Source: Chloroflexota bacterium (GTDB lineage: Bacteria; Chloroflexota; Limnocylindria; QHBO01). Taken from it: 64,000 bases of DNA. The stretch is taken from contig QHBO01000048.1 in NCBI GenBank assembly GCA_003243965.1, positions 1 through 64,000 of the forward strand. Direction: 5' to 3'. Positions 1 to 64,000 of the stretch are shown here, piece by piece. Under the pieces are notes generated by a model, which was not told the origin of the DNA, did no database searches, and saw only the letters and a program-made list of their open reading frames with translations. Position 1 is the stretch's first letter. Each line of letters starts with the position of its first letter. The translations under genes and the position numbers were made by a program.

Positions 1-491
1 GCGATCGCGACGCGCTGCTGCTCCCCGCCGGACAGCTCCGCCGGACGATGGCGCAGCCGGCCGCCGAGCCCCACCAGCTCGAGCAGCTCGAGAGCGCGCT
101 CGCGGCCGCCTCGGCGGCGCGCGGCGTAGCGCAGCGGGAGCATCACGTTCTCGAGCGCGGTGAGCGTCGCAATCAGGTTGAACTCCTGGAAGACGAAGCC
201 GATCTGCTCGCGCCGGACCGTCGCCAGCTCGCCGTCGCGCGCGCGCTCCACCGGACGCCCGGCGATCGACAGCGTCCCGGAGGTGGGACGAAGCAGGCAG
301 CCGAGCAGGTCGAGCAGGGTCGTCTTCCCGCTGCCGGAGCGCCCCATGATCGCCAGCAGCTCGCCCCGCCCGACCTGCAGCGAGATGCCGTCCACGGCCC
401 GGACCTCCGAGGCGCCGCGACGGTAGATCTTCACCAGCTCCCGCGCATCGATGATCGCCGACCGCGGGCCGGACCCGGACGCGGCGTTCAC
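1..491 (-). CDS. ABC transporter ATP-binding protein, MacB/LolD type (3' end outside window)
   Basis: ATPase of a MacB/LolD-type ABC system that would power the FtsX-like permease encoded just upstream. About 163 residues are visible. The Walker A motif GRSGSGKTT follows the typical beta-strand ELLAIM, and the C-loop signature LSGGEQQRVAI lies at the window edge; the Walker B, D-loop and H-loop are cut off. The start is taken as GTG because it overlaps the permease stop codon by four bases (GTGA), a translational-coupling arrangement. The family exports peptides or lipoproteins, or remodels the envelope; no substrate can be deduced. The family call is firm, the substrate is unknown. Confidence 0.9.
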   Translation of the reverse strand, partial: MNAASGSGPRSAIIDARELVKIYRRGASEVRAVDGISLQVGRGELLAIMGRSGSGKTTLLDLLGCLLRPTSGTLSIAGRPVERARDGELATVRREQIGFVFQEFNLIATLTALENVMLPLRYAARRRGGRERALELLELVGLGGRLRHRPAELSGGEQQRVAI

Positions 492-1651
492 GAGCTGCGC
501 AGCGCAAGCACCGGATCGAGCCGCGCCGCGCGCAGCGCCGGGTAGATCCCGGCCAGGGCGCCAAGCAGCGTCGCGAAGGCGAAGGAGCGGAGCAGCAGCA
601 TCGGTGTCACCAGGAAGACGGTGGTGCCGCTGCCGGCGGTCTGGGCATTCAGGATGGCGACCAACGCCCAGCCCAGCCCGAGGCCGATCACTCCCCCGAT
701 CGCCCCGAGCAGCGTGGCCTCGACGATGAACTCTCGCAGGATGGCGCCGGTCGGTGCGCCGACGGCCTTCTTGATCCCGATCTCCCGTACCCGCTCGCTG
801 ACCGTCATGACCATGGTGTTGATCACCGACAGGCCGCCGACGATGACCGCGATCACGCTGGCGCCGACGATAATCAGGTTGAAGACCACGGTGAACTGGC
901 CGATCTGCTCGCGGACCTGTGATGGCGTGAAGGTCCGGATCCCCGGGATCGTGGCCGTGATGCGCCGGGCAACCGGGTCCGCGTTGGCCAGGTCGGTGGG
1001 AAAGACCTCGATCTGGGTCGCCAGCTGGTCCGTCGAATAGCGGAGCGCGGTCGGGGCGTCGGCGACGTAGATCGCCTGTGCGTCGGCGAGCGGCACGTAG
1101 GCGATCTTGTCGGGGAAGGTGAGCGTGCGCTCCAGGACCCCCACCACACGGAAGTCGACACCGTGAATCCGGAGCGTCCCACCCAGCCGCGCCCGGTACC
1201 GTTCGGCGATGTCGGCGCCGATCATCGCCACACGGCGATCACCGCGCGCCAGCAGGCGCCCGGCGTCGAGCCGGAGCTGGACGCTCGGGTCGTACCAGCT
1301 GGCCGGGTCGATGCCGGTCAGCAGCGGAGGGAAGTCGAACCCGCCGGTGTTGTCTGGGTCGAACAGCGTCTGGAGCACGGCGGTCGCGCGCCGCACTCCT
1401 TGGACCTGCTCGATGCGGCTGACCAACGCGCGGTCGATCGGGCGATAGCTGGCCTGGAAGCCGGAGCGGGCGTCCTTTTCAAAGACGAAGATCCTCGTCC
1501 GGAAGTAGTCGTCGCCGCCGGCGACCAGTACGTTCAGCTTCTCCGCCAGCGCACCCATCACGGTCAGCGCAAAGACGCCGATGACGATGCCGAGCACCGT
1601 CAGCGCGGTGCGCAGCTTGCGACGCAGGATGTTGCGAATCGCCTCTCGCAT
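488..1651 (-). CDS. ABC transporter permease, MacB/FtsX family
   Basis: Membrane partner of the ATPase that follows it. The 387-residue product begins MREAIRNILRRKLRTALT, the usual amphipathic entry to the first membrane helix of MacB/FtsX permeases. A large extracytoplasmic domain of about 210 residues follows, then three C-terminal membrane segments with the conserved ERVREIGIKKAVGA coupling helix. I chose the internal ATG rather than an upstream extension because homologous N-termini start with this helix and because a -10-like CACCAT lies 6 bases upstream. It is divergent from the Nudix gene across only 26 bases. Confidence 0.88.
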   Translation of the reverse strand: MREAIRNILRRKLRTALTVLGIVIGVFALTVMGALAEKLNVLVAGGDDYFRTRIFVFEKDARSGFQASYRPIDRALVSRIEQVQGVRRATAVLQTLFDPDNTGGFDFPPLLTGIDPASWYDPSVQLRLDAGRLLARGDRRVAMIGADIAERYRARLGGTLRIHGVDFRVVGVLERTLTFPDKIAYVPLADAQAIYVADAPTALRYSTDQLATQIEVFPTDLANADPVARRITATIPGIRTFTPSQVREQIGQFTVVFNLIIVGASVIAVIVGGLSVINTMVMTVSERVREIGIKKAVGAPTGAILREFIVEATLLGAIGGVIGLGLGWALVAILNAQTAGSGTTVFLVTPMLLLRSFAFATLLGALAGIYPALRAARLDPVLALRSS

Positions 1652-1657
1652 GCCGGG

Positions 1658-1663
1658 ATGGTG
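1658..1663 (-). promoter_or_regulatory. -10-like hexamer CACCAT, permease gene
   Basis: CACCAT ends 6 bases before the ATG at 1651, so transcription would start at the start codon. It is one of the weaker members of the leaderless set because the first base is not T. Confidence 0.35.
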
Positions 1664-1664
1664 G

Positions 1665-1670
1665 CATGAT
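1665..1670 (+). promoter_or_regulatory. -10-like hexamer CATGAT, Nudix gene
   Basis: CATGAT lies 7 bases before the ATG at 1678 and is almost back-to-back with the opposing hexamer at 1658-1663. Confidence 0.35.
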
Positions 1671-1677
1671 CGGGCGC

Positions 1678-2217
1678 ATGGCGGAGCGCACCCTCTCATC
1701 GGAGCGCCATTTCTCGGGCACGCTGCTGACCTTGCGCGTCGACCAGGTGGAGCTCACCGATGGCCGACGCAGCCACCGGGAGATCGTCGAGCATCCCGGA
1801 GCGGTGGCCATCGTCGCCTGGGACGGGGCGCGGCTCGCGCTCGTCCGACAGTGGCGGCACGCGGTCGGGCGGGACATGCTGGAGGTGCCAGCCGGAACGC
1901 TGGACGCGGGCGAGGAGCCGGAGAGAGCCGCGCGCCGCGAGCTGGCGGAGGAGTGCGCCCTCGGGGCGAAGCGCTGGCAGGCCGGCCCGCGCTTCTTCAC
2001 CGCCCCCGGCTTCACGACCGAGGAGCTGACCGTCTACCTTGCGACCGGCCTCCACGCGACCGAGGCGCAGCAGGCGGACGACGAGGACCTCGAGGTCGTG
2101 TGGCTGACACTGGAGGACGCCGTGGCCGCGGCCGACGACGGGCGGATCGCGGACGCCAAGTCGCTCGTCGCGATCGGGTGGCTGGCTCGCCACCTGCAGA
2201 CGCACGGCGAAACCTGA
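1678..2217 (+). CDS. Nudix hydrolase, ADP-ribose pyrophosphatase-like
   Basis: Probably hydrolyses ADP-ribose or a related nucleoside diphosphate derivative in the cytosol. The 179-residue length and the N-terminal beta-sheet layout (SGTLLTLRVDQVELTDG) match the NudF/ADP-ribose pyrophosphatase group. The Nudix box GTLDAGEEPERAARRELAEE keeps the catalytic RE..EE residues, but the terminal Gly of the consensus (EExGU) is Ala in EECAL. The start MAERTLSS is preferred over an ATG four codons upstream because of the -10-like element and Nudix N-terminal length. The stop overlaps the next start (TGATG), so the DUF421 gene is translationally coupled. Confidence 0.88.
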   Translation: MAERTLSSERHFSGTLLTLRVDQVELTDGRRSHREIVEHPGAVAIVAWDGARLALVRQWRHAVGRDMLEVPAGTLDAGEEPERAARRELAEECALGAKRWQAGPRFFTAPGFTTEELTVYLATGLHATEAQQADDEDLEVVWLTLEDAVAAADDGRIADAKSLVAIGWLARHLQTHGET

Positions 2218-2738
2218 TGTGGAACCTCGCCGTCCCGGCCTGGGAGCTCGCCTTCCGCTCCGCCGTCATCTACCTGGCGATGCTGGCCGCGCTGCGGCTG
2301 TTCGGAAAGCGGGAGGTCGGCCAGTTCACGCTCTTCGACCTGGTGCTCATCCTGCTGCTGGCCAACGCGGTCCAGCCCGCGATGACCGGTCCCGACACCT
2401 CGCTGGCGGGCGGGCTGGTGATCATCGCCACGCTGGTGGTCGAGAACCGGCTGATCGCGTTCCTCCGCAGCAAGGTCCCGGCGTTCGACCGCCTGCTGGA
2501 GGCATCACCCACCGTCATCGGCGAGGACGGGAAGTGGGTGGACGCTGCGTTCCGCCGCGAGGACCTCAACATCGACGACGGAGAACGTGCCCTGCGCGAG
2601 CACGGGGTGGCGAGCATCGAGGAGGCCAAGCTGGTCGTGCTCGAGGCTGACGGGTCGATCTCCGTGGTGCCCAAGGACAGCAGCAGCGGAGGCGGGCGAC
2701 GCCCGCGCCGCCGGGCACGCATCTTTCGCAGCCGCTGA
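2217..2738 (+). CDS. DUF421/YetF-family membrane protein
   Basis: A 173-residue protein of the YetF/DUF421 family, whose biochemical role is unknown. Three hydrophobic segments occupy roughly residues 7-95, with the family signature FGKREVGQFTLFDLVLILLL between the first two. The cytosolic C-terminal domain carries the conserved motifs TVIGEDGKW and AAFRREDLNIDD, then a Ser/Gly linker and an Arg-rich tail. The ATG overlaps the Nudix stop by one base, so the two genes form an operon. It is shorter than Bacillus YetF, which usually has a longer C-terminal domain. Confidence 0.85.
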   Translation: MWNLAVPAWELAFRSAVIYLAMLAALRLFGKREVGQFTLFDLVLILLLANAVQPAMTGPDTSLAGGLVIIATLVVENRLIAFLRSKVPAFDRLLEASPTVIGEDGKWVDAAFRREDLNIDDGERALREHGVASIEEAKLVVLEADGSISVVPKDSSSGGGRRPRRRARIFRSR

Positions 2739-2788
2739 TCGCACGCCGAGTCCGGCCCGGCTGGCGGGGCACTGGCAAGCCACTTGCC

Positions 2789-3940
2789 TTGGCCGTGGCC
2801 GTGACGCTTCCCCTCGACTCGCTCGAATCGGCCCAGGAGGCGGGCCTGCGCTATGTGGTCGACAACCGACCCGGCATCCGGCGCGCGCGCGCCGGCAGAA
2901 GCTTCAGCTACATCGGTCCGGATGGCACGCACGTCCGTGATCTGGAGACGGTGGCATGGATCAAGCGGCTGGCCATCCCCCCGGCGTGGACCGATGTCTG
3001 GATCTGTCCGGACCGGCGCGGGCACATCCAGGCCACGGGGCGCGACGCCAGGGGCCGCAAGCAGTACCGCTACCACCCTCGCTGGCGCGAGGTGCGCGAC
3101 CAGGTGAAGTATGGGCGGATGGTGGCCTTTGGGCGCGCGCTGCCGCAGATCCGAGCGCGCGTCGAGGAGGATCTGGGCAGACCGGGCCTGCCCCGCGAGA
3201 AGGTGCTGGCCGCCATCGTGCGCCTCCTCGAAAAGACTCGCATCCGGGTGGGGAACGAGGAGTACGTGCGCCAGAACCGCTCCTTTGGACTCAGCACCCT
3301 GCGCGACCGGCATGCGCACATCGCGGGGTCCACCATCCGGCTCCGATTCAACGGCAAGGCGGGCAAGGTCCACGAGGTCGAGCTCAGCGACCGGCGGCTT
3401 GCGCGGATCGTGGCCCGCTGCCAGGATCTCCCCGGCCAGGAGCTGTTTCAGTACGTGGACGACGACGGGCAGCAGCACAGCATCGACTCCGCGGACGTCA
3501 ACGCCTACCTCCAGCAGATCAGCGGCCAAGACTTCACCGCCAAGGACTTCCGGACCTGGGCCGGGACGGTCCTCGCCGCCTGGGCGTTGCGCGAGTTCGA
3601 GGCGGTCGACTCCCAGGCGCAGGCCAAGAAGAACATCGTTCGCGCCGTGGAGCAGGTGGCCGAGTGGCTGGGCAACACGCCGGCGGTCTCACGCAAGTCG
3701 TACGTGCACCCGGTGGTGCTCGACGCCTATCTCGACGGCGACACCGTCCGCGAGGCGCGCGAGAAGGCCGATCAGGCGCTCAGCCAGGACCTGCCGCGCC
3801 TCGAGCCTGAGGAGGCGGCGGTGCTGGTGCTGCTCCGCGAGCGGCTGAGCCGCGAGGAGCGGGGCCAGCGCCCGCGAGCCGGCGTTTGCCGGGCGACGCC
3901 TCAGGCGGCGGAGTCGAGGCGGTCGAGGGCCCGGCGGTAG
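2789..3940 (+). CDS. DNA topoisomerase IB, poxvirus/bacterial type
   Basis: Relaxes supercoiled DNA by transient 3'-phosphotyrosyl cleavage of one strand. The 383-residue length fits the compact bacterial TopIB family. Visible signatures are the N-terminal beta domain (FSYIGPDGTHV, IPPAWTDVWICP), the catalytic-domain motif FGLSTLRDRH, and NTPAVSRKSYVHP containing the active-site Tyr (about residue 305). The start is read as TTG at 2789; in-frame GTG codons at 2795 and 2801 are alternatives, and no -10 or ribosome binding site decides between them. The 3' end overlaps the convergent TPR gene by 40 bases. Confidence 0.93.
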   Translation: MAVAVTLPLDSLESAQEAGLRYVVDNRPGIRRARAGRSFSYIGPDGTHVRDLETVAWIKRLAIPPAWTDVWICPDRRGHIQATGRDARGRKQYRYHPRWREVRDQVKYGRMVAFGRALPQIRARVEEDLGRPGLPREKVLAAIVRLLEKTRIRVGNEEYVRQNRSFGLSTLRDRHAHIAGSTIRLRFNGKAGKVHEVELSDRRLARIVARCQDLPGQELFQYVDDDGQQHSIDSADVNAYLQQISGQDFTAKDFRTWAGTVLAAWALREFEAVDSQAQAKKNIVRAVEQVAEWLGNTPAVSRKSYVHPVVLDAYLDGDTVREAREKADQALSQDLPRLEPEEAAVLVLLRERLSREERGQRPRAGVCRATPQAAESRRSRARR

Positions 3941-4283
3941 TCCTCGCTCTCCGGCCTCAGGAAGGCGGCCATCCAGAGGTGCCGTCGTGCGCCCGCCAGG
4001 TCACCCAGTCGCCGGCACGACAGCCCGAGCCCGAAGTGCGAATAGTGCGCCAGCGGGTCCCGGTCGACGATCTCACGGAAGCGTCGGCGGCGAGACCCGG
4101 CTCGCCCTGGTTGAAGTAGGCTCGCCCCAGCGCCTCCAGGATCGAGGCCTTCCCGGGCTCCAGGCGGCTGGCACGTTCCAGGAGCACCGCCGCCGCGCCG
4201 GGATGGTGGTCCTCGAGGAGCTGGGAGCCGCGCTGGAAGAGCTCGTACGCGGACTCGCGATCGGGCTGCTGAGCGGACGCCAT
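3901..4283 (-). pseudogene. Small TPR-repeat protein gene, frameshifted
   Basis: The N-terminal frame reads as a tetratricopeptide protein (YELFQRGSQLLEDHHPGAAAV, then ASRLEPGKASILEALGRAYF). It leaves frame after GLAADA at the 4080/4081 junction. The continuation (REIVDRDPLAHYSHFGLGLS, then LGDLAGARRHLWMAAFLRP) is perfect TPR sequence in the next frame and ends at 3901. One missing base explains it; the span of 383 bases is not a multiple of three. The intact product would be about 127 residues. This may be a genuine recent null allele or an assembly error. The promoter hexamer is intact. Confidence 0.75.
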
Positions 4284-4291
4284 TGGCTGGC

Positions 4292-4297
4292 AGTCTA
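4292..4297 (-). promoter_or_regulatory. -10 hexamer TAGACT, TPR gene
   Basis: TAGACT lies 8 bases before the ATG at 4283, which implies a leaderless transcript. Confidence 0.55.
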
Positions 4298-4320
4298 GGG
4301 CAGACTCGACCGACAGACTG

Positions 4321-5376
4321 CTAGTCCCGCAGGTCGATGCGCTCCAGACGCGGGTTCTCGGTGCGCCCCGGGATCCTCCCCCGCTTGGCGATCGGTCTCC
4401 CATCGATCTCCTTGAGGTCACCGGTGAAGTCGATCGGGCTTGCGTCGCTGATCGCGCTGCCGACGGCGAACGAGTCGACCGGCGCCTCGACCTCCTTGAA
4501 GTACGCGATCCGGTCCGCGTCCAGCCCCCCGCTGACCACGATTCGGACGTGCCGATGACCGGCCTGGTCCAGGCGTGCGCGCACCTCCTTGACGAGGTCG
4601 GGCGTGACTCGGCCACGCTCACTGGGCGTGTCGAGACGCACTCCCCACAGTCGATCGCCGAGCGCATCGGCGACGCGAACCGACTCTTCCGCCTCGTCCT
4701 TGAACGTGTCGACCAGGGCAACGCGGGGAACGCTCGGGTCGATGTGGCGGTCGAACGCCTCCACCGCCTTCACCGTGTCGCCGAAGATGAGGATCAGCGC
4801 GTGCGGCATCGTCCCGGTCGGGGCCAGTCCCGCCAGCCGGGCGCCGGCCGGTGTGGAGGCACCGATGCAGCCGCCCACCACGCTCGCGTAGTCCATCTGG
4901 TCGGCGACCGATGGGTGGACGTGGCGTGCGCCGAAGCCGATGACCGGGATGGGCGCGGCGGCATCAACGATCTGGCGCGCGGCGGTCGCCCAGCCCGATG
5001 ACTGGGCCAGGATGCCCAGGATCGCCGTCTCGTACAGGCCGAAGGCCGAGTAGCGGCTTTCGATCCGCATCACCACTTCCTTGCGCGCGAAGCGGTCGCC
5101 GTCGTGCAGCGATTCGACGATCGGGGGCGGCTCGATGCGCTTGCCGTTGCCCAGGATCTCCCGCAGGTAGGCGAGCGCCTCCTGCGCGCCGCACAGGACG
5201 CCGGCGGCACGCGGGAACAGCTCCATGGTGACGACCGGGTCGAGACGTTCCGCAGCGAGGATTGTTCTGGTCCGCTCGAAGTAGGCGTCGGCCGTCTCGC
5301 CGGAGAGGACATCGGCGGCAGGCTGGAAACCGGGCGGCTGGAGGGCGCGAGCGGCGAGGAGATCGTCGATCGACAT
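4321..5376 (-). CDS. pncB: Nicotinate phosphoribosyltransferase
   Basis: NAD salvage enzyme joining nicotinate and PRPP to give nicotinate mononucleotide in the cytosol. The 351-residue product is of the short NAPRTase type. Visible hallmarks are the N-terminal AYFERTRTIL, the conserved GARHVHP segment with the His expected to be phosphorylated, the phosphate-binding strand VSGGLDADRI and the SFAVGSAI loop. The start follows a -10 hexamer by 8 bases. It stands alone, between the broken TPR gene and the glgC operon. NAPRTase versus the related NAMPT is called from length and from PIPVIGFGARHVHPSV-like sequence, so substrate assignment is slightly less certain than family. Confidence 0.88.
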   Translation of the reverse strand: MSIDDLLAARALQPPGFQPAADVLSGETADAYFERTRTILAAERLDPVVTMELFPRAAGVLCGAQEALAYLREILGNGKRIEPPPIVESLHDGDRFARKEVVMRIESRYSAFGLYETAILGILAQSSGWATAARQIVDAAAPIPVIGFGARHVHPSVADQMDYASVVGGCIGASTPAGARLAGLAPTGTMPHALILIFGDTVKAVEAFDRHIDPSVPRVALVDTFKDEAEESVRVADALGDRLWGVRLDTPSERGRVTPDLVKEVRARLDQAGHRHVRIVVSGGLDADRIAYFKEVEAPVDSFAVGSAISDASPIDFTGDLKEIDGRPIAKRGRIPGRTENPRLERIDLRD

Positions 5377-5384
5377 TGCGGCGG

Positions 5385-5390
5385 AGTGTA
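5385..5390 (-). promoter_or_regulatory. -10 hexamer TACACT, NAPRTase gene
   Basis: TACACT, preceded by CTGC, lies 8 bases before the ATG at 5376. Confidence 0.55.
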
Positions 5391-5425
5391 GCAGCGGACT
5401 GCCGCGCCTCCGCTTCCGGGGCCGG

Positions 5426-7381
5426 TCAGCGCCGGGCGGCGGCCGTCCGGCGCCGGAAGAGCAGCGCGATGCCCGCCACCGCCAGCAGCAGCACCACGAC
5501 CGTACTCGCCAGCCGCGTCAGGCCGGCCGCAGCGGCACCGTCCAGCTGGCGCTCCGCTTCCCCGATGGCGCCTGCGGCGCCCTGGAGGTCGCCGCGGGCG
5601 TACCGGGCGTTGGCCGTCGCCAACAGGGACTCCGGATCCGAGGCGACGGCCAGGCCGATGCGCTCCGTGAAGGACCGTGGCTGGGCGGCACGCTGCGTGG
5701 CATGCGTATAGGCGCTCACCACGGCCGCCTCCGCCCGCAGCTCCTCGTGCGACTCCGCGCCGCCCCCCCTCGCCTCGTAGCGCTGCTGGAGCCGCATCGG
5801 TGCCGACAGCCCCGCGGCGGTGACGATCGGCAGGAAACGATCGCGTTCGGCGAGGAAGCGCCGCGCGAGGGTCATCTGGTCTTGCGCATCGGTGAAGCGC
5901 CACCCGTCCATTGCGTCGCGTACCGGGCGAGGGATGCCCCAGCCGGCGGCCGCGGAACGCAGCATCGTGACTGCGGTGCGCGCACGGGCGCGGGCAGGCA
6001 GCTCCAGGATCGCGGTGCGCGGGAGCACCTGCTCGGCGAACAGCGAAGCCAGGCCTTGCCCGTCGCTGCCCTCCAGGTGGTCGAGGAAGCGGCGGGAGTC
6101 GACCGGCTGCGCCACCGAGGCGGGCGACGGGGCGGAAACGCCGGTGATCGGATACGGCGACCCGCCGCTCGTGATGCGGCGCAGCGCCGCCTCGAGCGCA
6201 GGCGCGCCCTGCCGAGCTGCGACGAGGTCTATCGTCCGCCAGGATGCGGCATAGCCGTATGCGTCCAAGCGCCCGGCGGCGGAGATGGTCCAGTCCGCGA
6301 GGGGGAAGGCATCGGGCTTCAGCTGCGCCGTGCGGGCGGCGGCATCGATCGGCAGCGGGACCTTCAGGTCGAGCGCCACGAGCGCGGCAAAGTGCGACGC
6401 AAGTCCCTCGCGGATCCAGGCGTCGGAAGCGAAGCGCGCCCCGAACCACAGGTGCGCGGCCTGGTGCAGGGCGGTGAAGCGTGGCTGGTCGAAGCCGATG
6501 GCGATCCCGGATCCGGAGGTCGCTGCACCGGCATCGAAACCATTGCCCGGTCCGGCCACCGACTCGCGGACCAGCAGCGGTCCGCTGCCCCCGTACGGGA
6601 TCCCGATCGCACGCTCGAGGCGTGGGAATGCCTCGGCGAGGAGATCCGCGGTGCTGGTGCCCCACGCCGTGTCGTCCGACCAGGAGCTCACCTCCAGCTC
6701 GATGCTGCGGCCACCGAGTTGGACGGTGCGGCGGGCGGTCACTCGGTCCGTCGCCTGCTCGCCGCTGACCAGCGCCAGCCAACCGGCCGGATCGGGAATC
6801 GTCCCGCTGCTGAGGCGGGTGGTGGCGCCGGTTGTGGTGGCACGCATCTGGTCGCCGGCGACCCGGACGGTGTAGGCGGCTGGGAGGTCCAGGGTCACCT
6901 CACTGCGCGTACCGAAGCTCCACACCGGAAGGGTCACCACTGACGCCCGCACCCGAACATCAGCCTGGGAGCCGTCGGGCAGGTCGTACGCGAGCCGGAA
7001 GCGCGCGGTCTGGTTGTAGCGCAGCGGAGCACGCAGCGTGACGCTCGCCACGTTCACACCGCTGGCGCGGGTGCGCGCCACCCGCAGGTCGCCGCGCGCG
7101 TCACGCGCCGTCACCGCCGAAGCGCCGTCGTGGATCGCAAGCTCGGCGCTATCGAAGACGCTGTACCGCCCCGGCGGGTCCGGCGTGGTGTTGGTGAACG
7201 CCACCTCGACGCCGACGTGGACGTTTCGATTCCCCACATCGACGCGGTATGCGGCACTGGTCAGCAGCCGGTAGCGGGCGGGAGCGGCCGCCGCGGGTGC
7301 GGTGACCAGGCTGGCGAGCGCAGCGAAGCTGAGCGCAGCCGCAAGGATCGCGCTCGGCACGCGGCCTCGAGCGCGTGTCAT
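5426..7381 (-). CDS. Secreted M1 aminopeptidase-like protein lacking the catalytic Glu
   Basis: A 651-residue exported protein, C-terminally membrane anchored. It has an N-terminal signal segment (residues about 8-32), beta-rich domains, then a gluzincin-like helix HQAAHLWFG (H306 to H310) followed by WIREGLASHFA. M1 enzymes carry HExxH with a downstream Glu in NEG; here the catalytic Glu is Gln while both zinc His and the later Glu (about residue 325) remain. The spacing to that Glu is 14 residues, against the usual 18. One membrane helix with an Arg-rich tail ends the protein. It overlaps the YbjN-like gene by four bases (ATGA), so it is last in the glgC operon. Probably a binding or scaffold protein; inference. 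Confidence 0.7.
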   Translation of the reverse strand: MTRARGRVPSAILAAALSFAALASLVTAPAAAAPARYRLLTSAAYRVDVGNRNVHVGVEVAFTNTTPDPPGRYSVFDSAELAIHDGASAVTARDARGDLRVARTRASGVNVASVTLRAPLRYNQTARFRLAYDLPDGSQADVRVRASVVTLPVWSFGTRSEVTLDLPAAYTVRVAGDQMRATTTGATTRLSSGTIPDPAGWLALVSGEQATDRVTARRTVQLGGRSIELEVSSWSDDTAWGTSTADLLAEAFPRLERAIGIPYGGSGPLLVRESVAGPGNGFDAGAATSGSGIAIGFDQPRFTALHQAAHLWFGARFASDAWIREGLASHFAALVALDLKVPLPIDAAARTAQLKPDAFPLADWTISAAGRLDAYGYAASWRTIDLVAARQGAPALEAALRRITSGGSPYPITGVSAPSPASVAQPVDSRRFLDHLEGSDGQGLASLFAEQVLPRTAILELPARARARTAVTMLRSAAAGWGIPRPVRDAMDGWRFTDAQDQMTLARRFLAERDRFLPIVTAAGLSAPMRLQQRYEARGGGAESHEELRAEAAVVSAYTHATQRAAQPRSFTERIGLAVASDPESLLATANARYARGDLQGAAGAIGEAERQLDGAAAAGLTRLASTVVVLLLAVAGIALLFRRRTAAARR

Positions 7382-7926
7382 GCCTCATCCCGGTAGTCGG
7401 GGGCCGGCGCTGTGGCTCCCAGCAGGCGCTGGATGAGCCCGCGCCGCCGGCGCCGCGGAGCGGGCGGCTCCCAGGTGGGCATCGCCGACTCGACCTCGGT
7501 GCGATAGCGGGCCGCCAGTGCAGCGTTGCGAGACACTCGACCGCTCCAGTCCGGCAACGCGCCGCGGTCCGCCACCGCTGACGCGGTCTCCTCGAGCAGG
7601 CGGTCGGCGACCACCGTCAACCGCACTAGTCCGCGGCCGAGCTCATCACGGCCGACGGCCGCGGCCGGCAGCTCGGTCATCAGCATCGGTCGATCGTCAT
7701 CGGTCATCGCGAACTTCACGTACGGATAGTCCGCGTTCGCGCGCAGCATGCGGTACAGGGTCCGGCGCGGGATCTCCATCGCTTCCAGGCCGTAGTAGGC
7801 CCACATCGAGACGCCCAGCCCGGTGACCCACGCCACGGTGACGCGCAGGTCGAAACGCCGCTCGCCGTCGAGGATCAGGTCGCGGCTCAGCGCCGGATCG
7901 GTCGCGTCGCCCGCGGCACCCACCAC
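7378..7926 (-). CDS. YbjN/CesT-like domain protein
   Basis: A 182-residue cytosolic protein resembling YbjN, a family with a type III secretion chaperone-like fold and no settled function. Supporting sequence is RRTLYRMLRANADYPYVKFA, then MLMTELPAAAV and a helix LVRLTVVADRLLEE; the C-terminus is Arg-rich. The annotated GTG start may be too short: the reading frame continues upstream through APPIDAWLRDLGLSVV, which looks like a natural N-terminus, back to a CTG at 7980 overlapping the glgC stop. It sits between glgC and the M1-like gene with tight spacing, so it is cotranscribed. Confidence 0.6.
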   Translation of the reverse strand: MVGAAGDATDPALSRDLILDGERRFDLRVTVAWVTGLGVSMWAYYGLEAMEIPRRTLYRMLRANADYPYVKFAMTDDDRPMLMTELPAAAVGRDELGRGLVRLTVVADRLLEETASAVADRGALPDWSGRVSRNAALAARYRTEVESAMPTWEPPAPRRRRRGLIQRLLGATAPAPDYRDEA

Positions 7927-7972
7927 TGACAGCCCGAGATCACGAAGCCAGGCGTCAATCGGAGGCGCCTGC

Positions 7973-9232
7973 TCAGCCAGCGTGGACCACCGTCTCGCCG
8001 GACCGAATCACCCGGCGCCGACCAAAGTCGCGCTCGACCACGCCAGGGTCGATGCGACAGTTGCGGCCGATCGTCACGCGGGCCGGGATTCGCGCCCGCT
8101 TGCCGACCAGGCTGATGCCGCTGAACAGGCGCTCCGGCTCGTTCCGGTTCGGCCGCAGGTCGTCGCCGCTTCCCACGGTCGCCCCGGAGCCGATCCAGCA
8201 GTCCTTGTCGACGATCGCCCGGTCCAGGACTGCCCCGGGACCGATCTCGGTGTCGAACATCACGATCGAGTCGCGGACCGTGGCGCCGGCGGCGACCCGA
8301 ACCCCCGGCGACAGCACGCTGTGCTCGACGTTTCCCTCCACGATGCAGCCGTGGCTGACCATGCTGGCCGTGACGTTGGCGGTTGACGCGATCCGCGCCG
8401 GCGCCCGCTCCTCGGAGCGGGTGTAGATCAGCCACGAGCGCTCGTAGAGGTCGATCGCCGGCCGGTCACCGATGAGCTCCAGATTGGTGCGCCAGTAGCT
8501 CTCCACGGTGCCGACGTCAGCCCAGTACCCGTCGAACTCGTACGCATACACCCGGCGGCCGGTGTGCACCATCCACGGCAATACGTCACGCCCAAAGTCG
8601 ACGCGCTCCGTCGACAGCAGCTCGCGGAGCGCGGGCCACGAGAAGACGTAGACGCCCATGCTCACCAGGTTGGACGGAGGGTTCGCGGGCTTCTCGATGA
8701 ACCGCGTCACCCGGGAATCGGTATCCACCTCCAGGATCCCGAACCGATGCGCCTCCTCCATCGGCACGGTGCGCACCGCGCAGGTCACCTCCGCCCCGGT
8801 GGCCCGGTGGAGTGCGACGAACGGTCGGTAATCCATCTTGTAGATGTGATCTCCGGCCAGGACGAGGACCAGCTCGGGGTCCCGGTCCTGGATGAAGTCC
8901 AGGTTCTGGAGGACGGCGTCGGCGGTGCCGCGGTACCAGTCGCGGGCCCGTCCGCGTCCGATGTAGGGCTGCAGGAGCGCGACCCCGCCCCGGCTGCGGT
9001 CGAGATCCCAGGGACGGCCGACGCCGATATGGTCGATCAGCGAGCGGGGCGCGTACTGGGTCAGGATCCCGACGTCGGTGTAGCCGGAGTTCACCACGTT
9101 CGACAGGGTGAAGTCGATAATCCGGTACTTGCCCCCGAACGGCACGCCGGGCTTGGCGCGCACCTGGGACAGGATCGACAGGCGTTCACCCTCTCCCCCC
9201 GCCAGGATCAGCGTCAGGACCGAGGCCGGCAC
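7973..9232 (-). CDS. glgC: Glucose-1-phosphate adenylyltransferase
   Basis: Makes ADP-glucose from glucose-1-phosphate and ATP, the committed step of bacterial glycogen synthesis. The 419-residue length is standard. Visible motifs are the nucleotide-binding LILAGGEGERLSILS (variant of GGxGxRLxPLT), PFGGKYRIIDFTLSN, the catalytic loop LAGDHIYKMDY, the sugar-binding FIEKP and the YWADVGT motif, followed by a left-handed beta-helix C-terminus. The start is GTG, placed by a TAGAAT hexamer 6 bases upstream. It is first in an operon with the YbjN-like and M1-like genes; no other glycogen gene is in the window. Confidence 0.95.
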   Translation of the reverse strand: MPASVLTLILAGGEGERLSILSQVRAKPGVPFGGKYRIIDFTLSNVVNSGYTDVGILTQYAPRSLIDHIGVGRPWDLDRSRGGVALLQPYIGRGRARDWYRGTADAVLQNLDFIQDRDPELVLVLAGDHIYKMDYRPFVALHRATGAEVTCAVRTVPMEEAHRFGILEVDTDSRVTRFIEKPANPPSNLVSMGVYVFSWPALRELLSTERVDFGRDVLPWMVHTGRRVYAYEFDGYWADVGTVESYWRTNLELIGDRPAIDLYERSWLIYTRSEERAPARIASTANVTASMVSHGCIVEGNVEHSVLSPGVRVAAGATVRDSIVMFDTEIGPGAVLDRAIVDKDCWIGSGATVGSGDDLRPNRNEPERLFSGISLVGKRARIPARVTIGRNCRIDPGVVERDFGRRRVIRSGETVVHAG

Positions 9233-9238
9233 GTCACG

Positions 9239-9244
9239 ATTCTA
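9239..9244 (-). promoter_or_regulatory. -10 hexamer TAGAAT, glgC
   Basis: TAGAAT, preceded by CGGC, lies 6 bases before the GTG at 9232; a leaderless glgC operon mRNA is expected. Confidence 0.6.
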
Positions 9245-9276
9245 GCCGCAGCCGACGCGCCTGCAGGCAGGCGCGC

Positions 9277-12030
9277 TCAGGCGCGCGCCCGCAGCCGGCG
9301 TCGCACGCGGAGGGCGAGGGGCACGAGGCCCAGCGCAGCGGGCGTGGCGAAGAGCGGAATCAGCAGCCCACCGCTGGTGCCCGGCGGCGACGCGGCCGGC
9401 GCATGTTTCGGGGAGGGACGTGGCGAGCGGTTGGTGGGTGGTCCCGGCGGCGCCCCACTGGCCCTGGGCTTGGGCGGTCCGGGGACGAAGATCCGCTGGC
9501 CGCAGACCGGGTCGCCAAAGCTGGAATTGCCGTACAGGCGCGCGATCTGGAACCGCACCTGGTCCGGGCGGGTCTTGAGGTCCTCGACGCTGCCGCGCGC
9601 GCCCCACTGCCCGTTGACCAGCCGATCGACCCAGGTCTGCGCCGCCGTCACCCACTTGTCGGGCCGTTGCGGCGTCGCGTCGCGGACCTCGGCAACGATA
9701 TCGAAGCACCCCTTGCCGTGCACGTTGTCGACCGGTGGCACCGTCCCGTCCAGGAACGGCATGCTCTGGGTCAGGCCGCAGTTGCCGCTGTCGGCCATGC
9801 CGCTGAATCGGCAGACGCTGGCCGTGGTGATGCCGGGCGGCTGCGGGAATGCGGTCTGCGGCACCGCTCGCTTGCCGTTCCAGTCCCACGCCTTGTTGAG
9901 GGCCTGGTCCATGAAGTCATGCCACAGATACAGCGGCCCATCAGCGCTGAACAGCCCGACCCCCAGGGCGTTGGACATCGGGTCCTGGTTGTTGTTGCCC
10001 ATCCAGACGCCGGTCACCAGGCTGCCCGGCACGTACCCGAACGCCGACACGTCCCGGAAGTCGTTGGTCGTCCCGGTCTTGAAGCCGGCCGGCCGACGCT
10101 GGCCGTCAACGGTGTTGAGCTGGGTGCGGGTCCCCCACAGCAGGTTGCGCGCGGGGTCCGTGTTGCCCTCCAGGATCCAGTGGGTCAGGTACGCCTCCGC
10201 CGGCTTCATCGGCTGCGAGGTCTGCGGCCCGTTGTCCTTCAGGCTGTAGATCACCCGACCGTTCCGATCGCGCACCTCCCGGATGGTGGTCGCCGGGTGG
10301 AGGCTGCCCTGCGCGGCGAACACGCTGTACGCCTGGGTCATGTTCGTCAGGTTCACCGGCACCGATCCGAGCGTCAACGTCAGGCCCGGATCCTGGCCCA
10401 TCAGGTAGTTGCGGCTCGCCACCCCCATCGTCTCCGCGAAGCGCGAGGTCGTCTCCGGCCCGACCAGGTACTGCATCTGCACCGAGGGGATGTTGAGTGA
10501 GTAGCGCAGCGCATCGGTGGCCAGCACCGGGCCGTGCTCCTTGACATCGGCGTTCGTCGGCAGATACCCACCGCCGAAGTCGGTCAGGGCGTCGACCAGC
10601 ATGGTCGAGACGGTGGCCTTGCGGGCCTTGAAGGCCGAGCTATAGGTGATCGGCTTGAACGCGGAGCCCGGTTGGCGGCGTCCGAGCCCGGCGACGTCGA
10701 ACTGGCCCTGGACGCGGGGATCCTTGCGGTTGTAGTAGTCGACGCTTCCGACGTACGCCACGATCTCGCCGGTTGCGGAGTTGATGGCGACCAGGGCGGA
10801 GTTGTGCACATTCTTGTCGACGAGCGCCTGGACCCACTGCCTGACCTGGGCCTTGGCGACCTGCTGCAGCGGATAGTCGAGCGTGGTCGTGATCCGGTAA
10901 CCACCGGTCCGCACCGCGGCGGCCGGGTCCTTGACCCCCAGCCGCGCGAGGATCTGCTCCGCCTCACTCTGGACCCGATACGTGAACTGCGGCTCGAGCA
11001 GCACGCTGGTGACCCGCTGGGGCTTCATCTGCTGCCAGGTGGTGGCGACCGCCTTGTCGTGCTCGACCTTGGTGATGTACCTCTCGTGCAGCATCGCGTC
11101 GAGCACATCGTTGCGCCGAGTGATGGCTCGCGCCGGACCGCGGTTGTTGATGTACGGGTCGTAGGCGGTCGGCAGCTGGGGGATCCCCGCCAGGAACGCG
11201 GACTGCGAGAGCGTCAGCTTGGAGAGGTCGGTGATCCCGAAGTAGTTGGCGGCCGCCGCTTTGATCCCGTACGACCCGTTGCCATAGAAGATCAGGTTGA
11301 GGTAGGTGGCCAGGATCCGCTGCTTCCCGGCGCGACCGGCATACGCGGCCGTCATCTCGCGGGCCAGGATCGCCTCGCGGATCTTGTCAGCCAGGCTGCG
11401 CCCGTTGAGGAAGTCTGCCTGTGGCGGCTTGCAGATCTGGTCATCGGCCTGCGGGTTCGGCTGCTGGGACGGCTGTGGTGCACCGGATGCGCGTGGGGCG
11501 GAGCTCTGCTGCGGCGTGATCGCCTCGCTGGCGGCCTTCACCGAGTTGGAATACTTGATCACCTGCTGGGTGATGGTCGAGGCTCCCTGCACCACGCCAC
11601 CGGCCTTCAGGTTGGCGATCGCCGCCCGGCCGACTCCCGCGTAGTCGATTCCGTCGTTGGTCCAGAAGGTGCGGTCCTCGGCCGAGACGGTCGCGTCCGC
11701 CACGAACTTGGGGACATCGGCGTAGGTGACCTCCTGGCGGTTCTGGCACTCGAAGCGCGCCAGCAGCTTGGTCCCGGTGCGGTCGTAGACATAGGTCGTC
11801 TGCGGGAGCTGGATGTTGTCGAGCAGACGCGGATCCGGCAGGCCGCTGGCGAAGTAGTTGTAGCCGGCCAGCAGGCCGCCGGCGGTCCCGAGCGTCGTGC
11901 CGCCGAACAGCAGCCCGAAAAATACGAGCGCGAACAGGAGAAACGTGGCGAGACCGCGCCGCGGGCTCCGGCGCGCCGTCGTGCGGCGGATCATCAACCG
12001 ATGACGGCGTCGCTGCATGGCGGGGTGCAT
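9277..12030 (-). CDS. Class A penicillin-binding protein (PBP1A type) with GT51 insertion
   Basis: Bifunctional peptidoglycan synthase: a GT51 glycan polymerase plus a transpeptidase in one 917-residue protein anchored by an N-terminal helix (residues about 27-57). GT51 motifs EDRTFWTNDGID and GASTITQQ are present. The transpeptidase triad is visible as SAFK (about residue 455), SLN and KTGT. Between GASTITQQVIKY and RSLADKIREAIL an insert of roughly 45 residues rich in Pro, Gln, Ser and Ala interrupts the GT51 domain where most family members have a short loop. The C-terminus adds a Pro-rich linker and a second hydrophobic segment with an Arg tail. It follows the M23 peptidase gene but has its own promoter. 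Confidence 0.93.
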   Translation of the reverse strand: MHPAMQRRRHRLMIRRTTARRSPRRGLATFLLFALVFFGLLFGGTTLGTAGGLLAGYNYFASGLPDPRLLDNIQLPQTTYVYDRTGTKLLARFECQNRQEVTYADVPKFVADATVSAEDRTFWTNDGIDYAGVGRAAIANLKAGGVVQGASTITQQVIKYSNSVKAASEAITPQQSSAPRASGAPQPSQQPNPQADDQICKPPQADFLNGRSLADKIREAILAREMTAAYAGRAGKQRILATYLNLIFYGNGSYGIKAAAANYFGITDLSKLTLSQSAFLAGIPQLPTAYDPYINNRGPARAITRRNDVLDAMLHERYITKVEHDKAVATTWQQMKPQRVTSVLLEPQFTYRVQSEAEQILARLGVKDPAAAVRTGGYRITTTLDYPLQQVAKAQVRQWVQALVDKNVHNSALVAINSATGEIVAYVGSVDYYNRKDPRVQGQFDVAGLGRRQPGSAFKPITYSSAFKARKATVSTMLVDALTDFGGGYLPTNADVKEHGPVLATDALRYSLNIPSVQMQYLVGPETTSRFAETMGVASRNYLMGQDPGLTLTLGSVPVNLTNMTQAYSVFAAQGSLHPATTIREVRDRNGRVIYSLKDNGPQTSQPMKPAEAYLTHWILEGNTDPARNLLWGTRTQLNTVDGQRRPAGFKTGTTNDFRDVSAFGYVPGSLVTGVWMGNNNQDPMSNALGVGLFSADGPLYLWHDFMDQALNKAWDWNGKRAVPQTAFPQPPGITTASVCRFSGMADSGNCGLTQSMPFLDGTVPPVDNVHGKGCFDIVAEVRDATPQRPDKWVTAAQTWVDRLVNGQWGARGSVEDLKTRPDQVRFQIARLYGNSSFGDPVCGQRIFVPGPPKPRASGAPPGPPTNRSPRPSPKHAPAASPPGTSGGLLIPLFATPAALGLVPLALRVRRRLRARA

Positions 12031-12040
12031 TCAACGGGCT

Positions 12041-12046
12041 ACGGTA
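12041..12046 (-). promoter_or_regulatory. -10 hexamer TACCGT, PBP gene
   Basis: TACCGT, preceded by CTGC, lies 10 bases before the ATG at 12030. The 99-base gap to the M23 gene holds only this element. Confidence 0.5.
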
Positions 12047-12129
12047 GCAGCACATCGCGCGGTGGTCGAGTGAGGATGGACGGACGAGAGGTGCTCCGCG
12101 GCGCCGATGCGCCCCGCGGATGATCACCG

Positions 12130-13461
12130 TCAGGGCAGGAAGGCCCTCGGGTTGACCGGGACGCCGTTGGCCATCAGCTGGAAATGCAGGTGGCAGCCGG
12201 TGGACATCCCGGAGCTTCCCTCGTAGCCGATCAGGTCCCCGGCGTGGACCACCTGGCCGACGCTGACGATCTCGGCGGCGAGATGCCAGTACCAGGTCTG
12301 CAGCGACTGCGAGTCGCCGATGATCACCCCGACCGCCGTGTCGCCGTATGCCAGATTGGGCCGGCCGTCCCGCAGAACGGTGCCGTCCGCGGCGGCGTAG
12401 ATCGGGGCGCCGCACCCGCCCAGGTTGGAGATGTCGATCCCGGAGTGGTAGTGGGGGTAGTGGGTGCCGCCGACGTTGGCGGGCGGCTCGACGCCGACGC
12501 GGGTCGGCCCGAACTCCTGGGTGACGACGAAGCTGCCGTCCTGCGGCCACTCGAAGCGGCCGGTGTAGTCCGCGGCCAGCGAGCGCGACGCCGCCTTCAG
12601 CTGTTCGACCAGCTGTTGCTGTCCCTGGAGGGCGCGGAGCTGGGCCCGGATCAGGCGTTGCCGCTGCTCGGCCGTCCGCGTCTTGGCCGCAAGGTTGGCT
12701 GCCTGAGCCTGCTGGATGTCACGCAGCTGCGCCTGCTTGGCGGCCAGCGCCCGGCGAGCCGCCTCGACCTGTAGCTGCTCCACCTTGAGGGCGGCGGCGC
12801 GCGTCTTGGCCCCTTCGCGGAGCCTCGCCAGGCCCGCTCCCCCGTCCCGCAGCGTCTGCTGGCGCACCTCAAGCCGCGCCCGTGTCTGGCGGATCTCGTC
12901 CGAGAGACGCCTGTCCTCATCGGACAGGGTGAGCATGAAGCCGAGCTGGTTCGTCGCCGCGCCAAAGGAGCCACTCGACAATAGCACCTCGAGGACCGAC
13001 GTCTGGCTCTGCTCATAGGCGGCGCGCAGGTGCTCCTGCAGCAGGGCCTCGCGACCGGTGAGCTGCGTCCGGGTGACGACGATATCGGCAGCGACCCGCT
13101 TCAGGTCCGTGGCCAGCGACGCGATCTGCGACTCGTAGCGGCGCAGGTCGGCCCGCGCGGTGTTGAGCTGCGCGGTCAGACGATCGAGCTGCCGCACCGC
13201 GCCGTCGATCTGCAGGCCGACCCTGGACAGGTCACCACCGATCTGCTGCAGGCTGGCCGACAGCTCAGCCTGTTGGCGTGCCAGCGCGGCGAGGTGCGCG
13301 CTCTGCGCGGCCAACGCGAGGGCGAGCTGCGTCTGCTGGGCAACGGCATCGTTCAGCGGGTCGCCGGCCTTGACCGGATCGGTCCGTGAGGTCGGGAAAA
13401 GCACGACGGCGAGGAGCAGGATCGCTGAACAGACGGCGAAACGGTGACGGACGGTCGACAT
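12130..13461 (-). CDS. Murein hydrolase/activator: coiled coil plus M23 (LytM) domain
   Basis: A 443-residue secreted peptidoglycan peptidase or EnvC-like amidase activator. A signal peptide (residues about 8-26) precedes about 270 residues of heptad-rich coiled coil, then a LytM domain. Zinc ligands are visible as HSGIDI (His and Asp) and the GCHLHF HxH motif, so it is likely an active endopeptidase, unlike EnvC. The start MSTVRHRF is supported by the purine-rich GGAGCTCG just upstream and by the signal peptide. A TATGCT hexamer at 13547-13552 would give a leader of about 80 bases. Cell-wall context: the PBP follows on the same strand. Confidence 0.9.
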   Translation of the reverse strand: MSTVRHRFAVCSAILLLAVVLFPTSRTDPVKAGDPLNDAVAQQTQLALALAAQSAHLAALARQQAELSASLQQIGGDLSRVGLQIDGAVRQLDRLTAQLNTARADLRRYESQIASLATDLKRVAADIVVTRTQLTGREALLQEHLRAAYEQSQTSVLEVLLSSGSFGAATNQLGFMLTLSDEDRRLSDEIRQTRARLEVRQQTLRDGGAGLARLREGAKTRAAALKVEQLQVEAARRALAAKQAQLRDIQQAQAANLAAKTRTAEQRQRLIRAQLRALQGQQQLVEQLKAASRSLAADYTGRFEWPQDGSFVVTQEFGPTRVGVEPPANVGGTHYPHYHSGIDISNLGGCGAPIYAAADGTVLRDGRPNLAYGDTAVGVIIGDSQSLQTWYWHLAAEIVSVGQVVHAGDLIGYEGSSGMSTGCHLHFQLMANGVPVNPRAFLP

Positions 13462-13594
13462 CGAGCTCCGCAAATTGGTGTCAGGGCAGTCCGAACGCGG
13501 GGGGACGCTCGGCGCGTCGACCGACCCGGACGTGGGCAACGCCGACAGCATAGCGGAGCCGACCGGTCGCAGCGAGCGACCAACCGCCTCCTCG

Positions 13595-14287
13595 TCAGCG
13601 GATCGGCAGCAGTGCGGCGACCTGTCCCAGCAGCTGCGGCTCGCGGAGGAGTGTGACGACGGCGCCGGCAACCAGGAACGGGCCGAACGGGATATAGCTC
13701 TTCAAGCCGACGCTCCCCCTGGCGAGCAGCAGGAGGCTGGCGGCTGCCGACAGCAGGGCCGCGACGAAGATCGCGAGGAAGACCGATGGCCATCCGAGCA
13801 GCAGGCCGATCGGAGCCATCAGGTACAGGTCACCGGTTGCCAGACCACCACGGACGAGGCGGCCGAGCACCCACAGGAGGGCCAGCGACGAGGCCGCGCC
13901 AATCACCGCATCCAGCGGCCTCACGCTCGGATTGAAGGGCACGAACACGACGGCGAGCGCGATCAACGGATCGAGGAGCAGGTGCGGCAGGCGGCGCTGA
14001 TCAAGGTCGGTGGCAGTCAGCCCGATCATCAACGCGAGCATCGCCAGGTCGACACCGGTCGCCCACGCGGGAAGCTGCGAGCGCCACACCAGTCCGCCAG
14101 CGGCGCCGCCGGCGGCGAACGCGAGGAGCGCGGTCCGCCATCCGGGGCGGCGGCGACTGGCCTCCTCGACAGGCCAGACCGACGCCAGCCGCTCGGCGGC
14201 TGCCCCGAGGAGTGCGTAGCCGATCCCGGCCAGGATCACGACCATCGCCATACCTAGGTCGCCGAGAAATGCGGTGCGTTCATGCAC
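13595..14287 (-). CDS. A24-family prepilin peptidase-like membrane protein
   Basis: A polytopic protein of about 230 residues resembling the peptidase half of type IV prepilin peptidases, without the N-terminal methyltransferase domain. The two expected aspartates are visible: ATDLDQRRLPHLL in the first catalytic loop and GLATGDLYLMAPIGLLLGW in the second. About seven hydrophobic segments cover the chain. The GTG start (VHERTAFL) is chosen because a TAGGAT hexamer lies 5 bases upstream; an ATG at 14251 (MAMVVIL) is the alternative. No pilin or secretion genes are nearby, so the substrate is unknown. Confidence 0.75.
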   Translation of the reverse strand: MHERTAFLGDLGMAMVVILAGIGYALLGAAAERLASVWPVEEASRRRPGWRTALLAFAAGGAAGGLVWRSQLPAWATGVDLAMLALMIGLTATDLDQRRLPHLLLDPLIALAVVFVPFNPSVRPLDAVIGAASSLALLWVLGRLVRGGLATGDLYLMAPIGLLLGWPSVFLAIFVAALLSAAASLLLLARGSVGLKSYIPFGPFLVAGAVVTLLREPQLLGQVAALLPIR

Positions 14288-14292
14288 CGCCG

Positions 14293-14298
14293 ATCCTA
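14293..14298 (-). promoter_or_regulatory. -10 hexamer TAGGAT, A24 peptidase gene
   Basis: TAGGAT lies 5 bases before the GTG at 14287, the shortest spacing in the leaderless set. Confidence 0.4.
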
Positions 14299-14417
14299 GT
14301 TGTCCGGTCGGAGCGCTCCATGGCCCAATCGTCCTGCCCGGTTGGCGTTGGCACGCCGGATGCGAACGGACGTTCGCAGCCAGCAGGAATCGCTGGCGTG
14401 AACAGGGAGGCGCAACG

Positions 14418-14609
14418 ATGGACAAGGACAAGATCGAAGGCACCGTCAAGGAGGGTGCCGGCAAGGCTGAAGGCGCCTGGGGCGACACGACCAACGACCC
14501 GGAGACCGAGGCGCGGGGCAAGGAGCGCGAGGGCGAGGGCAAGCTCCAAAAGGGTTGGGGCGGCGCCAAGGAGAAGATCGGAGACGCCTTCGACGGCGAC
14601 AAGTCCTGA
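14418..14609 (+). CDS. CsbD-family stress protein
   Basis: A small (63-residue), highly charged, soluble protein of the CsbD family, commonly stress induced but of unknown mechanism. It opens with the family signature MDKDKIEGTVKEGAGKAEG and continues with Gly/Lys/Glu-rich sequence ending AKEKIGDAFDGDKS. The start is supported by an AGGGAGG ribosome binding site 7 bases upstream. It is monocistronic: an inverted repeat follows the stop, and the neighbouring genes point away or converge. Confidence 0.93.
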   Translation: MDKDKIEGTVKEGAGKAEGAWGDTTNDPETEARGKEREGEGKLQKGWGGAKEKIGDAFDGDKS

Positions 14610-14651
14610 TCCACCCAGGCGCTGGGCCGGTGGCCCTGCGCCTGGACACAC

Positions 14652-14682
14652 AACGGGAGGTCGCAGCGCGCGACCTCCCGTT
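14652..14682. terminator. Bidirectional hairpin between CsbD and pepA
   Basis: A perfect 13-bp inverted repeat (arms 14652-14664 and 14670-14682, AACGGGAGGTCGC and complement) with a 5-base loop lies between convergent genes. No long T tract follows on either strand. Confidence 0.75.
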
Positions 14683-14728
14683 CGTTGTGCCATGGCCTGC
14701 GGGCAGCCGGGCGCGCAGCCGGCCCGGC

Positions 14729-16207
14729 TCAGCCCTGCTTGGCGTAGTCGAGCGCGAGACGCACGAGCGTCGAGACGCCGGTTCCAAGCGCGCCCTTGGG
14801 GTTGACCGCCTTGTCCGCGGTCAGGTAGGCGCTGCCGGCGATGTCGACGTGGACCCACGGCTTGGTGACGAAGTCCGCAAGGAAGACGGCCGATTTGATC
14901 AGCGACCCGTCGCGCGTGCCGCTGTTGATGATGTCGGCGTACGCCGAGTCGAGCGAGGCGCGGTACTCAGTCGCCAGCGGCATCTCCCAGAACCACTCTC
15001 CGGTTGCATCGGCGGCGGCCTGGACTTCCGCCCCCCAGTCGCGCGGCCGCGCGAAGTAGGCGCTGATCAGATCGCCAAAGGCCACCGCGGCGGCACCGGT
15101 CAGCGTCGCGATGTCGACCAGGTGGCTGGCCCCCTGGGTTTCGGCCCAGTGCAGCGCGTCGATCAGGATCAGCCGCCCTTCCGCATCGGTGTTGATCACC
15201 TCGACGGTCTTGCCGTTCATGGCCTTGACCACGTCGCCGGGACGCTGGGCGTTGCCGCCCGGCATGTTCTCGACCATCGGCGCCACCGCCATCAACGGCG
15301 CGTCCGGCGCGAGCCGTGCGACGGTCCGAGCGGCAGCGATCACCGCCGCGGCACCGGACTTGTCGTGCTTCATCTCCTCCATCTTGTCGGCCGGCTTGAT
15401 GCTGATCCCGCCGCTATCGAAGCAGACGCCCTTGCCGACGATCGCCAGGCGCCGGTCGGCAGCCGCCCGCTCCCAGCCGGGGAGCCGGATGGCAATCAGG
15501 CGCGGCTCGTGGGCTGCGCCCTGGCCGACGCCCAGCAGCGCGTTCATCCCCAGCGCGCGCATCTCGTCGACGCCGAGAATCTCGACGCTGCAGCCGTCCG
15601 ACTCGAGGCCCCGGGCCACCTCGGCCATCCGCTCGGGATACAGGTCGTTCGAGGCGCGGTTGGCCAGTGTGCGGCCGAACTCGACGCCCTCCGCCACGGT
15701 CGATGCGTGGTCCAGGCCGGCTTGATCGGGTGCGCCGATCAGCGACACTTCCTCAACGCTGCGGCGCATCGCCTCGGTGTCACGCACCCGGCCGTAGAGC
15801 TCGGTCGGGCGATAGGTGCCCTGCATGGCTCCCACGCCCGCCGCGGCGTAGCCGTCTGCGTCCTCTCCGTCGCGCAGCCAGAGCGCGAGTCGCCTGGCCC
15901 CGGTTCCCTGGAGGCGGCGCGTGGCGGTCGAGGCGATCCGGCGCGCTCGCCACGGGCCGCGTCCGCGCCGCACGCCGTTCACCAGCAGGATCAGTTCAGC
16001 CCGGATGCTGCCGGCGTCGATAAGCGCGGTGTAGTGCTCGAGGATGTTGAACTGGCCCCAATCGATGGCAGCCCGGATCACGCCGCCGGTCGCGGCATCC
16101 AGCTCGGCGAGATCTCCTGACAGCTCGCGGTCCTCGCGATAGATCGGGACGGCGAGCACGTCGGTCTCGACCGACGCAGGACTGGACGGCTCGGCGCGCA
16201 GGCGCAC
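14729..16207 (-). CDS. pepA: Leucyl aminopeptidase, M17 family
   Basis: Cytosolic two-metal aminopeptidase of 492 residues. The M17 hallmark NTDAEGRLIL is present, along with the metal and catalytic motifs VGKGVCFDSGGISIKP, MKHDKSGAAAVI and MVENMPGGNAQRPGD, in the expected order in the C-terminal half. The N-terminal macrodomain-like half is divergent, as usual. The GTG start follows a GAGGAG ribosome binding site, and a TATACT hexamer at 16284-16289 predicts a leader of about 70 bases. It lies downstream of the kinase gene on the same strand but with its own promoter. Confidence 0.95.
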   Translation of the reverse strand: MRLRAEPSSPASVETDVLAVPIYREDRELSGDLAELDAATGGVIRAAIDWGQFNILEHYTALIDAGSIRAELILLVNGVRRGRGPWRARRIASTATRRLQGTGARRLALWLRDGEDADGYAAAGVGAMQGTYRPTELYGRVRDTEAMRRSVEEVSLIGAPDQAGLDHASTVAEGVEFGRTLANRASNDLYPERMAEVARGLESDGCSVEILGVDEMRALGMNALLGVGQGAAHEPRLIAIRLPGWERAAADRRLAIVGKGVCFDSGGISIKPADKMEEMKHDKSGAAAVIAAARTVARLAPDAPLMAVAPMVENMPGGNAQRPGDVVKAMNGKTVEVINTDAEGRLILIDALHWAETQGASHLVDIATLTGAAAVAFGDLISAYFARPRDWGAEVQAAADATGEWFWEMPLATEYRASLDSAYADIINSGTRDGSLIKSAVFLADFVTKPWVHVDIAGSAYLTADKAVNPKGALGTGVSTLVRLALDYAKQG

Positions 16208-16283
16208 GGGGGTGTTCTCCTCGTTCGGGGCGGGTGGGACGATGCCGCCGCATGCAGCTCGGATCGACCGTGGGCGAGAAGGC

Positions 16284-16289
16284 AGTATA
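16284..16289 (-). promoter_or_regulatory. -10 hexamer TATACT, pepA (leadered)
   Basis: TATACT sits 76 bases before the pepA GTG, and GAGGAG precedes the start. It is a contrast case to the leaderless promoters in the window. Confidence 0.45.
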
Positions 16290-16303
16290 GAGAGCGCGGC
16301 GGT

Positions 16304-17677
16304 TCAGGGGCGGCAGTCCTTGATCCGCGCCGAGTACATCGTGAATCGCGAGCCGATGTCGACCGGGGTGCCCGCGGTTGGCTCCTGGTCGACGATGCCG
16401 GCAGGCTTCGACACATCCTGGTTGCAGCGGATTGTCCAGTTCAGACGCGCGGCGCGCGCCATCTGAATCGCCTCCGCCGTCGGGCGTCCGACCGTGTTCG
16501 GTACCGCCACCTGTCCCGGCCGCAGCGTGGCGGTGGGGCTCGACGTGGTGCCACCACTGCCGGGCACCCGGGTCCGGGTCAGCCCGGGAACCAGGATGGC
16601 AGCCACCACCAGGGCGGCTACCAGCGTGAGGGCGACCGCCACCAGACCTCCGAGCCAGCCGGTTCGGGAGCGACGCGCGCGACGCGCCGGACGTCGGACC
16701 GGCTGCTGACGCGCGGGCACCGCGGCCGGCGGTGGCGGCCCTACGACGGGCGGGATGTAGGACGGCGCCACATCACGCACCGGCGGCTGCACCAGACGGG
16801 GAATCGTTTCGGTCGCCTCATCGGAGCGTGCGACGGCGAGCTGCAGCGCGCGGCGCATCGCGGCGGCCGACTCGAAGCGCCGCTCGGGGGCCATCTCCAG
16901 CGCCTGGAGGGCGACATCGGCGATCCGCGGCGCCACGCCGGGAGCGAGGCGCGCCGGCGATGGCGGAGGACCGGCCCGCTGCGCCGCGGCCACCTGGTCA
17001 GAGGTGGTCCCCGCGAACGGGGGACGGCCGGCGAGCGCCTGGTAGAAGACCGCGCCGACGGCAAACACGTCACTGGCTCGGGTGAGGCGGTCTCCGGCGA
17101 GCTGCTCCGGGCTCATGGCCTGCAGCGTCCCGATCGCCGTCGCCTCGGGCCGCATCGCGCCGGTCTGGGCGATGCCGAAATCGATCAGCTTGGCCCCATC
17201 CTCGCGGACGAGGATGTTGCCCGGCTTCACGTCGCAATGGACGAGGCCGTGGGCGTGGACCGCGGCCAGGCCGGCAAGGACGTCCCGCAGGATCGGCACG
17301 ATTTCATCGGCGGGCAGACGGCCCCGCTCGTCGAGCAGCTCGCGCAGCGAGCGCGAGCCGTCGAGGAGCTCCATGGCGATGAAGCGCAGCGCGGCGTCGC
17401 TGCCCGAGTCATAGACGTGTACCAGGTTGGGGTGGGTGATCGCCGCCGCCGCTCGAGCCTCGGCGAGGAATCGGTCGACGAAGGCGGGATCGTCGGCGTA
17501 CGGCAGCGACAGGATCTTGAGCGCCACGTCGCGGTCGAGCCGCTCGTCGCGGGCGCGGTACACGCGCGCCATCCCGCCGCGGGCGAGCAGATCCGTGACC
17601 CGGTACCGACCGGCGACCGTCACCCCGAGCGTCGGATCGGGGAGCTCGGGTGCACCCGCCGGCATCGGACCGATCAT
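16304..17677 (-). CDS. Membrane Ser/Thr protein kinase with one PASTA domain, HCD variant
   Basis: PknB-type sensor kinase of about 457 residues: cytosolic kinase domain (residues about 20-285), Pro/Arg-rich juxtamembrane linker, one membrane helix (about 355-380), and a single extracellular PASTA domain (VAVPNTVGRPTAEAIQMARA). The glycine loop LLARGGMARVY, the catalytic Lys in VALKIL and IDFGIA are intact. The catalytic loop reads HCDVKPGN, so the Arg of HRD is Cys, and the activation segment ends GTLQAMSPEQ instead of the usual YMAPEQ. PASTA domains bind muropeptides, consistent with nearby wall genes. The start could also be an ATG four codons later. Confidence 0.88.
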   Translation of the reverse strand: MIGPMPAGAPELPDPTLGVTVAGRYRVTDLLARGGMARVYRARDERLDRDVALKILSLPYADDPAFVDRFLAEARAAAAITHPNLVHVYDSGSDAALRFIAMELLDGSRSLRELLDERGRLPADEIVPILRDVLAGLAAVHAHGLVHCDVKPGNILVREDGAKLIDFGIAQTGAMRPEATAIGTLQAMSPEQLAGDRLTRASDVFAVGAVFYQALAGRPPFAGTTSDQVAAAQRAGPPPSPARLAPGVAPRIADVALQALEMAPERRFESAAAMRRALQLAVARSDEATETIPRLVQPPVRDVAPSYIPPVVGPPPPAAVPARQQPVRRPARRARRSRTGWLGGLVAVALTLVAALVVAAILVPGLTRTRVPGSGGTTSSPTATLRPGQVAVPNTVGRPTAEAIQMARAARLNWTIRCNQDVSKPAGIVDQEPTAGTPVDIGSRFTMYSARIKDCRP

Positions 17678-17697
17678 GTGCGCACACCGATCACGCC

Positions 17698-17703
17698 TAT
17701 CAT
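17698..17703 (+). promoter_or_regulatory. -10 hexamer TATCAT, adenosine deaminase gene
   Basis: TATCAT lies 6 bases before the GTG at 17710, which argues for that start over an in-frame upstream ATG. Confidence 0.55.
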
Positions 17704-17709
17704 CGGCCG

Positions 17710-18780
17710 GTGGGCGCCGATCTCGATCTCCAGCCACTCCCCAAGGCGGAACTCCACCAGCACCTCGACGGCGCGATGCGAGTCGAGACCGCGGTCGCGC
17801 TCGCCGCGGTGGCGGGCACGTCGCTGACCGCTGACGAGGCGCGGCGCCGAATGGTGGCGCCTGATCGGTGCGCGAGCCAGGCAGAGCTGCTGCGCTACTT
17901 CGAGCTGCCCATCAGCCTGCTCCAGACCGAACGCGCGCTGCGCCGGGTCGCCGCGGAGCTGGTCGCCGACCTCGTCGCCGACGGTGTGCGGTACGCCGAG
18001 ATCCGGTGGGCCCCCCGCCTCCACCTGGAGGGCGGACTCTCCGTGGGAGAGGTGATCACGGCGGTGGCGGTCGGGATCGCCGAGGCGGCGGCGGCGATCG
18101 GGCCGCGGACGCCGCTCATCGGGCTGATCGTGAGCGCGATGCGCTCGCATCCCCCCGCCGCCAACGTGCAGCTCGCGCACGACGCCGTGGCATTCGGGCC
18201 CCCGGTGGTCGGATTCGATCTTGCCGGCGACGAAGCCGGCTTCCCCGCCCCGCCCCACGCGGCAGCATTCGTCGTCGCCCGCGAGGGAGGACTCGGACTC
18301 AGCGTGCATGCGGGGGAGGTTCCGGGTGTGGAGCATATCGTCGAGGCGCTCGACCTCGGCGCGCGACGGATCGCCCACGGTGTGACCGCCATCGACGATC
18401 CGGCGCTCGTGCAGCGACTGCGGGAGCTGGACGTCACGCTTGACCTGTGTCCCACCAGCAACGTGCAGTCCGGGGTGGTGTCCGGCCTCGGCGCGCACCC
18501 CGCGGCGCGGCTGCACCGCGCGGGGGTGAGCGTCACGCTCTCGACCGACGATCGCACCGTCTCGGGCACCACGCTCAGCGCGGAGCTGGCTCGCACCGCC
18601 GCCGCACTGCGGCTCAGCCGCGCGGAGCTCGCGCAGATCGCGCTCAACGGCTTCCGCCGGGGGTTCGCCCCGTCCGGCATGCGTGCCCCACTGATCGCGG
18701 AGGCGGAGCGGGCCTGGTCGAGCTGGGCGACACGCACCGCCCGCCCGGCCCATCCGACCCGTACGGCGCGCGCCGGCTAG
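17710..18780 (+). CDS. add: Adenosine deaminase
   Basis: Deaminates adenosine or deoxyadenosine to inosine in the cytosol. All catalytic motifs of the family are intact in the 356-residue product: zinc ligands in ELHQHLDGAM, substrate and catalytic residues in SVHAGEV, a later zinc His in RRIAHGVTA, and the STDD pair. The GTG start gives the normal N-terminus VGADLDLQPLPKAELHQHLD and follows the -10 hexamer directly. It is convergent, two bases apart, with the HAD gene and close to a nucleoside importer, which fits purine salvage. A paralog with altered motifs lies at 26954-28027. Confidence 0.93.
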   Translation: MGADLDLQPLPKAELHQHLDGAMRVETAVALAAVAGTSLTADEARRRMVAPDRCASQAELLRYFELPISLLQTERALRRVAAELVADLVADGVRYAEIRWAPRLHLEGGLSVGEVITAVAVGIAEAAAAIGPRTPLIGLIVSAMRSHPPAANVQLAHDAVAFGPPVVGFDLAGDEAGFPAPPHAAAFVVAREGGLGLSVHAGEVPGVEHIVEALDLGARRIAHGVTAIDDPALVQRLRELDVTLDLCPTSNVQSGVVSGLGAHPAARLHRAGVSVTLSTDDRTVSGTTLSAELARTAAALRLSRAELAQIALNGFRRGFAPSGMRAPLIAEAERAWSSWATRTARPAHPTRTARAG

Positions 18781-18782
18781 CG

Positions 18783-19649
18783 TCATCGCGCGCCCACCGT
18801 CAGCCGCTGCGCGATCAGCTCGCGCAGCTCGGTGGGTCCATCCGCCACCGCTCCGGGGCGACGCTCCCCCGCCAGGCCCTCCACCATTCCGCGGTCGGCG
18901 ACGCCGGTGAGGACCAGCACGCTGGCGATCCCCGCCCGGCGGGCGGCCACGATGTCCGAGTCGGGATTGTCCCCGATCACCAGCGCCTCCCCGGGCGCCA
19001 CGCCGTCGCGGTCGAGGATCTCGGCGAACATCGCCGGCTCCGGCTTGCCGATCACCGTCGGAGCCACACCACCTGCGGCCGCGAGCGCCGCGACCATCGC
19101 CCCCGCGCCGGGGAGGAATCCGGCGTGGGTCGGGTACCGCATATCGGCATTCGTCGCCACGAAACCGGCTCCCGCACGGAGCGCGGCGGCGGCAACGGCC
19201 AGGCGCATGTAGTCAAATGCGAGGTCGAGGCCGGTGACCACTGCGTCATACCGACTCGGCAGCTCGCCGCCGTCGTATCCCGGTCCGGCGACTTCCTGCG
19301 CCGGCGTCACGGAGAACGCCGCGTCGCGCAGCTCCTCGACCAGGCCGGCTCCGCCGACGGCCAGCACGGTGGCAACCTCCGGCGCAAGGCGACGAAGGTA
19401 GCCGATGGTCGCCGAAGTGGACGTCACGATGTCGTCGGGGGCCGCGGCGATGCCCATCCGACCGAGGCGGGCTGCGTAGGCGTGGCGGGTCGCCATCGAG
19501 TTGTTGGTCGCGAAGCGGGTGCGCAGCCCGGTCGCCTGCGCCCAGGCCACCAGCGCCGCCGCGCCAGGGATCGGCATCTCGCCACGGTAGATCACCCCGT
19601 CGAGGTCGAAGATGAGCAGCCGCAGTCGGTCGGGCGGGTTGCCATCCAT
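18783..19649 (-). CDS. HAD-superfamily phosphatase, NagD/Pgp-like (type IIA)
   Basis: A 288-residue cytosolic phosphatase with the HAD IIA layout seen in NagD, phosphoglycolate or 4-nitrophenyl phosphatases. Motif I is LLIFDLDGVIYRGEMPIPGA, motif II is the FATNNS region, motif III the Lys in VIGKPEPAMF, and motif IV VIGDNPDSDI. The substrate is not deducible; location beside nucleoside uptake genes suggests but does not show a sugar or nucleotide phosphate. The start MDGNPPDRL is 8 bases from a TATCAT hexamer. An upstream extension is excluded because it would read through the divergent importer promoter. Confidence 0.9.
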   Translation of the reverse strand: MDGNPPDRLRLLIFDLDGVIYRGEMPIPGAAALVAWAQATGLRTRFATNNSMATRHAYAARLGRMGIAAAPDDIVTSTSATIGYLRRLAPEVATVLAVGGAGLVEELRDAAFSVTPAQEVAGPGYDGGELPSRYDAVVTGLDLAFDYMRLAVAAAALRAGAGFVATNADMRYPTHAGFLPGAGAMVAALAAAGGVAPTVIGKPEPAMFAEILDRDGVAPGEALVIGDNPDSDIVAARRAGIASVLVLTGVADRGMVEGLAGERRPGAVADGPTELRELIAQRLTVGAR

Positions 19650-19657
19650 CGCCGTGG

Positions 19658-19663
19658 ATGATA
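19658..19663 (-). promoter_or_regulatory. -10 hexamer TATCAT, HAD phosphatase gene
   Basis: The same hexamer as for the deaminase gene lies 8 bases before the ATG at 19649. Confidence 0.55.
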
Positions 19664-19682
19664 CGAGTGGCCGCGGCTGCGC

Positions 19683-19698
19683 TCCACGCGCGCGTGGA
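19683..19698. promoter_or_regulatory. 16-bp palindrome, operator candidate upstream of importer
   Basis: TCCACGCGCGCGTGGA is a perfect palindrome 6 bases upstream of the importer -35 and 20 bases upstream of the HAD -10. A dimeric regulator could control both genes. No regulator gene is adjacent. Confidence 0.45.
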
Positions 19699-19704
19699 AT
19701 CTGG

Positions 19705-19734
19705 TTGAGGCACGGATCGGCCACCGGGTATGAT
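19705..19734 (+). promoter_or_regulatory. Promoter of nucleoside importer operon
   Basis: TTGAGG (19705-19710), 18 bases, then TATGAT (19729-19734). The predicted start near 19741 leaves a leader of about 90 bases before the lipoprotein ATG. Confidence 0.6.
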
Positions 19735-19832
19735 GCGCTCCGATTCGCGTCGGCTCGCCCTCGGCCGTACCGCGGATGCCACGCCGCAACCGAGCGGCGA
19801 CGGGTACCCGTGACGGAGGGTGAAGGAGACCC

Positions 19833-20975
19833 ATGCGGAAGCCACGGTATGGCCTTGGGGCAGGCGCTGTCGCTGCCTCGATCATCCTTGCGGCCTGTCA
19901 GGGCGGCGGGGCCGGCAACAGCACCAGCGGCAGCAGCAGCACGCCGAGTACAAGCGCCGGCCCGTCCAACAGCCTGAAGATCGGGCTGGTCACCGACGTC
20001 GGCACGCTGGACGACAAGAACTTCAACCAGTTCAGCTGGGAAGGGGCAAAGAAGGGTGCCGCCGATATCGGCGCGCCAGCTCCAAAGTCGGTGGTCACCA
20101 CCGCGTCGGCTGACTACGCCAAGAACATCAAGTCGTTCGTCGACCAGAAGTTCGACATCATCGTCACGGTTGGCTTCGCGCTCGGCAACGACACCACCAA
20201 GGCCGCCAAGGCCAACCCGGGGATCAAGTTCATCGGTGTCGACCAGGGCGTGTGCGTGACGGAGCAGGGTGAGCCTGATCCGAGCTTCGGATGCAAGGGC
20301 GATGGCGCCAAGCTGCTTCCCAACTACCAGGGCCTCGTCTTCAAGGAGGCGCAGCCGGGATACCTGGCCGGCATCGTCGCGGGCAGCATCAGCAAGTCGG
20401 GCCATATCGCGGCCATCGGCGGCACCAAGGTTGTCCCCGCCGTCGCCAACTACATGGCCGGGTATGCGAACGGCGCGGCCAAGGTGAACCCGAATGTCAA
20501 GGTCGAGCTGCAGTACGTCAGTGACCAGCCGGATGCCAAGGCATTCAACGACCCGGCCGGCGGCAAGGCGTTCGCCGAGCAGCTGCTCGCCAAGAACAAG
20601 GATGTCGACGTCCTGTTCCAGGTCGCCGGCAAGACCGGCAACGGCGTGCTGCAGGCTGCCTGCAACGCGAACATCCACGCCATCGGGGTCGATGTCGACC
20701 AGCATCTCTCCACGCCGGAGTCCGCCAAGTGCATCGTCACCAGCGCGGAGAAGAAGCTCACCAAGGCGGTCTCGGACGCGATCAAGCGCGTCTCGGAAAA
20801 GACCGACAAGGGCGGCACGGTGCCGCTCGACATCACGACCGACAGCATCGGTCTGGCACCCTTCTACGATTTCCAGAACCTCATCACCCCGGAGATCCAG
20901 ACCCGGATCGACGACGCGATGAAGGGCCTCAAGGATGGGTCCGTCGACCCGTGCAAACCGATGAAGTGCTCGTAG
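19833..20975 (+). CDS. BMP-family purine nucleoside-binding lipoprotein
   Basis: Extracytoplasmic substrate-binding subunit of an ABC importer. The 380-residue precursor has a signal peptide ending in the lipobox LAAC (Cys about residue 22), a Ser/Thr/Gly linker, then the BMP (PnrA/Med) fold beginning KIGLVTDVGTLDDKNFNQFS, the family's nucleoside-site motif. Related proteins bind purine nucleosides. The start has a GAAGGAG ribosome binding site 5 bases upstream. It heads an operon with an ATPase and two permeases; a hairpin after its stop would leave the binding protein more abundant than the membrane components. Confidence 0.93.
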   Translation: MRKPRYGLGAGAVAASIILAACQGGGAGNSTSGSSSTPSTSAGPSNSLKIGLVTDVGTLDDKNFNQFSWEGAKKGAADIGAPAPKSVVTTASADYAKNIKSFVDQKFDIIVTVGFALGNDTTKAAKANPGIKFIGVDQGVCVTEQGEPDPSFGCKGDGAKLLPNYQGLVFKEAQPGYLAGIVAGSISKSGHIAAIGGTKVVPAVANYMAGYANGAAKVNPNVKVELQYVSDQPDAKAFNDPAGGKAFAEQLLAKNKDVDVLFQVAGKTGNGVLQAACNANIHAIGVDVDQHLSTPESAKCIVTSAEKKLTKAVSDAIKRVSEKTDKGGTVPLDITTDSIGLAPFYDFQNLITPEIQTRIDDAMKGLKDGSVDPCKPMKCS

Positions 20976-21002
20976 CAGCAAGCGCCGACTAGACCGATCC
21001 AA

Positions 21003-21034
21003 ACGAGCGGGCCTCCTCCGGGTGGCCCGCTCGT
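21003..21034 (+). terminator. Hairpin between binding protein and ATPase genes
   Basis: Perfect 11-bp arms (21003-21013 and 21024-21034, ACGAGCGGGCC and complement) with a 10-base loop lie 27 bases after the lipoprotein stop. It probably acts as a partial terminator or mRNA 3'-end stabiliser inside the operon. Confidence 0.7.
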
Positions 21035-21060
21035 CGCGTTTCACCGCTAGGTCAGGGCCG

Positions 21061-22644
21061 ATGGAACCTCCCGATCCCCCGACCATCACGCCGGCGAGCA
21101 CGCCAGCGCTCGAGATGCGCGGCATCACGAAGCGCTATCCCGGCGTCCTGGCCAACGACGCCATCGACCTCGAGGTGCGCCCTGGCGAGATCCATGCCCT
21201 GCTCGGGGAGAACGGGGCCGGCAAGTCGACCCTGATGAACATCCTCTACGGGCTCGCCGTTCCCGACGACGGGCAGATCCTGCTCGACGGCACGCCGGTC
21301 GAGATGCGCAGCCCGGCGGAAGCGATCGCATACGGGATCAGCATGGTCCACCAGCACTTCATGCTCGTTCCGGTGCTATCGGTGGCTGACAACATCCTGC
21401 TCGGCGATGAGCCGGTGGCTGGACTGTTCTTTCTCGACCGCCGACGGGCCCATGCCCGCCTTCGGGAGCTGGCCGGCGGTTTCGGCTGGGACCTCGACCT
21501 CGATGCGCCGGTGGGCAGCCTGTCGGTCGGATGGCAGCAGCGCGTCGAGATCCTCAAGGCGCTGTATCGCAACGCGAGCATCCTGGTGCTGGATGAGCCG
21601 ACCGCCGTCCTCACGCCGCAGGAGACGCAGGAGATCTTCGCCGTCCTGCGTCGCCTGACCGGCGAGGGGTACAGCGTCATCTTCATCAGCCACAAGCTGT
21701 ACGAGGTGCTGGAGATCGCCGATCGGATCACGGTCATCCGGCGAGGGCGCGTCGTTGGACAGCGCGTCCCCGCCGAGACCGATGAGGACGACCTGGCCGA
21801 GCTGATGGTCGGCCGGGAGGTGCAACTCACCGTCGACCGCGGCGAGAGCCATCCGGGAGCGCCGGCCCTGGTCGTCGAGTCGCTTCGAGCCGCTGACGAT
21901 CGCGGCCATGAGGTGGTGCACGAGGTCAGCTTCGAGGTGCGCGCCGGCGAGATCTTCGGGATCGCCGGGGTCGCCGGCAACGGCCAGGACGAGCTGGTCG
22001 AGGCACTTGCCGGGTTGCGCGCTCCGACCGCCGGTCGCGTCCGTCTCGAGGGCCGCGACGTCACCGGCCACAGCGCCCGGGACCTGCATCAGCGGAATGT
22101 CGCCTACGTCCCTGCCGACCGGCACCGCTTCGGGCTGGTGCTCTCGTATCCGCTGACCGACAACCTGGTGCTCACCGATTACTACCACGCACCGTTCGCG
22201 CGGGGCATCGTGCGCGACGATGGCGCCATCACCCGCCACGCGGCCACGGCCATCGAGCGGTTCGACGTCCGCACGCCGTCCACCACCGCGATCGCCGCCA
22301 CGCTGTCGGGCGGGAACCAGCAGAAAGTGGTGGTCGCCCGGGAGCTGGACCGGGAGCTGCGGCTCCTGATCCTCGACCAACCGACGCGAGGTCTTGACGT
22401 CGGCAGCATCGAGTTCATCCACCGCCAGGCGATCGCCAAGCGCGACGCCGGCACTGCGATTCTGCTGGTCTCCGCGGAGCTCGACGAGATCCTGGAGCTC
22501 TCCGACCGGATCGGGGTCATGTACCGCGGCCGGCTGGTGGCAATCGTCGACGGCCCGAGCGCGAGCCGCGAGGAGATCGGCCTGCTGATGGCCACCGGCG
22601 GCCGCGAGGTGACCCCAACCGGCTCGGCGAGCCCGGTCGCGTGA
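21061..22644 (+). CDS. Nucleoside/sugar-type ABC importer ATPase with two NBDs
   Basis: A 527-residue fused double ATPase of the RbsA/NupA type. The N-terminal NBD has Walker A GENGAGKST and Walker B LVLDEPTAVLT with a variant signature LSVGWQQRVE. The C-terminal NBD has a degenerate Walker A (GVAGNGQDE), a normal signature LSGGNQQK and LILDQPTRGLD, as is typical for this family where only one site is consensus. The start MEPPDPPT is preferred over an earlier in-frame codon that would place the N-terminus inside the hairpin. It is the second gene of the BMP operon. Confidence 0.92.
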   Translation: MEPPDPPTITPASTPALEMRGITKRYPGVLANDAIDLEVRPGEIHALLGENGAGKSTLMNILYGLAVPDDGQILLDGTPVEMRSPAEAIAYGISMVHQHFMLVPVLSVADNILLGDEPVAGLFFLDRRRAHARLRELAGGFGWDLDLDAPVGSLSVGWQQRVEILKALYRNASILVLDEPTAVLTPQETQEIFAVLRRLTGEGYSVIFISHKLYEVLEIADRITVIRRGRVVGQRVPAETDEDDLAELMVGREVQLTVDRGESHPGAPALVVESLRAADDRGHEVVHEVSFEVRAGEIFGIAGVAGNGQDELVEALAGLRAPTAGRVRLEGRDVTGHSARDLHQRNVAYVPADRHRFGLVLSYPLTDNLVLTDYYHAPFARGIVRDDGAITRHAATAIERFDVRTPSTTAIAATLSGGNQQKVVVARELDRELRLLILDQPTRGLDVGSIEFIHRQAIAKRDAGTAILLVSAELDEILELSDRIGVMYRGRLVAIVDGPSASREEIGLLMATGGREVTPTGSASPVA

Positions 22645-23753
22645 CCCTCAAGCGCGCCGTCCGGCTCCTGAGCATCCCGGTGCTCGCCATCTTCCTGGCG
22701 CTGGTGGTCGGGGCGGTGCTGATGATCCTCTCCTCGCCGCTGATCAACGGCCTCGATCCCGGACTGCCGCTCTCGGCATACGCGGCGCTCGTCTCCGGCG
22801 CATTCGGCTCGCCGGACGCCCTGGTACAGACCGTGGTGTCGGCCACGCCGTTGATCCTCGCCGGTCTGGCGGTCGGGATCGGCTTCAAGGCCGGGCTGTT
22901 CAACATTGGCGGGCAGGGGCAGTTCCTGGTTGGCGCGGTGGCCGCCGCGGCCGTCGGCGCGGCCGTCTCGACCGCCGGTGGCGTGGTGGCCATCCCGCTC
23001 GCGCTGCTCGCCGGAGTGGTCGCCGGCGCGGCATACGGCTTCATTCCCGGCTTCCTGAAGGCGTACACCGGGGCGCACGAGGTGGTGACCACCATCATGC
23101 TCAACTACGTCGCGATCCAGATGGTCGGCTATCTGATCACCGGACCGCTGCGTGCACAGGGCGCCACCTTCGCCCGCTCGCCGAGCGTCGGCAACGCGGC
23201 GCTCCCGGTCCTGTTCGGCAGCAATGGCCACCTCGGCGTCCTGTTCGCCGTGATCGCCGTCCCCATCGCCTGGTGGCTCCTGTTCCGGACGACCATCGGC
23301 TTCGAGGTGCGCACCGTCGGCGCGAGCCCGGATGCGGCGCGGTACGCGGGGATGCGCCCGCGGCTGGTGATGATGCTGACCCTGGCCGTCGGCGGCCTCT
23401 TGGCTGGACTCGCCGGCGCCGGCGAGATCCTGGGGATCAGCGGTTACATGCCCGCGGGCTATTCCACCAACGTCGGGTTCGACGGGATCACCGTCGCGCT
23501 CCTCGGCCGCGCGAACCCGATCGGGATTCTCCTATCCGGGCTGCTGCTCGGCGCCATGCGCGCCGGCTCCAACCTGATGCAGATCCAGGCGGGCGTGCCG
23601 GTCCAGGTGATCGACGTGCTGCAGGGCGTGATCCTGTTCTTCCTGGCCGCGGAGCTCCTGGTCCGCCGTATCTTCCGCATCCGAGCCGCCCGCGTCCAGG
23701 TCGACGAGCTGCAGACCGTCACCCGCTCGTACAGCAGCCAGACGCCGAAGTAG
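22641..23753 (+). CDS. Nucleoside ABC importer permease 1
   Basis: A 370-residue polytopic permease of the NupB (BPD_transp_2) family. A conserved segment is GFKAGLFNIGGQGQFLVGAV, typical of BMP-system permeases, followed by AYTGAHEVVTTIMLNYVAIQ, where the EVVTTIMLNY motif marks the EAA-like coupling helix. The GTG start overlaps the ATPase stop by four bases (GTGA). The C-terminal tail after the last helix is basic and cytosolic. It pairs with the second permease as a heterodimer. Confidence 0.92.
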   Translation: MTLKRAVRLLSIPVLAIFLALVVGAVLMILSSPLINGLDPGLPLSAYAALVSGAFGSPDALVQTVVSATPLILAGLAVGIGFKAGLFNIGGQGQFLVGAVAAAAVGAAVSTAGGVVAIPLALLAGVVAGAAYGFIPGFLKAYTGAHEVVTTIMLNYVAIQMVGYLITGPLRAQGATFARSPSVGNAALPVLFGSNGHLGVLFAVIAVPIAWWLLFRTTIGFEVRTVGASPDAARYAGMRPRLVMMLTLAVGGLLAGLAGAGEILGISGYMPAGYSTNVGFDGITVALLGRANPIGILLSGLLLGAMRAGSNLMQIQAGVPVQVIDVLQGVILFFLAAELLVRRIFRIRAARVQVDELQTVTRSYSSQTPK

Positions 23754-23759
23754 CGACCG

Positions 23760-24827
23760 ATGGACTTCGTGCTCCACCTCCCCGTCATCGGCCTGCTGCT
23801 GCAGTTCGTGGGCTACCTGGTGGTGGTCAGCGTCCAGAACGGAAACCTGATCATCACGCTCGCCACGCCGATCGGCCTCGGGGCGTTGTGCGGCTTCATG
23901 AACGAGCGCAGCGGGGTGGTGAACATCGGCATCGAGGGGATGATGCTGACCGCCGCATTCATCGCCTGGTACGTCGCCGCGCTCGCCGGGCAGGTGCTCC
24001 CGGCCGGAACACCGGGGCCGCTGGGGATCACGCTGCCGCTGCTCGTCGGCCTTGCGGCGGCACTCGCGGCCGGCGTACTCGTCTCCGCGCTCCACGCCTG
24101 GCTGTCGATCACGGTCCGCGCGGACCAGATCATCTCCGGCACGATCATCAACATCGTGGCGCTCGGGATCACCGGCTACCTGGGGCTGCTGATCAGCCAG
24201 AACTCCCCGTCGAGCGCCGGCAACTTCTCGTCGCTGTCGCTGCCGGCCGGCGTGGATGGCATTCCCGTCCTCGGCTGGCTGCTCAACACGGTCATCGAGC
24301 ACGGGCCGATCACGCTCTCGATGCTGGTCGGCGTTGTGGTCCTTCAGGTGCTCCTGTATCGGTCGCGGTGGGGCCTGCGGACGCGCGCGGTTGGCGAGCA
24401 TCCGAGGGCCGCCGAGACGGTCGGCATCGATGTCATCGCCCTGCGGTACCGCAACGTCCTGCTCGGCGGCCTGCTGGCCGGCCTGGCCGGTGCCTGGTTC
24501 ACGATCGAGTACGGCAACTCGTTTCAGGGCGGGATGACGAACGGTCGAGGCTTCATCGCGCTCGCAGCCCTCATCTTCGGCCGATGGACTCCGGTCGGCG
24601 CGGTGGGCGCGGCGCTGCTGTTCGGCGTCGCCGATGCGCTCGGCACCGCCATCCGCCAAGGACCGCCGACCGGCGACCTGGGAACCTTCCTTACCGCCGT
24701 TCCGCCACAGCTGTTCAGCGCGCTTCCCTACATCGTGACCATCGTCGTCCTGGCCGGCGTGGTGGGGCGCAGCGTGGCGCCCGCGGCCGACGGCCAGCCC
24801 TACGAGCGAGAGTCGAAGGCGACGTAA
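23760..24827 (+). CDS. Nucleoside ABC importer permease 2
   Basis: A 355-residue partner permease of the NupC type. It shows the characteristic first block GALCGFMNERSGVVNIGIEGM, followed by alternating hydrophobic segments and WLSITVRADQIISGTIINI, the coupling region. It starts 6 bases after the first permease stop and completes a standard BMP system (lipoprotein, double ATPase, two permeases). It is convergent with the mrp gene 27 bases away, with no clear hairpin between them. Confidence 0.92.
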   Translation: MDFVLHLPVIGLLLQFVGYLVVVSVQNGNLIITLATPIGLGALCGFMNERSGVVNIGIEGMMLTAAFIAWYVAALAGQVLPAGTPGPLGITLPLLVGLAAALAAGVLVSALHAWLSITVRADQIISGTIINIVALGITGYLGLLISQNSPSSAGNFSSLSLPAGVDGIPVLGWLLNTVIEHGPITLSMLVGVVVLQVLLYRSRWGLRTRAVGEHPRAAETVGIDVIALRYRNVLLGGLLAGLAGAWFTIEYGNSFQGGMTNGRGFIALAALIFGRWTPVGAVGAALLFGVADALGTAIRQGPPTGDLGTFLTAVPPQLFSALPYIVTIVVLAGVVGRSVAPAADGQPYERESKAT

Positions 24828-24854
24828 CGCCGGACCGGCGCTGGGGACCCCGTC

Positions 24855-25973
24855 TCAGCGCGCTGCTGCCGCCGCCCCGGCGACCGAAGCAGATGCTGCT
24901 GCGGAGGCGAAGGGGGCCGCCGCCACCGAGACTCGACCCGCCACCGTCCGCGCCAACTCGCGAAGCGCTCGCGCGGCGACCGACTGCTCACCGCCGGGGT
25001 ACTGGGGAGAGGTGATCGGGACGCCGGCGTCGCCCCCGGTCCGGACAGCCGGCTCGAGGGGGATGCGGCCCAGCACCTCGAGCTCGAGTTCCCGCGCGAT
25101 CTTTGCGCCGCCACCCGAGCCGAAGATGTCGTGCTCCTCGCGGCAGTTGGGACAGATGAAGCCGCTCATGTTCTCGACCACGCCGAACGTCCGCACGTTG
25201 ACCTTGTTGAACATGCCTATCGCCTTGCGCGCGTCGGCGAGCGAGACCTCCTGGGGAGTGGTGACCACCACGGCCCCGCTGAGGGGGATGAGCTGCGACA
25301 GCGAGAGCGCGGCGTCGCCGGTGCCCGGCGGCAGGTCGATGATCAGGTAGTCGAGCTCGCCCCACTCCACGTCCCGCAGGAACTGCTGGATGGCCGAGTG
25401 GATCAGCGGGCCTCGCCAGATGACCGGTGCGTCGCCGGTCAGGAAGTACTGGATGCTCATCATCTGCACACCGTGGCTGACCACCGGGTTGACCCGGCCA
25501 CCGACGCCGGTGACATGCGCCCCGGTGGTGCCCATCATCAGCGGCACGTTCGGTCCGGTGATATCCGCGTCGAGCAGTCCGACCCGCGCCCCGTCGCGCG
25601 CGAGCGAGACCGCGAGGTTGACGGCGACCGTCGTCTTGCCGACGCCGCCTTTGCCGGACGCGACTGCGATCGTGTTGCGCACCCCGGGGATCAGGTCCGC
25701 CGCCGGGCCGCCGAACGAGCGCTTCACGTTGCTCGCCCAATCGACGCGCACGATGCTGGCTCCGAGCGTCGATAGCTCGGCGGTGATGTCGTTCTCGATG
25801 GTTGCCTTGAGCGGACACGCAGGCGTGGTCAGCTCCACCGTCAGGTCAACCGCACTGCCGTCGATCTCGACTCGCTTGACCATGCCCAGCGAGACGAGGT
25901 CGCGACCGATCTCCGGATCCTTGATCCGCCCCAGGGCGGACATGATGTTCTCGTTGGTGAGCAGCTCGGGCAT
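24855..25973 (-). CDS. mrp: Mrp/NBP35-family Fe-S cluster carrier ATPase
   Basis: Scaffold or carrier ATPase for Fe-S cluster delivery. The 372-residue protein has an N-terminal MIP18/DUF59 domain (residues about 1-90; LGRIKDPEIGRDLVSLGMV, with ACPL), a deviant Walker A ASGKGGVGKTTVAVNLA, and ENMSGFICPNC carrying the cluster-binding CxxC. The LIIDLPPGTGDA switch is intact. An Ala-rich tail of about 20 residues follows the normal C-terminus. The ATG follows a possible AAGGA site by 13 bases, so the leader is less clear than elsewhere. Confidence 0.94.
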   Translation of the reverse strand: MPELLTNENIMSALGRIKDPEIGRDLVSLGMVKRVEIDGSAVDLTVELTTPACPLKATIENDITAELSTLGASIVRVDWASNVKRSFGGPAADLIPGVRNTIAVASGKGGVGKTTVAVNLAVSLARDGARVGLLDADITGPNVPLMMGTTGAHVTGVGGRVNPVVSHGVQMMSIQYFLTGDAPVIWRGPLIHSAIQQFLRDVEWGELDYLIIDLPPGTGDAALSLSQLIPLSGAVVVTTPQEVSLADARKAIGMFNKVNVRTFGVVENMSGFICPNCREEHDIFGSGGGAKIARELELEVLGRIPLEPAVRTGGDAGVPITSPQYPGGEQSVAARALRELARTVAGRVSVAAAPFASAAASASVAGAAAAAR

Positions 25974-26065
25974 GCGGCAGAGCGCGTCCTTCCGGTACCG
26001 ATGGATGGGCTCCGAGCGTAGCAGAGACGCTGCGCCGGCGCCCGCCGGCCCCTCGAGATTCGGCC

Positions 26066-26935
26066 TCAGGGAAGACCGTCGAACAGCCCGCGCTCGGCAT
26101 CGCTCGGGGAGGCGCCGGCGGCGACCGGCAGGTTGGAGCGCACCAGCCGGTAGTCCTCCGAGGCAAGGAAGCGGTCACGCACCTCTGGCGTCCAATCCGC
26201 GAACGCGCCGCTCGAGCCGGTCTGGGAGACATGGCGGTTGATGGCCGCCAGCTTCACCACGGCCAGCTCTCCGAGTTCCAGGTGCAGGGTCGGCCGGCTG
26301 ACGTCGAGCGTGCGCAGCTCATCGGGCGCCGCGTCACCGAGCAGCGCGACCTTCTCCGCCGGCAGGACCAGGTGGTACAGCTTGGCGCAGCGCCAGGCCA
26401 CCTGGTCCTCCTCGAGGTCGTCCTCGTAGCTCAACGGACGGCCGGCGGCGTCGAACGCGAGATCGACGGCGCGGGAGATGGCCTGGTGATCGCGGTCGCC
26501 GGTGACGCCATCGGGCCCAAAGGTGATCAGCACCTCTGGGCGGTGCATCCGGATCGGCTCCACGATGCGCGACACGAGCTCGTCGAAATCGACCTTGTCC
26601 AGGGTGTCCTCCGCGTAGTCGAGCATGCGGAGCACGCGAACGCCGAGCAGGGCGACGCTGCGGCGCATCTCGTCCTCGCGCACGTTGTCGATGTTCCGCC
26701 ACACCACCGGCTTCGCGTAGCTGCGGTTCCGTCCGCCCGGGGCGGGCGCCTTGTCGAGCAGGCGCGGATCGAAGAAGCCGCGGGTGGCACACACCACCAC
26801 TACGTAGGCTCCAGCGGCGACGGCATCGGTGATCGCTCCGGCGAAGCCAAACGCCTCGTCACCCGGATGGGCAACCACCACCATCAGGCTTCGGGCGGGG
26901 TTCCGCTCTCGAACCGGCCGCCAGATGGAAGACAC
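26066..26935 (-). CDS. PIG-L/LmbE-family deacetylase
   Basis: Zinc-dependent N-deacetylase fold as in MshB and N-acetylglucosaminyl-PI deacetylase; 289 residues. The metal motif reads VVVAHPGDEAFG, with Gly where most members have Asp (HPDDE). The second site VTGDRDHQAISRAV supplies the expected DH pair. The missing Asp is the one usually assigned as general base, so activity may be altered. The GTG start follows a TATACT hexamer by 7 bases. Upstream and on the same strand is the deaminase-like gene, separated by this promoter. The substrate is unknown. Confidence 0.82.
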   Translation of the reverse strand: MSSIWRPVRERNPARSLMVVVAHPGDEAFGFAGAITDAVAAGAYVVVVCATRGFFDPRLLDKAPAPGGRNRSYAKPVVWRNIDNVREDEMRRSVALLGVRVLRMLDYAEDTLDKVDFDELVSRIVEPIRMHRPEVLITFGPDGVTGDRDHQAISRAVDLAFDAAGRPLSYEDDLEEDQVAWRCAKLYHLVLPAEKVALLGDAAPDELRTLDVSRPTLHLELGELAVVKLAAINRHVSQTGSSGAFADWTPEVRDRFLASEDYRLVRSNLPVAAGASPSDAERGLFDGLP

Positions 26936-26942
26936 GGCCGGC

Positions 26943-26948
26943 AGTATA
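26943..26948 (-). promoter_or_regulatory. -10 hexamer TATACT, PIG-L gene
   Basis: TATACT lies 7 bases before the GTG at 26935. It lies in the 18-base gap after the upstream stop codon. Confidence 0.55.
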
Positions 26949-26953
26949 TCGGC

Positions 26954-28027
26954 CTAGGCTTCCAGCCCGAGGGCGATCGACGCGCGGCCGGCGGACGGCG
27001 TCGAGCGCGTGACCGGCACGCGTCCAGCCACCGGCACGCGGTCCACGAATGAGGCGCGCTCGGCGGTCGCGACCGCCGCCTCCACCTCGTCCAGCGACAG
27101 CATCTGGTTACGCAGCAGCATCTCGATCTCGTCGCGCAGGTAGGAGCGCAGCATCTCCGGCCCATCGGTCGAGAGCCCGAACTGGACACCGTGCTCCACG
27201 AGGTTGCGGATCAGGCGCCGCATGTCGGCGAGGGTGCGGACCACGCGAGTGTTGAGGTTGGAGCTTGGGCAGATCTCCAATACAACGCCGCGCTCGCGCA
27301 GAAGTCCCATCACAGAGGGGTCGCGCCCGCTCTGGATGCCATGCCCGATGCGATCCGGCTCCAGCGCCTCGACCGCCTCACGCACCTCGGCGGGGCCGCC
27401 GACCTCGCCTGCGTGGACCGTCAGGCCCAGGCCTGCGCGCCGGCACGCCTCGAACACGTCACGGTAGTCCGCGAAGCGGAAGCCGCTTACCTCGGGACCG
27501 GCGATGTCGACGCCGACCACTCCGCGGCTCCGCCAGCTGATCGCCTTGGCGGCGATGATCTCGTTGAGCTGCCGCGAGAACGCCCGGTCGAGGCAGAAGA
27601 TCAGCCCCGCCTTGACCTGCGGGTACTCGAGGACGGCGCGGTCCATGCCTCGGACCGCCGCCGCGATGATGTGGTCAAGGTCCTGCTCACCGCCGCGGTT
27701 GCGTTTCATGGGGTTGAAGCGCAGCTCCAGCTGGGTGACGTTGTTGCGCCGATACGCCCCGCCGATGACCTCGTACACGCTGCGCTCCACGGCGATCGGG
27801 CTCGACTGGATCAGCTCGGTCCAGTGGAACAGGTCGAGGTAGGCCTGGAAGGAGCGGCGCCGGCGCCCGACGGTGATCAGGTCACGGAACGCCCAGTAGT
27901 CCTTGGTCGGCAGGCGGATGCCCTGGGCGTGGGCGATGCCCCACATGATCGCGGGCGTGACCGCGGCGCCGAGATGCACATGGAGCTCGGTGAGCGGGGT
28001 GCGTGGATCGAGCCGTGGCCGCGGCAT
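26954..28027 (-). CDS. Adenosine deaminase-family protein with altered substrate motifs
   Basis: A 357-residue amidohydrolase of the adenosine deaminase family, clearly paralogous to the enzyme at 17710. Zinc and catalytic motifs are kept: LTELHVHLGAA, LTVHAGEVGG and DRIGHGIQ. Two substrate-contacting positions differ: HLDG is HLGA, and the terminal STDD is STDG, so the second Asp (which contacts the purine in true adenosine deaminases) is lost. This suggests a different amino-purine or related substrate, for example in the aminodeoxyfutalosine or adenine deaminase direction; inference. The ATG has GGGAG 4 bases upstream and a TAGACT promoter at 28055. Confidence 0.85.
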   Translation of the reverse strand: MPRPRLDPRTPLTELHVHLGAAVTPAIMWGIAHAQGIRLPTKDYWAFRDLITVGRRRRSFQAYLDLFHWTELIQSSPIAVERSVYEVIGGAYRRNNVTQLELRFNPMKRNRGGEQDLDHIIAAAVRGMDRAVLEYPQVKAGLIFCLDRAFSRQLNEIIAAKAISWRSRGVVGVDIAGPEVSGFRFADYRDVFEACRRAGLGLTVHAGEVGGPAEVREAVEALEPDRIGHGIQSGRDPSVMGLLRERGVVLEICPSSNLNTRVVRTLADMRRLIRNLVEHGVQFGLSTDGPEMLRSYLRDEIEMLLRNQMLSLDEVEAAVATAERASFVDRVPVAGRVPVTRSTPSAGRASIALGLEA

Positions 28028-28054
28028 GTGCTCCCGTGGGGCTGCGTCGCGGCG

Positions 28055-28060
28055 AGTCTA
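28055..28060 (-). promoter_or_regulatory. -10 hexamer TAGACT, deaminase-like gene (leadered)
   Basis: TAGACT, preceded by CTGC, sits 27 bases before the ATG at 28027. The short leader carries GGGAG. Confidence 0.45.
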
Positions 28061-28089
28061 GCAGCCCTCGATCGGCCGATGCCGGGTGC

Positions 28090-28095
28090 TAGAAT
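28090..28095 (+). promoter_or_regulatory. -10 hexamer TAGAAT, zinc-ribbon gene
   Basis: TAGAAT, preceded by GTGC, lies 10 bases before the ATG at 28106. Confidence 0.55.
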
Positions 28096-28105
28096 CCCGG
28101 CGCCG

Positions 28106-28507
28106 ATGGACATCAAGGGCGCGATCGAATGGGTCGCCAACCACCTGGGCTCAACTGGCGCGACGATCTTCCCGTTCCTGCTCGTCGGCCTCGTCGGGCT
28201 GTACCTGCTGGGGCTGATCGTCGGCTATCTGCGCGTCTCGCAGGTCGGCCTGCGGCCGGAGGGCGAGGCGGTCGCCGAACCGTCCCCGCTGCCGCGCGCG
28301 GCAGGTGGCGCGATTGCCGCGCCGAGCGGCGTCCCCTACTGCCCGACCGACGGCCTGCGATTCGGCGCCACGGCACGCTACTGCCCGGTGTGCGAGGCGG
28401 ATTTGCTGGTCAGCTGCGCGAATTGCGGGGCCGAAGTCGGGGCCGCCGACGAGCGCTGCTACCGGTGCGGCACCCGCCAGACGGTCGCCGAGGCGCCGGC
28501 CGAGTAG
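28106..28507 (+). CDS. Membrane-anchored zinc-ribbon protein
   Basis: A 133-residue protein with one N-terminal membrane helix (residues about 20-44), a Pro/Ala linker, and a C-terminal cysteine-rich tail with two CxxC-type knuckles (YCPTDG..., YCPVCEADLL, SCANCGAEV, CYRCG), giving a double zinc ribbon. No catalytic domain is present, so a docking or adaptor role at the membrane is possible. It is monocistronic, divergent from the deaminase-like gene, and convergent with the LCP gene. Confidence 0.8.
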   Translation: MDIKGAIEWVANHLGSTGATIFPFLLVGLVGLYLLGLIVGYLRVSQVGLRPEGEAVAEPSPLPRAAGGAIAAPSGVPYCPTDGLRFGATARYCPVCEADLLVSCANCGAEVGAADERCYRCGTRQTVAEAPAE

Positions 28508-28540
28508 GCGGCCCGTCCGCCATCCTCTCCCCGCGGCGGA

Positions 28541-28557
28541 GCGCCACGCGCTGGCGC
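28541..28557. terminator. Short hairpin between zinc-ribbon and LCP genes
   Basis: 6-bp arms (GCGCCA and TGGCGC) with a 5-base loop lie between convergent genes; no T tract. Weak. Confidence 0.35.
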
Positions 28558-28564
28558 CCGACGA

Positions 28565-29536
28565 TCAGCCGGTCATGACGCTCCGCACGTAGGCCTGGAT
28601 CGCCGCGATGTTGGGGATGATGATCCAACCGCGCGGGCTGTTCGGCTCGATGCCGGCGAAGAACGAGAACTGGGGTGGCGCGAGGACCACGCGGGTCACC
28701 TTGGCCCGGCCGCTGCGGACCGCGATCTCGCGCAGGGTCCGCAGCTTGGCGAGCGGAAGGTCGGTGCGCAGCGAGTGGAGGCTTGACAGCAGCGCGACCA
28801 GGTCGATCTTCGTCTTGGGGTTCACCAGCTTTGCGACCAGCGCCAGCAGGACCTGCTGCTGTCGTCCGGCGCGGGCGAAATCACTGTCCTGGTCCCGGGT
28901 GCGAACGTAGCGCGCCGCCCCGTTGCCGTCGAGATGGACGCGTCCCGCGGGAAGCGAGAGGTCCAGCGGTGGGTCATACAGCGGATACGGGTTGACCACG
29001 TCCACGCCCCCCACCGCGCTCACGATGCCGCCGAAGTCCGGCATGTTGACCTCGACGTAGTAGTCGATCGGGACGCCGAGGGTGGCGGCCATCGCGCGCT
29101 TCATGGCCTGCACGCCCAGAGTGGTCTGGATCCCGTTCACCTTGTCGCGCCATACCCCGCCGTTGCCGAGGGGGATGTCAACCGTGTCGCGCGGCAGCGA
29201 GACCATCGAGATCCGGGTGTGCGTGGTATTCACGCTGACGACCATGATCGAGTCGGTGCGCACGAACATGCCGCGCGACGCGCGGTCAGGATTCGAGTCG
29301 TTGCCGATGACCATCACCGTCAGCCGGCGGTTCAGGAGGCCCTGGTCGAGCGGGACCGGGGTCGGCGCCGGAGTCGGCCTGGGCGTCGGGCTTGGGCTGG
29401 GGCTGGCGCTCGGACTGGGCGTGGCGGTGGGCGATGCGGCGGGGGCAGCCTGGCTGCTGCAGCCGGCGATCATCCCCAGGGCGAGAAGGGTGGAAACGAA
29501 GGCGCCGGAGGCGTGCGAAGGTCGGGAAGCGATCAT
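28565..29536 (-). CDS. LytR-CpsA-Psr (LCP) family protein, predicted lipoprotein
   Basis: LCP proteins transfer undecaprenyl-linked glycopolymers onto peptidoglycan. The 323-residue protein has the core LCP domain with NRRLTVMVIGND, SIMVVSVN, ISMVSLPRDT and the Arg-rich site YVRTRDQDSDFARAGRQQQ. Unlike typical LCP proteins, which carry a transmembrane helix, the N-terminus looks like a lipoprotein signal (TLLALGMIAGC) followed by a Pro/Ser repeat spacer of about 35 residues. The start is placed by a TATGAT hexamer 8 bases upstream. It is divergent from yjbQ with overlapping promoters. Confidence 0.9.
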   Translation of the reverse strand: MIASRPSHASGAFVSTLLALGMIAGCSSQAAPAASPTATPSPSASPSPSPTPRPTPAPTPVPLDQGLLNRRLTVMVIGNDSNPDRASRGMFVRTDSIMVVSVNTTHTRISMVSLPRDTVDIPLGNGGVWRDKVNGIQTTLGVQAMKRAMAATLGVPIDYYVEVNMPDFGGIVSAVGGVDVVNPYPLYDPPLDLSLPAGRVHLDGNGAARYVRTRDQDSDFARAGRQQQVLLALVAKLVNPKTKIDLVALLSSLHSLRTDLPLAKLRTLREIAVRSGRAKVTRVVLAPPQFSFFAGIEPNSPRGWIIIPNIAAIQAYVRSVMTG

Positions 29537-29544
29537 CGGCGCGG

Positions 29545-29550
29545 ATCATA
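29545..29550 (-). promoter_or_regulatory. -10 hexamer TATGAT, LCP gene
   Basis: TATGAT lies 8 bases before the ATG at 29536 and 9 bases from the opposing hexamer of yjbQ. Confidence 0.6.
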
Positions 29551-29559
29551 GCGCGATGC

Positions 29560-29565
29560 TAGGCT
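29560..29565 (+). promoter_or_regulatory. -10 hexamer TAGGCT, yjbQ-like gene
   Basis: TAGGCT, preceded by ATGC, lies 6 bases before the GTG at 29572. Confidence 0.55.
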
Positions 29566-29571
29566 CGGCCG

Positions 29572-29985
29572 GTGGAATCGCGCGAGATCGGTGTTGACAC
29601 CCCGAGCCAGCCGTCCGCCCTTGACCTGACCTCCGAGTGCGCCGGCTTTCTCGCCGATGTCGCCGACGGCGAGGACGGCCTGCTGAACGTATTCGTGCCG
29701 CATGCCACCGCTGGCCTGCTGGTCATGGAGCTCGGCAGCGGATCGGACCCGGACCTGCTCGACACGGTCGCCGCTCTGCTCCGGCGGGATGACCGATGGC
29801 GCCACCGGCACGGCTCGCCCGGCCACGGCGCGGACCACGTGCTCCCGTTGCTGGCTGCGCCCTCGCTGACGATCCCGGTGCTCGGCGGCCGGATGGCGCT
29901 CGGGACGTGGCAGTCGATCGCCCTGCTCGACACCAACCCCGACAACACGCGGCGACGGGTCCGCCTCTCCTTCATCCCCGGCTGA
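29572..29985 (+). CDS. YjbQ/UPF0047 family protein
   Basis: A 137-residue member of the YjbQ family, which has weak thiamine phosphate synthase-like activity in some species but no firm role. The family signature is clear: NVFVPHATAGLLVME near residue 40, then HGSPGHGADHVLPLL, and GTWQSIALLDTN near the C-terminus with the conserved metal-site His and Asp residues. GTG is the start, directly behind the hexamer. It is convergent with the yyaL-like gene 7 bases away. Confidence 0.93.
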   Translation: MESREIGVDTPSQPSALDLTSECAGFLADVADGEDGLLNVFVPHATAGLLVMELGSGSDPDLLDTVAALLRRDDRWRHRHGSPGHGADHVLPLLAAPSLTIPVLGGRMALGTWQSIALLDTNPDNTRRRVRLSFIPG

Positions 29986-29992
29986 GGACGGA

Positions 29993-32047
<2,055 letters not shown>

Positions 32048-32124
32048 GCCGTCAGTTTGGCAGCCCCGGCCAGTATTGGCTGGATATCGGCTCGTCGGTT
32101 CCGCCTGCAGGGCAGACCTGCGAC

Positions 32125-32625
32125 TCAGGGGCCTTGACCGGGCACGAACTGGGGCGCCATGTCGGCAACCTTCCAGGTACCGCCCTCACGCAGCAGCACG
32201 TAATGCCAGATGAGGTTCGATTCGGAGTAGTCCTTGACTGTGCCGTTCAGGACGTTGGCCAGTCGCTCGTGCCACCTGATGTCCAGGGTCTGCGAATCGG
32301 CAGATCCGTAGCTGTCGAGCAGTGTGACGTTTGTTATCGCGATCTCGCCTGGCAGGACGCTGCCGCTGGCTTCCAGGTCTCGGTAGTGGGCTATCGCGGC
32401 GCGCTCGATCTCCAGTGCCTTGCCGGTGAAAGCCGCGGTGAGCATGGACTCGGAGTGGGCTCGCGAAGCCGATGCCTCCACGGTACGCGCCTTCATCGCG
32501 GCTGCGATCAGCGCAGCCCTATCGACTCCCGCGGCGACCGTGCTGACCGCCACCAGTCCGGCGCCCAGAGCCAGGGCGATGAGCGCACCGGCCGCCACCG
32601 GGCGGCCCCGCCAGCTCCTATTCAT
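32125..32625 (-). CDS. Secreted/membrane-anchored hypothetical protein, second gene of amidase operon
   Basis: A 166-residue protein with a basic N-terminus and one hydrophobic helix (residues about 10-33), then a soluble domain of about 130 residues. It contains Ala-rich helices followed by beta segments ([20 protein letters not shown], then [20 protein letters not shown]), a layout reminiscent of SnoaL-like or Mce-associated folds, though this is a weak resemblance. Its ATG overlaps the amidase stop (ATGA), so the two are translationally coupled. The region is lower in GC (row 32641-32700 is 33 of 60) than most of the window. No function is assigned. Confidence 0.6.
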
Positions 32626-33248
32626 CTGTTGGTACTGGATACATGCCAGACCTCCGCGTACGTGCTGGGCCAAAGAGAGTTGTAGTAATAGAGCGTCCAG
32701 TACTCGCGATAGCGCGCGTTGGTATGCGCATCGACTAGATTTCCGTACGCGCCTCCGTGGGTTGCCGACCCTGCGGTCGCGACCACGATTGACGCATGAC
32801 TGTTCGTATTGAAGGTGCGGTCGTTGTACCAGGCGTAGAAGACGACATCCCCAGCGACTCCCTGGCTGGACGCTGTCTGACGCCCATACTCATTCGACAC
32901 GACCCAGCCGCCTGGGATATCCCGTTGAAGGAACGTCCTGTAGTCCGAGACCACCGACCACGAGCCACTGTTCGACCATCCCCAGAACCCGTCAAAGTAG
33001 TAGTACCAGGGATTCGAGGTGCCCTTGTAGTGCATCGAGTAGCCACCGGCGTGTACCGCCTGAGAAACGTAGTTCGTGCAGTCGTTGCCGAAGCGTGGAT
33101 ACTGAACGTCGTTGTAGGAGTTCCACCACCCGTTCGCGTAGAGCGCAGCCGCGGCCGGATCGTAGGCGACGGCCCGGTCGACTGGGATCATCATTGCGCT
33201 CAACGCCAAAGCCAAGAGAGCGGATATCGGGTACCTGCGGGTTCTCAC
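32622..33248 (-). CDS. Secreted amidase-domain (Amidase_6-like) protein
   Basis: A 208-residue exported protein with a signal peptide (VRTRRYPISALLALALSAMM...) and a cysteine-peptidase-like fold. Candidate nucleophile and His are in FGNDCTNYVSQAVHAGG and NSHASIVVAT, matching the putative amidase domain found in secreted actinobacterial and Firmicute proteins. Tyr/Trp-rich segments lie between. The GTG start is chosen because GGGAGG lies 6 bases upstream and gives a complete signal peptide, whereas an upstream ATG does not. It likely acts on peptidoglycan or peptides outside the cell; inference. It is divergent from the LuxR regulator. Confidence 0.75.
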   Translation of the reverse strand: MRTRRYPISALLALALSAMMIPVDRAVAYDPAAAALYANGWWNSYNDVQYPRFGNDCTNYVSQAVHAGGYSMHYKGTSNPWYYYFDGFWGWSNSGSWSVVSDYRTFLQRDIPGGWVVSNEYGRQTASSQGVAGDVVFYAWYNDRTFNTNSHASIVVATAGSATHGGAYGNLVDAHTNARYREYWTLYYYNSLWPSTYAEVWHVSSTNR

Positions 33249-33321
33249 CAGAGTCCTCCCTGCAATGGGATGCATCCAGCCGGTTGGGATGACATTGCGG
33301 TCGAAAGCCGCGGAGGTCATC

Positions 33322-33334
33322 GGTAGGTGCTACC
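33322..33334. promoter_or_regulatory. Inverted repeat GGTAG-3-CTACC, operator candidate
   Basis: 5-bp arms around GTG lie in the 143-base gap between the amidase operon and the LuxR-type regulator; a GATACC-like half site occurs again near 33351. The position suits control of either gene. Confidence 0.3.
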
Positions 33335-33391
33335 AATAATTCGTGTTGCCGATACCAACGGGGAGCCCGAGACCGGAAACAGGGGGGCCGC

Positions 33392-36268
33392 ATGAACTCT
33401 CTCGTCGGCCGCGACCTAGAGCTCCACAGCCTTGAGGCTGTTCTGTCGCGCGCGGTCGAACGTCATCCTGGCGCGGTTTTCTTGAATGGCCCGGCCGGCA
33501 TTGGCAAGACGCGCCTGATCACTGAGGCTCGGCTGGCAACAGGGGCGTTGGTCTGGCTCGAGGCACGCTGTGTCGAGCTGGTGGGCCCGAGCCTGCCGTT
33601 CGGACCCTGGCGAGAGATGCTCGGTAACCCGATCGGCGGTGGTCAGCTCGCGGACGCGTCTAAGAAGCTGCGGTCGCTAGTCGGGCGCTCGGCAAACCGA
33701 GCCGCCGGGTTCAACGACGTATTCGCTTCCCTCGCCGAGGCCAGTGACCGCATGGCAGTCGCTATCGTCATTGAGGACCTGCACTGGGCGGACCGTTCGT
33801 CACTCGACCTGCTGGCGTTCATCGTCCACTGCCTGCGGGACCAGCGCATCGCGGTTCTCGCCAGCTTCCGCAGTGATCATGAGTTGGACGACCACCTGAT
33901 CTCGCTCTTGGCCGAACTGTCGCGTCTGCCGGTCGTCGATTCCATCTCGCTGGGACCACTCAGCCGACCCGCCGCAACTGCTCACCTGGCGCGGCTCGTT
34001 CGAAAGCGGCTCTCGCGCCCAGTAACCCAGCAGCTGGTCGCACGAGCCATGGGCAATCCCCTCTATCTGGAGCACTTTGCCCGTGCGGTGGAGAAAGGGG
34101 AGGATCCGTTCACCAGCCAGCCACCCATCGTTGCGGCTCGGATTGCGACCTTGCCCGCGCCGACGCGCTACCTCCTGGGACTGTTGGCCGCCGGACGTCG
34201 ACCACTGCCGCATCGCGTGGTCGAGGCCGCGTGGCGCAGGAGCCCTCAGGATCTGGCCGAAAGTGCTCGAGCCGCTATCGGCGCGAAACTGGTGACCGCC
34301 GGCGCACTTGGATACGCGATTCCAGACAAGCTGCTTGCCGAGGCGGCCTATTGGACCTTGACTCCGCCGGAACGGTCGGATGCCCATTCGGCACTGGCCG
34401 ATGCTCTGTTGACTACGGCGGAGAGGTCGCAGGCACCTGCTCATTTCGCCGTGGAAGTCGTCGAGCACCTCCTAGCGGCCGACAGGAGCACAGAAGCTCT
34501 GCGTGTGGCCGTGGCGACAGGCCGGTCTGCAATGGGTTCCGGGGCATTCGTGCCAGCCGAGCGCCTCTTCGCGCTGGCTCTCGAGGCCGAGCAGCGGCTG
34601 CCAAGCCCTTCCCAGGCAACGGCGCCGATCGGTCTGGGCCGCCATCGGCTCTTGGAGCTTCGAGCGCGCGCCGCCTCGGCCGCCGGTGACCCCGCAAGCG
34701 CTGCGGAACTCCTCAGGGAGGCGATCCGCCTCAGCGGACTCAGAGCCGCGCGCAAGGCTGAGTTGCAGCAAGTGCTGGGCAGCTTCTTGAGCGCTGCGGG
34801 AGACGACGTGGGCGCTGCGGAGGCACTCGACAGTGCCGAGGCCCTGGCGCCGACGGCCGCCTCATCCAAGGGCGCTCGCCTGTTGCTGACCCGGGCAGCC
34901 GAGCTCATGTTGAAGGGCCACTTCTCCGAGTCGGCGGAGATCGCAGCGCGTGGCGAAGCGCTGGCCAAAGCTCACAAGCGCATGGACCTGGTCGCCCAGG
35001 CCTTGGCCTTCATCGGGGTTGACCGCGTCGGACTCGGTGATGAGAAGACCGGGCTGTCGCATCTTCTTCGCGCCGTCGGCCTGGCGGAGCGCGCTCAGGC
35101 CCCCGAGACGGTCGCGGAGATACGCATCAACCTGGCAGCCAGTCTGTGTCGGGCGTGTCACTTCGAGGAGGCGCTGCGCGTCGCGGAGGCGGGACTCGCG
35201 GCAATCAACGAGGCTCGCCTCGAGGGCCGAGCTGGGCCTGGGCTCGCGGCGGCGGCCGCAGAAGCGATGTTCCGTCTCGGGCGGTGGCCTGACGCCTTGC
35301 GCGTGATAGCGGCCGGCCTGGAGGTCGCGTCGTCCGGTGAAAGCGAGATGGCGCTCCTGGCACTCCGCGGCCGCATCCAGGCCGCGCGTGGACACTTCTT
35401 CGCCGCACGACGGATGCTCGATCTGGCCGAAGCACGTGGCCGGGGCCTGCGCCGAGCGGATCTCGTGACTGAGATCGCCTTGGGCAGAGCGGAGCTGTGT
35501 CTGTGGACCGGCCGACTCGACTTGGCTCGGGAGACCCTGGCTAATGCGCTCTCGTACCTAGAGTCCACGGAGGACGATGCGCAACGAACAGCCGTCATAG
35601 CCCTCGCCTGTCGCGCAGAGGCCGAACACCTCTTGAGCTTGGGGCGACGACGGTACCCGAGCGAGGCTCGTGAATCAACGGAAAGGCTCGAGGAGTACGC
35701 ATCATTGGCCCGGCGCATCGGACAGCTACATGCTGCGAATGCCGCAGCGGAAGCGGCGATTCGCATATCGGTGGCGTTGGCCCAAGCAGAGCGCGACCGA
35801 GCATCCAACCGGGACTCGTCGTCCACTTGGGAGTCGATCGCCGGCATGCGGGCATCTGTCGGAGACCGATACGGTGCGCTCTATGCGCGATGGCGCGCTG
35901 TGCAATGTCAGCTCAGCGAGCGTCTGGCGGAGGCGAGAGGTCACTTGTCGACCCTGTATGTTGAGTCAGTCTCGCTCGGCGCCACACCCCTCCGGCGCGA
36001 GATCGAGGCTCTCGCCGCCCGGGCACGCTTTCGCTTGGATGCCGTGCCGGCCCCGGCACAGGAGTTCATGCCCTACGGGCTGACGAGGCGCGAAGTCGAG
36101 GTTCTGGACTTAATAGCGGCCGGCATGACAAACCGTGAGATAGGCGGATCGCTGTTCGTCACCGAGAAGACGGCCGCCGCTCACGTCTATCACATCCTCT
36201 CCAAGCTGAACGCAAAGACGCGACACGAGGCGGTCGCCATCTCCACTCGCCGCGCGCAAGATGGCTGA
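33392..36268 (+). CDS. Large LuxR-family regulator with AAA/NTPase domain (LAL/MalT type)
   Basis: A 958-residue signal-transducing transcription factor. The N-terminal STAND-like ATPase has Walker A NGPAGIGKTRLI and Walker B VIEDLHWAD (residues about 25-150). About 550 residues of alpha-helical TPR-like repeats follow, then a C-terminal LuxR HTH beginning LTRREVEVLDLIAAGMTNRE, ending in the recognition helix region TAAAHVYHILSKLNAKTR. Such proteins activate transcription on ligand binding to the repeat domain. The divergent secreted amidase pair is the obvious candidate target. GC is somewhat lower than the core genes. Confidence 0.9.
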   Translation: MNSLVGRDLELHSLEAVLSRAVERHPGAVFLNGPAGIGKTRLITEARLATGALVWLEARCVELVGPSLPFGPWREMLGNPIGGGQLADASKKLRSLVGRSANRAAGFNDVFASLAEASDRMAVAIVIEDLHWADRSSLDLLAFIVHCLRDQRIAVLASFRSDHELDDHLISLLAELSRLPVVDSISLGPLSRPAATAHLARLVRKRLSRPVTQQLVARAMGNPLYLEHFARAVEKGEDPFTSQPPIVAARIATLPAPTRYLLGLLAAGRRPLPHRVVEAAWRRSPQDLAESARAAIGAKLVTAGALGYAIPDKLLAEAAYWTLTPPERSDAHSALADALLTTAERSQAPAHFAVEVVEHLLAADRSTEALRVAVATGRSAMGSGAFVPAERLFALALEAEQRLPSPSQATAPIGLGRHRLLELRARAASAAGDPASAAELLREAIRLSGLRAARKAELQQVLGSFLSAAGDDVGAAEALDSAEALAPTAASSKGARLLLTRAAELMLKGHFSESAEIAARGEALAKAHKRMDLVAQALAFIGVDRVGLGDEKTGLSHLLRAVGLAERAQAPETVAEIRINLAASLCRACHFEEALRVAEAGLAAINEARLEGRAGPGLAAAAAEAMFRLGRWPDALRVIAAGLEVASSGESEMALLALRGRIQAARGHFFAARRMLDLAEARGRGLRRADLVTEIALGRAELCLWTGRLDLARETLANALSYLESTEDDAQRTAVIALACRAEAEHLLSLGRRRYPSEARESTERLEEYASLARRIGQLHAANAAAEAAIRISVALAQAERDRASNRDSSSTWESIAGMRASVGDRYGALYARWRAVQCQLSERLAEARGHLSTLYVESVSLGATPLRREIEALAARARFRLDAVPAPAQEFMPYGLTRREVEVLDLIAAGMTNREIGGSLFVTEKTAAAHVYHILSKLNAKTRHEAVAISTRRAQDG

Positions 36269-36309
36269 CAGACATGCCGCGGTTGCGCTTCGGCGCCTGT
36301 CGCACTGCG

Positions 36310-38214
36310 TCAGCTCTGGATCCCCGCCGGCTCCGCCTCGGCGAGGAACTGCTGACGGTAGAGCGTGGCGTACAGGCCCTGGTGGCGCAGCAGCTCAGCG
36401 TGGGTGCCACGTTCCACGATTCGGCCTCGGTCGAAGACCAGGATCAGGTCGGCGCGCAGGATGGTGGACAGCCGATGCGCGATGGCGATCGTGGTGCGCC
36501 CCTCCATCAATCGGTTCAGCGCCGCCTGGATGAGGCGCTCGGATACGGTGTCGAGGGCTGAGGTCGCCTCGTCGAGGATCAGGATCCGCGGGTCCTTGAG
36601 CAGGACGCGCGCGATCGCCACCCGTTGCTTCTCCCCGCCGGAGAGCTTGTAGGCCCGTTCGCCGACCACCGTGTCGTAGCCCTCGGGGAGCTCCAGCACC
36701 CGGTCGTGGATGGCCGCCGCCCGCGCAGCTGCCTCGATCTCGTACATCGTCGCCTCGGGTCGGGCGTAGCGCAGGTTCTCCAGCACGCTGGCATGGAACA
36801 GGTAGGTCTCCTGGGTGACGACCCCGATGCCCCGCCCAAGCGACTCGAGCGCGAGGCGGCGGACGTCGACAGCGTCGATCAGCACCGCCCCGACCTGCAC
36901 GTCGTAGAGGCGCGGGATGAGATAGGTGACCGTGGTCTTGCCGGCGCCCGAGGGTCCGACCAGCGCCACCAGCTGTCCTGGTTGCGCGTCGAAGCTGATG
37001 TCGGTGACGCCAAACGGCTGGATGGCGGTCGGCACGGCGCGCCCCTCGGCCTCGGCCGCCGCTGCCTCGGGAGCGACCGCCACGGCGCTGGGTGCCACCG
37101 GGTAGCGGAACGAGACATGCTCGAGACGCACCTCGCCGCGCATCCTTGTCGGCTCGAGCGCCACGGCATCGGGGGCGTCGGTGATCTCGTGCGGCAGCTC
37201 CAGGTACTCGAAGATGCGATCGAAGAGGGCGAGCGCGCCCTGGATCTCGACCTGGACGTTGAGCAGCTGGCCCATCGGGAAGAAGAGCCGGCTCTGGAGC
37301 GTGGTGAAGGCCACGATCGTCCCGATGCTGACGTGCCGGTCGCCGCCGATGATCAGCGACCCGGCCAGAAGGTAGACGAGCGCGGGACTGATGCTGAAGA
37401 AGGTGCCAATCAGCGCGAAGAACCAGCGGCCGATCATCTGCTGTCGGATCTGCAGGTCACCGAGGCGCCGCGACTCGCGGCGGAACTTCTCGATGCTCGC
37501 CCGCTGTCCACCGAACGTCTTGCTGAGCAGGATGCCGGAGACGCTCAGCGACTCCTCGGTGATGGCGCTCACCTCGGCGAGCGACTGCTGGGTGAGGGTG
37601 CTGACCTGGCGGCGCACCTTGCCGACGCGGAAGGTGATGTAGGCGAAGACCGGCATCATCCCCAGGCTCAGCGCCGTCAGCCGCCAGTCCAGGACCAGCA
37701 TCGCGATCACGGTGGTGGCCACCGTGGCAAAGTTGCTGAGCAGCGAGGCGGCGGTATCGGTCACCACCGATTGGACCCCGTTGACGTCGTTGCCGATGCG
37801 GCTCTGGATCTCGCCGGTCCGCGTCTGGGTGAAGAACCGCAGCGACATCCATTGCAGGTGGCTGTACAGCGCCAGGCGCAGATCGTCCATCACCCGCTGC
37901 CCGACGACGTTGCTGATGTAGCTCTGCCACACGCCGAGGAGGCTGGTCAGGATCGGGAGCGCGATCATCAGCCCGCATTGCAGGTAGACCAGGCCCAGGT
38001 CGCGTGGGCCGGTCAGGTTGTCGATGATCAGCTTGAGCAGGATCGGGTTGACGACCCCGATGCTGACCGTGACCAGGATCAGGACGGCGATGACCCCCAG
38101 GCGGCCACGGTATGGCCGGAAGAAGCCCGCGATGCGGGCCAAGGTCCGGCGTCCGCTCCCCGGTCGCGCCCGCAGGTCCACCTCCCCGCCGAAGCCGCCC
38201 CAGCCGCCTCTCAT
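36310..38214 (-). CDS. ABC-type multidrug/lipid exporter (TMD-NBD fusion)
   Basis: A half-transporter of 634 residues with six membrane helices (residues about 40-335) and a C-terminal ATPase. NBD motifs are Walker A GPSGAGKTT, signature LSGGEKQRVAIAR, and Walker B ILILDEATSALD. An Ala/Glu-rich insert of about 25 residues lies between the A-loop (FRYP) and the first strand of the NBD, not seen in most homologs. The start MRGGWGGFGG overlaps the PIG-L stop (ATGA); this removes a long, compositionally implausible N-terminal extension. Homodimeric export is likely; the cargo is unknown. Confidence 0.92.
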   Translation of the reverse strand: MRGGWGGFGGEVDLRARPGSGRRTLARIAGFFRPYRGRLGVIAVLILVTVSIGVVNPILLKLIIDNLTGPRDLGLVYLQCGLMIALPILTSLLGVWQSYISNVVGQRVMDDLRLALYSHLQWMSLRFFTQTRTGEIQSRIGNDVNGVQSVVTDTAASLLSNFATVATTVIAMLVLDWRLTALSLGMMPVFAYITFRVGKVRRQVSTLTQQSLAEVSAITEESLSVSGILLSKTFGGQRASIEKFRRESRRLGDLQIRQQMIGRWFFALIGTFFSISPALVYLLAGSLIIGGDRHVSIGTIVAFTTLQSRLFFPMGQLLNVQVEIQGALALFDRIFEYLELPHEITDAPDAVALEPTRMRGEVRLEHVSFRYPVAPSAVAVAPEAAAAEAEGRAVPTAIQPFGVTDISFDAQPGQLVALVGPSGAGKTTVTYLIPRLYDVQVGAVLIDAVDVRRLALESLGRGIGVVTQETYLFHASVLENLRYARPEATMYEIEAAARAAAIHDRVLELPEGYDTVVGERAYKLSGGEKQRVAIARVLLKDPRILILDEATSALDTVSERLIQAALNRLMEGRTTIAIAHRLSTILRADLILVFDRGRIVERGTHAELLRHQGLYATLYRQQFLAEAEPAGIQS

Positions 38215-38933
38215 TCGAGCGTGATCGACAGGAACGCCTGCGCCAGGCCGATGCCCTGCGGCTCCCCCGCCAACTGTGCCCGCTCGCGGACACGCGCGAA
38301 CACGCGTTCGTCGCCGACCTGGCTGGCGTGACGACGGATCGCCTCCAGTCCCAGCTCGAAAGTGTCCGCCACGTCGATCCACAGGTTCGGTTGCTCGACA
38401 CCGGTGAGCAGCACCTGGCGCACCTTCCACGGCTCGAGCCCCTCGCCGATCAGCTCCGGAAAGTTGAGCCGGTCGCGGGCCGCTGGGTAGACGGAGGCCA
38501 GGGTCGCCTCGCCGGTCGCCAGGTGATCGGGGTGACCGATGAACGGGTTGTGGTCCATGCGGCGCTGCGGATTCTGGGCGATGACCAGCTCTGGCCGGAA
38601 GCGGCGGATCTGGCGTGTGATGTCGCGACGCAGCTCGAGGCTGGGCATTAGGTAGCCGTCGGCATAGTCGAGGTGCACGATCTCTCGCACGCCCAGGACA
38701 TCGGCCGCGGCGCGCTGCTCGGCGCGTCGCGTGGATGACAATTGCGCGGGCGTGACGGCCGGGTCGTCGGTTCCCTTGCCGCCATCGGTCGTCACGACGT
38801 AGTCGACCCGGGTGCCGCTGCGCGTCAGCCAGGCAATCGTGGCGGCGGCACCGAACTCGGCGTCGTCTGGGTGGCTGAAGATGACGAGCGCACGCTCGAT
38901 CGGGGTGATCAGCTCGTGACGTTCAAGGGTCAT
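38211..38933 (-). CDS. PIG-L/LmbE-family deacetylase
   Basis: A 240-residue zinc deacetylase with the canonical metal motif FSHPDDAEFG and the distal GHPDHLATGEAT site, both intact, unlike the paralog at 26066. The start MTLERHEL is selected because a TACGAT hexamer lies 9 bases upstream and a transcription terminator hairpin occupies the sequence beyond; a longer in-frame start at 38981 would begin inside that hairpin. The stop overlaps the exporter ATG, so deacetylase and ABC exporter are coupled and may process and export a GlcNAc-containing compound; inference. Confidence 0.92.
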   Translation of the reverse strand: MTLERHELITPIERALVIFSHPDDAEFGAAATIAWLTRSGTRVDYVVTTDGGKGTDDPAVTPAQLSSTRRAEQRAAADVLGVREIVHLDYADGYLMPSLELRRDITRQIRRFRPELVIAQNPQRRMDHNPFIGHPDHLATGEATLASVYPAARDRLNFPELIGEGLEPWKVRQVLLTGVEQPNLWIDVADTFELGLEAIRRHASQVGDERVFARVRERAQLAGEPQGIGLAQAFLSITLE

Positions 38934-38942
38934 GCGCAGCGC

Positions 38943-38948
38943 ATCGTA
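38943..38948 (-). promoter_or_regulatory. -10 hexamer TACGAT, PIG-L/exporter operon
   Basis: TACGAT lies 9 bases before the ATG at 38933 and abuts the upstream terminator hairpin. Confidence 0.5.
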
Positions 38949-38949
38949 T

Positions 38950-38988
38950 GACGGGAGTGCCGAGGGGGGGAACCACGGCACTCCCGTC
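38950..38988 (-). terminator. Terminator-like hairpin after methyltransferase-like gene
   Basis: Perfect 13-bp arms (38950-38962, 38976-38988, GACGGGAGTGCCG and complement) around a 13-base G-rich loop lie 42 bases beyond the stop of the upstream operon. There is no T tract. Confidence 0.75.
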
Positions 38989-39030
38989 GGGAGTGTACGG
39001 GCTCGGTCAATCAGCGACCAAGCGTTTGTA

Positions 39031-41841
39031 TCACTCGCCGAACATGGTGAGCTGCTCGCCGCCGCGCTCGATCAGCGGATCGAGCCCGAGGATCGGCTCG
39101 AGTCGGTCCAGGCTTGCCCCGCGCCGCGCGACGAGCGCCTCGAGGTGGGGCCACTTGAGCACATGCCAGTTCTGGCGCTCCATCTCCGCTCGCAGCCACG
39201 GGGAGCGCTCGAGCTTGAGCCGCAGGAGATCCGAACGCTCTGCGGGGATGACCAGGAAACGGGCCTGCTGGTCGCTGACCGGGATGGCACGTCCGCGGCG
39301 CAGGATCGACTCGCCGACCATGGCGGTCCACTCGACCTCGAACAGAAACGCGAGCTTGCCGCGGACGTACCAGATGGCATCCACCTCGCCGAGCGCGTCG
39401 CCGGGGGCGCGAATCACGAGCGGGAGATAGACCCGTCGCTCATCGTCGCGCAGCCGATCTCCCAGTCGCCCGCCATCGGTCGTCCGGTCGTGCTCGCGCT
39501 TCGCGATCCAGGCCTTGACGCCTAGCCGATGGGCGTAATCGGCGAGCAGGCCCAGGATTCGTGCGTGGTCCGCCTGGCGCTCCGCGAGCGCCTCCTCGGT
39601 CCGCACCACCCCACGGTCGTCGACGCGGGCGTAGGCGGCCAGGCAGGCGCGCACCAACTCCTCGTCCGGCGCGGCGAGTCCCGGGAAGAGTGCGTAGATG
39701 CGGGCCACGAACGATGCCTCGTCGAGGCGGCCCGCCGTGGAGAGCACGGAGAAGGTCGCCCACTCGACACGGTCGGCCAGCGGCGATTCGGCGAGCTCGG
39801 GATTGCGAAGCCACCACAGAGGCGTGTGACCGTCCTCGAGGCGCACCAGGCGCGGATGGTCGTCACGCCACAGCTCCTCACGGAGCAGGGTTGCCAGCAC
39901 GGGGCGCCCGTTGAGCGCGCGCCCGTCATCGGTGGGCGTCCGCGGACGGTCGGTGCCGACGCCGCGCAGCTCCGCCACGCGCCGCAGCAGCCCGCTGCGT
40001 CCGGTCTCGACCAGGAGCGCGGCGGCGATGCGTGCCAGCCCGGCCGGCTCTCCTCGCTCCCGGAGCAGCCCGACCGCGGCATCTTCGATGGCCGCTGCCA
40101 GCTCGGGGTAGGTGAGGTGCCCGTCCTCGCCCCCCAATCGGAGGGGCTGCGCATCAACCGCGCGGCGCAGCCGGTCCTCGCCGGAGGGCTTCCGAAAATG
40201 AAGGGTGACGCCATCCCCCGAGCGGCGGGACTCGCGATGGACCACGTCCTCCAGCTCGAGCCCCGTCGCCACCGCGGCGACCGCGACGGTCAGCATCCAG
40301 TCCGGGTTGTCGCCCTCGAGAACCAGGCTGAAGCTTCCTCCGGGCTTCAGCGCCGAGGCGGCCGATGCCACTCCGCGCCGGATGGCCGCCATCTCGGCCC
40401 CGTCCATCTGGGCCGACGGTCCGCCGAAGAGCGGCTCCAGGCGCAGGGTCTCGGCGGCCTCGCGGCCGATGAGCCAGCCGGTGGCGAGGTATTCGAACGA
40501 GAGCTCGTCGGCGGTGGCCGGCGCGGACGGGGTGCCGAGCACCAGGTCGACGCTGTCGGTCGGCAGGTACTGGCCGACCACCGCGGGCCGGCATCGGATC
40601 CAGAACACGTTTGCGGCGGTGACGCCGCCGAGGTCGTCGAAGTCCGTCGCGAATCGCGCGGCGCGCCGCTCGCGTCCAAGCGCCGCGAGCGCCGTGCGCA
40701 CATCGGCATACGCACGTTCGAACAGCTGCCAGACGTTGACCTCCCGATGGTGCCGCGAGGCCGGCTGCCGCACGTGTCCGTTGGTGATCCGAAGCGAGGC
40801 CACGCGTCCGGGATAGCCGTTCAGGCGACTGGCGGGAAGCAGGCAGGCGGCAAGGGCCAGGCGCAGGGTGGCGGCCACCGCCGTATCGCGAATCTCCGCA
40901 TCGATCTTGTTGGCGATCGCCTGCAGCGCGTAGAGGTTTCGGGGCGTGTAGAGGTCCAGCAGCTCATCGACGAGCTCGGTGCGGCCGTCGAGCACCGGAA
41001 ACCGCTCGTGAAGCTGCTGGTAGGAGAGCCCAACACGATTCGACTCGCTGCTCGGAGGGGCCGGCGCGGGATCGGGACGGACGGTGGACGCGTAGCGCGG
41101 ACCGCTGGCGCTCAGCGCCGTCGGCGGATCGGCGACGCGTGGCGGCGGGGCTGGCGGGCCGCCGGCCTCACCGAGCGGCGCGTCGGGGTCGTCCAGTCCG
41201 CCGGCCGGCATCTCGGTCAGCCCGATCGGTGCGGGCGGCAGGTCCTCTTCCGCCTCGGCCGAGACGATTGGGATCGGGTCCGGTACCGGGGTCCGCTTGT
41301 CCAGGCCGAGCTTCGCGAGGTCGATCTCGTCGATCGGCGCGAATCGCTCCACTGGGCCGCCGACGGCGATATCGCACTGTGCACAGCGATACACCTTGCG
41401 GCTCGGCGCCTCGGCTCCACGCGGCCAGACGAACTGGTCGCCGACCACCGGCCGGCGACAGGCGGCGCAATGGGTCGCGTACAGCTCGTCGAGATGCTGG
41501 CGGAGCGGGACGTCGACCCGGCGTGAGCTGGCGATCTGGCTGAATGCAGCGTCCAGCACGCTGGACTCCGCTGCGGTGAGGAAGGCGATCGCCGCCAGCT
41601 GCGCGAACGGGCTGGGGTCGGCGGCGACGGCCCGCATTCCCGCGGCGATGGCCCGACGAGCGGTCCAACCGGTGCCGGCCCACGGATCGAGCACCGTGTC
41701 GCCGGGGACGCCGGCAACGGCCAGCTCGGCGTCGAGGATGTTGTCGGCTGGCGAAGGAAAGTAGCGCTCGAGCAGCGCCAGACCGGGGCGGCGACGCGGC
41801 AGGACGACATGATCGAGTCGCTTCCGCTCGGCCTCGCTCAT
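39031..41841 (-). CDS. DNA methyltransferase-like protein fused to PD-(D/E)XK-like domain
   Basis: A 936-residue protein without a recognised full-length family. An N-terminal AdoMet-binding motif I, VLDPWAGTGWTARRA (Asp52), resembles amino-methyltransferases (DPFAGSGT). A zinc ribbon follows (C125, C128, C153, C156), then a Pro-rich linker. The motif IV position reads SVDLVLGTPSAP (436-439) where active enzymes have (D/S)PPY, followed by ALKPGGSFSLVLEG. The C-terminus (about 819-890) has EVDAIWYVRG then FLFEVEWT, an Asp plus ExE pattern of PD-(D/E)XK-like nucleases, and FLVIPAERSDLLRLKL. It is in an operon 6 bases after a TPR gene. Possible repair or defence protein; inference. Confidence 0.6.
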   Translation of the reverse strand: MSEAERKRLDHVVLPRRRPGLALLERYFPSPADNILDAELAVAGVPGDTVLDPWAGTGWTARRAIAAGMRAVAADPSPFAQLAAIAFLTAAESSVLDAAFSQIASSRRVDVPLRQHLDELYATHCAACRRPVVGDQFVWPRGAEAPSRKVYRCAQCDIAVGGPVERFAPIDEIDLAKLGLDKRTPVPDPIPIVSAEAEEDLPPAPIGLTEMPAGGLDDPDAPLGEAGGPPAPPPRVADPPTALSASGPRYASTVRPDPAPAPPSSESNRVGLSYQQLHERFPVLDGRTELVDELLDLYTPRNLYALQAIANKIDAEIRDTAVAATLRLALAACLLPASRLNGYPGRVASLRITNGHVRQPASRHHREVNVWQLFERAYADVRTALAALGRERRAARFATDFDDLGGVTAANVFWIRCRPAVVGQYLPTDSVDLVLGTPSAPATADELSFEYLATGWLIGREAAETLRLEPLFGGPSAQMDGAEMAAIRRGVASAASALKPGGSFSLVLEGDNPDWMLTVAVAAVATGLELEDVVHRESRRSGDGVTLHFRKPSGEDRLRRAVDAQPLRLGGEDGHLTYPELAAAIEDAAVGLLRERGEPAGLARIAAALLVETGRSGLLRRVAELRGVGTDRPRTPTDDGRALNGRPVLATLLREELWRDDHPRLVRLEDGHTPLWWLRNPELAESPLADRVEWATFSVLSTAGRLDEASFVARIYALFPGLAAPDEELVRACLAAYARVDDRGVVRTEEALAERQADHARILGLLADYAHRLGVKAWIAKREHDRTTDGGRLGDRLRDDERRVYLPLVIRAPGDALGEVDAIWYVRGKLAFLFEVEWTAMVGESILRRGRAIPVSDQQARFLVIPAERSDLLRLKLERSPWLRAEMERQNWHVLKWPHLEALVARRGASLDRLEPILGLDPLIERGGEQLTMFGE

Positions 41842-41847
41842 CGGCTC

Positions 41848-42681
41848 CTACGGTTCTTCGATCAGCTCCTCTTCAAGCTCAGGCTCGGCCGAGAACTCCG
41901 GGAGGCTGGTGTCGAGCTCCTCGACCTCCTCGGGCTCCTCCTCGAGCTCCTCGCTCTCGTCCTCGTCATCGTAACGGAGCGCAGTGCCCTTGATGTACGG
42001 CCGGACGTCACCGGGACGGGCAGTGGTGTTGCCGGGGAACGACACCTTTCCGAAGTTGTTCGGGTGGGCGAAGACCTCCCGGATGATGATCCGCGCCTCG
42101 TCCTTGGTGACGACCGTCATCGCCGCATCGTATCGGTTGCCGCCGTTGATTAGCTTGACCAGCCGGGTGGCGACGCGCGGCTCGACCTGGCCCACCTCGA
42201 GACCGCCGACGAAGCCGAGCAGCTGGTCGCCCTCCACGCGCAGCTCCACCGCGTCGCCGGGGGAGACCGGTGCCAGCTGGCGCGCCGGGCCAAGATTCAG
42301 CAGCCGAGCGTGCCCTGTCTTGCCCATCTCTTCGATGAAGCTCGACGCCGATGCCTTCTCGGTCCGTCCGTCACCGGCCAGGGTCTTCTGGGCCGGCTGC
42401 TCGCCGGCCAGCAGCACGCGCAGCCGCTGGACGTTGCGCTCCGCAATGCGATTCGTCGCGTCGCGCACCAGCGCCTGCTCGTAGGCCTCGAGCGCCTCCG
42501 CGTGCCGGCCCAGCTCGGCCAGCGCCTTGCCCAGGCGATTGTACGCGTCGGTATCGGCGCCGACCTCGAGTAGCTGGCGGTTCGCCTCGACCGCCGCGTC
42601 CCATTCGCCGCGGGTGGCGTGCGAGATCGCGGTCTCGGCGAGGCGTCGCTGCCGGTTGGTGTCCGTGTCCTGGATCGTCAT
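41848..42681 (-). CDS. TPR protein with C-terminal beta domain and acidic tail
   Basis: A 277-residue soluble protein, first gene of the operon with the methyltransferase-like fusion. Residues about 10-95 form TPR-like helices (AYNRLGKALAELGRHAEALE). Residues about 125-225 form a beta-rich domain (PGDAVELRVEGDQLLGFVGG, then RLVKLINGGNRYDAAMTVV and RIIIREVFAHPNNFGKVSF) that weakly resembles HIRAN-type nucleic-acid-binding folds. The last 45 residues are mostly Glu and Asp. The start MTIQDTD follows AAGGA 10 bases upstream and agrees with the promoter at 42767. Its function is unknown; the pairing suggests a partner or regulator of the downstream protein. Confidence 0.65.
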   Translation of the reverse strand: MTIQDTDTNRQRRLAETAISHATRGEWDAAVEANRQLLEVGADTDAYNRLGKALAELGRHAEALEAYEQALVRDATNRIAERNVQRLRVLLAGEQPAQKTLAGDGRTEKASASSFIEEMGKTGHARLLNLGPARQLAPVSPGDAVELRVEGDQLLGFVGGLEVGQVEPRVATRLVKLINGGNRYDAAMTVVTKDEARIIIREVFAHPNNFGKVSFPGNTTARPGDVRPYIKGTALRYDDEDESEELEEEPEEVEELDTSLPEFSAEPELEEELIEEP

Positions 42682-42766
42682 GTCGACCACGTCCTTATCA
42701 GGCGCTGTCGGCGAAGGGGAGAAGCGGGAGGAAGCCGGCGCGCGGATTCCGGCGCCGGGGCGCCTT

Positions 42767-42795
42767 GTTGTATCACCGGCCACCAGAGGTGTCAA
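42767..42795 (-). promoter_or_regulatory. Promoter TTGACA-17-TACAAC of TPR/methyltransferase-like operon
   Basis: Consensus -35 TTGACA (42790-42795), a 17-base spacer and TACAAC (42767-42772) predict a leader of about 80 bases. It is the best consensus -35 seen in the window. Confidence 0.6.
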
Positions 42796-42834
42796 CGCGC
42801 CGCGGTGGGCGGTCAACGCACGGCGTAGCGACCT

Positions 42835-43611
42835 CTACGCGCCGTGGAACACGAGCGCGACGGCCACGCCCAATACCGCGAGCAATCCGAATTCCAGCGC
42901 CACCGCCCGCCCGGACGAGCCACCCTGCAGCGCATCGGCCGCGCCGGCCCACGAGTAGAACGCGAGCGCCAGGACCGCTGGGCCGACCACCCCCGGCAGC
43001 CGAAGGAGGCTCAGTGCCGCGCCCACCTGGGCCACCGCACCAAGGTGCAGAAGGCCCTGACCGACCGCATGCGCCCCGGAGCCTGCGCGGGACTCGGCGG
43101 AACGGAGGGTGAGGGGAAGCGTCATGAGCAGGACCAGCACGACCGGCGGCGGCCACACGTGCTCGCCGAAGAGGCGGTAGATGCCGGCCGCACCGGCGAA
43201 GACGATGGCGACCAGCGCGAGGTCGAGTGCCGTCTTGGAGCCGATCTCCCGCGAGGCGCGCAGCTCGAGCCACAGGACCGACCACAGCAGGATGGCGACG
43301 ATCGGTACCAGGAGCAGCGATACCCCGCCCGGAATCAGCCGTCCGCCGAGGGTGATCGCCACCGCGGCGAGTGCCAGGGTCGCATAACGCGAATATCCGA
43401 GCCCCGGCCGGGACGGACCGATGAGGTACGCCGCCCCAAAGCCGCCGATGCCCAGCTGGAAGGCGACCACCACCGCCAGGCCGAGCGGGGTCACCAGCCA
43501 GCCGACCGCGGTCAGCAGGGCGAGCCCGGCCGCCAGGGCCACCGCCTCCGGGCGGTCGATTCGACGCAGGATCGCCTCCGCCCGCTTGTCCCGGAACAGG
43601 CGCGCAATCAT
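42835..43611 (-). CDS. Polytopic membrane protein of unknown function
   Basis: A 258-residue protein, almost entirely hydrophobic after a basic N-terminus (MIARLFRDKRAEAILRRIDR). About seven membrane segments alternate with short loops containing GPSRPGLGYSRY and REIGSKTAL. I do not recognise a family. The ATG overlaps the polX stop (ATGA), which discards a longer in-frame extension and makes it the second gene of the polX operon. No transporter or enzyme motif is visible. Confidence 0.7.
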   Translation of the reverse strand: MIARLFRDKRAEAILRRIDRPEAVALAAGLALLTAVGWLVTPLGLAVVVAFQLGIGGFGAAYLIGPSRPGLGYSRYATLALAAVAITLGGRLIPGGVSLLLVPIVAILLWSVLWLELRASREIGSKTALDLALVAIVFAGAAGIYRLFGEHVWPPPVVLVLLMTLPLTLRSAESRAGSGAHAVGQGLLHLGAVAQVGAALSLLRLPGVVGPAVLALAFYSWAGAADALQGGSSGRAVALEFGLLAVLGVAVALVFHGA

Positions 43612-45359
43612 CCGATCAGCGCCAGCAGCGCGTCGGCCGACCGGGTGCCCGCCACCTGGTCCGGCTCGAGCCACGCCCGGCGGGCGATCGAGACCGCATA
43701 ATCGAGGTACTCGAGCTCCTCGGTCCGATGCGCATCGCTCGCCACCGTGAGCCGTGCGCCGGCCTGGGCGGCGGCGCGCGCGAGCGATTCGTCGAGGTCC
43801 ATCCGCGGGCTGCCGTTGATCTCGAGGAGCGTCCCGCTCTCGGCCGCCGCCGCGAACACCCGTGGCCAATCGAGCGGCAGCGGGTCGCGGACGTTGACGA
43901 TCTTGCCGGACGGATGTGCGAGCACGTCGACGTGCGGGTTCCCGATCGCGCCCAGCGCCCGCCGGGTCAGCCGCTCGCTCGGCTGGCCCCGACCGGTATG
44001 CAGGCTGGCGATCACCACATCGAAGGTGGCGAGCATCTCGTCGGGGTAGTCGAGAGCACCGTCGGCGCGGATCTCGAGCTCGGTGCCGTGCAGGATCCGG
44101 AACGGCGCCAGCTCGACGTTAAGGCGTCCGATCTCCTTTGCCTGGGCAGCGACCAGCTCGGCGCTGAGCCCCTTGGCGATCCCCAGCGATGGCGAGTGAT
44201 CGGTGAGCACCATGTACTCCGCCCCGCGGCCGCGTGCGGCGCGGGCCATCGCCTCGATGCTGTCGACCCCATCGGTCCAGCTCGAATGGGTGTGCGTGTC
44301 GCCGCGGACATCGCCACGCTCCACCAGGCGCGGGAGTCGATTCTCGGCGGCCGCGGCGATCTCTCCCTCGTCCTCCCGCAGCTCGGGCGGCACCCACGCG
44401 AGGTCCAGCCGCTCGTACACCTCGGCCTCGGTCGGCGCGAGCAGCAGCTCGCCGGTGTCGACCACCTTGAAACCCTTCTCCGAGAGGGAGAGCCCTCGAT
44501 CGAGCGCGCGGCCGCGCAGCGCGACGTTGTGATCGCGACTCCCCGTGAAGTGCACCAGGTGGCTGCCCCACGCGGCCGGCGGGCAGACCATCAGGTCGAC
44601 CTGCGGGCCGTCCCGAAGCACGATGCTCGACCTGTCGGTGCCTGCGGCCAGGACATGGTCGACCTGTGGCAGGCCGTCGAGCGCAGCCATCAGCGGCCCC
44701 GGATCGTCGACGGCCGCAAGCAGGTCGAGATCGCCGATCGTCGCCCGGCGGCGACGCAGCGACCCGGCCGCCTCGAGGCGACGGACGCCCGCGACGTCGC
44801 GAAGCGCGTCGATGATGTCCCGTACCAACCGGTCCGCGTCGTGCAGCAGCAGACGGGTGCTTCGCTGCGCAATCCGGGCGATACCGGCCAGGACGTTCTG
44901 CTCGGTGCGTGCCGACAGCCCCTTCACCCCGCGCAGCTGCCCCTGCTCGGCGGCAAGCCGTAGCTCGTCGAGCGAGGTGATCCCAAGCGCCGCGTGAAGC
45001 AGCCGGACGGTGCGCGGCCCGACCCCGGGGACGTGCAGCATCTCGAGCATCCCGGACGGGACCTGTGCGCGCAGCCGCTCGTGATAGCCGAGGTGCCCCG
45101 TTTCGGCCAGCTCGGCGAGCTTGGCCGACAGCGCGTCGCCAGCTCCGGGGATCTTCGGCGGGGTTCCGTGCCGGAAGAGGGCGGCCACATCGTCCGGGTA
45201 GCGCTCGACCGCATCGGCCACGCGACGGTACGCGACTGCCTTGTAGACGACCTCGCCCAGGATGTCGAGCATATCGGCAATCTCCGAGAAGGTCCGGGCC
45301 AGGTCACTGTTGCCGATCACGGAATCGTCGGTGCGCGGCGCGGCTCTGGGTCGTGGCAT
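43608..45359 (-). CDS. polX: Family X DNA polymerase with PHP domain
   Basis: Repair polymerase of 583 residues. It has an N-terminal 8-kDa-like domain with helix-hairpin-helix motifs (IPGAGDALSAKLAEL, VPGVGPRTVRLLHAALG), the nucleotidyltransferase core (AGSLRRRRATIGDLDLLA with the catalytic Asp pair), and a C-terminal PHP domain with metal motifs GDTHTHSSWTDG, LTDHSPSLGI and VLAHPSGKI, giving 3'-5' exonuclease or AP endonuclease activity in homologs. The start MPRPRAAPRT is 10 bases from a TAGAAT hexamer. An upstream in-frame start is rejected because it lies in a terminator hairpin. Confidence 0.94.
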   Translation of the reverse strand: MPRPRAAPRTDDSVIGNSDLARTFSEIADMLDILGEVVYKAVAYRRVADAVERYPDDVAALFRHGTPPKIPGAGDALSAKLAELAETGHLGYHERLRAQVPSGMLEMLHVPGVGPRTVRLLHAALGITSLDELRLAAEQGQLRGVKGLSARTEQNVLAGIARIAQRSTRLLLHDADRLVRDIIDALRDVAGVRRLEAAGSLRRRRATIGDLDLLAAVDDPGPLMAALDGLPQVDHVLAAGTDRSSIVLRDGPQVDLMVCPPAAWGSHLVHFTGSRDHNVALRGRALDRGLSLSEKGFKVVDTGELLLAPTEAEVYERLDLAWVPPELREDEGEIAAAAENRLPRLVERGDVRGDTHTHSSWTDGVDSIEAMARAARGRGAEYMVLTDHSPSLGIAKGLSAELVAAQAKEIGRLNVELAPFRILHGTELEIRADGALDYPDEMLATFDVVIASLHTGRGQPSERLTRRALGAIGNPHVDVLAHPSGKIVNVRDPLPLDWPRVFAAAAESGTLLEINGSPRMDLDESLARAAAQAGARLTVASDAHRTEELEYLDYAVSIARRAWLEPDQVAGTRSADALLALIG

Positions 45360-45369
45360 GTGGTCGCCA

Positions 45370-45375
45370 ATTCTA
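45370..45375 (-). promoter_or_regulatory. -10 hexamer TAGAAT, polX
   Basis: TAGAAT lies 10 bases before the ATG at 45359. Confidence 0.55.
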
Positions 45376-45386
45376 GAGATGCAGCA

Positions 45387-45421
45387 CAAACGGCCCTGCC
45401 CAATGTGGGCCGGGCCGTTTG
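45387..45421 (-). terminator. Hairpin after small charged-protein gene
   Basis: 10-bp outer arms (45387-45396 and 45412-45421, CAAACGGCCC and complement) enclose a 5-bp inner stem. It lies 22 bases after the small upstream gene and separates it from polX. Confidence 0.75.
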
Positions 45422-45443
45422 AGGCAGCATTATGGCGGCTGGG

Positions 45444-45596
45444 TCAGCGCGACCAGCGAGCGATGCGGGGCAGTGCCAGCCGGAACACCCGCGCCCCGCG
45501 CTGGTTCGGCGTCGAGAGGCGCCGGCGCCGCGCCTCGGCGAGCAGTTCTTCCTGCCGCAGGCGCGCCAATAGCTCGAAGTGGTTCTCACCGCTCAT
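45444..45596 (-). CDS. Small charged protein of unknown function
   Basis: A 50-residue product beginning MSGENHFELLARLRQEELLAE and continuing as an Arg-rich helix with the tail VFRLALPRIARW. Coding is supported by a strong AAGGAG ribosome binding site 8 bases before this ATG (two further ATG codons lie between) and by the terminator after its stop. No family is recognised. An amphipathic, nucleic-acid- or membrane-associating peptide is conceivable but not shown. Confidence 0.5.
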   Translation of the reverse strand: MSGENHFELLARLRQEELLAEARRRRLSTPNQRGARVFRLALPRIARWSR

Positions 45597-45768
45597 CATC
45601 ATTTCTCCTTCCCGACTTCTCCTCAACGGCGTGCACGCCGCGCGAAGGTCGTCGGCATCCCTCTACAGCGAACGGCTATCGGCGCCCCATCGGACGGCCG
45701 CAAAATCGAACAGAACGACCAGACCGATTGCGATCAAGAGCTCCATCCAAACGCCTTCTTCCTATCAC

Positions 45769-45851
45769 GTAACTCTTTGTGGTCTGTTTACCGGTTACAT
45801 CCGAATCCTACTCACTGGCTGGTAACTTGTCAAGCGCCCTATAATGGTTAC
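45769..45851. promoter_or_regulatory. Four GTAAC/GTTAC half-sites at CGNR promoter
   Basis: GTAAC at 45769-45773 and 45822-45826 and GTTAC at 45794-45798 and 45847-45851 alternate in orientation at intervals of 25, 28 and 25 bases. The last overlaps the initiation region of the regulator gene. The tract is much more A/T-rich than its surroundings. An autoregulatory operator array is likely. Confidence 0.5.
45840..45845 (+). promoter_or_regulatory. -10 hexamer TATAAT, CGNR regulator
   Basis: A perfect TATAAT lies 10 bases before the ATG at 45856; an in-frame ATG at 45844 overlaps the hexamer and cannot be the start of this transcript. Confidence 0.65.
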
Positions 45852-45855
45852 TAAC

Positions 45856-46482
45856 ATGAACGCACAGCTCGATGTCCCCGCGGAGCCCGATGCCCCCGTC
45901 GAGCTCTTCATGGAGTTCGCCAACACGCTGGAGTACACGCGCGGCGAGCCGGAGGACTCGATCCCGACTCCCGACGAGCTGCTGGCGTGGCTGCGTCGGC
46001 ATGAGCTGATCAGCGAGCGTGCCAGGGCGGCGGAGGCGTCCCGCCTGCGCCGGGATGCGATCGAGACCGAGACACGGATGTCGCACTTCCGCCATCTGCG
46101 CACCATGGTTCACGACATCGCGCGACGGGTGAGCGCAGCGCAGACCCCGACGCAGGATCAGCTGCGCGAGCTGAACACCATCCTGCGCACGGGGCTCCAC
46201 TATCACCAGCTGCGCCTCGACGACGACGGGACGCGGTACACCGTGGCGCAGGTCGGCGATCGGCTCGACCAGGCGGCGGCGGCAATCGCCAGCTCCCTCG
46301 CCCACTTCCTTGCCGACGACGCCCCAGATCGGCTGCGGGTGTGTGCCAACCAGGGTTGTCGGTACGTGTTCGTCGATCGATCCCCGACCGGTCGGCGCCG
46401 ATGGTGCGACATGCGGACCTGCGGGAACCAGGCAAAGGTGGCGCGCCACCGGGCGCGCGCCAAGGCGAAGCCGGGTGGCTAG
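45856..46482 (+). CDS. CGNR zinc-finger transcriptional regulator
   Basis: A 208-residue predicted DNA-binding regulator. The N-terminal stress-response/ABATE-like helical domain (MEFANTLEYTRGEPEDSIPT, then DELLAWLRRHELI) precedes the C-terminal CGNR zinc finger: CANQGCRYVFVDRSPTGRRR, then WCDMRTCGNQAKVARHR, with the four cysteines in place. Family members are mostly local repressors or activators. Repeated GTTAC-type sites upstream suggest autoregulation. The stop codon TAG lies within the TAGAAT promoter of the next gene. Confidence 0.9.
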   Translation: MNAQLDVPAEPDAPVELFMEFANTLEYTRGEPEDSIPTPDELLAWLRRHELISERARAAEASRLRRDAIETETRMSHFRHLRTMVHDIARRVSAAQTPTQDQLRELNTILRTGLHYHQLRLDDDGTRYTVAQVGDRLDQAAAAIASSLAHFLADDAPDRLRVCANQGCRYVFVDRSPTGRRRWCDMRTCGNQAKVARHRARAKAKPGG

Positions 46483-46485
46483 AAT
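46480..46485 (+). promoter_or_regulatory. -10 hexamer TAGAAT, magnesium module leader
   Basis: TAGAAT includes the CGNR stop codon. The start near 46492 gives a leader of about 228 bases before the ATG at 46720, by far the longest in the window. Confidence 0.45.
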
Positions 46486-46719
46486 AGCCGCGGCGCTCGG
46501 CCCGGCCCGCCGGCCGTGGAGTCGGTGCCGGCTGAGCTCGTATTCGGGGACCTTCCGAACCAACGTGGACGCCGGACCCAGTAGTGGACGTCAGCATAGC
46601 GACGCACGCGCCCGCGCGGTTTCGACGCGGAGGTTGAGCGCCTAGGCCGGGCACATCTCGGCCGCGGCCCGAACGCGACCTCCACGACCACCCGCTCGGA
46701 CGCGCCAGCGAGGTGGTCG
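46486..46719 (+). promoter_or_regulatory. Structured mRNA leader with RBS-masking hairpin (riboswitch candidate)
   Basis: 234 bases of GC-rich noncoding sequence. Its last 35 bases fold into a hairpin: 46685-46696 (CGACCACCCGCT) pairs with 46707-46719 except one bulged A (46711), covering the GAGGTGG ribosome binding site right up to the ATG. An upstream GGAGGT (46629-46634) can pair with ACCTCC (46678-46683), and that ACCTCC can also contact the ribosome binding site, so two exclusive folds are possible. No known riboswitch consensus was recognised. Confidence 0.45.
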
Positions 46720-48003
46720 ATGCTTTTCCTCAGCCAGCTCATCGGCAAGCCGGTGCTCGACCGCGCGGGCGAGCCCTTCGGCAAGGTCCGCGACCTGATC
46801 GTGGCCCTTGGCGAGCGCTATCCGCCGGTCACCGGCCTGGTCGTCCGCGTCGCCGGACGCCGCGAGATCTTCCTGCCGTGGTCGGCCGTGGAGTCGATCG
46901 ACACCGGTGGCGCCCGACTGCGCACCTCGAGCATCGACATCACCAGCTTCCGGCAGCGGCCGAACGAGATTCGCCTCTGGATGGACCTCCAGGACAAGCA
47001 GATCGTCGACGTCGAGGACCGCAAGATCGTGCGGGTCAACGACATCCAGCTGGCGCCGGTCCGCGGCAGGCTGCGGCTGGTGGCGGTCGACGTCGGGCTC
47101 GCCGGCATCCTGCGGCGCCTCGGCCTGTCCGGTCCTGGAGAGCGGTTGGCCAGGGCGATGGGCCTGGAGGTCGAGAACTACATCGAGTGGGAGGAGGTCG
47201 ACCCGGTCGAGTCGAGCGTCAGCTCATTGAAGCTGCGTGTTCCCCACCAGGCGCTCTCGACCCTACACCCCGCCGACGTGGCGCATATCGTCGAGCAGCT
47301 GGCGCCTCGTGACCGGACCGGCATCCTGGCGGCATTCGACGACGAGCGCGCGGCGGAGGTGATGGAAGAGCTCTCGGCCGAGGACCAGGTCGACGTGCTC
47401 GAGGCGCTGCCCCCGGAGAAGGCGGCGGACATCCTGGAGGAGATGGGTCCCGATGACGCGGCCGACCTGATGGCCGACCTTTCTCGTGATCGCCAGCGCG
47501 AGCTGCTGGGCCTGATGGAGGCCGATGATGCCGACGAGGTCCGGGAGCTGCTCGCCTATCCGGAGGAGACCGCCGGCGGGCTGATGACCACCGAGTTCCT
47601 GACCGTCTCACCGGCCGAGACGGCGCAGCAGGTCATCGACCGCCTCCGAGAGCTGGCGCCGGACGCCGATCACGCCTACTACCTGTACGTGATCGACGGC
47701 GACGAGCGACTGCTCGGGACGGTGACCCTGCGTGGCCTGATCATCGCGCGGCCCGAGACTCCGGTGGCGAGCTTCATGCGCCCGGAGCCGATCTCGGTGC
47801 GCATCGATGCGCACGCGGACGAGGTCGCGGCCGCGATCGCCCGCTACAACCTGCTCGCACTGCCGGTGGTCGACGCCGAGGGGCGCATCCAGGGCGTGGT
47901 GACGGTCGATGACGCATTCGAGCGCGCCCTGGGTGAGGGCTGGCGCAAGCGGCTTCCCGAGCTCTTCGAGCCGGCCGAGGAGCCGGGGCGCGCGGAGCGG
48001 TGA
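46720..48003 (+). CDS. MgtE N-domain/CBS protein without channel, PRC-barrel N-terminus
   Basis: A 427-residue soluble protein. Residues about 1-150 contain PRC-barrel-like repeats (LSQLIGKPVLDRAGEPFGKV, then LQDKQIVDVEDRKIVRVND). Residues about 175-290 are the MgtE N superhelix (LHPADVAHIVEQLAPRDRT, then EEMGPDDAADLMADL), and residues about 290-405 two CBS domains (GGLMTTEFLTV, SFMRPEPISV). MgtE channels have these regulatory domains joined to five membrane helices; here no membrane segment follows. The NRAMP relative begins 7 bases after its stop. The protein probably senses Mg2+ and controls that transporter; inference. Confidence 0.88.
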   Translation: MLFLSQLIGKPVLDRAGEPFGKVRDLIVALGERYPPVTGLVVRVAGRREIFLPWSAVESIDTGGARLRTSSIDITSFRQRPNEIRLWMDLQDKQIVDVEDRKIVRVNDIQLAPVRGRLRLVAVDVGLAGILRRLGLSGPGERLARAMGLEVENYIEWEEVDPVESSVSSLKLRVPHQALSTLHPADVAHIVEQLAPRDRTGILAAFDDERAAEVMEELSAEDQVDVLEALPPEKAADILEEMGPDDAADLMADLSRDRQRELLGLMEADDADEVRELLAYPEETAGGLMTTEFLTVSPAETAQQVIDRLRELAPDADHAYYLYVIDGDERLLGTVTLRGLIIARPETPVASFMRPEPISVRIDAHADEVAAAIARYNLLALPVVDAEGRIQGVVTVDDAFERALGEGWRKRLPELFEPAEEPGRAER

Positions 48004-48010
48004 CGATCCG

Positions 48011-49348
48011 ATGAGGGGCCTGACGGTTCCGCGCTCGGTCCGTCATGCCCAGCGCTCGGTGCGCGAGCGCCTGCCCAACTTCCGTGTCCATCGGTCCGGC
48101 ATCCTGGCCTTCCTGGGGGTGATGGGGCCGGGTCTGATCGCTGGTCTCGCGGGCAACGACGCCGGCGGCATCACCACCTACAGCGTCCTGGGCGCGCAGA
48201 CCGGGTTCAGCCTGCTGTGGATCCTGCCGGTCACGACTGTGATGCTGGTCATCGTGCTCGAGATGGCAGCCCGGATGGGTGCCGTCTCCGGGCAGGGGCT
48301 TGGCGACCTGATCCGCGACGATTTCGGCATTCGGTGGACGCTGTTCGCCATGGTCGTCCTGCTGCTCGCCAACGGGGCGAACATCATCGCCGAGTTCGCC
48401 GGCGCCGCGGCGGCCCTCGAGATCTTCGGCATCCCCCGCTTCGTGACGGTCCCGGTTGTGGCAGCGGGGATCTGGGCCCTGGTGGTCTTCGCCTCCTACC
48501 GCGTCGTGGAGCGCGTCTTTCTGTCGGTGGCGGTCGTCTTTGGCGCGTACGTCGTCAGCGCCTTCGTGGCAGGCCCCAACTGGGGCGCGGTCGGCCACGC
48601 GCTGATCAGCCCCAGCCTCTCTCTCCAGCCGGACGTGCTGCTGCTGACCATCGCCACCATCGGCACCACCGTGACGCCATACATGTTCTTCTACCTTCAG
48701 TCATCTGTGGCCGATAAGGGGCTCGGCCCCGAGGAGCTGGGACTGGAGCGCGCCGACGCGATCATCGGTGCGGTGTGGACCAACGTCATCGCGCTGTTCA
48801 TCGTGATCGTCACCGCGGTCACCCTCTTTGGGCACGGCGTGATCCTCAACACCGCGGCGGAGGCGGCCAGAGCACTGGCGCCGATGGCGGGGCAGTTCGC
48901 GGAGGCGCTCTTCGCGTTTGGACTGTTCGGGGCGTCGGTGCTGGCCGCGACGGTCATGCCGCTGACCACCAGCTATACGGTCTGCGAGTCCTTTGGCTGG
49001 GAGTCGGGCGTCTCGCGCAAGTTCCACGAGGCGCCGGTGTTCATGGGCCTCTATACCGCGCTGATCGTCATCGGTGCGGTGGTGGTCCTCGTCCCGGGCC
49101 TGCCGCTGATCGGCGTCATCCTCATCAGCCAGAACCTGAATGGCATCCTGCTGCCGATCATCCTGGTCTTCATGCTGCGCTTGGTGAACAACCCGCGGAT
49201 CATGGGTCGCTATGTGAATCCACTGTGGCTCAACGTGGTTGCCTGGGCGCTGACCGCGTTCGTGACGCTGCTGACCGCGATTCTGTTCGGGACCACGATC
49301 GCGGGATGGTTCGGGCTGGGGCCAGGGTCGGGATCAGGGCCGCCCTGA
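48011..49348 (+). CDS. NRAMP-related divalent metal transporter with altered metal site (NRMT-like)
   Basis: A 445-residue transporter with about eleven membrane helices of the LeuT-like NRAMP fold. The first-helix motif, DPGN in Mn/Fe transporters, reads GLAGNDAGGITTYS (Asp50), and the sixth-helix MPH reads TVTPYMFFYLQSS (222-224). Loss of the Met and Asn ligands is characteristic of the NRAMP-related magnesium transporters. Operon placement behind an MgtE sensor protein agrees with Mg2+ uptake. Canonical Mn2+ transport is the alternative but would need the missing soft ligand. Confidence 0.88.
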   Translation: MRGLTVPRSVRHAQRSVRERLPNFRVHRSGILAFLGVMGPGLIAGLAGNDAGGITTYSVLGAQTGFSLLWILPVTTVMLVIVLEMAARMGAVSGQGLGDLIRDDFGIRWTLFAMVVLLLANGANIIAEFAGAAAALEIFGIPRFVTVPVVAAGIWALVVFASYRVVERVFLSVAVVFGAYVVSAFVAGPNWGAVGHALISPSLSLQPDVLLLTIATIGTTVTPYMFFYLQSSVADKGLGPEELGLERADAIIGAVWTNVIALFIVIVTAVTLFGHGVILNTAAEAARALAPMAGQFAEALFAFGLFGASVLAATVMPLTTSYTVCESFGWESGVSRKFHEAPVFMGLYTALIVIGAVVVLVPGLPLIGVILISQNLNGILLPIILVFMLRLVNNPRIMGRYVNPLWLNVVAWALTAFVTLLTAILFGTTIAGWFGLGPGSGSGPP

Positions 49349-49522
49349 CAGCCGGGCGGGCGCCGGGCAGCGCTCGTGCTGGAGTTGAGCCGAACGCGTA
49401 GCGCCAGACGGTCGAGCGTCTGTTCCCGATGCCGGTGAGGGCCACGCGCACCGCGCTCACCACCAGAAGGGCTGCCAGACCGATACCGAGCACGGCGATC
49501 GGCGTAATGAGCGGATCGAGTC

Positions 49523-50038
49523 TCAGATGTAGCGGGCGGCGGCCATGGTCACCACGGCGACTGTCAACAGCACCAGGTCGACGAGGCCGATCCGCCGCAG
49601 CTTCTCCTGGACCGCGTGCATGCGGCCCATGAGCTCCGGACTGGGCGGGCCGCCCGCGGCCTTGATCTCCGCACCGACGCCGCCCAGCTCGCCGATGGTT
49701 TTGGGGATCAGGAGGTTGCCACCGAGCCATGCGATCAACGCCGCGATGCCGCCGATGGTGAAGAACAGCCCGCTCGACGAGGTGATCCACGACAGCTGCA
49801 GGCCGCCCGAGTCGCGCCAGTAGAGGATCGCGCCCCCGAGCACCGTGAGCGTCGAGGCAACGGCGAAGTAGATCGGCACCTTTCTCCGCCCCACAAGCTC
49901 GTCGATCACCTTCTCGCCGTCGGGCCCGAGCGCGGTGACGGTCGGCTCGATGTAGAAGAAGAAGAGGGCGGCCCCGCCGACCCACGCGACGCCCGATACG
50001 ATGTGCACCAGGCGCAGTCCGATCACCAGGAGATCCAT
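49523..50038 (-). CDS. DUF2269/CopD-like four-helix membrane protein
   Basis: A 171-residue integral membrane protein with four hydrophobic segments, each beginning near residues 8, 56, 85 and 148. Its start, MDLLVIGLRLVHIVSGVAWVGGA, has the LxHIxxGVxWVGG pattern of the DUF2269 and CopD-like families (possible heme-binding His). A charged amphipathic loop (SPELMGRMHAVQEKLRRIGL) precedes the last helix. The role is unknown. The short reading frame downstream (49349-49522) has no usable start. Confidence 0.75.
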   Translation of the reverse strand: MDLLVIGLRLVHIVSGVAWVGGAALFFFYIEPTVTALGPDGEKVIDELVGRRKVPIYFAVASTLTVLGGAILYWRDSGGLQLSWITSSSGLFFTIGGIAALIAWLGGNLLIPKTIGELGGVGAEIKAAGGPPSPELMGRMHAVQEKLRRIGLVDLVLLTVAVVTMAAARYI

Positions 50039-50194
50039 ACCTTGGGTCCTCTGCGGCTCAACCGAGCAAGCGTAACGCCGCCGTGACCCACCGGACGAGC
50101 AAGAATCGCCGGTTGTGAGCCTGGCGAACCGGAGGAGGGCACCCGAGGCGCCGCAGGCGAGCGGACGGCTCGCGCCGGGGGGCGCAGTTCGGCC

Positions 50195-51217
50195 TCAGGC
50201 GCCGACGGGATGCCAGACGGTCTTGGTCTCCACGAACTGGCCGATGAGGTACGGGCTCTGCGCCGCCGGCGCGAGCCAGTCGTAGCGGCTGAGCCCGCCG
50301 GCGGGCGGTCTGGCGACGCGCTTGACGTTCTCGGTCGCCAGCCGCTCCAGCTCCGTCGCCGCGGCGGGATCGACGCCAAAGGCGTCGAGCGCGTTGACGT
50401 CCATGTGGCCGGCCAGGTGGCCGACCAGCTCCCGCCGGAGACCGGTGACGAGGTTCACGACGCCGCCCGGCACGTCTGACGTGGCCAGCACCTCGGTGAG
50501 CGTGACGGCCGGCAGGGGCCGAGACTCGGAGGCGATCACCACCGCCGCGTTGCCCGAGACGAGGACCGGGGCCAATCGGCTCACCAGGCCGAGCAGGGAC
50601 GACTCCTCGGGGGCGATGACCCCCACCACGCCCGTCGGCTCGGGGATGCTGAAGTTGAAGTACGGGCCGTTGACCGGGTTCACGGCGCCGGTGACCTGCG
50701 AGAACTTGTCGGCCCAGCCGGCGTACCAGACCCATCGGTCGATGGCGGCATCCAGCAGCCGATCCGCACGTCGTCGCCCGATGCCCTCGGCGGCCATCAC
50801 CTCGGCGATGAACTGGTCGCGACGGCCCTCCAGCAGCTCGGCGATGCGGTACAGGACCTGCGAGCGGTTGTAGCCGGTTCGTGCCGCCCAGATCGGGAAC
50901 GCTTTGCGCGCGGCGCGCACCGCTTCGCGGATGTCCTTGCGGGTGCCGCGGCAGGCATTCGCCAGCAGCCGGCCGCGAGCGTCGAACACCTCGTAGGCGC
51001 GACCGGACTCCGTGCGCGGGAACTGGCCGCCGATGTACAGCTTGTAGGTCTTGCGCACCCCGAGCCGCTCGGCGCCGCGATCGCCGCCGGGTGCCAGAGA
51101 GGTCCGGTTGGTCGTCGCCAGGGGGGCAGCGGTGCGGGGCTCGAGGGCGGAGACGCGTGGCGGGCGTGGCCGAGTGGCGGTGGCGACCGGACGAGACCGC
51201 CGCGGCGTGGGGCTCAT
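50195..51217 (-). CDS. Truncated aldehyde dehydrogenase-like protein without catalytic Cys
   Basis: A 340-residue aldehyde dehydrogenase homolog, about 150 residues shorter than normal. The N-terminal NAD-binding half is recognisable (YKLYIGGQFPRTESGRAYEV, YAGWADKFSQVTG, PEPTGVVGVIAPEESSLLGL, GGVVNLVTG), but it ends before the ELGG motif and the catalytic Cys region. An Asp/Glu-poor PP...YDWLAPAAQ tail follows. It begins five bases after the stop of a full-length ALDH (ATG at 51217; 51235 is an alternative). The arrangement mirrors ALDH16, where an inactive second ALDH domain follows an active one; here they are two genes. Probably a non-catalytic dimer partner; inference. Confidence 0.8.
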   Translation of the reverse strand: MSPTPRRSRPVATATRPRPPRVSALEPRTAAPLATTNRTSLAPGGDRGAERLGVRKTYKLYIGGQFPRTESGRAYEVFDARGRLLANACRGTRKDIREAVRAARKAFPIWAARTGYNRSQVLYRIAELLEGRRDQFIAEVMAAEGIGRRRADRLLDAAIDRWVWYAGWADKFSQVTGAVNPVNGPYFNFSIPEPTGVVGVIAPEESSLLGLVSRLAPVLVSGNAAVVIASESRPLPAVTLTEVLATSDVPGGVVNLVTGLRRELVGHLAGHMDVNALDAFGVDPAAATELERLATENVKRVARPPAGGLSRYDWLAPAAQSPYLIGQFVETKTVWHPVGA

Positions 51218-51221
51218 CGGT

Positions 51222-52847
51222 CTAGCGGTCTCCATCCAGGCGCAGGTAGGCCGCCAACCCGGCCATGCCGCCTTCGCGCCCGTAGCCGGATTCCTTGTAG
51301 CCGCCGAACGGGGAGGTGGGGTCGAAGCGGTTGAAGGTGTTGGCCCACACCACGCCCGCACGCATGGCCGCGATCATCTTGAAGATCCGGCTGCCCTTAT
51401 CGGTCCAGATCCCGGCCGAGAGGCCGTACGGGGTGTTGTTCGCCTTCTCGATCGCCTCCTCGGGCGTCCGGAAGGTGAGCACCGACAGCACCGGGCCGAA
51501 GATCTCCTCCTGGGCGATCCGATGGCTCTGGCTCACGCCGGTGAACAACGTGGGGCGGAAGAAATAGCCGCGGGCGGGGAGCTGGCAGTCCGACTGGAAG
51601 ATCTCGGCGCCCTCCGCTATCCCCGACTCGACCAGCTCCTGCACCTTTGCCAACTGGCCGGCCGAGTTGATGGCGCCGACATCGGTGTTCTTGTCGAGCG
51701 GGTCGCCGACGCGCAGCGTGCCCAGTCGGTTCTTCAGCTTGTCGAGGAGCGGCTCGTAGACCGATTCCTGGACGAAGAGGCGCGATCCGGCGCAGCACAC
51801 CTCGCCCTGGTTGAAGTAGATGCCGTTGATGATGCCCTCGATCGCCTGGTCGAGCGGCGCGTCGTCGAAGACGATGTTGGCGGCCTTGCCGCCGAGCTCC
51901 AGGGTCAGCTTCTTGTCGGTTCCCGCCACGGCCCGGGCGATCATCTTGCCGACCACCGTCGAGCCGGTGAACGCCACCTTGCTGACCGATGGGTGGCTCA
52001 CCAGCTCCATCCCGATCTCCCCCGGGCCGGTGATGATGTTCACCACGCCCGGAGGGAGCTCCGCCTGGCGGACCACGTCCGCGAACAGGTACGCGGTGAG
52101 CGGGGTGGTGGACGCCGGCTTGAGCACCACCGTGTTACCCGCCGCGAGCGCCGGCGCGATCTTCCAGGCCAGCATCAGCAGCGGGAAGTTCCAGGGGATC
52201 ACCTGCGCCGCAACGCCGAGCGACCGCGGCCGCTGGTTCGGGAACGCGTACTCGAGCTTGTCTGCCCAGCCGGCGTAGTAGAAGAAATGCGCCGCGGCGA
52301 GCGGCACGTCGACGTCGCGGCTCTCCTTGATCGGCTTCCCGGAGTTGAGCGTCTCGATCACCGCGAACTCGCGGCTCCGCTCCTGGAGGATGCGCGCGAC
52401 GCGGTACAGGTACTTGGCCCGCTCACTGCCGGGCAGTCGCGACCACGTGGTCTCGTATGCCCGTCGGGCGGTGGTCACCGCACGGTCAACATCCCTCTTT
52501 GAGGCGAGTGCGACCCGCGCCAGCGGCTCCTCGGTGGCCGGGTTGATCACCTCGAACGTGCGCCTCGGCTTGGACGGCGCGAACTCGTTCCCGATGAACA
52601 GCCCGTATTCGCGCTGGATCCGGATGTGGTCGGTGGCCTCGGGGGCCGGCGCGTACTCCCAGAGCGCGGCACCGGTGGCGGCGAGGCCCCACGATGCCGC
52701 CGTGCCGGAGGTCGGCTGCTGCGCGACAGCGGCAGTCCTGCGTCGCGTCGCGGTCGACGGCGGGCGGATCACGTCGGAGGACCCCGGTGACCGAGAGGCG
52801 CCGGGCGCGGGGCGCGCGCGCGGGCGCGACTTCTTTGTGACAGCCAT
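51222..52847 (-). CDS. Aldehyde dehydrogenase, NAD(P)-dependent
   Basis: Full-length ALDH of 541 residues oxidising an aldehyde to its acid. The family motifs are intact: PWNFPLLMLAWKIAPALAAG, GSTVVGKMIA, LELGGKAANIVFDDA (general base Glu), and NQGEVCCAGSRL with the catalytic Cys. An N-terminal extension of about 80 residues is Arg/Pro/Ala-rich and looks disordered. The start is placed by a GATAAT hexamer 9 bases upstream. It forms an operon with the truncated ALDH. The closest architectural comparison is the catalytic half of ALDH16; the substrate is unknown. Confidence 0.93.
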   Translation of the reverse strand: MAVTKKSRPRARPAPGASRSPGSSDVIRPPSTATRRRTAAVAQQPTSGTAASWGLAATGAALWEYAPAPEATDHIRIQREYGLFIGNEFAPSKPRRTFEVINPATEEPLARVALASKRDVDRAVTTARRAYETTWSRLPGSERAKYLYRVARILQERSREFAVIETLNSGKPIKESRDVDVPLAAAHFFYYAGWADKLEYAFPNQRPRSLGVAAQVIPWNFPLLMLAWKIAPALAAGNTVVLKPASTTPLTAYLFADVVRQAELPPGVVNIITGPGEIGMELVSHPSVSKVAFTGSTVVGKMIARAVAGTDKKLTLELGGKAANIVFDDAPLDQAIEGIINGIYFNQGEVCCAGSRLFVQESVYEPLLDKLKNRLGTLRVGDPLDKNTDVGAINSAGQLAKVQELVESGIAEGAEIFQSDCQLPARGYFFRPTLFTGVSQSHRIAQEEIFGPVLSVLTFRTPEEAIEKANNTPYGLSAGIWTDKGSRIFKMIAAMRAGVVWANTFNRFDPTSPFGGYKESGYGREGGMAGLAAYLRLDGDR

Positions 52848-52856
52848 GAGGGCGGA

Positions 52857-52862
52857 ATTATC
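52857..52862 (-). promoter_or_regulatory. -10 hexamer GATAAT, ALDH operon
   Basis: GATAAT lies 9 bases before the ATG at 52847. Confidence 0.5.
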
Positions 52863-52945
52863 GCACGCGTGTTCGACCGCACCGCGATTCCTCCACCGGG
52901 GGCTACCCGCCCGGCGACGCGCGACACCGCCAACGCCCGGCGGGC

Positions 52946-52951
52946 TACCAT
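52946..52951 (+). promoter_or_regulatory. -10 hexamer TACCAT, CapA gene
   Basis: TACCAT, preceded by GGGC, lies 7 bases before the ATG at 52959. An ATG inside the hexamer is not usable. Confidence 0.5.
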
Positions 52952-52958
52952 GCGGGCG

Positions 52959-54569
52959 ATGCGCCGCGCTTCCGTTCGAGGCCGCCTTCGAGGTTGGTCT
53001 CCATTGCTCCTGGTGCTGCTGGCGCTCTTCATTGCCGCGTGCAGCGCCTCGACGCCCCGGCCGAGTGGCAACTCCGGGGTGCCGCGCCAGACCGGCGTCC
53101 CCGGTACCCCTCCGGGCGCCACAACGAGCCCGACGGTCGCCACCCCCGCACCGACCGGCTCTCCTGGGCAGTCCCGATTCCCGCTCGCGGTGGTCACCGG
53201 CTTTACCAACCTGAAGGACGCGGTGACCGTGGCCGAGCTCGCGCAGCTCGCCAGATCGGGCAGGATCTTCACGCCGTGTGATGTGGCCATCGTTCAGCCG
53301 GCCGACCTCGCCGTCAGCGGCGGCAGCTGCCTGCCCGCGAACCAGATCGCGAGCCGAATCGCGGGCGAACCGGGCGCCATCGGTCTGTTGCCGCCCGGGC
53401 TCGTTGAGGTCAAGACCAAGGTCCTGCCGGTCGATGGCGCCGACCTCTTCGGTTCCGCGCAGGCCCGCTCGCGCCCGTACCCGATCATCGGTACCTCGAC
53501 GGTGCTGCCGCCGGCCGCGACCTCCTACGACGCCGCGAACATCCGGACGCTGATGAGCGTCGGCGAAAGCTGTCCGGACCGTGGGGTCGCGCAGCAGGCG
53601 ATCACCCTCGGCCGGGGCTGGGGCTGGGTGTTCGGCGGCGGGACCGCGCGCTACCTCGACATCCGCCCCAACCCGGCGCCACCCGGGCACGTCGGCAACG
53701 GTTTTAACGTCGCCGATATCCAGCCCACCGGCAACGCGGGGGCGCTGTGGAAGATGATCGGTGCGGCCGACTTCACCGTGGAGGACTTCGAGTGCCCGGT
53801 GGTCAGCAACTGGCGGGTGAACGAGGGGCTCAGCTTCGGCATCGATCCGCGCGTGCTGGGCTACATGAAGCGCGGCGGCACCGACACTGTGATCCTGGCC
53901 AACAACCACCAGACCGATCAGGGCATCGGCGGTCTGCTGGAGTCGCTTGGACATTTCGCCGATGCGGGCATCCTGCAGGCTGGCGCCGGTCGCGACCTCG
54001 CGCAGGCACTCGCGCCGGCGGTGTATGACGCCCACGGGCTGAGGTTCGCGGTGGTCGGCTGGAACATCGTGCCGGGCGTCGTGGCGGCGGGTCCCAACCA
54101 GCCCGGGGTCGCCTGGATGACCGATGCGAACATCCGCGAATCGGTCCGCCTCGCTCGCGCCGCCGGCGACGTGGTGGTCTGCATGCCGCAGTGGGGCTTC
54201 CCCGAGTACCACGTCGCGCTCCAGCCGGAGGACCGCGCGATCCAGCAGCAGCTTATCGACGCCGGGTGCGACGTCATCCTGGGACACGGCCCGCACTGGG
54301 CCGGCGAGATCGACCTCTTCCGCCGCACCGACGGCGGCGTCCTGTTCAGCATCTACGGCCACGGCAACTTCCTCTTCGGCCAGGACTGGGCCCAGGAATC
54401 GCAGGAGGGCGTTCTACCGGAGCTGACCTTCAGCGGCACGCGACTGGTCAACGTCCGCCTCCACCCGTACGCCATGTATCTGCAGGCGCAGGCGAACTTG
54501 ACCGATCCGCAGGGTGACGGCCGGTACGTCCTGCGGCGGGTCCTCGGAGTGTCCCGGCTGGCCTACTGA
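52959..54569 (+). CDS. CapA-family lipoprotein
   Basis: A 536-residue exported protein: signal peptide with lipobox (LALFIAACS), Pro/Ser/Thr-rich spacer, a region resembling periplasmic substrate-binding sequence (residues about 75-190), and a C-terminal CapA (PgsA-like) metallophosphoesterase-fold domain. CapA motifs are visible as DFTVEDFECPVVSNW, VILANNHQTDQGIGGLLESL, FAVVGWN and VILGHGPHWAGEI. CapA proteins take part in poly-gamma-glutamate synthesis or anchoring, but no capB or capC is nearby. The start is leaderless and gives a complete lipoprotein signal. Confidence 0.88.
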   Translation: MRRASVRGRLRGWSPLLLVLLALFIAACSASTPRPSGNSGVPRQTGVPGTPPGATTSPTVATPAPTGSPGQSRFPLAVVTGFTNLKDAVTVAELAQLARSGRIFTPCDVAIVQPADLAVSGGSCLPANQIASRIAGEPGAIGLLPPGLVEVKTKVLPVDGADLFGSAQARSRPYPIIGTSTVLPPAATSYDAANIRTLMSVGESCPDRGVAQQAITLGRGWGWVFGGGTARYLDIRPNPAPPGHVGNGFNVADIQPTGNAGALWKMIGAADFTVEDFECPVVSNWRVNEGLSFGIDPRVLGYMKRGGTDTVILANNHQTDQGIGGLLESLGHFADAGILQAGAGRDLAQALAPAVYDAHGLRFAVVGWNIVPGVVAAGPNQPGVAWMTDANIRESVRLARAAGDVVVCMPQWGFPEYHVALQPEDRAIQQQLIDAGCDVILGHGPHWAGEIDLFRRTDGGVLFSIYGHGNFLFGQDWAQESQEGVLPELTFSGTRLVNVRLHPYAMYLQAQANLTDPQGDGRYVLRRVLGVSRLAY

Positions 54570-54636
54570 GTGCACCGCGGCTACGCCACGGCTGCGCCAC
54601 CAACGTGCCGCCGCGCCTCCTCTGCGCCCCGCCCCG

Positions 54637-55788
54637 CTACCGGCCTCTGGGGCGCCACCCGTCGATCAGCTCCAGGCCCCGCTCCACCGGAAAGCCGTGG
54701 AGCACGTGCCCGTCGCGACCCGTCACCGTGTCAGCCTGGAAGAGGGCATTCAACGCCGCCTCCTCGGTCGCCTCAGCCACGGCCTCGAAGAGCCGATCGA
54801 ACGGCGAGCCCTGCGTCCAGAACTGGCCCTCCACAATCACCTCGATCGGATGGGCGGCGGCCGGCGTCGTGCGCGGGATGCGGTTCGCGGTCGAGAAGGC
54901 GATGAAGATCTCGCCGCTGCCGTCGTTGCCGACCGACCCGGTGCGCCCCAGCCCAACATCCACGCGGCGCGCCAGGCGGCGTAGCTGCCCCGGATGGAGC
55001 GGCGCATCGGTGGCCACCACCCCGATGCACGAACCCTCGTGATGCCGGACCGGCATCAGGTTGTCGATCAGCCTGCCGACCGGGACGCCGAGCACCTGCA
55101 GCTGGTGCCGCGTGCCGTAATTCGTCTGGAGCAGGACGCCGACCGTGAACGTCGAGCCGCCGATCTCGACCAGGCGCGACGCCGTACCGATGCCGCCCTT
55201 GAAGTCGAACAGCTGCGTCCCGGTGCCGGCACCCACGGCGCCCTCCTGCACCGGACCGGTCGCGGCGTCATCGAGCGCCGCCCACACGTCCTCGCGGGTC
55301 ACGCCGAAGGCGCGGTTGTCGCTCAGGAAGCCGTCATCGGTCTCGGCCACCACCGGGATGACCACGTCCACGTCGAGCATCTCGCTGTCGCGTTCCACGA
55401 GGTAGCGGACCGTGGCGTCGTAGGCGAGACCGATGTGGGTTGTATCGGTCAGGACGATGGGCGAGCCGAGCAGCCCCCACTCGTCGATGACCAGGTTGGC
55501 GGTCATCTCGCCGTAGCCGTTGAAGGTGGACGTGGCCGCGTACAGGCGCTCGCGGAAGAGGTCGCCGGGATGCGGCCACACCGCGGTCACGCCGCTGCGC
55601 AGCACCGGCCCATCGCCCGGCTCGCCATCCGACCCGCCAGCGCCCGACTCCCCACGCCACACCGTGCGGTGGCCGACGCGCACGCCGGCGACGTCGGTGA
55701 TCGCGTTGAGCGGCCCGGTCGGCAGCGCGCCGACGATCAGGCCAAGATCCCGGACGCGCCGGCGCCCGGCACCGCCATCGGTCATCAA
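54637..55788 (-). CDS. P1-family aminopeptidase (DmpA-like, D-Ala-specific type)
   Basis: A 383-residue N-terminal-nucleophile hydrolase of the S58/DmpA family. The precursor self-cleaves before a Ser: the segment HHEGSCIGVVATDAPL contains the Gly-Ser junction, and earlier motifs (NAITDVAGVRVGH, STFNGYGEMTANLVIDEWG, NRAFGVTREDVWAAL) match the family. DmpA homologs release N-terminal D- or L-Ala or beta-amino acids. It is the third gene of an operon with an M55 D-aminopeptidase and an APC permease, 7 bases behind the permease. Confidence 0.9.
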   Translation of the reverse strand: MMTDGGAGRRRVRDLGLIVGALPTGPLNAITDVAGVRVGHRTVWRGESGAGGSDGEPGDGPVLRSGVTAVWPHPGDLFRERLYAATSTFNGYGEMTANLVIDEWGLLGSPIVLTDTTHIGLAYDATVRYLVERDSEMLDVDVVIPVVAETDDGFLSDNRAFGVTREDVWAALDDAATGPVQEGAVGAGTGTQLFDFKGGIGTASRLVEIGGSTFTVGVLLQTNYGTRHQLQVLGVPVGRLIDNLMPVRHHEGSCIGVVATDAPLHPGQLRRLARRVDVGLGRTGSVGNDGSGEIFIAFSTANRIPRTTPAAAHPIEVIVEGQFWTQGSPFDRLFEAVAEATEEAALNALFQADTVTGRDGHVLHGFPVERGLELIDGWRPRGR

Positions 55789-55795
55789 CGCCGCC

Positions 55796-57235
55796 CTACT
55801 CGAGCGGTGCGGAACGCGGCGACGGATCGGTTGACGGCAGTGCGCCCATGGTCCAGTAGCGATCCTTCCGCGGTGCCAGGAAGGCGAAGTAGTAGATCAG
55901 CCCGACGACGGTGATGCCGCCCACGATCAGCAGGTCCGTCGTCTTCTGCTGGGTGATGGCGATCCCCGTCCCGACCAGGGCGATGATCGGCGGCACCGGC
56001 CACAGCGGCATGCGCCACGGCCGCGCCAGATCGGGCTGGCGAATGCGGCTGACCAGCGCCGAGATGGCGATCAGGAAGTAGAGCAGGATCAGCAGCACGG
56101 CGGTGAAGGTGACTACCGTCAGCAGGCTCGATTGCAGGCACAGGATGGTCGCCAGGCCGCCGGTGATGATCGTCGCCACCCACGGGGTCCGGAACCGCGG
56201 ATTGACCGATGCGATCGCGTTGCTGATCGGTCCGGACCAGGCCCGGTCGCGGCCGCTGGACCACACGATCCGTGAGAACTGGAGCGTGATCGCCAGCGAC
56301 GCGTTGAAGATGGCGATGATCGCGCCGTAGGTGATGACGTTCACGAACGTGTCGCCGAACGCGGAGCGGGCGACATCGGTCAGCGGCGTGGCTGAGCCCA
56401 GGAAGGCGGGCAGGTTGGGGGCGCCGAAGACGACGGCGATGAACGGCACCAGCTCGAAGATGATCCCGATCAGCGCGGCGGTGATCACCGCCTGGCCGAC
56501 GTGCGACGCAGAGCCCTGCGTCTCCTCGCTGAAGTTGATGGCGCTGTCGTAGCCGTTGACCGAGAACATGGCGGTCGCCACGGCGGTGAAGATCAGCGCG
56601 ATGCCGACTGCGCTGCCATCCGGCAGGACCGGGCTGGTCAGGATGCTGAGCGGCTGGTGCCAGTGCGTGAAGCCGGCCAGCGCCAGCACGACGACCACGA
56701 TCAGCTCGAGCAGCAGGAAGAAGCCGGTCAGCACCGCGTTGAAGTTGATCTTCAGCAGGGCGAGAACCGTGACCGTGATCATGATCGCGGCCGCGGCCAG
56801 GTTCGACGGGATGCCGGGGTTGAGCGCCTGGACGTAGATACCGATGCCGATCGCCACGCTGGCCGGCAGGAAGATCGCCTGACCGATGTAATCGAGCAGC
56901 GCCAGGAACCCGACCGGTCGTCCGAGCACACGGGTCACGATCGAGTACAGGCCGCCGGCCACGGGGAACATCGAGCCGAGCTCGGCCATGCACAGCGCCA
57001 CGCTGATCGCGATGAAGCAGCCGAGCAGGTAGGCCCACAGCGACCCGCTGCCCGCGACGGCGATGACCACCGGACCGATGACCAGCAGCGACGCGGTGGG
57101 CGTGATGTCCGAGACGACGAGGGCCAGGTTGCCGAGGACGCTGACCGCCCGCGACAGCTCCTGCCGATACCCGAACGAGGTCAGCAGCGCCTCGCCCGCA
57201 ACGTGCTCTTCCCCACCAACCGGTCGCTGTGCCAT
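55796..57235 (-). CDS. APC-family amino acid permease
   Basis: A 479-residue secondary transporter with twelve predicted membrane helices. The APC signature region SVLGNLALVVSDITPTASLL is followed by CMAELGSMFPVAGGLYSIVT, the conserved substrate-path helix. The start has a GGAGGACACGAG ribosome binding site. Flanked by an M55 D-aminopeptidase and a DmpA-type peptidase in one operon, it probably imports the peptide or the amino acids they release. The C-terminus after the last helix is short and cytosolic. Confidence 0.91.
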   Translation of the reverse strand: MAQRPVGGEEHVAGEALLTSFGYRQELSRAVSVLGNLALVVSDITPTASLLVIGPVVIAVAGSGSLWAYLLGCFIAISVALCMAELGSMFPVAGGLYSIVTRVLGRPVGFLALLDYIGQAIFLPASVAIGIGIYVQALNPGIPSNLAAAAIMITVTVLALLKINFNAVLTGFFLLLELIVVVVLALAGFTHWHQPLSILTSPVLPDGSAVGIALIFTAVATAMFSVNGYDSAINFSEETQGSASHVGQAVITAALIGIIFELVPFIAVVFGAPNLPAFLGSATPLTDVARSAFGDTFVNVITYGAIIAIFNASLAITLQFSRIVWSSGRDRAWSGPISNAIASVNPRFRTPWVATIITGGLATILCLQSSLLTVVTFTAVLLILLYFLIAISALVSRIRQPDLARPWRMPLWPVPPIIALVGTGIAITQQKTTDLLIVGGITVVGLIYYFAFLAPRKDRYWTMGALPSTDPSPRSAPLE

Positions 57236-57287
57236 CTCGTGTCCTCCGTGATGTGGTGGTGCGTGGTGCTCCCGCGGTGGAACCGCC

Positions 57288-58130
57288 TCAGCCGTAGACC
57301 TCGTCGCTCGCGCTCCAGCCGAGCAGGATGACGCTGAACAATCCGCGCCAGGCGGAGAGCGCGTCGTCGCCGGTGAAGGACACGATCCGCGGGCTCGGCC
57401 GCGTGGCGCCGGGCACCAGCGCACCCATCAGCGCCTCGCTGGTCGAGGTGAACTCGACCTCGTAGGTGATCGGCAGTTCCAGCTTCATCGGGGTGAAGGC
57501 CCGCTCGGCGGCACGCCGCGTCGCCCGCTCGGCCGCAGCGCGGATGCCGGCCCGGCTGCGCTCCAGACCGATGCAGCGCGCGGTCCATCGGTCCACCGCG
57601 TACTTGGTGACCGCCACCTCCACGTCACCGAGGCTGTCGCGAGCCTCCGCCACGAAGGCGTCGTCGCCGGTGACCAGCGAGATCGCCTTGCCGTGGTGCG
57701 CGGCGATGGTGGCGTTGATGTCGAGCTCCCCCGCCGGCCGCCCGTTGAGCCGGATCTCGATCATCTCGCGGCCGATCATCGTCTCGTTGGCGACGCCATC
57801 GGAGTGGCCGACCTTGGCGTGGTAGCCCACGCAGAACACCGTATCGATGTCGTCGTCCACCCCGTGCATCATGCACAGCGGCTTGTGGAAGCCGCGCACC
57901 AGGTCGGCCCGGGGGTCCAGCTCCTCGATGAGCAGGTTGTTCATCCCCCAGTGCGAGTCGTTGACGATGATCTCGGTGGCACCGCCGGCCACGGCTCCCT
58001 CGATGGCTGCGTTGACGTCCGCGGTCATCAGGTGCTGGAAACGGCCATAGCCGGACCTGCCGCGGACCAGCTCATCGCTGCTGGTGATGCCGCTGATCCC
58101 TTCGCCGTCGGCGGAGATGAGAACCTTCAC
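57288..58130 (-). CDS. M55-family D-aminopeptidase (DppA-like)
   Basis: A 280-residue zinc D-aminopeptidase of the DppA family. The N-terminal VKVLISADGEGISGITSSDE is the M55 signature (usually MKVYISxDMEG), and IIVNDSHWGMNNLLIEEL, VFCVGYHAKVGHSDGVANET and LNGRPAGELDINA are further conserved blocks with zinc and catalytic residues. The GTG start is taken from that signature; a longer start at 58190 is possible. Heading an operon with an APC permease and DmpA-like peptidase, it probably degrades D-amino acid peptides such as muropeptides. Confidence 0.9.
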   Translation of the reverse strand: MKVLISADGEGISGITSSDELVRGRSGYGRFQHLMTADVNAAIEGAVAGGATEIIVNDSHWGMNNLLIEELDPRADLVRGFHKPLCMMHGVDDDIDTVFCVGYHAKVGHSDGVANETMIGREMIEIRLNGRPAGELDINATIAAHHGKAISLVTGDDAFVAEARDSLGDVEVAVTKYAVDRWTARCIGLERSRAGIRAAAERATRRAAERAFTPMKLELPITYEVEFTSTSEALMGALVPGATRPSPRIVSFTGDDALSAWRGLFSVILLGWSASDEVYG

Positions 58131-58488
58131 GATCGGGTTGCTCGCGGTGTCGTGCGGTGCCCCCACCGTGGCGCTCACCCTCGAGCGCATTTCCCCACCA
58201 TGGCGCGCGACGGGGAAGCGGCTGCGGGATCTGGGCGTGTCCGGGCGCCGATTCCGGTCGAAGCGCACATTGTGCGAGAGCGCCCGCGGCTCGGTCAACG
58301 GCGAGTTTCGCCGCATCGCTGGTTCCCCCCGCATCGCGAGGCCGATCCCGAGCGTGGAAGAGACCGTCGCGTGGTGGCCAGCCGGCTCGCGCTCGGCCCC
58401 GCGGTTCGCTCCACCCTGTTCGTCGGTCGTAAGGCCAGCCTGGCGAGCATCGGTGGCCCGAAGCCCCGCTCCCTGGTCCGGGTCAACC
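58131..58488. other. 358-base intergenic region
   Basis: Lies between the helicase gene end and the M55 gene start, both on the minus strand. Only regulatory-looking sequence was found: a 13-base palindrome at 58264-58276. No coding sequence of credible composition was seen on either strand. Confidence 0.4.
58264..58276. promoter_or_regulatory. Palindrome CGCACA-T-TGTGCG, operator candidate
   Basis: 6-bp perfect arms lie 134 bases upstream of the M55 GTG. On the minus strand it contains CACAAT, a possible -10, so a repressor site overlapping a promoter is plausible. Confidence 0.35.
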
Positions 58489-60282
58489 TCAAGCCGGCGC
58501 GCCCCGCTCCACCGACTCCGAGCCGATGACGACCAGGTGCGACCTCGCCCGCGTAGCACCGACGTACACCAGACCGGCCAGTTGCTCCGCCGGCACGCCG
58601 CCGTCGAGCTCAGCGAGGACGACGACCGGCGACTCCAGGCCCTTGAAGCGGTGGATGGTCGCGACCCGCACCTCGGAGCGGCCGGTGGGCAGCGGGTTGA
58701 CGGCGCCATCGAGACCGTACTCGGGCATCAGCCGATAGGGCCACAGTTCGACCGGGGAGCCATCGGCGTTCATCAGCCACGAGCGACCCCGCCGGCGCGG
58801 GGTGAGCACCACCAGGTCGGCGGCGGCGACTCCGCCGGCATCGATCAGTTGACGCAGGGCGCGGAGCACCGCGCGACGGCAGGCATCGCCGTCGCCATCG
58901 GGGTAGCGGAAGACCTCGACTGGGCGGCCGTGCGGGCCAAGCGCCTGGGCCGCAACGCCATCGGTGCCATCGGTGCCATCGGCGCTTGCATCAGCATCGG
59001 GCTGTGGGGCGGCGTAGCGGGCGGCGAACTCGTGGATGGCCCGGGTGGTGCGACGGTTCTCGGTCAGGTGGTAGCGCGGCACGTCGTCTGGCAGGAGCAC
59101 GCCGAGCTCGGCGGGCTGGCGGGCGTGATAGAGGTCCTGGTTGGCGTCGCCGAAGACGTACATGATCCCGCGCGCCCGGTCGCCGAGCAGGTCCAGGAGC
59201 GGGAGCCACCAGAGCGCGTCGATGTCCTGAGCCTCGTCGACCACGATCGCATCGTAGCGTGGCTGCGGGACGACCTTCAGGGCGCGGTCCAGCACGTCGG
59301 GCAGGCTGTTGAAGTAGGCCCGGGTCGGCGTCCGCGAGGCACCGATGATCCCCGCCCGCTGGCCGAACCGCTCCGCGAGCGCGTGGAAGGTGCTGACCGT
59401 CACGCCCGGGGTCTGACCGATGGAGGCGGCCAGGTGCTGGGAGAGCGGCCGGTTGAAGCACGTGAGCAGCACCTCGAAGCCCTGGCGCGCGAGGCGTCGA
59501 GCCTTCTCCGCGGCGAGCAACGTCTTGCCGGAGCCGGCCACGCCCAGGATCAGCGCCCGCCGCTGGGAGCTGAGCAGGTCCAGGACGGCGAATTGCTGGT
59601 CCGAGAGGCGGATGATCGCCTCGTCGGCGGCGATGCCGACCGCGAGCGGCGACACGATCTCGATGTCGCGCGCCAGCAGCGTGTGCAGCGCCCGCATACC
59701 GATCTCTCCCGGCGCGCCGCCAGGGTGGTCCGGCCTCGCCTGCCACCAGGCGAAGATCTCGCGCAACCGGGCGTCCAGGCTCGTCGCGGAGCGGGTCGCG
59801 GAGCGGGTCGCGGGGCCGGTCGCACGGGCGGTCGCACGGGCGCTCGCCAGGTCGTCGGCGTCGATCACGATCTCCGGCGGGCCGTCCGGCACGAGCTGGC
59901 GCGGGTAGGCGGCATCCGGGAACGCGACAGCGCGGCAGAACCGGACCGAGTGGGCCGGCCACGCGGGGAGCCCCTCGCAGACCCGCCTCAGCGCGTACAC
60001 CTGGCGAGTGACCTGCGCGAAGGGGTCGTTGATCTCGTGCGCCGTGCCATTCCGGTCGACCGATTCCCATCGGCCGTTCACGCGTCGAACGCCGCCACCC
60101 TTGACCTCGATGACCATCACGCCCAGCTCCGGATGGGCCACCACCAGGTCCGCCTCGCCGTCAGCGGGCTCGCGGCCGGGCTGCTTCTCGAGCCAGGCTG
60201 CGTTGCGGTAGATGGCCCACGGGGCCGCGAGATGCGAGGTGAGGACGCCGGCGAGGCGCTCTTCAGCGTCAGACGCCGTCAT
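58489..60282 (-). CDS. NERD-domain nuclease fused to SF1 (UvrD-like) helicase
   Basis: A 597-residue protein. Residues about 20-130 form a NERD nuclease-related domain (ADGEADLVVAHPELGVMVIE followed by VKGGGVRR, keeping the Asp and ExK residues). A low-complexity Ala/Thr/Arg linker (encoded by 12-base repeats) precedes an SF1 helicase with Walker A LGVAGSGKTLLAAEKA, Walker B IVVDEAQDID, and late motifs TIHRFKGLESPVV and YVGATRARSHLVV. The ATG overlaps the PIN toxin stop (ATGA). Such fusions are found in DNA repair and antiphage loci; here it is coupled to a toxin-antitoxin pair. Confidence 0.88.
   Translation of the reverse strand: MTASDAEERLAGVLTSHLAAPWAIYRNAAWLEKQPGREPADGEADLVVAHPELGVMVIEVKGGGVRRVNGRWESVDRNGTAHEINDPFAQVTRQVYALRRVCEGLPAWPAHSVRFCRAVAFPDAAYPRQLVPDGPPEIVIDADDLASARATARATGPATRSATRSATSLDARLREIFAWWQARPDHPGGAPGEIGMRALHTLLARDIEIVSPLAVGIAADEAIIRLSDQQFAVLDLLSSQRRALILGVAGSGKTLLAAEKARRLARQGFEVLLTCFNRPLSQHLAASIGQTPGVTVSTFHALAERFGQRAGIIGASRTPTRAYFNSLPDVLDRALKVVPQPRYDAIVVDEAQDIDALWWLPLLDLLGDRARGIMYVFGDANQDLYHARQPAELGVLLPDDVPRYHLTENRRTTRAIHEFAARYAAPQPDADASADGTDGTDGVAAQALGPHGRPVEVFRYPDGDGDACRRAVLRALRQLIDAGGVAAADLVVLTPRRRGRSWLMNADGSPVELWPYRLMPEYGLDGAVNPLPTGRSEVRVATIHRFKGLESPVVVLAELDGGVPAEQLAGLVYVGATRARSHLVVIGSESVERGAPA
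58957..58983. repeat. Three 9-base tandem units in helicase gene
   Basis: GCCATCGGT occurs three times in tandem (last base variant), encoding a Gly/Thr/Asp loop in the helicase domain. Confidence 0.6.
59784..59843. repeat. Five 12-base tandem units in helicase gene
   Basis: Units of TCGCGGAGCGGG type (two identical, three diverged) are in frame and encode the Ala/Thr/Arg/Ser linker between the NERD and helicase domains. The copy number is likely variable among strains. Confidence 0.75.
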
Positions 60283-60677
60283 ATCCCCGGCGAGACGACG
60301 TCCATCCCGGCTGCCCGAGCCGCGTCGGCCAAGCGTCGGTCGTAGGTCACCACGCTGCGGACGTCCTCGCGAAGCGCGAGAGCAGAGGCGAGGTGGATGG
60401 CGTCGAGCGAGCGGAGGTTGGCCGGCAGTGCCTGAGAGGCGGCTTGCGCGACCTGCGCATCCAGCTCCATCAGGCCGATCCGGCCCCACAACTGGGCGAG
60501 CGCCGCGTCGTCCGCCGTGGTCGACCGAGCGATGGCCCGACGGACCTCCACGGTTGCGATGCGGCTGGTGATCAGCTCACGGTCGAGTGAGACGTACTGG
60601 CGGAGCTCGTCGCTCTCCGACTCCTGGAGCAGGAGCTTCACCAGGGCCGATGCGTCAATGTACGCGCGCTCCCTCAC
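60279..60677 (-). CDS. vapC: PIN-domain toxin, VapC type
   Basis: A 132-residue PIN endoribonuclease, normally cutting tRNA or rRNA when free of its antitoxin. The four conserved acidic positions are visible: Asp in YIDASALVKL, Glu in TVEVRRAI, Asp in RSLDAIHLA and Asp in VVTYDRRLAD. The GTG start overlaps the antitoxin stop (GTGA) and its own stop overlaps the helicase ATG (ATGA), giving three coupled genes. Confidence 0.9.
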   Translation of the reverse strand: MRERAYIDASALVKLLLQESESDELRQYVSLDRELITSRIATVEVRRAIARSTTADDAALAQLWGRIGLMELDAQVAQAASQALPANLRSLDAIHLASALALREDVRSVVTYDRRLADAARAAGMDVVSPGI

Positions 60678-60994
60678 CAGGGCTCCTCGTCGCGCATCTC
60701 GATCAGGATCTGCGAAACGGGCTTTCCCGGCGGCGAAGGGAGCGGTGGAGGGAGACTGGCAATCGACCGCGTCGGGGGGATGATTCTGCCATCGGCGACC
60801 ATGCGCTCGAACGTCGACATCGGCCCATGCGCCAGCGGCGTGAGGCGCGCAACCGGCTCACCGCGCTCGGTGACAACGTAGCTCTGCCCATCCTCGCGCA
60901 CGCGCTTCACGTAGACCGACAGGTTCTGCCGAAGCTCCCGGATGCCGACTCGCTGGGCGCTGCCGCTGCTGCGGCGGCTACGCTGTTCGTTCAT
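60674..60994 (-). CDS. vapB: Phd/YefM-type antitoxin of the VapC pair
   Basis: A 106-residue antitoxin. The DNA-binding half has the Phd/YefM-type strand-helix VGIRELRQNLSVYVKRV followed by SYVVTERGEPVARLTPL; the C-terminal half is Pro-rich and disordered, the region that usually wraps the toxin. The ATG at 60994 is 8 bases from a TACCGT hexamer. The toxin GTG overlaps its stop. Autoregulation of the operon is usual for this family. Confidence 0.88.
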   Translation of the reverse strand: MNEQRSRRSSGSAQRVGIRELRQNLSVYVKRVREDGQSYVVTERGEPVARLTPLAHGPMSTFERMVADGRIIPPTRSIASLPPPLPSPPGKPVSQILIEMRDEEPW

Positions 60995-61002
60995 GACGCA
61001 CA

Positions 61003-61008
61003 ACGGTA
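61003..61008 (-). promoter_or_regulatory. -10 hexamer TACCGT, vapBC-helicase operon
   Basis: TACCGT, preceded by GTGC, lies 8 bases before the ATG at 60994. Confidence 0.55.
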
Positions 61009-61245
61009 GCACATGGGTCGGCCAGCTAAGGCGCCTGAACTAGGGCTCTCGGGTTGCGAAACCGTAGAGGATCGGGTTCTCGATGACCGTGGACTGCGGT
61101 GCGCCTCCGCGGCCGCGTTAGCTTAGGTCCTGTCCGTGGGGGCGTCGGGCCCTGTGGTAGATGGGCACCGGTCCCTCCCTCTGCTGGATCGCCACGAAGG
61201 CGGCCGCGCAGCAGACGCTACTCCGCAGGCTGATGCCCGTGCGGG

Positions 61246-61494
61246 CTACGCGCCTTCCTTGACCTCGTACAGGGTCTGGGCCTCGAGGCCGTGGGCCTCC
61301 CGATGCGTGCGGGCGGCCGACTCCTTGTCCGGTGCATCGACCAGGCAGAAGACCTTGCCCTCGTTCTCGTCGACCCAGTACTGCTTGTAGTTGACGCCGT
61401 ACTTGTCCTGGACCCGCAGGTCCGCCTCATGGGCGCCGGCGACATCGTCGGCCTTCACGCCGGGAATGTCATGCATATCCATGTAGGTGGGCAT
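61246..61494 (-). CDS. DUF4242 small protein (nickel-binding SCO4226-like)
   Basis: An 82-residue alpha/beta protein of the DUF4242 family, one member of which (SCO4226) binds nickel. The sequence begins MPTYMDMHDIPGVKADDVAG and includes YWVDENEGKVFCLVDAPDKE and AHGLEAQTLYEVKEG. The start is fixed by a GGGAGG site 7 bases upstream; the in-frame sequence before it has no such signal. It is monocistronic, and the function is unclear. Confidence 0.85.
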   Translation of the reverse strand: MPTYMDMHDIPGVKADDVAGAHEADLRVQDKYGVNYKQYWVDENEGKVFCLVDAPDKESAARTHREAHGLEAQTLYEVKEGA

Positions 61495-61997
61495 TGGGTG
61501 GCCTCCCTCTGAGTTGTGGGCCGGAATGGACGACCGGATCATTGCCGCAGGCCGGCGGTCTTGTCCAGACTCAGTGGCGGCCCGAACGGCCAGGACCTCC
61601 TCACCGAGGCGCTCAAGCTGGGCCGGGCCACCGCGGCCCCGGAATCCGGTGTCCCGGGACATCACATGCCTCCCTTGAACCTGATCCCTTGAGTGGTCAG
61701 TCGCGGGCTAAGACGAGTCACCCGAAGTGTCCGGGGCACCACTCGCGGCACTCCTCGGATCCGATCGTGAGACGTCGGCCACACAGAGCTAAACGTCGTC
61801 CGAGAATGCGTAGGCCGCCGGGCGGACTGGTGCGGCCGCGACTGCGCAGGCTTCGGCACAGCATGCACTGGGAGCCAGCGCTCGTGAGATGGTTGGCGGT
61901 GCGCTTCGCGGCCGGTCGCGGATGGTCGGTGACGAATTCGCCCGCGAAGCGGCCAATCGGCTTGGTCTGACCTTCCCTCGCCCAGGCTCGGCTCCAG
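61495..61997. other. Intergenic region, about 500 bases
   Basis: It contains the DUF4242 ribosome binding site near 61500 and a 12-base palindrome TGTCCCGGGACA at 61650-61661. A minus-strand frame at 61718-62017 ends in a Cys-rich stretch (CGRRLTIGSEECREWCPGHF) but overlaps the secreted-protein gene and has no clear start or promoter. Nothing else is supported. Confidence 0.35.
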
Positions 61998-62834
61998 TCA
62001 GCAGGCTTGCCGCCCATTACGAGTCCAGACGTACCAGTCTGATGTATTCAGTAGAGTGGAATCCGCCCAGTTAAAGCAGTGGCCGCTAGCACCTATTGGG
62101 CCAAATTCGCCGTAATGCGTGGCGGCCTGGTTATTCCAGTAGATGCCCTGAAATTTCTGCTTATGGCCGGGGTCCGCTCCACTCGCTGGCCTTCCGCCAA
62201 GTTGGTCGCCTTGGTTCCAATTCTCAACAGCCACTTGCACGTATCGCGCATTCCAGTTCTGCCACTCATTTGAGAGATACCTCAGATATTGACCGTTGAC
62301 GTAGAAATCATAGTGGCTGGGATTGCCGAACACCAGTTGCATTTTGAATTTCGCGTTTGCGTTTGGCGCCGGACCTGTCGCGAGTTTCTTGGGGAACGGC
62401 ATCTTGAACGGATCGCCGTCAACACCCCACCCGTAAAACCACTCGAGGACTCCTGTATCAAGGCCGCCATTCGTTGGCGCGCATGACGGTGCCCAATTGC
62501 ACTTAAAGAAGCCGATCTGGACGATGTTGTTCGCCCCGTACCCGGGGACAAATGCGAACCAAGCTCCAGACCCGCTCTGCCAAGGGGGGTCATTCGGATT
62601 AAACAAGGTACAGAGATTGTAGTTGTACCCGTTGATGTAGCCCTCCACCGAGACTATCCAAGGACCAGAAGCGCCTGTCTGGGCGTTGCGATAGCGAAAG
62701 CTGTTTACATACCCCTGATTGACGTCGCAGACCGCGTTATAGGCCGAGGCAGCAGCCGGAAGCGGATTCGACGTAATGAGAAGCAGGCCGGCGGCGACGG
62801 ATGCGGACAGGCGGCGCCACGCCCGTGAAGGCAT
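61998..62834 (-). CDS. Secreted protein of unknown function
   Basis: A 278-residue exported protein with a signal peptide (residues about 8-30, ending AAASA) and a Trp/Tyr/Asn-rich mature chain with six or more Cys residues, suggesting disulfides. Segments such as YGANNIVQIGFFKCNWAPSC and HYDFYVNGQYLRYLSNEWQN look like beta-sandwich strands. I do not recognise a family. It follows the lipoprotein gene with a TGATG overlap. GC is low here (row 62101-62160 is 31 of 60), against about 70% in core genes. Confidence 0.7.
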   Translation of the reverse strand: MPSRAWRRLSASVAAGLLLITSNPLPAAASAYNAVCDVNQGYVNSFRYRNAQTGASGPWIVSVEGYINGYNYNLCTLFNPNDPPWQSGSGAWFAFVPGYGANNIVQIGFFKCNWAPSCAPTNGGLDTGVLEWFYGWGVDGDPFKMPFPKKLATGPAPNANAKFKMQLVFGNPSHYDFYVNGQYLRYLSNEWQNWNARYVQVAVENWNQGDQLGGRPASGADPGHKQKFQGIYWNNQAATHYGEFGPIGASGHCFNWADSTLLNTSDWYVWTRNGRQAC

Positions 62835-63334
62835 CACTTCAGCTGGACTCGGACTGTGGCACCCGAGCCAGGATCAGAGACCTCGAAGTATCCCTGCGCC
62901 TTGACCTGCGCGACATAGGATCCGCACGATGCGCCTGCGCTGGGATCGGCACCCGCTCGAGGGCTTAGCCGGTACCATGCGATGACCGTGCTGTCAGAAC
63001 AGAATGCATCCGCATTGGCCACCAACTTGAGCGCGAGGTACGCGTACGTAGTTGGCGTCTGAGCCAGAGCTGAGTCCGGCTGGGTGACCGCAGCGAGATC
63101 TCCCGCGGCGAAGAGGGTGCACCAATCGATTAGGAACTGAGAACCGAGAGCAGCGCAGTCGTTCGGTGATCTTATGGATACGGCCTTCCCGGAACCAACA
63201 AGTATCAGTTCACGGGGTAATGCCGCCACTCGAACCGCGGCTGATGGGGTGAGATTGGGCGTCCCGGCGGATTGGCAGGCACTCAGCGCAGCTAGTGCCC
63301 AAACCAGCAAAGTGCACCGAGCCTTGACGACCAC
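62834..63334 (-). CDS. Small lipoprotein, first gene of secreted pair
   Basis: A 166-residue precursor with a lipobox (LAALSACQSAG) and a compact mature domain with four further Cys and a beta-strand C-terminus (YFEVSDPGSGATVRVQLK). GTG start with GGGAGGG about 6 bases upstream. No family is recognised. Coupled to the secreted protein downstream; the pair may act together at the cell surface. Confidence 0.7.
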   Translation of the reverse strand: MVVKARCTLLVWALAALSACQSAGTPNLTPSAAVRVAALPRELILVGSGKAVSIRSPNDCAALGSQFLIDWCTLFAAGDLAAVTQPDSALAQTPTTYAYLALKLVANADAFCSDSTVIAWYRLSPRAGADPSAGASCGSYVAQVKAQGYFEVSDPGSGATVRVQLK

Positions 63335-63402
63335 GCTAGCCCTCCCAGTTGAAGGTTAGGCGTGCTGACGCAAGTTCGTCAAGAAGTTGCGGGCAGGGAT
63401 CG

Positions 63403-63600
63403 GTGCTCGACTTCGTGGACGTTCTGGATACGAGGACCTGTTGATCGTCGGCGCGGCCGAGGCCGACGCAGGTCTGTTGGTGGTCGCGGCCGACGAGGGT
63501 GTGGTGGACGCCCTAACACGGCGAGGTGCAGCGTGCGCTCCGCGCCGCGCCGCTCGTGGCGACCACCAAAGTCGACGTGATCCCCAGCCGGGCACTGGAC
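63403..63600 (+). pseudogene. Remnant of SelB/EF-Tu-type translational GTPase G domain
   Basis: Three pieces of a GTPase G domain lie in order but in two frames: DFVDV (63409-63423, G3 strand before a damaged PGHE), then EDLLIVGAAEADAGLLVVAA followed by DEG (63432-63500), then VQRALRAAPLVATTKVDVIP (63526-63585) with TKVD at the G4 position. LLVVAADEG followed by a TKVD segment is typical of SelB. Two frameshifts and stop codons in each frame show it cannot be translated whole. No start, Walker A or C-terminal domains remain. Confidence 0.55.
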
Positions 63601-63768
63601 TGCGAGCCACCGTGCGGGGCGGGCGAGGGACTTTCGCCTCTTAGGCCACCGGACGTGTCCCAAGCAATGGGAGCCGATGCAGAACGAGTCCAAACGTGAA
63701 TAGCGAGTCCGTGCTGGGCGTTCGGCTCGTGGTTCTCGCGAGCTTGGTCGTCGGGCTGCCTGCCCAGG

Positions 63769-64000
63769 TCACACTCGGCTCGGGCACAGCCGCGCATAGT
63801 CGCAGTAGCGGCACGCCTCCACTGACGGCGTGGCGGCAAAGTCGCCGGACCGGATCTGGGCGGTGCGCGCCAGGATGTCGTCGCGGGCGGCGTCGAGCTG
63901 TGCATCGGTGCGCGTGGTGCTCATGCGGGCCGCTGACTCGGTGAAGTAGAGCGTGACGCGCTCGGGGGTGCCGAGGCCCAGCGCGTCGCGGCAGGCGAGC
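63769..64000 (-). CDS. C-terminus of PD-(D/E)XK nuclease with Fe-S cysteines (AddB/Cas4/UvrD-C type), 5' end outside window
   Basis: The last 77 residues of a larger protein entering from beyond 64000. The sequence GLGTPERVTLYFTESAAR, a helical linker, then VEACRYCDYARLCPSRV shows the C-x2-C-x5-C arrangement that closes the Fe-S cluster of RecB-family nucleases (AddB, Cas4, UvrD-family C-terminal nucleases). Catalytic motifs would lie upstream, out of view, so the exact family cannot be chosen. No CRISPR repeat is visible in the window. Confidence 0.7.
   Translation of the reverse strand, partial: LACRDALGLGTPERVTLYFTESAARMSTTRTDAQLDAARDDILARTAQIRSGDFAATPSVEACRYCDYARLCPSRV

Follow-up and report, generated by a model that had tools for sequence, protein, structure and literature searches.

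A vertically inherited gene pair of a Chloroflexota class, encoding a degenerate DNA methyltransferase with a nuclease-like domain and a TPR/HIRAN-like protein

What might a bacterium do with a protein that joins a methyltransferase of broken catalytic motif to a nuclease-like domain? The question is raised by two genes in the window, here meaning the whole 64,000-nt stretch of Chloroflexota DNA analysed, which belongs to contig 48 of a 2.2 Mb genome. An earlier note, made from the sequence alone, had proposed a two-gene unit on the minus strand at 39031-42681, and both reading frames are open there:

41848..42681, minus strand: TPR / HIRAN-like / acidic-tail protein, 277 aa from its ATG
39031..41841, minus strand: degenerate Zn-ribbon DNA methyltransferase with a PD-(D/E)XK-like domain, 936 aa

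Only 6 nt separate the stop codon of the TPR protein from the ATG of the 936-aa protein, and the two frames are open and conserved across dozens of genomes, far beyond chance. The dN/dS ratios are low both for the large gene (0.07-0.16, eight close pairs) and for the TPR gene (0.05-0.17, close pairs), and the unit holds up as proposed. The Pfam and NCBIfam libraries searched contain no family dedicated to either protein, and no prior description of the pair was found in the open-access literature.

The methyltransferase half of the large protein contains three recognizable elements:

41668..41697, minus strand: motif I, VLDPWAGTG region (residues 49-58)
41374..41469, minus strand: zinc ribbon, C125-x2-C128...C153-x2-C156 (residues 125-156)
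40525..40536, minus strand: degenerate motif IV, GTPS (residues 436-439)

All three had been recognized before, and all three are borne out by comparison with homologues from the class. Motif I is that of an amino-methyltransferase, reading DPWAGTG at residues 52-58. Its D52 is invariant (52/52 class homologues), while the remainder is intact only in the window's own family f1, whose homologues carry DPWAGTG, and is altered in f2, f3 and f4 (family labels are those of an automatic genome grouping). The four cysteines of the zinc ribbon (C125, C128, C153 and C156) are all present in 52/52 class homologues. GTPS occupies the place of (D/S/N)PP(Y/F), and the motif is broken in the whole class, an intact (D/S/N)PP(Y/F/W/H) being present in none of the class homologues and in just one of the 76 aligned homologues, the remote methyltransferase L131. 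A further homologue, L107 (G070:C318), with a partial motif IV (RPPY) and with DPFCRGG as its motif I, stands at an intermediate stage of the decay.

The order of the elements (motif I, zinc ribbon, helical region, motif IV place) is shared with methyltransferases of the PglX / DUF1156-MTase type (PADLOC PDLC02541, PDLC03312), from which the window's class differs in its broken motif IV, in that no BREX/Pgl partner genes were seen near it and in being encoded by a core gene. PADLOC MTase_II (PDLC03312) matches the 936-aa protein (3.9e-9, best stretch residues 45-105), and a class-wide profile matches the RsrI methylase in the PDB (1.1e-4); the Pfam N6_N4_Mtase profile (PF01555) scores 13.8 bits, below its curated cut-off of 26.7. 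From these motifs and matches, we read the half as a methyltransferase fold that was probably retained for binding, with methylation lost.

The remote methyltransferase L131 (G134:C34, ORF 1751-4630, minus strand) is a protein of 960 aa with DPFMGGG and DPPF intact and a PglX-like profile match of 5e-56, and has a similar D...EV C-terminal domain. Possession of both methyltransferase motifs alongside such a domain suggests an ancestral methyltransferase-nuclease fusion, and the window's protein has in L131 a candidate for its living ancestor. Two other loci are recorded in passing. At L123 (2547-5753, minus strand), one frame encodes a DNA methyltransferase (DPFGGNG, EPPF) together with a dihydroorotate dehydrogenase electron-transfer subunit, either a fusion or an assembly effect. 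At L108 (2775-5036, minus strand), a MrfA/HRQ1-like DEAD helicase with an MZB domain directly adjoins the large gene in G133.

The C-terminal part of the large protein was proposed to carry the Asp...ExE pattern of PD-(D/E)XK folds, and the residues are in place:

39127..39606, minus strand: PD-(D/E)XK-like domain (residues 746-905), D821...E835-V-E837

D821 is found in 51/51 class members with a residue at that position, and at position 837 an E or D is found in 49, leaving a single exception among the readable class homologues. Position 835 is more variable (32 E, 14 Q, 2 D, 1 K and 1 H), with E835 replaced by Q in f2 and by K in f4. In f10/f40 the catalytic residues D821, E835 and E837 are gone. 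Being eroded in two families and lost in others, these residues imply that cleavage cannot be a feature conserved everywhere. The domain is nevertheless the best-kept part of the protein between families, with 50% identity to f3, compared with 26-29% for the methyltransferase halves. ExE in place of ExK is the arrangement of BamHI. PMC8845596 cites BamHI D94N/E113K as a mutant deficient in catalysis.

Homology to restriction enzymes is reached through relatives in other Chloroflexota families, where the class HMM finds the C-terminal halves of L129 (378 aa, 1.3e-10) and L130 (432 aa, 3.1e-8). L129 matches the Type II restriction-enzyme profile REase_II (PDLC03534, 3.4e-15). The same profile matches 5/10 aligned C-terminal domains (best 7.6e-17), the window's own domain being without a direct match, and hhalign of the two C-terminal domain groups gives 97.3% (E 1.7e-11). 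In L129 (4299-5432, plus strand) and L130 (114-1409, minus strand) the related restriction-enzyme-like domain is joined to an EVE domain, which is recognized by Pfam in the N-terminal half of L129 and nearly so in that of L130; the two are probable modification-dependent restriction enzymes. A survey of EVE domains (PMC7641849) has no mention of Chloroflexi in its main text. Compared with REase_II and these EVE proteins, with which it shares a homologous C-terminal domain carrying D...E-x-E, the window's protein has a dead methyltransferase in the place of the EVE reader, and the first acidic residue of its E-x-E is eroded in f2/f4. Like Type IIG fusions, it has nuclease-like and methyltransferase parts in one chain; unlike them, its nuclease-like domain is C-terminal, its methylation site is broken and its gene is a vertically inherited core gene.

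Structure prediction gives a mixed picture. The helices and strands predicted at residues 749-905 come in an order that fits PD-(D/E)XK with moderate confidence, with D821 and E835-x-E837 on the expected strands. However, the 936-aa protein as a whole is modelled poorly (pLDDT 49), and a Foldseek search with that full-length model returned no nuclease, only weak methyltransferase matches; nor was a solved relative of the C-terminal domain found by sequence. The proposal of a nuclease-like domain has support from restriction-enzyme homology and predicted topology, but not from whole-model fold matching. Both structure predictions used alignments of the window's proteins with f1-family loci only, and wider alignments might improve the model of the large protein.

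The smaller protein had been described as having TPR repeats, a possible HIRAN-like domain and a very acidic tail, a description that agrees with the present analysis:

42400..42681, minus strand: TPR region (residues 1-94), five helices with pLDDT about 90, Pfam TPR_1 at 9.4e-9
42067..42324, minus strand: HIRAN-like six-stranded domain (residues 120-205), from AlphaFold2 and Foldseek
41851..41973, minus strand: acidic, predicted-disordered tail (residues 237-277), from sequence and low pLDDT

The 277-aa protein contains two TPRs, detected by Pfam, and its acidic tail, evident from the sequence, is kept phylum-wide. For the middle domain, Foldseek lists the HIRAN of HLTF (4s0n_D) among the best matches (E 5.6e-4, prob 1.00), with TMt 0.55-0.63 over the HLTF HIRAN entries. 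The predicted domain has the same fold as HIRAN of HLTF/Rad5 (PF08797), with six strands and a capping helix, but is without the N-x-x-D-x-NA signature, and is joined to TPRs with no helicase. HIRAN itself is a six-stranded barrel that holds a dinucleotide between Y72 and Y93 (PMC4666394). The PF08797 signature has no Pfam match in the TPR protein or elsewhere in the window's genome, and hhalign of the domain with Pfam-type HIRANs gives a probability of 0.2%. Since signature and profile comparison both fail, sequence membership in HIRAN is rejected, and the likeness is a statement about the predicted fold only.

The large protein is a core protein of the class, with strong matches in 36/38 class genomes of the phylum sample and in 57/61 near relatives. 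Its gene is single-copy, and the tree of this gene agrees with the families of the hosts, needing for five of them no more than the minimum of 4 label changes. The distances of methyltransferase and TPR proteins correlate at 0.93, a value that shared descent alone would likewise give. Beyond the class, the large protein takes forms of 849-876 aa in f7, f15, f23 and f33, with the TPR gene elsewhere in the genome in f15, f23 and f33, while f10/f40 (Anaerolineae-like, at a guess) have shorter forms and no TPR protein. The TPR protein is in 221/301 Chloroflexota genomes sampled, and in most of the phylum it is present without the large protein. As each protein is found without the other in some genomes, the partnership is not obligatory. 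The phyla beyond Chloroflexota were covered by one contig scan with patterns suited to near relatives, and more distant homologues may exist there. One locus, L036 (JAICUY010000002.1), lies on a contig titled Steroidobacteraceae yet has the Chloroflexota gene order, and its label or bin looks wrong.

Two neighbours of the pair are conserved in the window's family:

43608..45389, minus strand: PolX-type polymerase/PHP protein, conserved upstream neighbour (Pfam, synteny in f1 and f3)
38211..38981, minus strand: PIG-L deacetylase, conserved downstream neighbour in the window's family, context only

PolX is upstream wherever an f1 locus extends far enough and also in most f3 loci, and PIG-L and an ABC gene follow downstream in f1; the window also has a LuxR-type regulator and a MgtE_N/CBS protein in the neighbourhood. 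In f2, a gene for a SPOR/WD40-like lipoprotein lies between the pair, and PolX was not found beside it in the little upstream sequence available there. In loci outside the class, a gyrA-like gene follows the TPR/HIRAN-like gene in two cases.

The earlier note had considered a defence role and called for a survey of defence islands, and on this point the evidence gives no support. No defence neighbours were found, the only PADLOC matches being generic ABC and LuxR-type domains, and BREX/Pgl partner genes (PglZ, PglY/BrxC) are absent near the pair. A mobile defence system, patchy, horizontally spread and lodged in defence islands, is ruled out by the core distribution, the vertical tree and the neighbours. 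No relative was found in the plasmids, phages and viral contigs searched, and spread by phage or plasmid is rejected. A working modification-dependent or Type IIG-like restriction system is quite improbable: it would account for the homology to restriction enzymes and PglX-like methyltransferases, and for the joining of related C-terminal domains to EVE modified-base readers in L129 and L130, but a single-copy core gene of vertical descent, lacking both mobile relatives and defence neighbours, is not what it predicts, and with no methylation expected, the host DNA would be unprotected unless cleavage requires a foreign modification. A role in RNA metabolism or translation, in which the TPR protein would be a factor tied to the ribosome or tRNA, and the large protein an RNA-binding relative of methyltransferases, also appears improbable. 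It draws on miaB, the immediate upstream neighbour of the TPR/HIRAN-like gene in 8/18 loci examined outside the class, and on weak Foldseek matches to rRNA methyltransferases (E above 0.3); against it, the neighbour in f1/f3 is PolX, not miaB, and in sequence the large protein is akin to DNA methyltransferases and to restriction enzymes.

Two other readings were weighed. The large protein may be a double pseudo-enzyme, inactive in both catalytic halves and serving as a DNA- or SAM-binding scaffold or regulator with the TPR protein as its adaptor. The class-wide loss of motif IV fits this, as does the persistence of the protein despite nuclease residues being eroded in f2/f4 and lost in f10/f40, and the intact motif I of f1 means that ligand binding could persist; the invariance of D821, the E or D kept at 837 and the conservation of the C-terminal domain above all other parts speak against it, and we consider it rather unlikely. 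We regard as unlikely, too, a DNA-surveillance nuclease domesticated in Chloroflexota from a restriction-modification fusion, in which the dead methyltransferase reads a sequence or modification, the ExE nuclease cuts, and the TPR/HIRAN-like protein positions it at DNA ends or forks with PolX.

Our tentative preference, held with less than even confidence, is for a domesticated, methylation-dead relative of restriction-modification enzymes that acts with the TPR/HIRAN-like protein in DNA maintenance; a domain make-up of restriction-modification type combined with the evolution of a core gene favours domestication. The ancestor would have been a restriction-modification-like fusion of a Zn-ribbon amino-methyltransferase with a PD-(D/E)XK nuclease, which lost methylation and turned into a core gene of vertical descent. 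Binding to DNA would most likely fall to the methyltransferase fold and zinc ribbon, and the f1 and f3 proteins may still cut or nick through D821/E835/E837 in the manner of BamHI, with ExE rather than ExK. The TPR/HIRAN-like protein, translated just before the 936-aa protein, would be the adaptor, with the TPRs for docking, the HIRAN-like domain for DNA structure and the acidic tail for a basic partner; the adjacency of the two genes throughout the class supports a partnership. Because PolX is the conserved neighbour, we infer a part in maintaining the chromosome or in DNA repair, in preference to phage defence. The repair or surveillance role raised by the earlier note would agree with the PolX linkage and the HIRAN-like fold. 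The miaB gene beside the TPR gene outside the class points away from DNA maintenance, and the weakest points of the domestication reading are a structure model short of high confidence, the erosion of nuclease residues in f2 and f10/f40, and the occurrence of the TPR protein alone in many genomes.

Restriction-modification genes are usually patchy and mobile, whereas here such a fusion, its methylation site broken, has been kept as a core gene by an entire class, and persists in further-decayed form in the group that may be Anaerolineae-like. On the tentative reading preferred here, this would be a case of defence machinery recruited into the upkeep of the cell. If the pair were named, genes could be annotated across hundreds of genomes, and DNA maintenance would become a hypothesis open to test.
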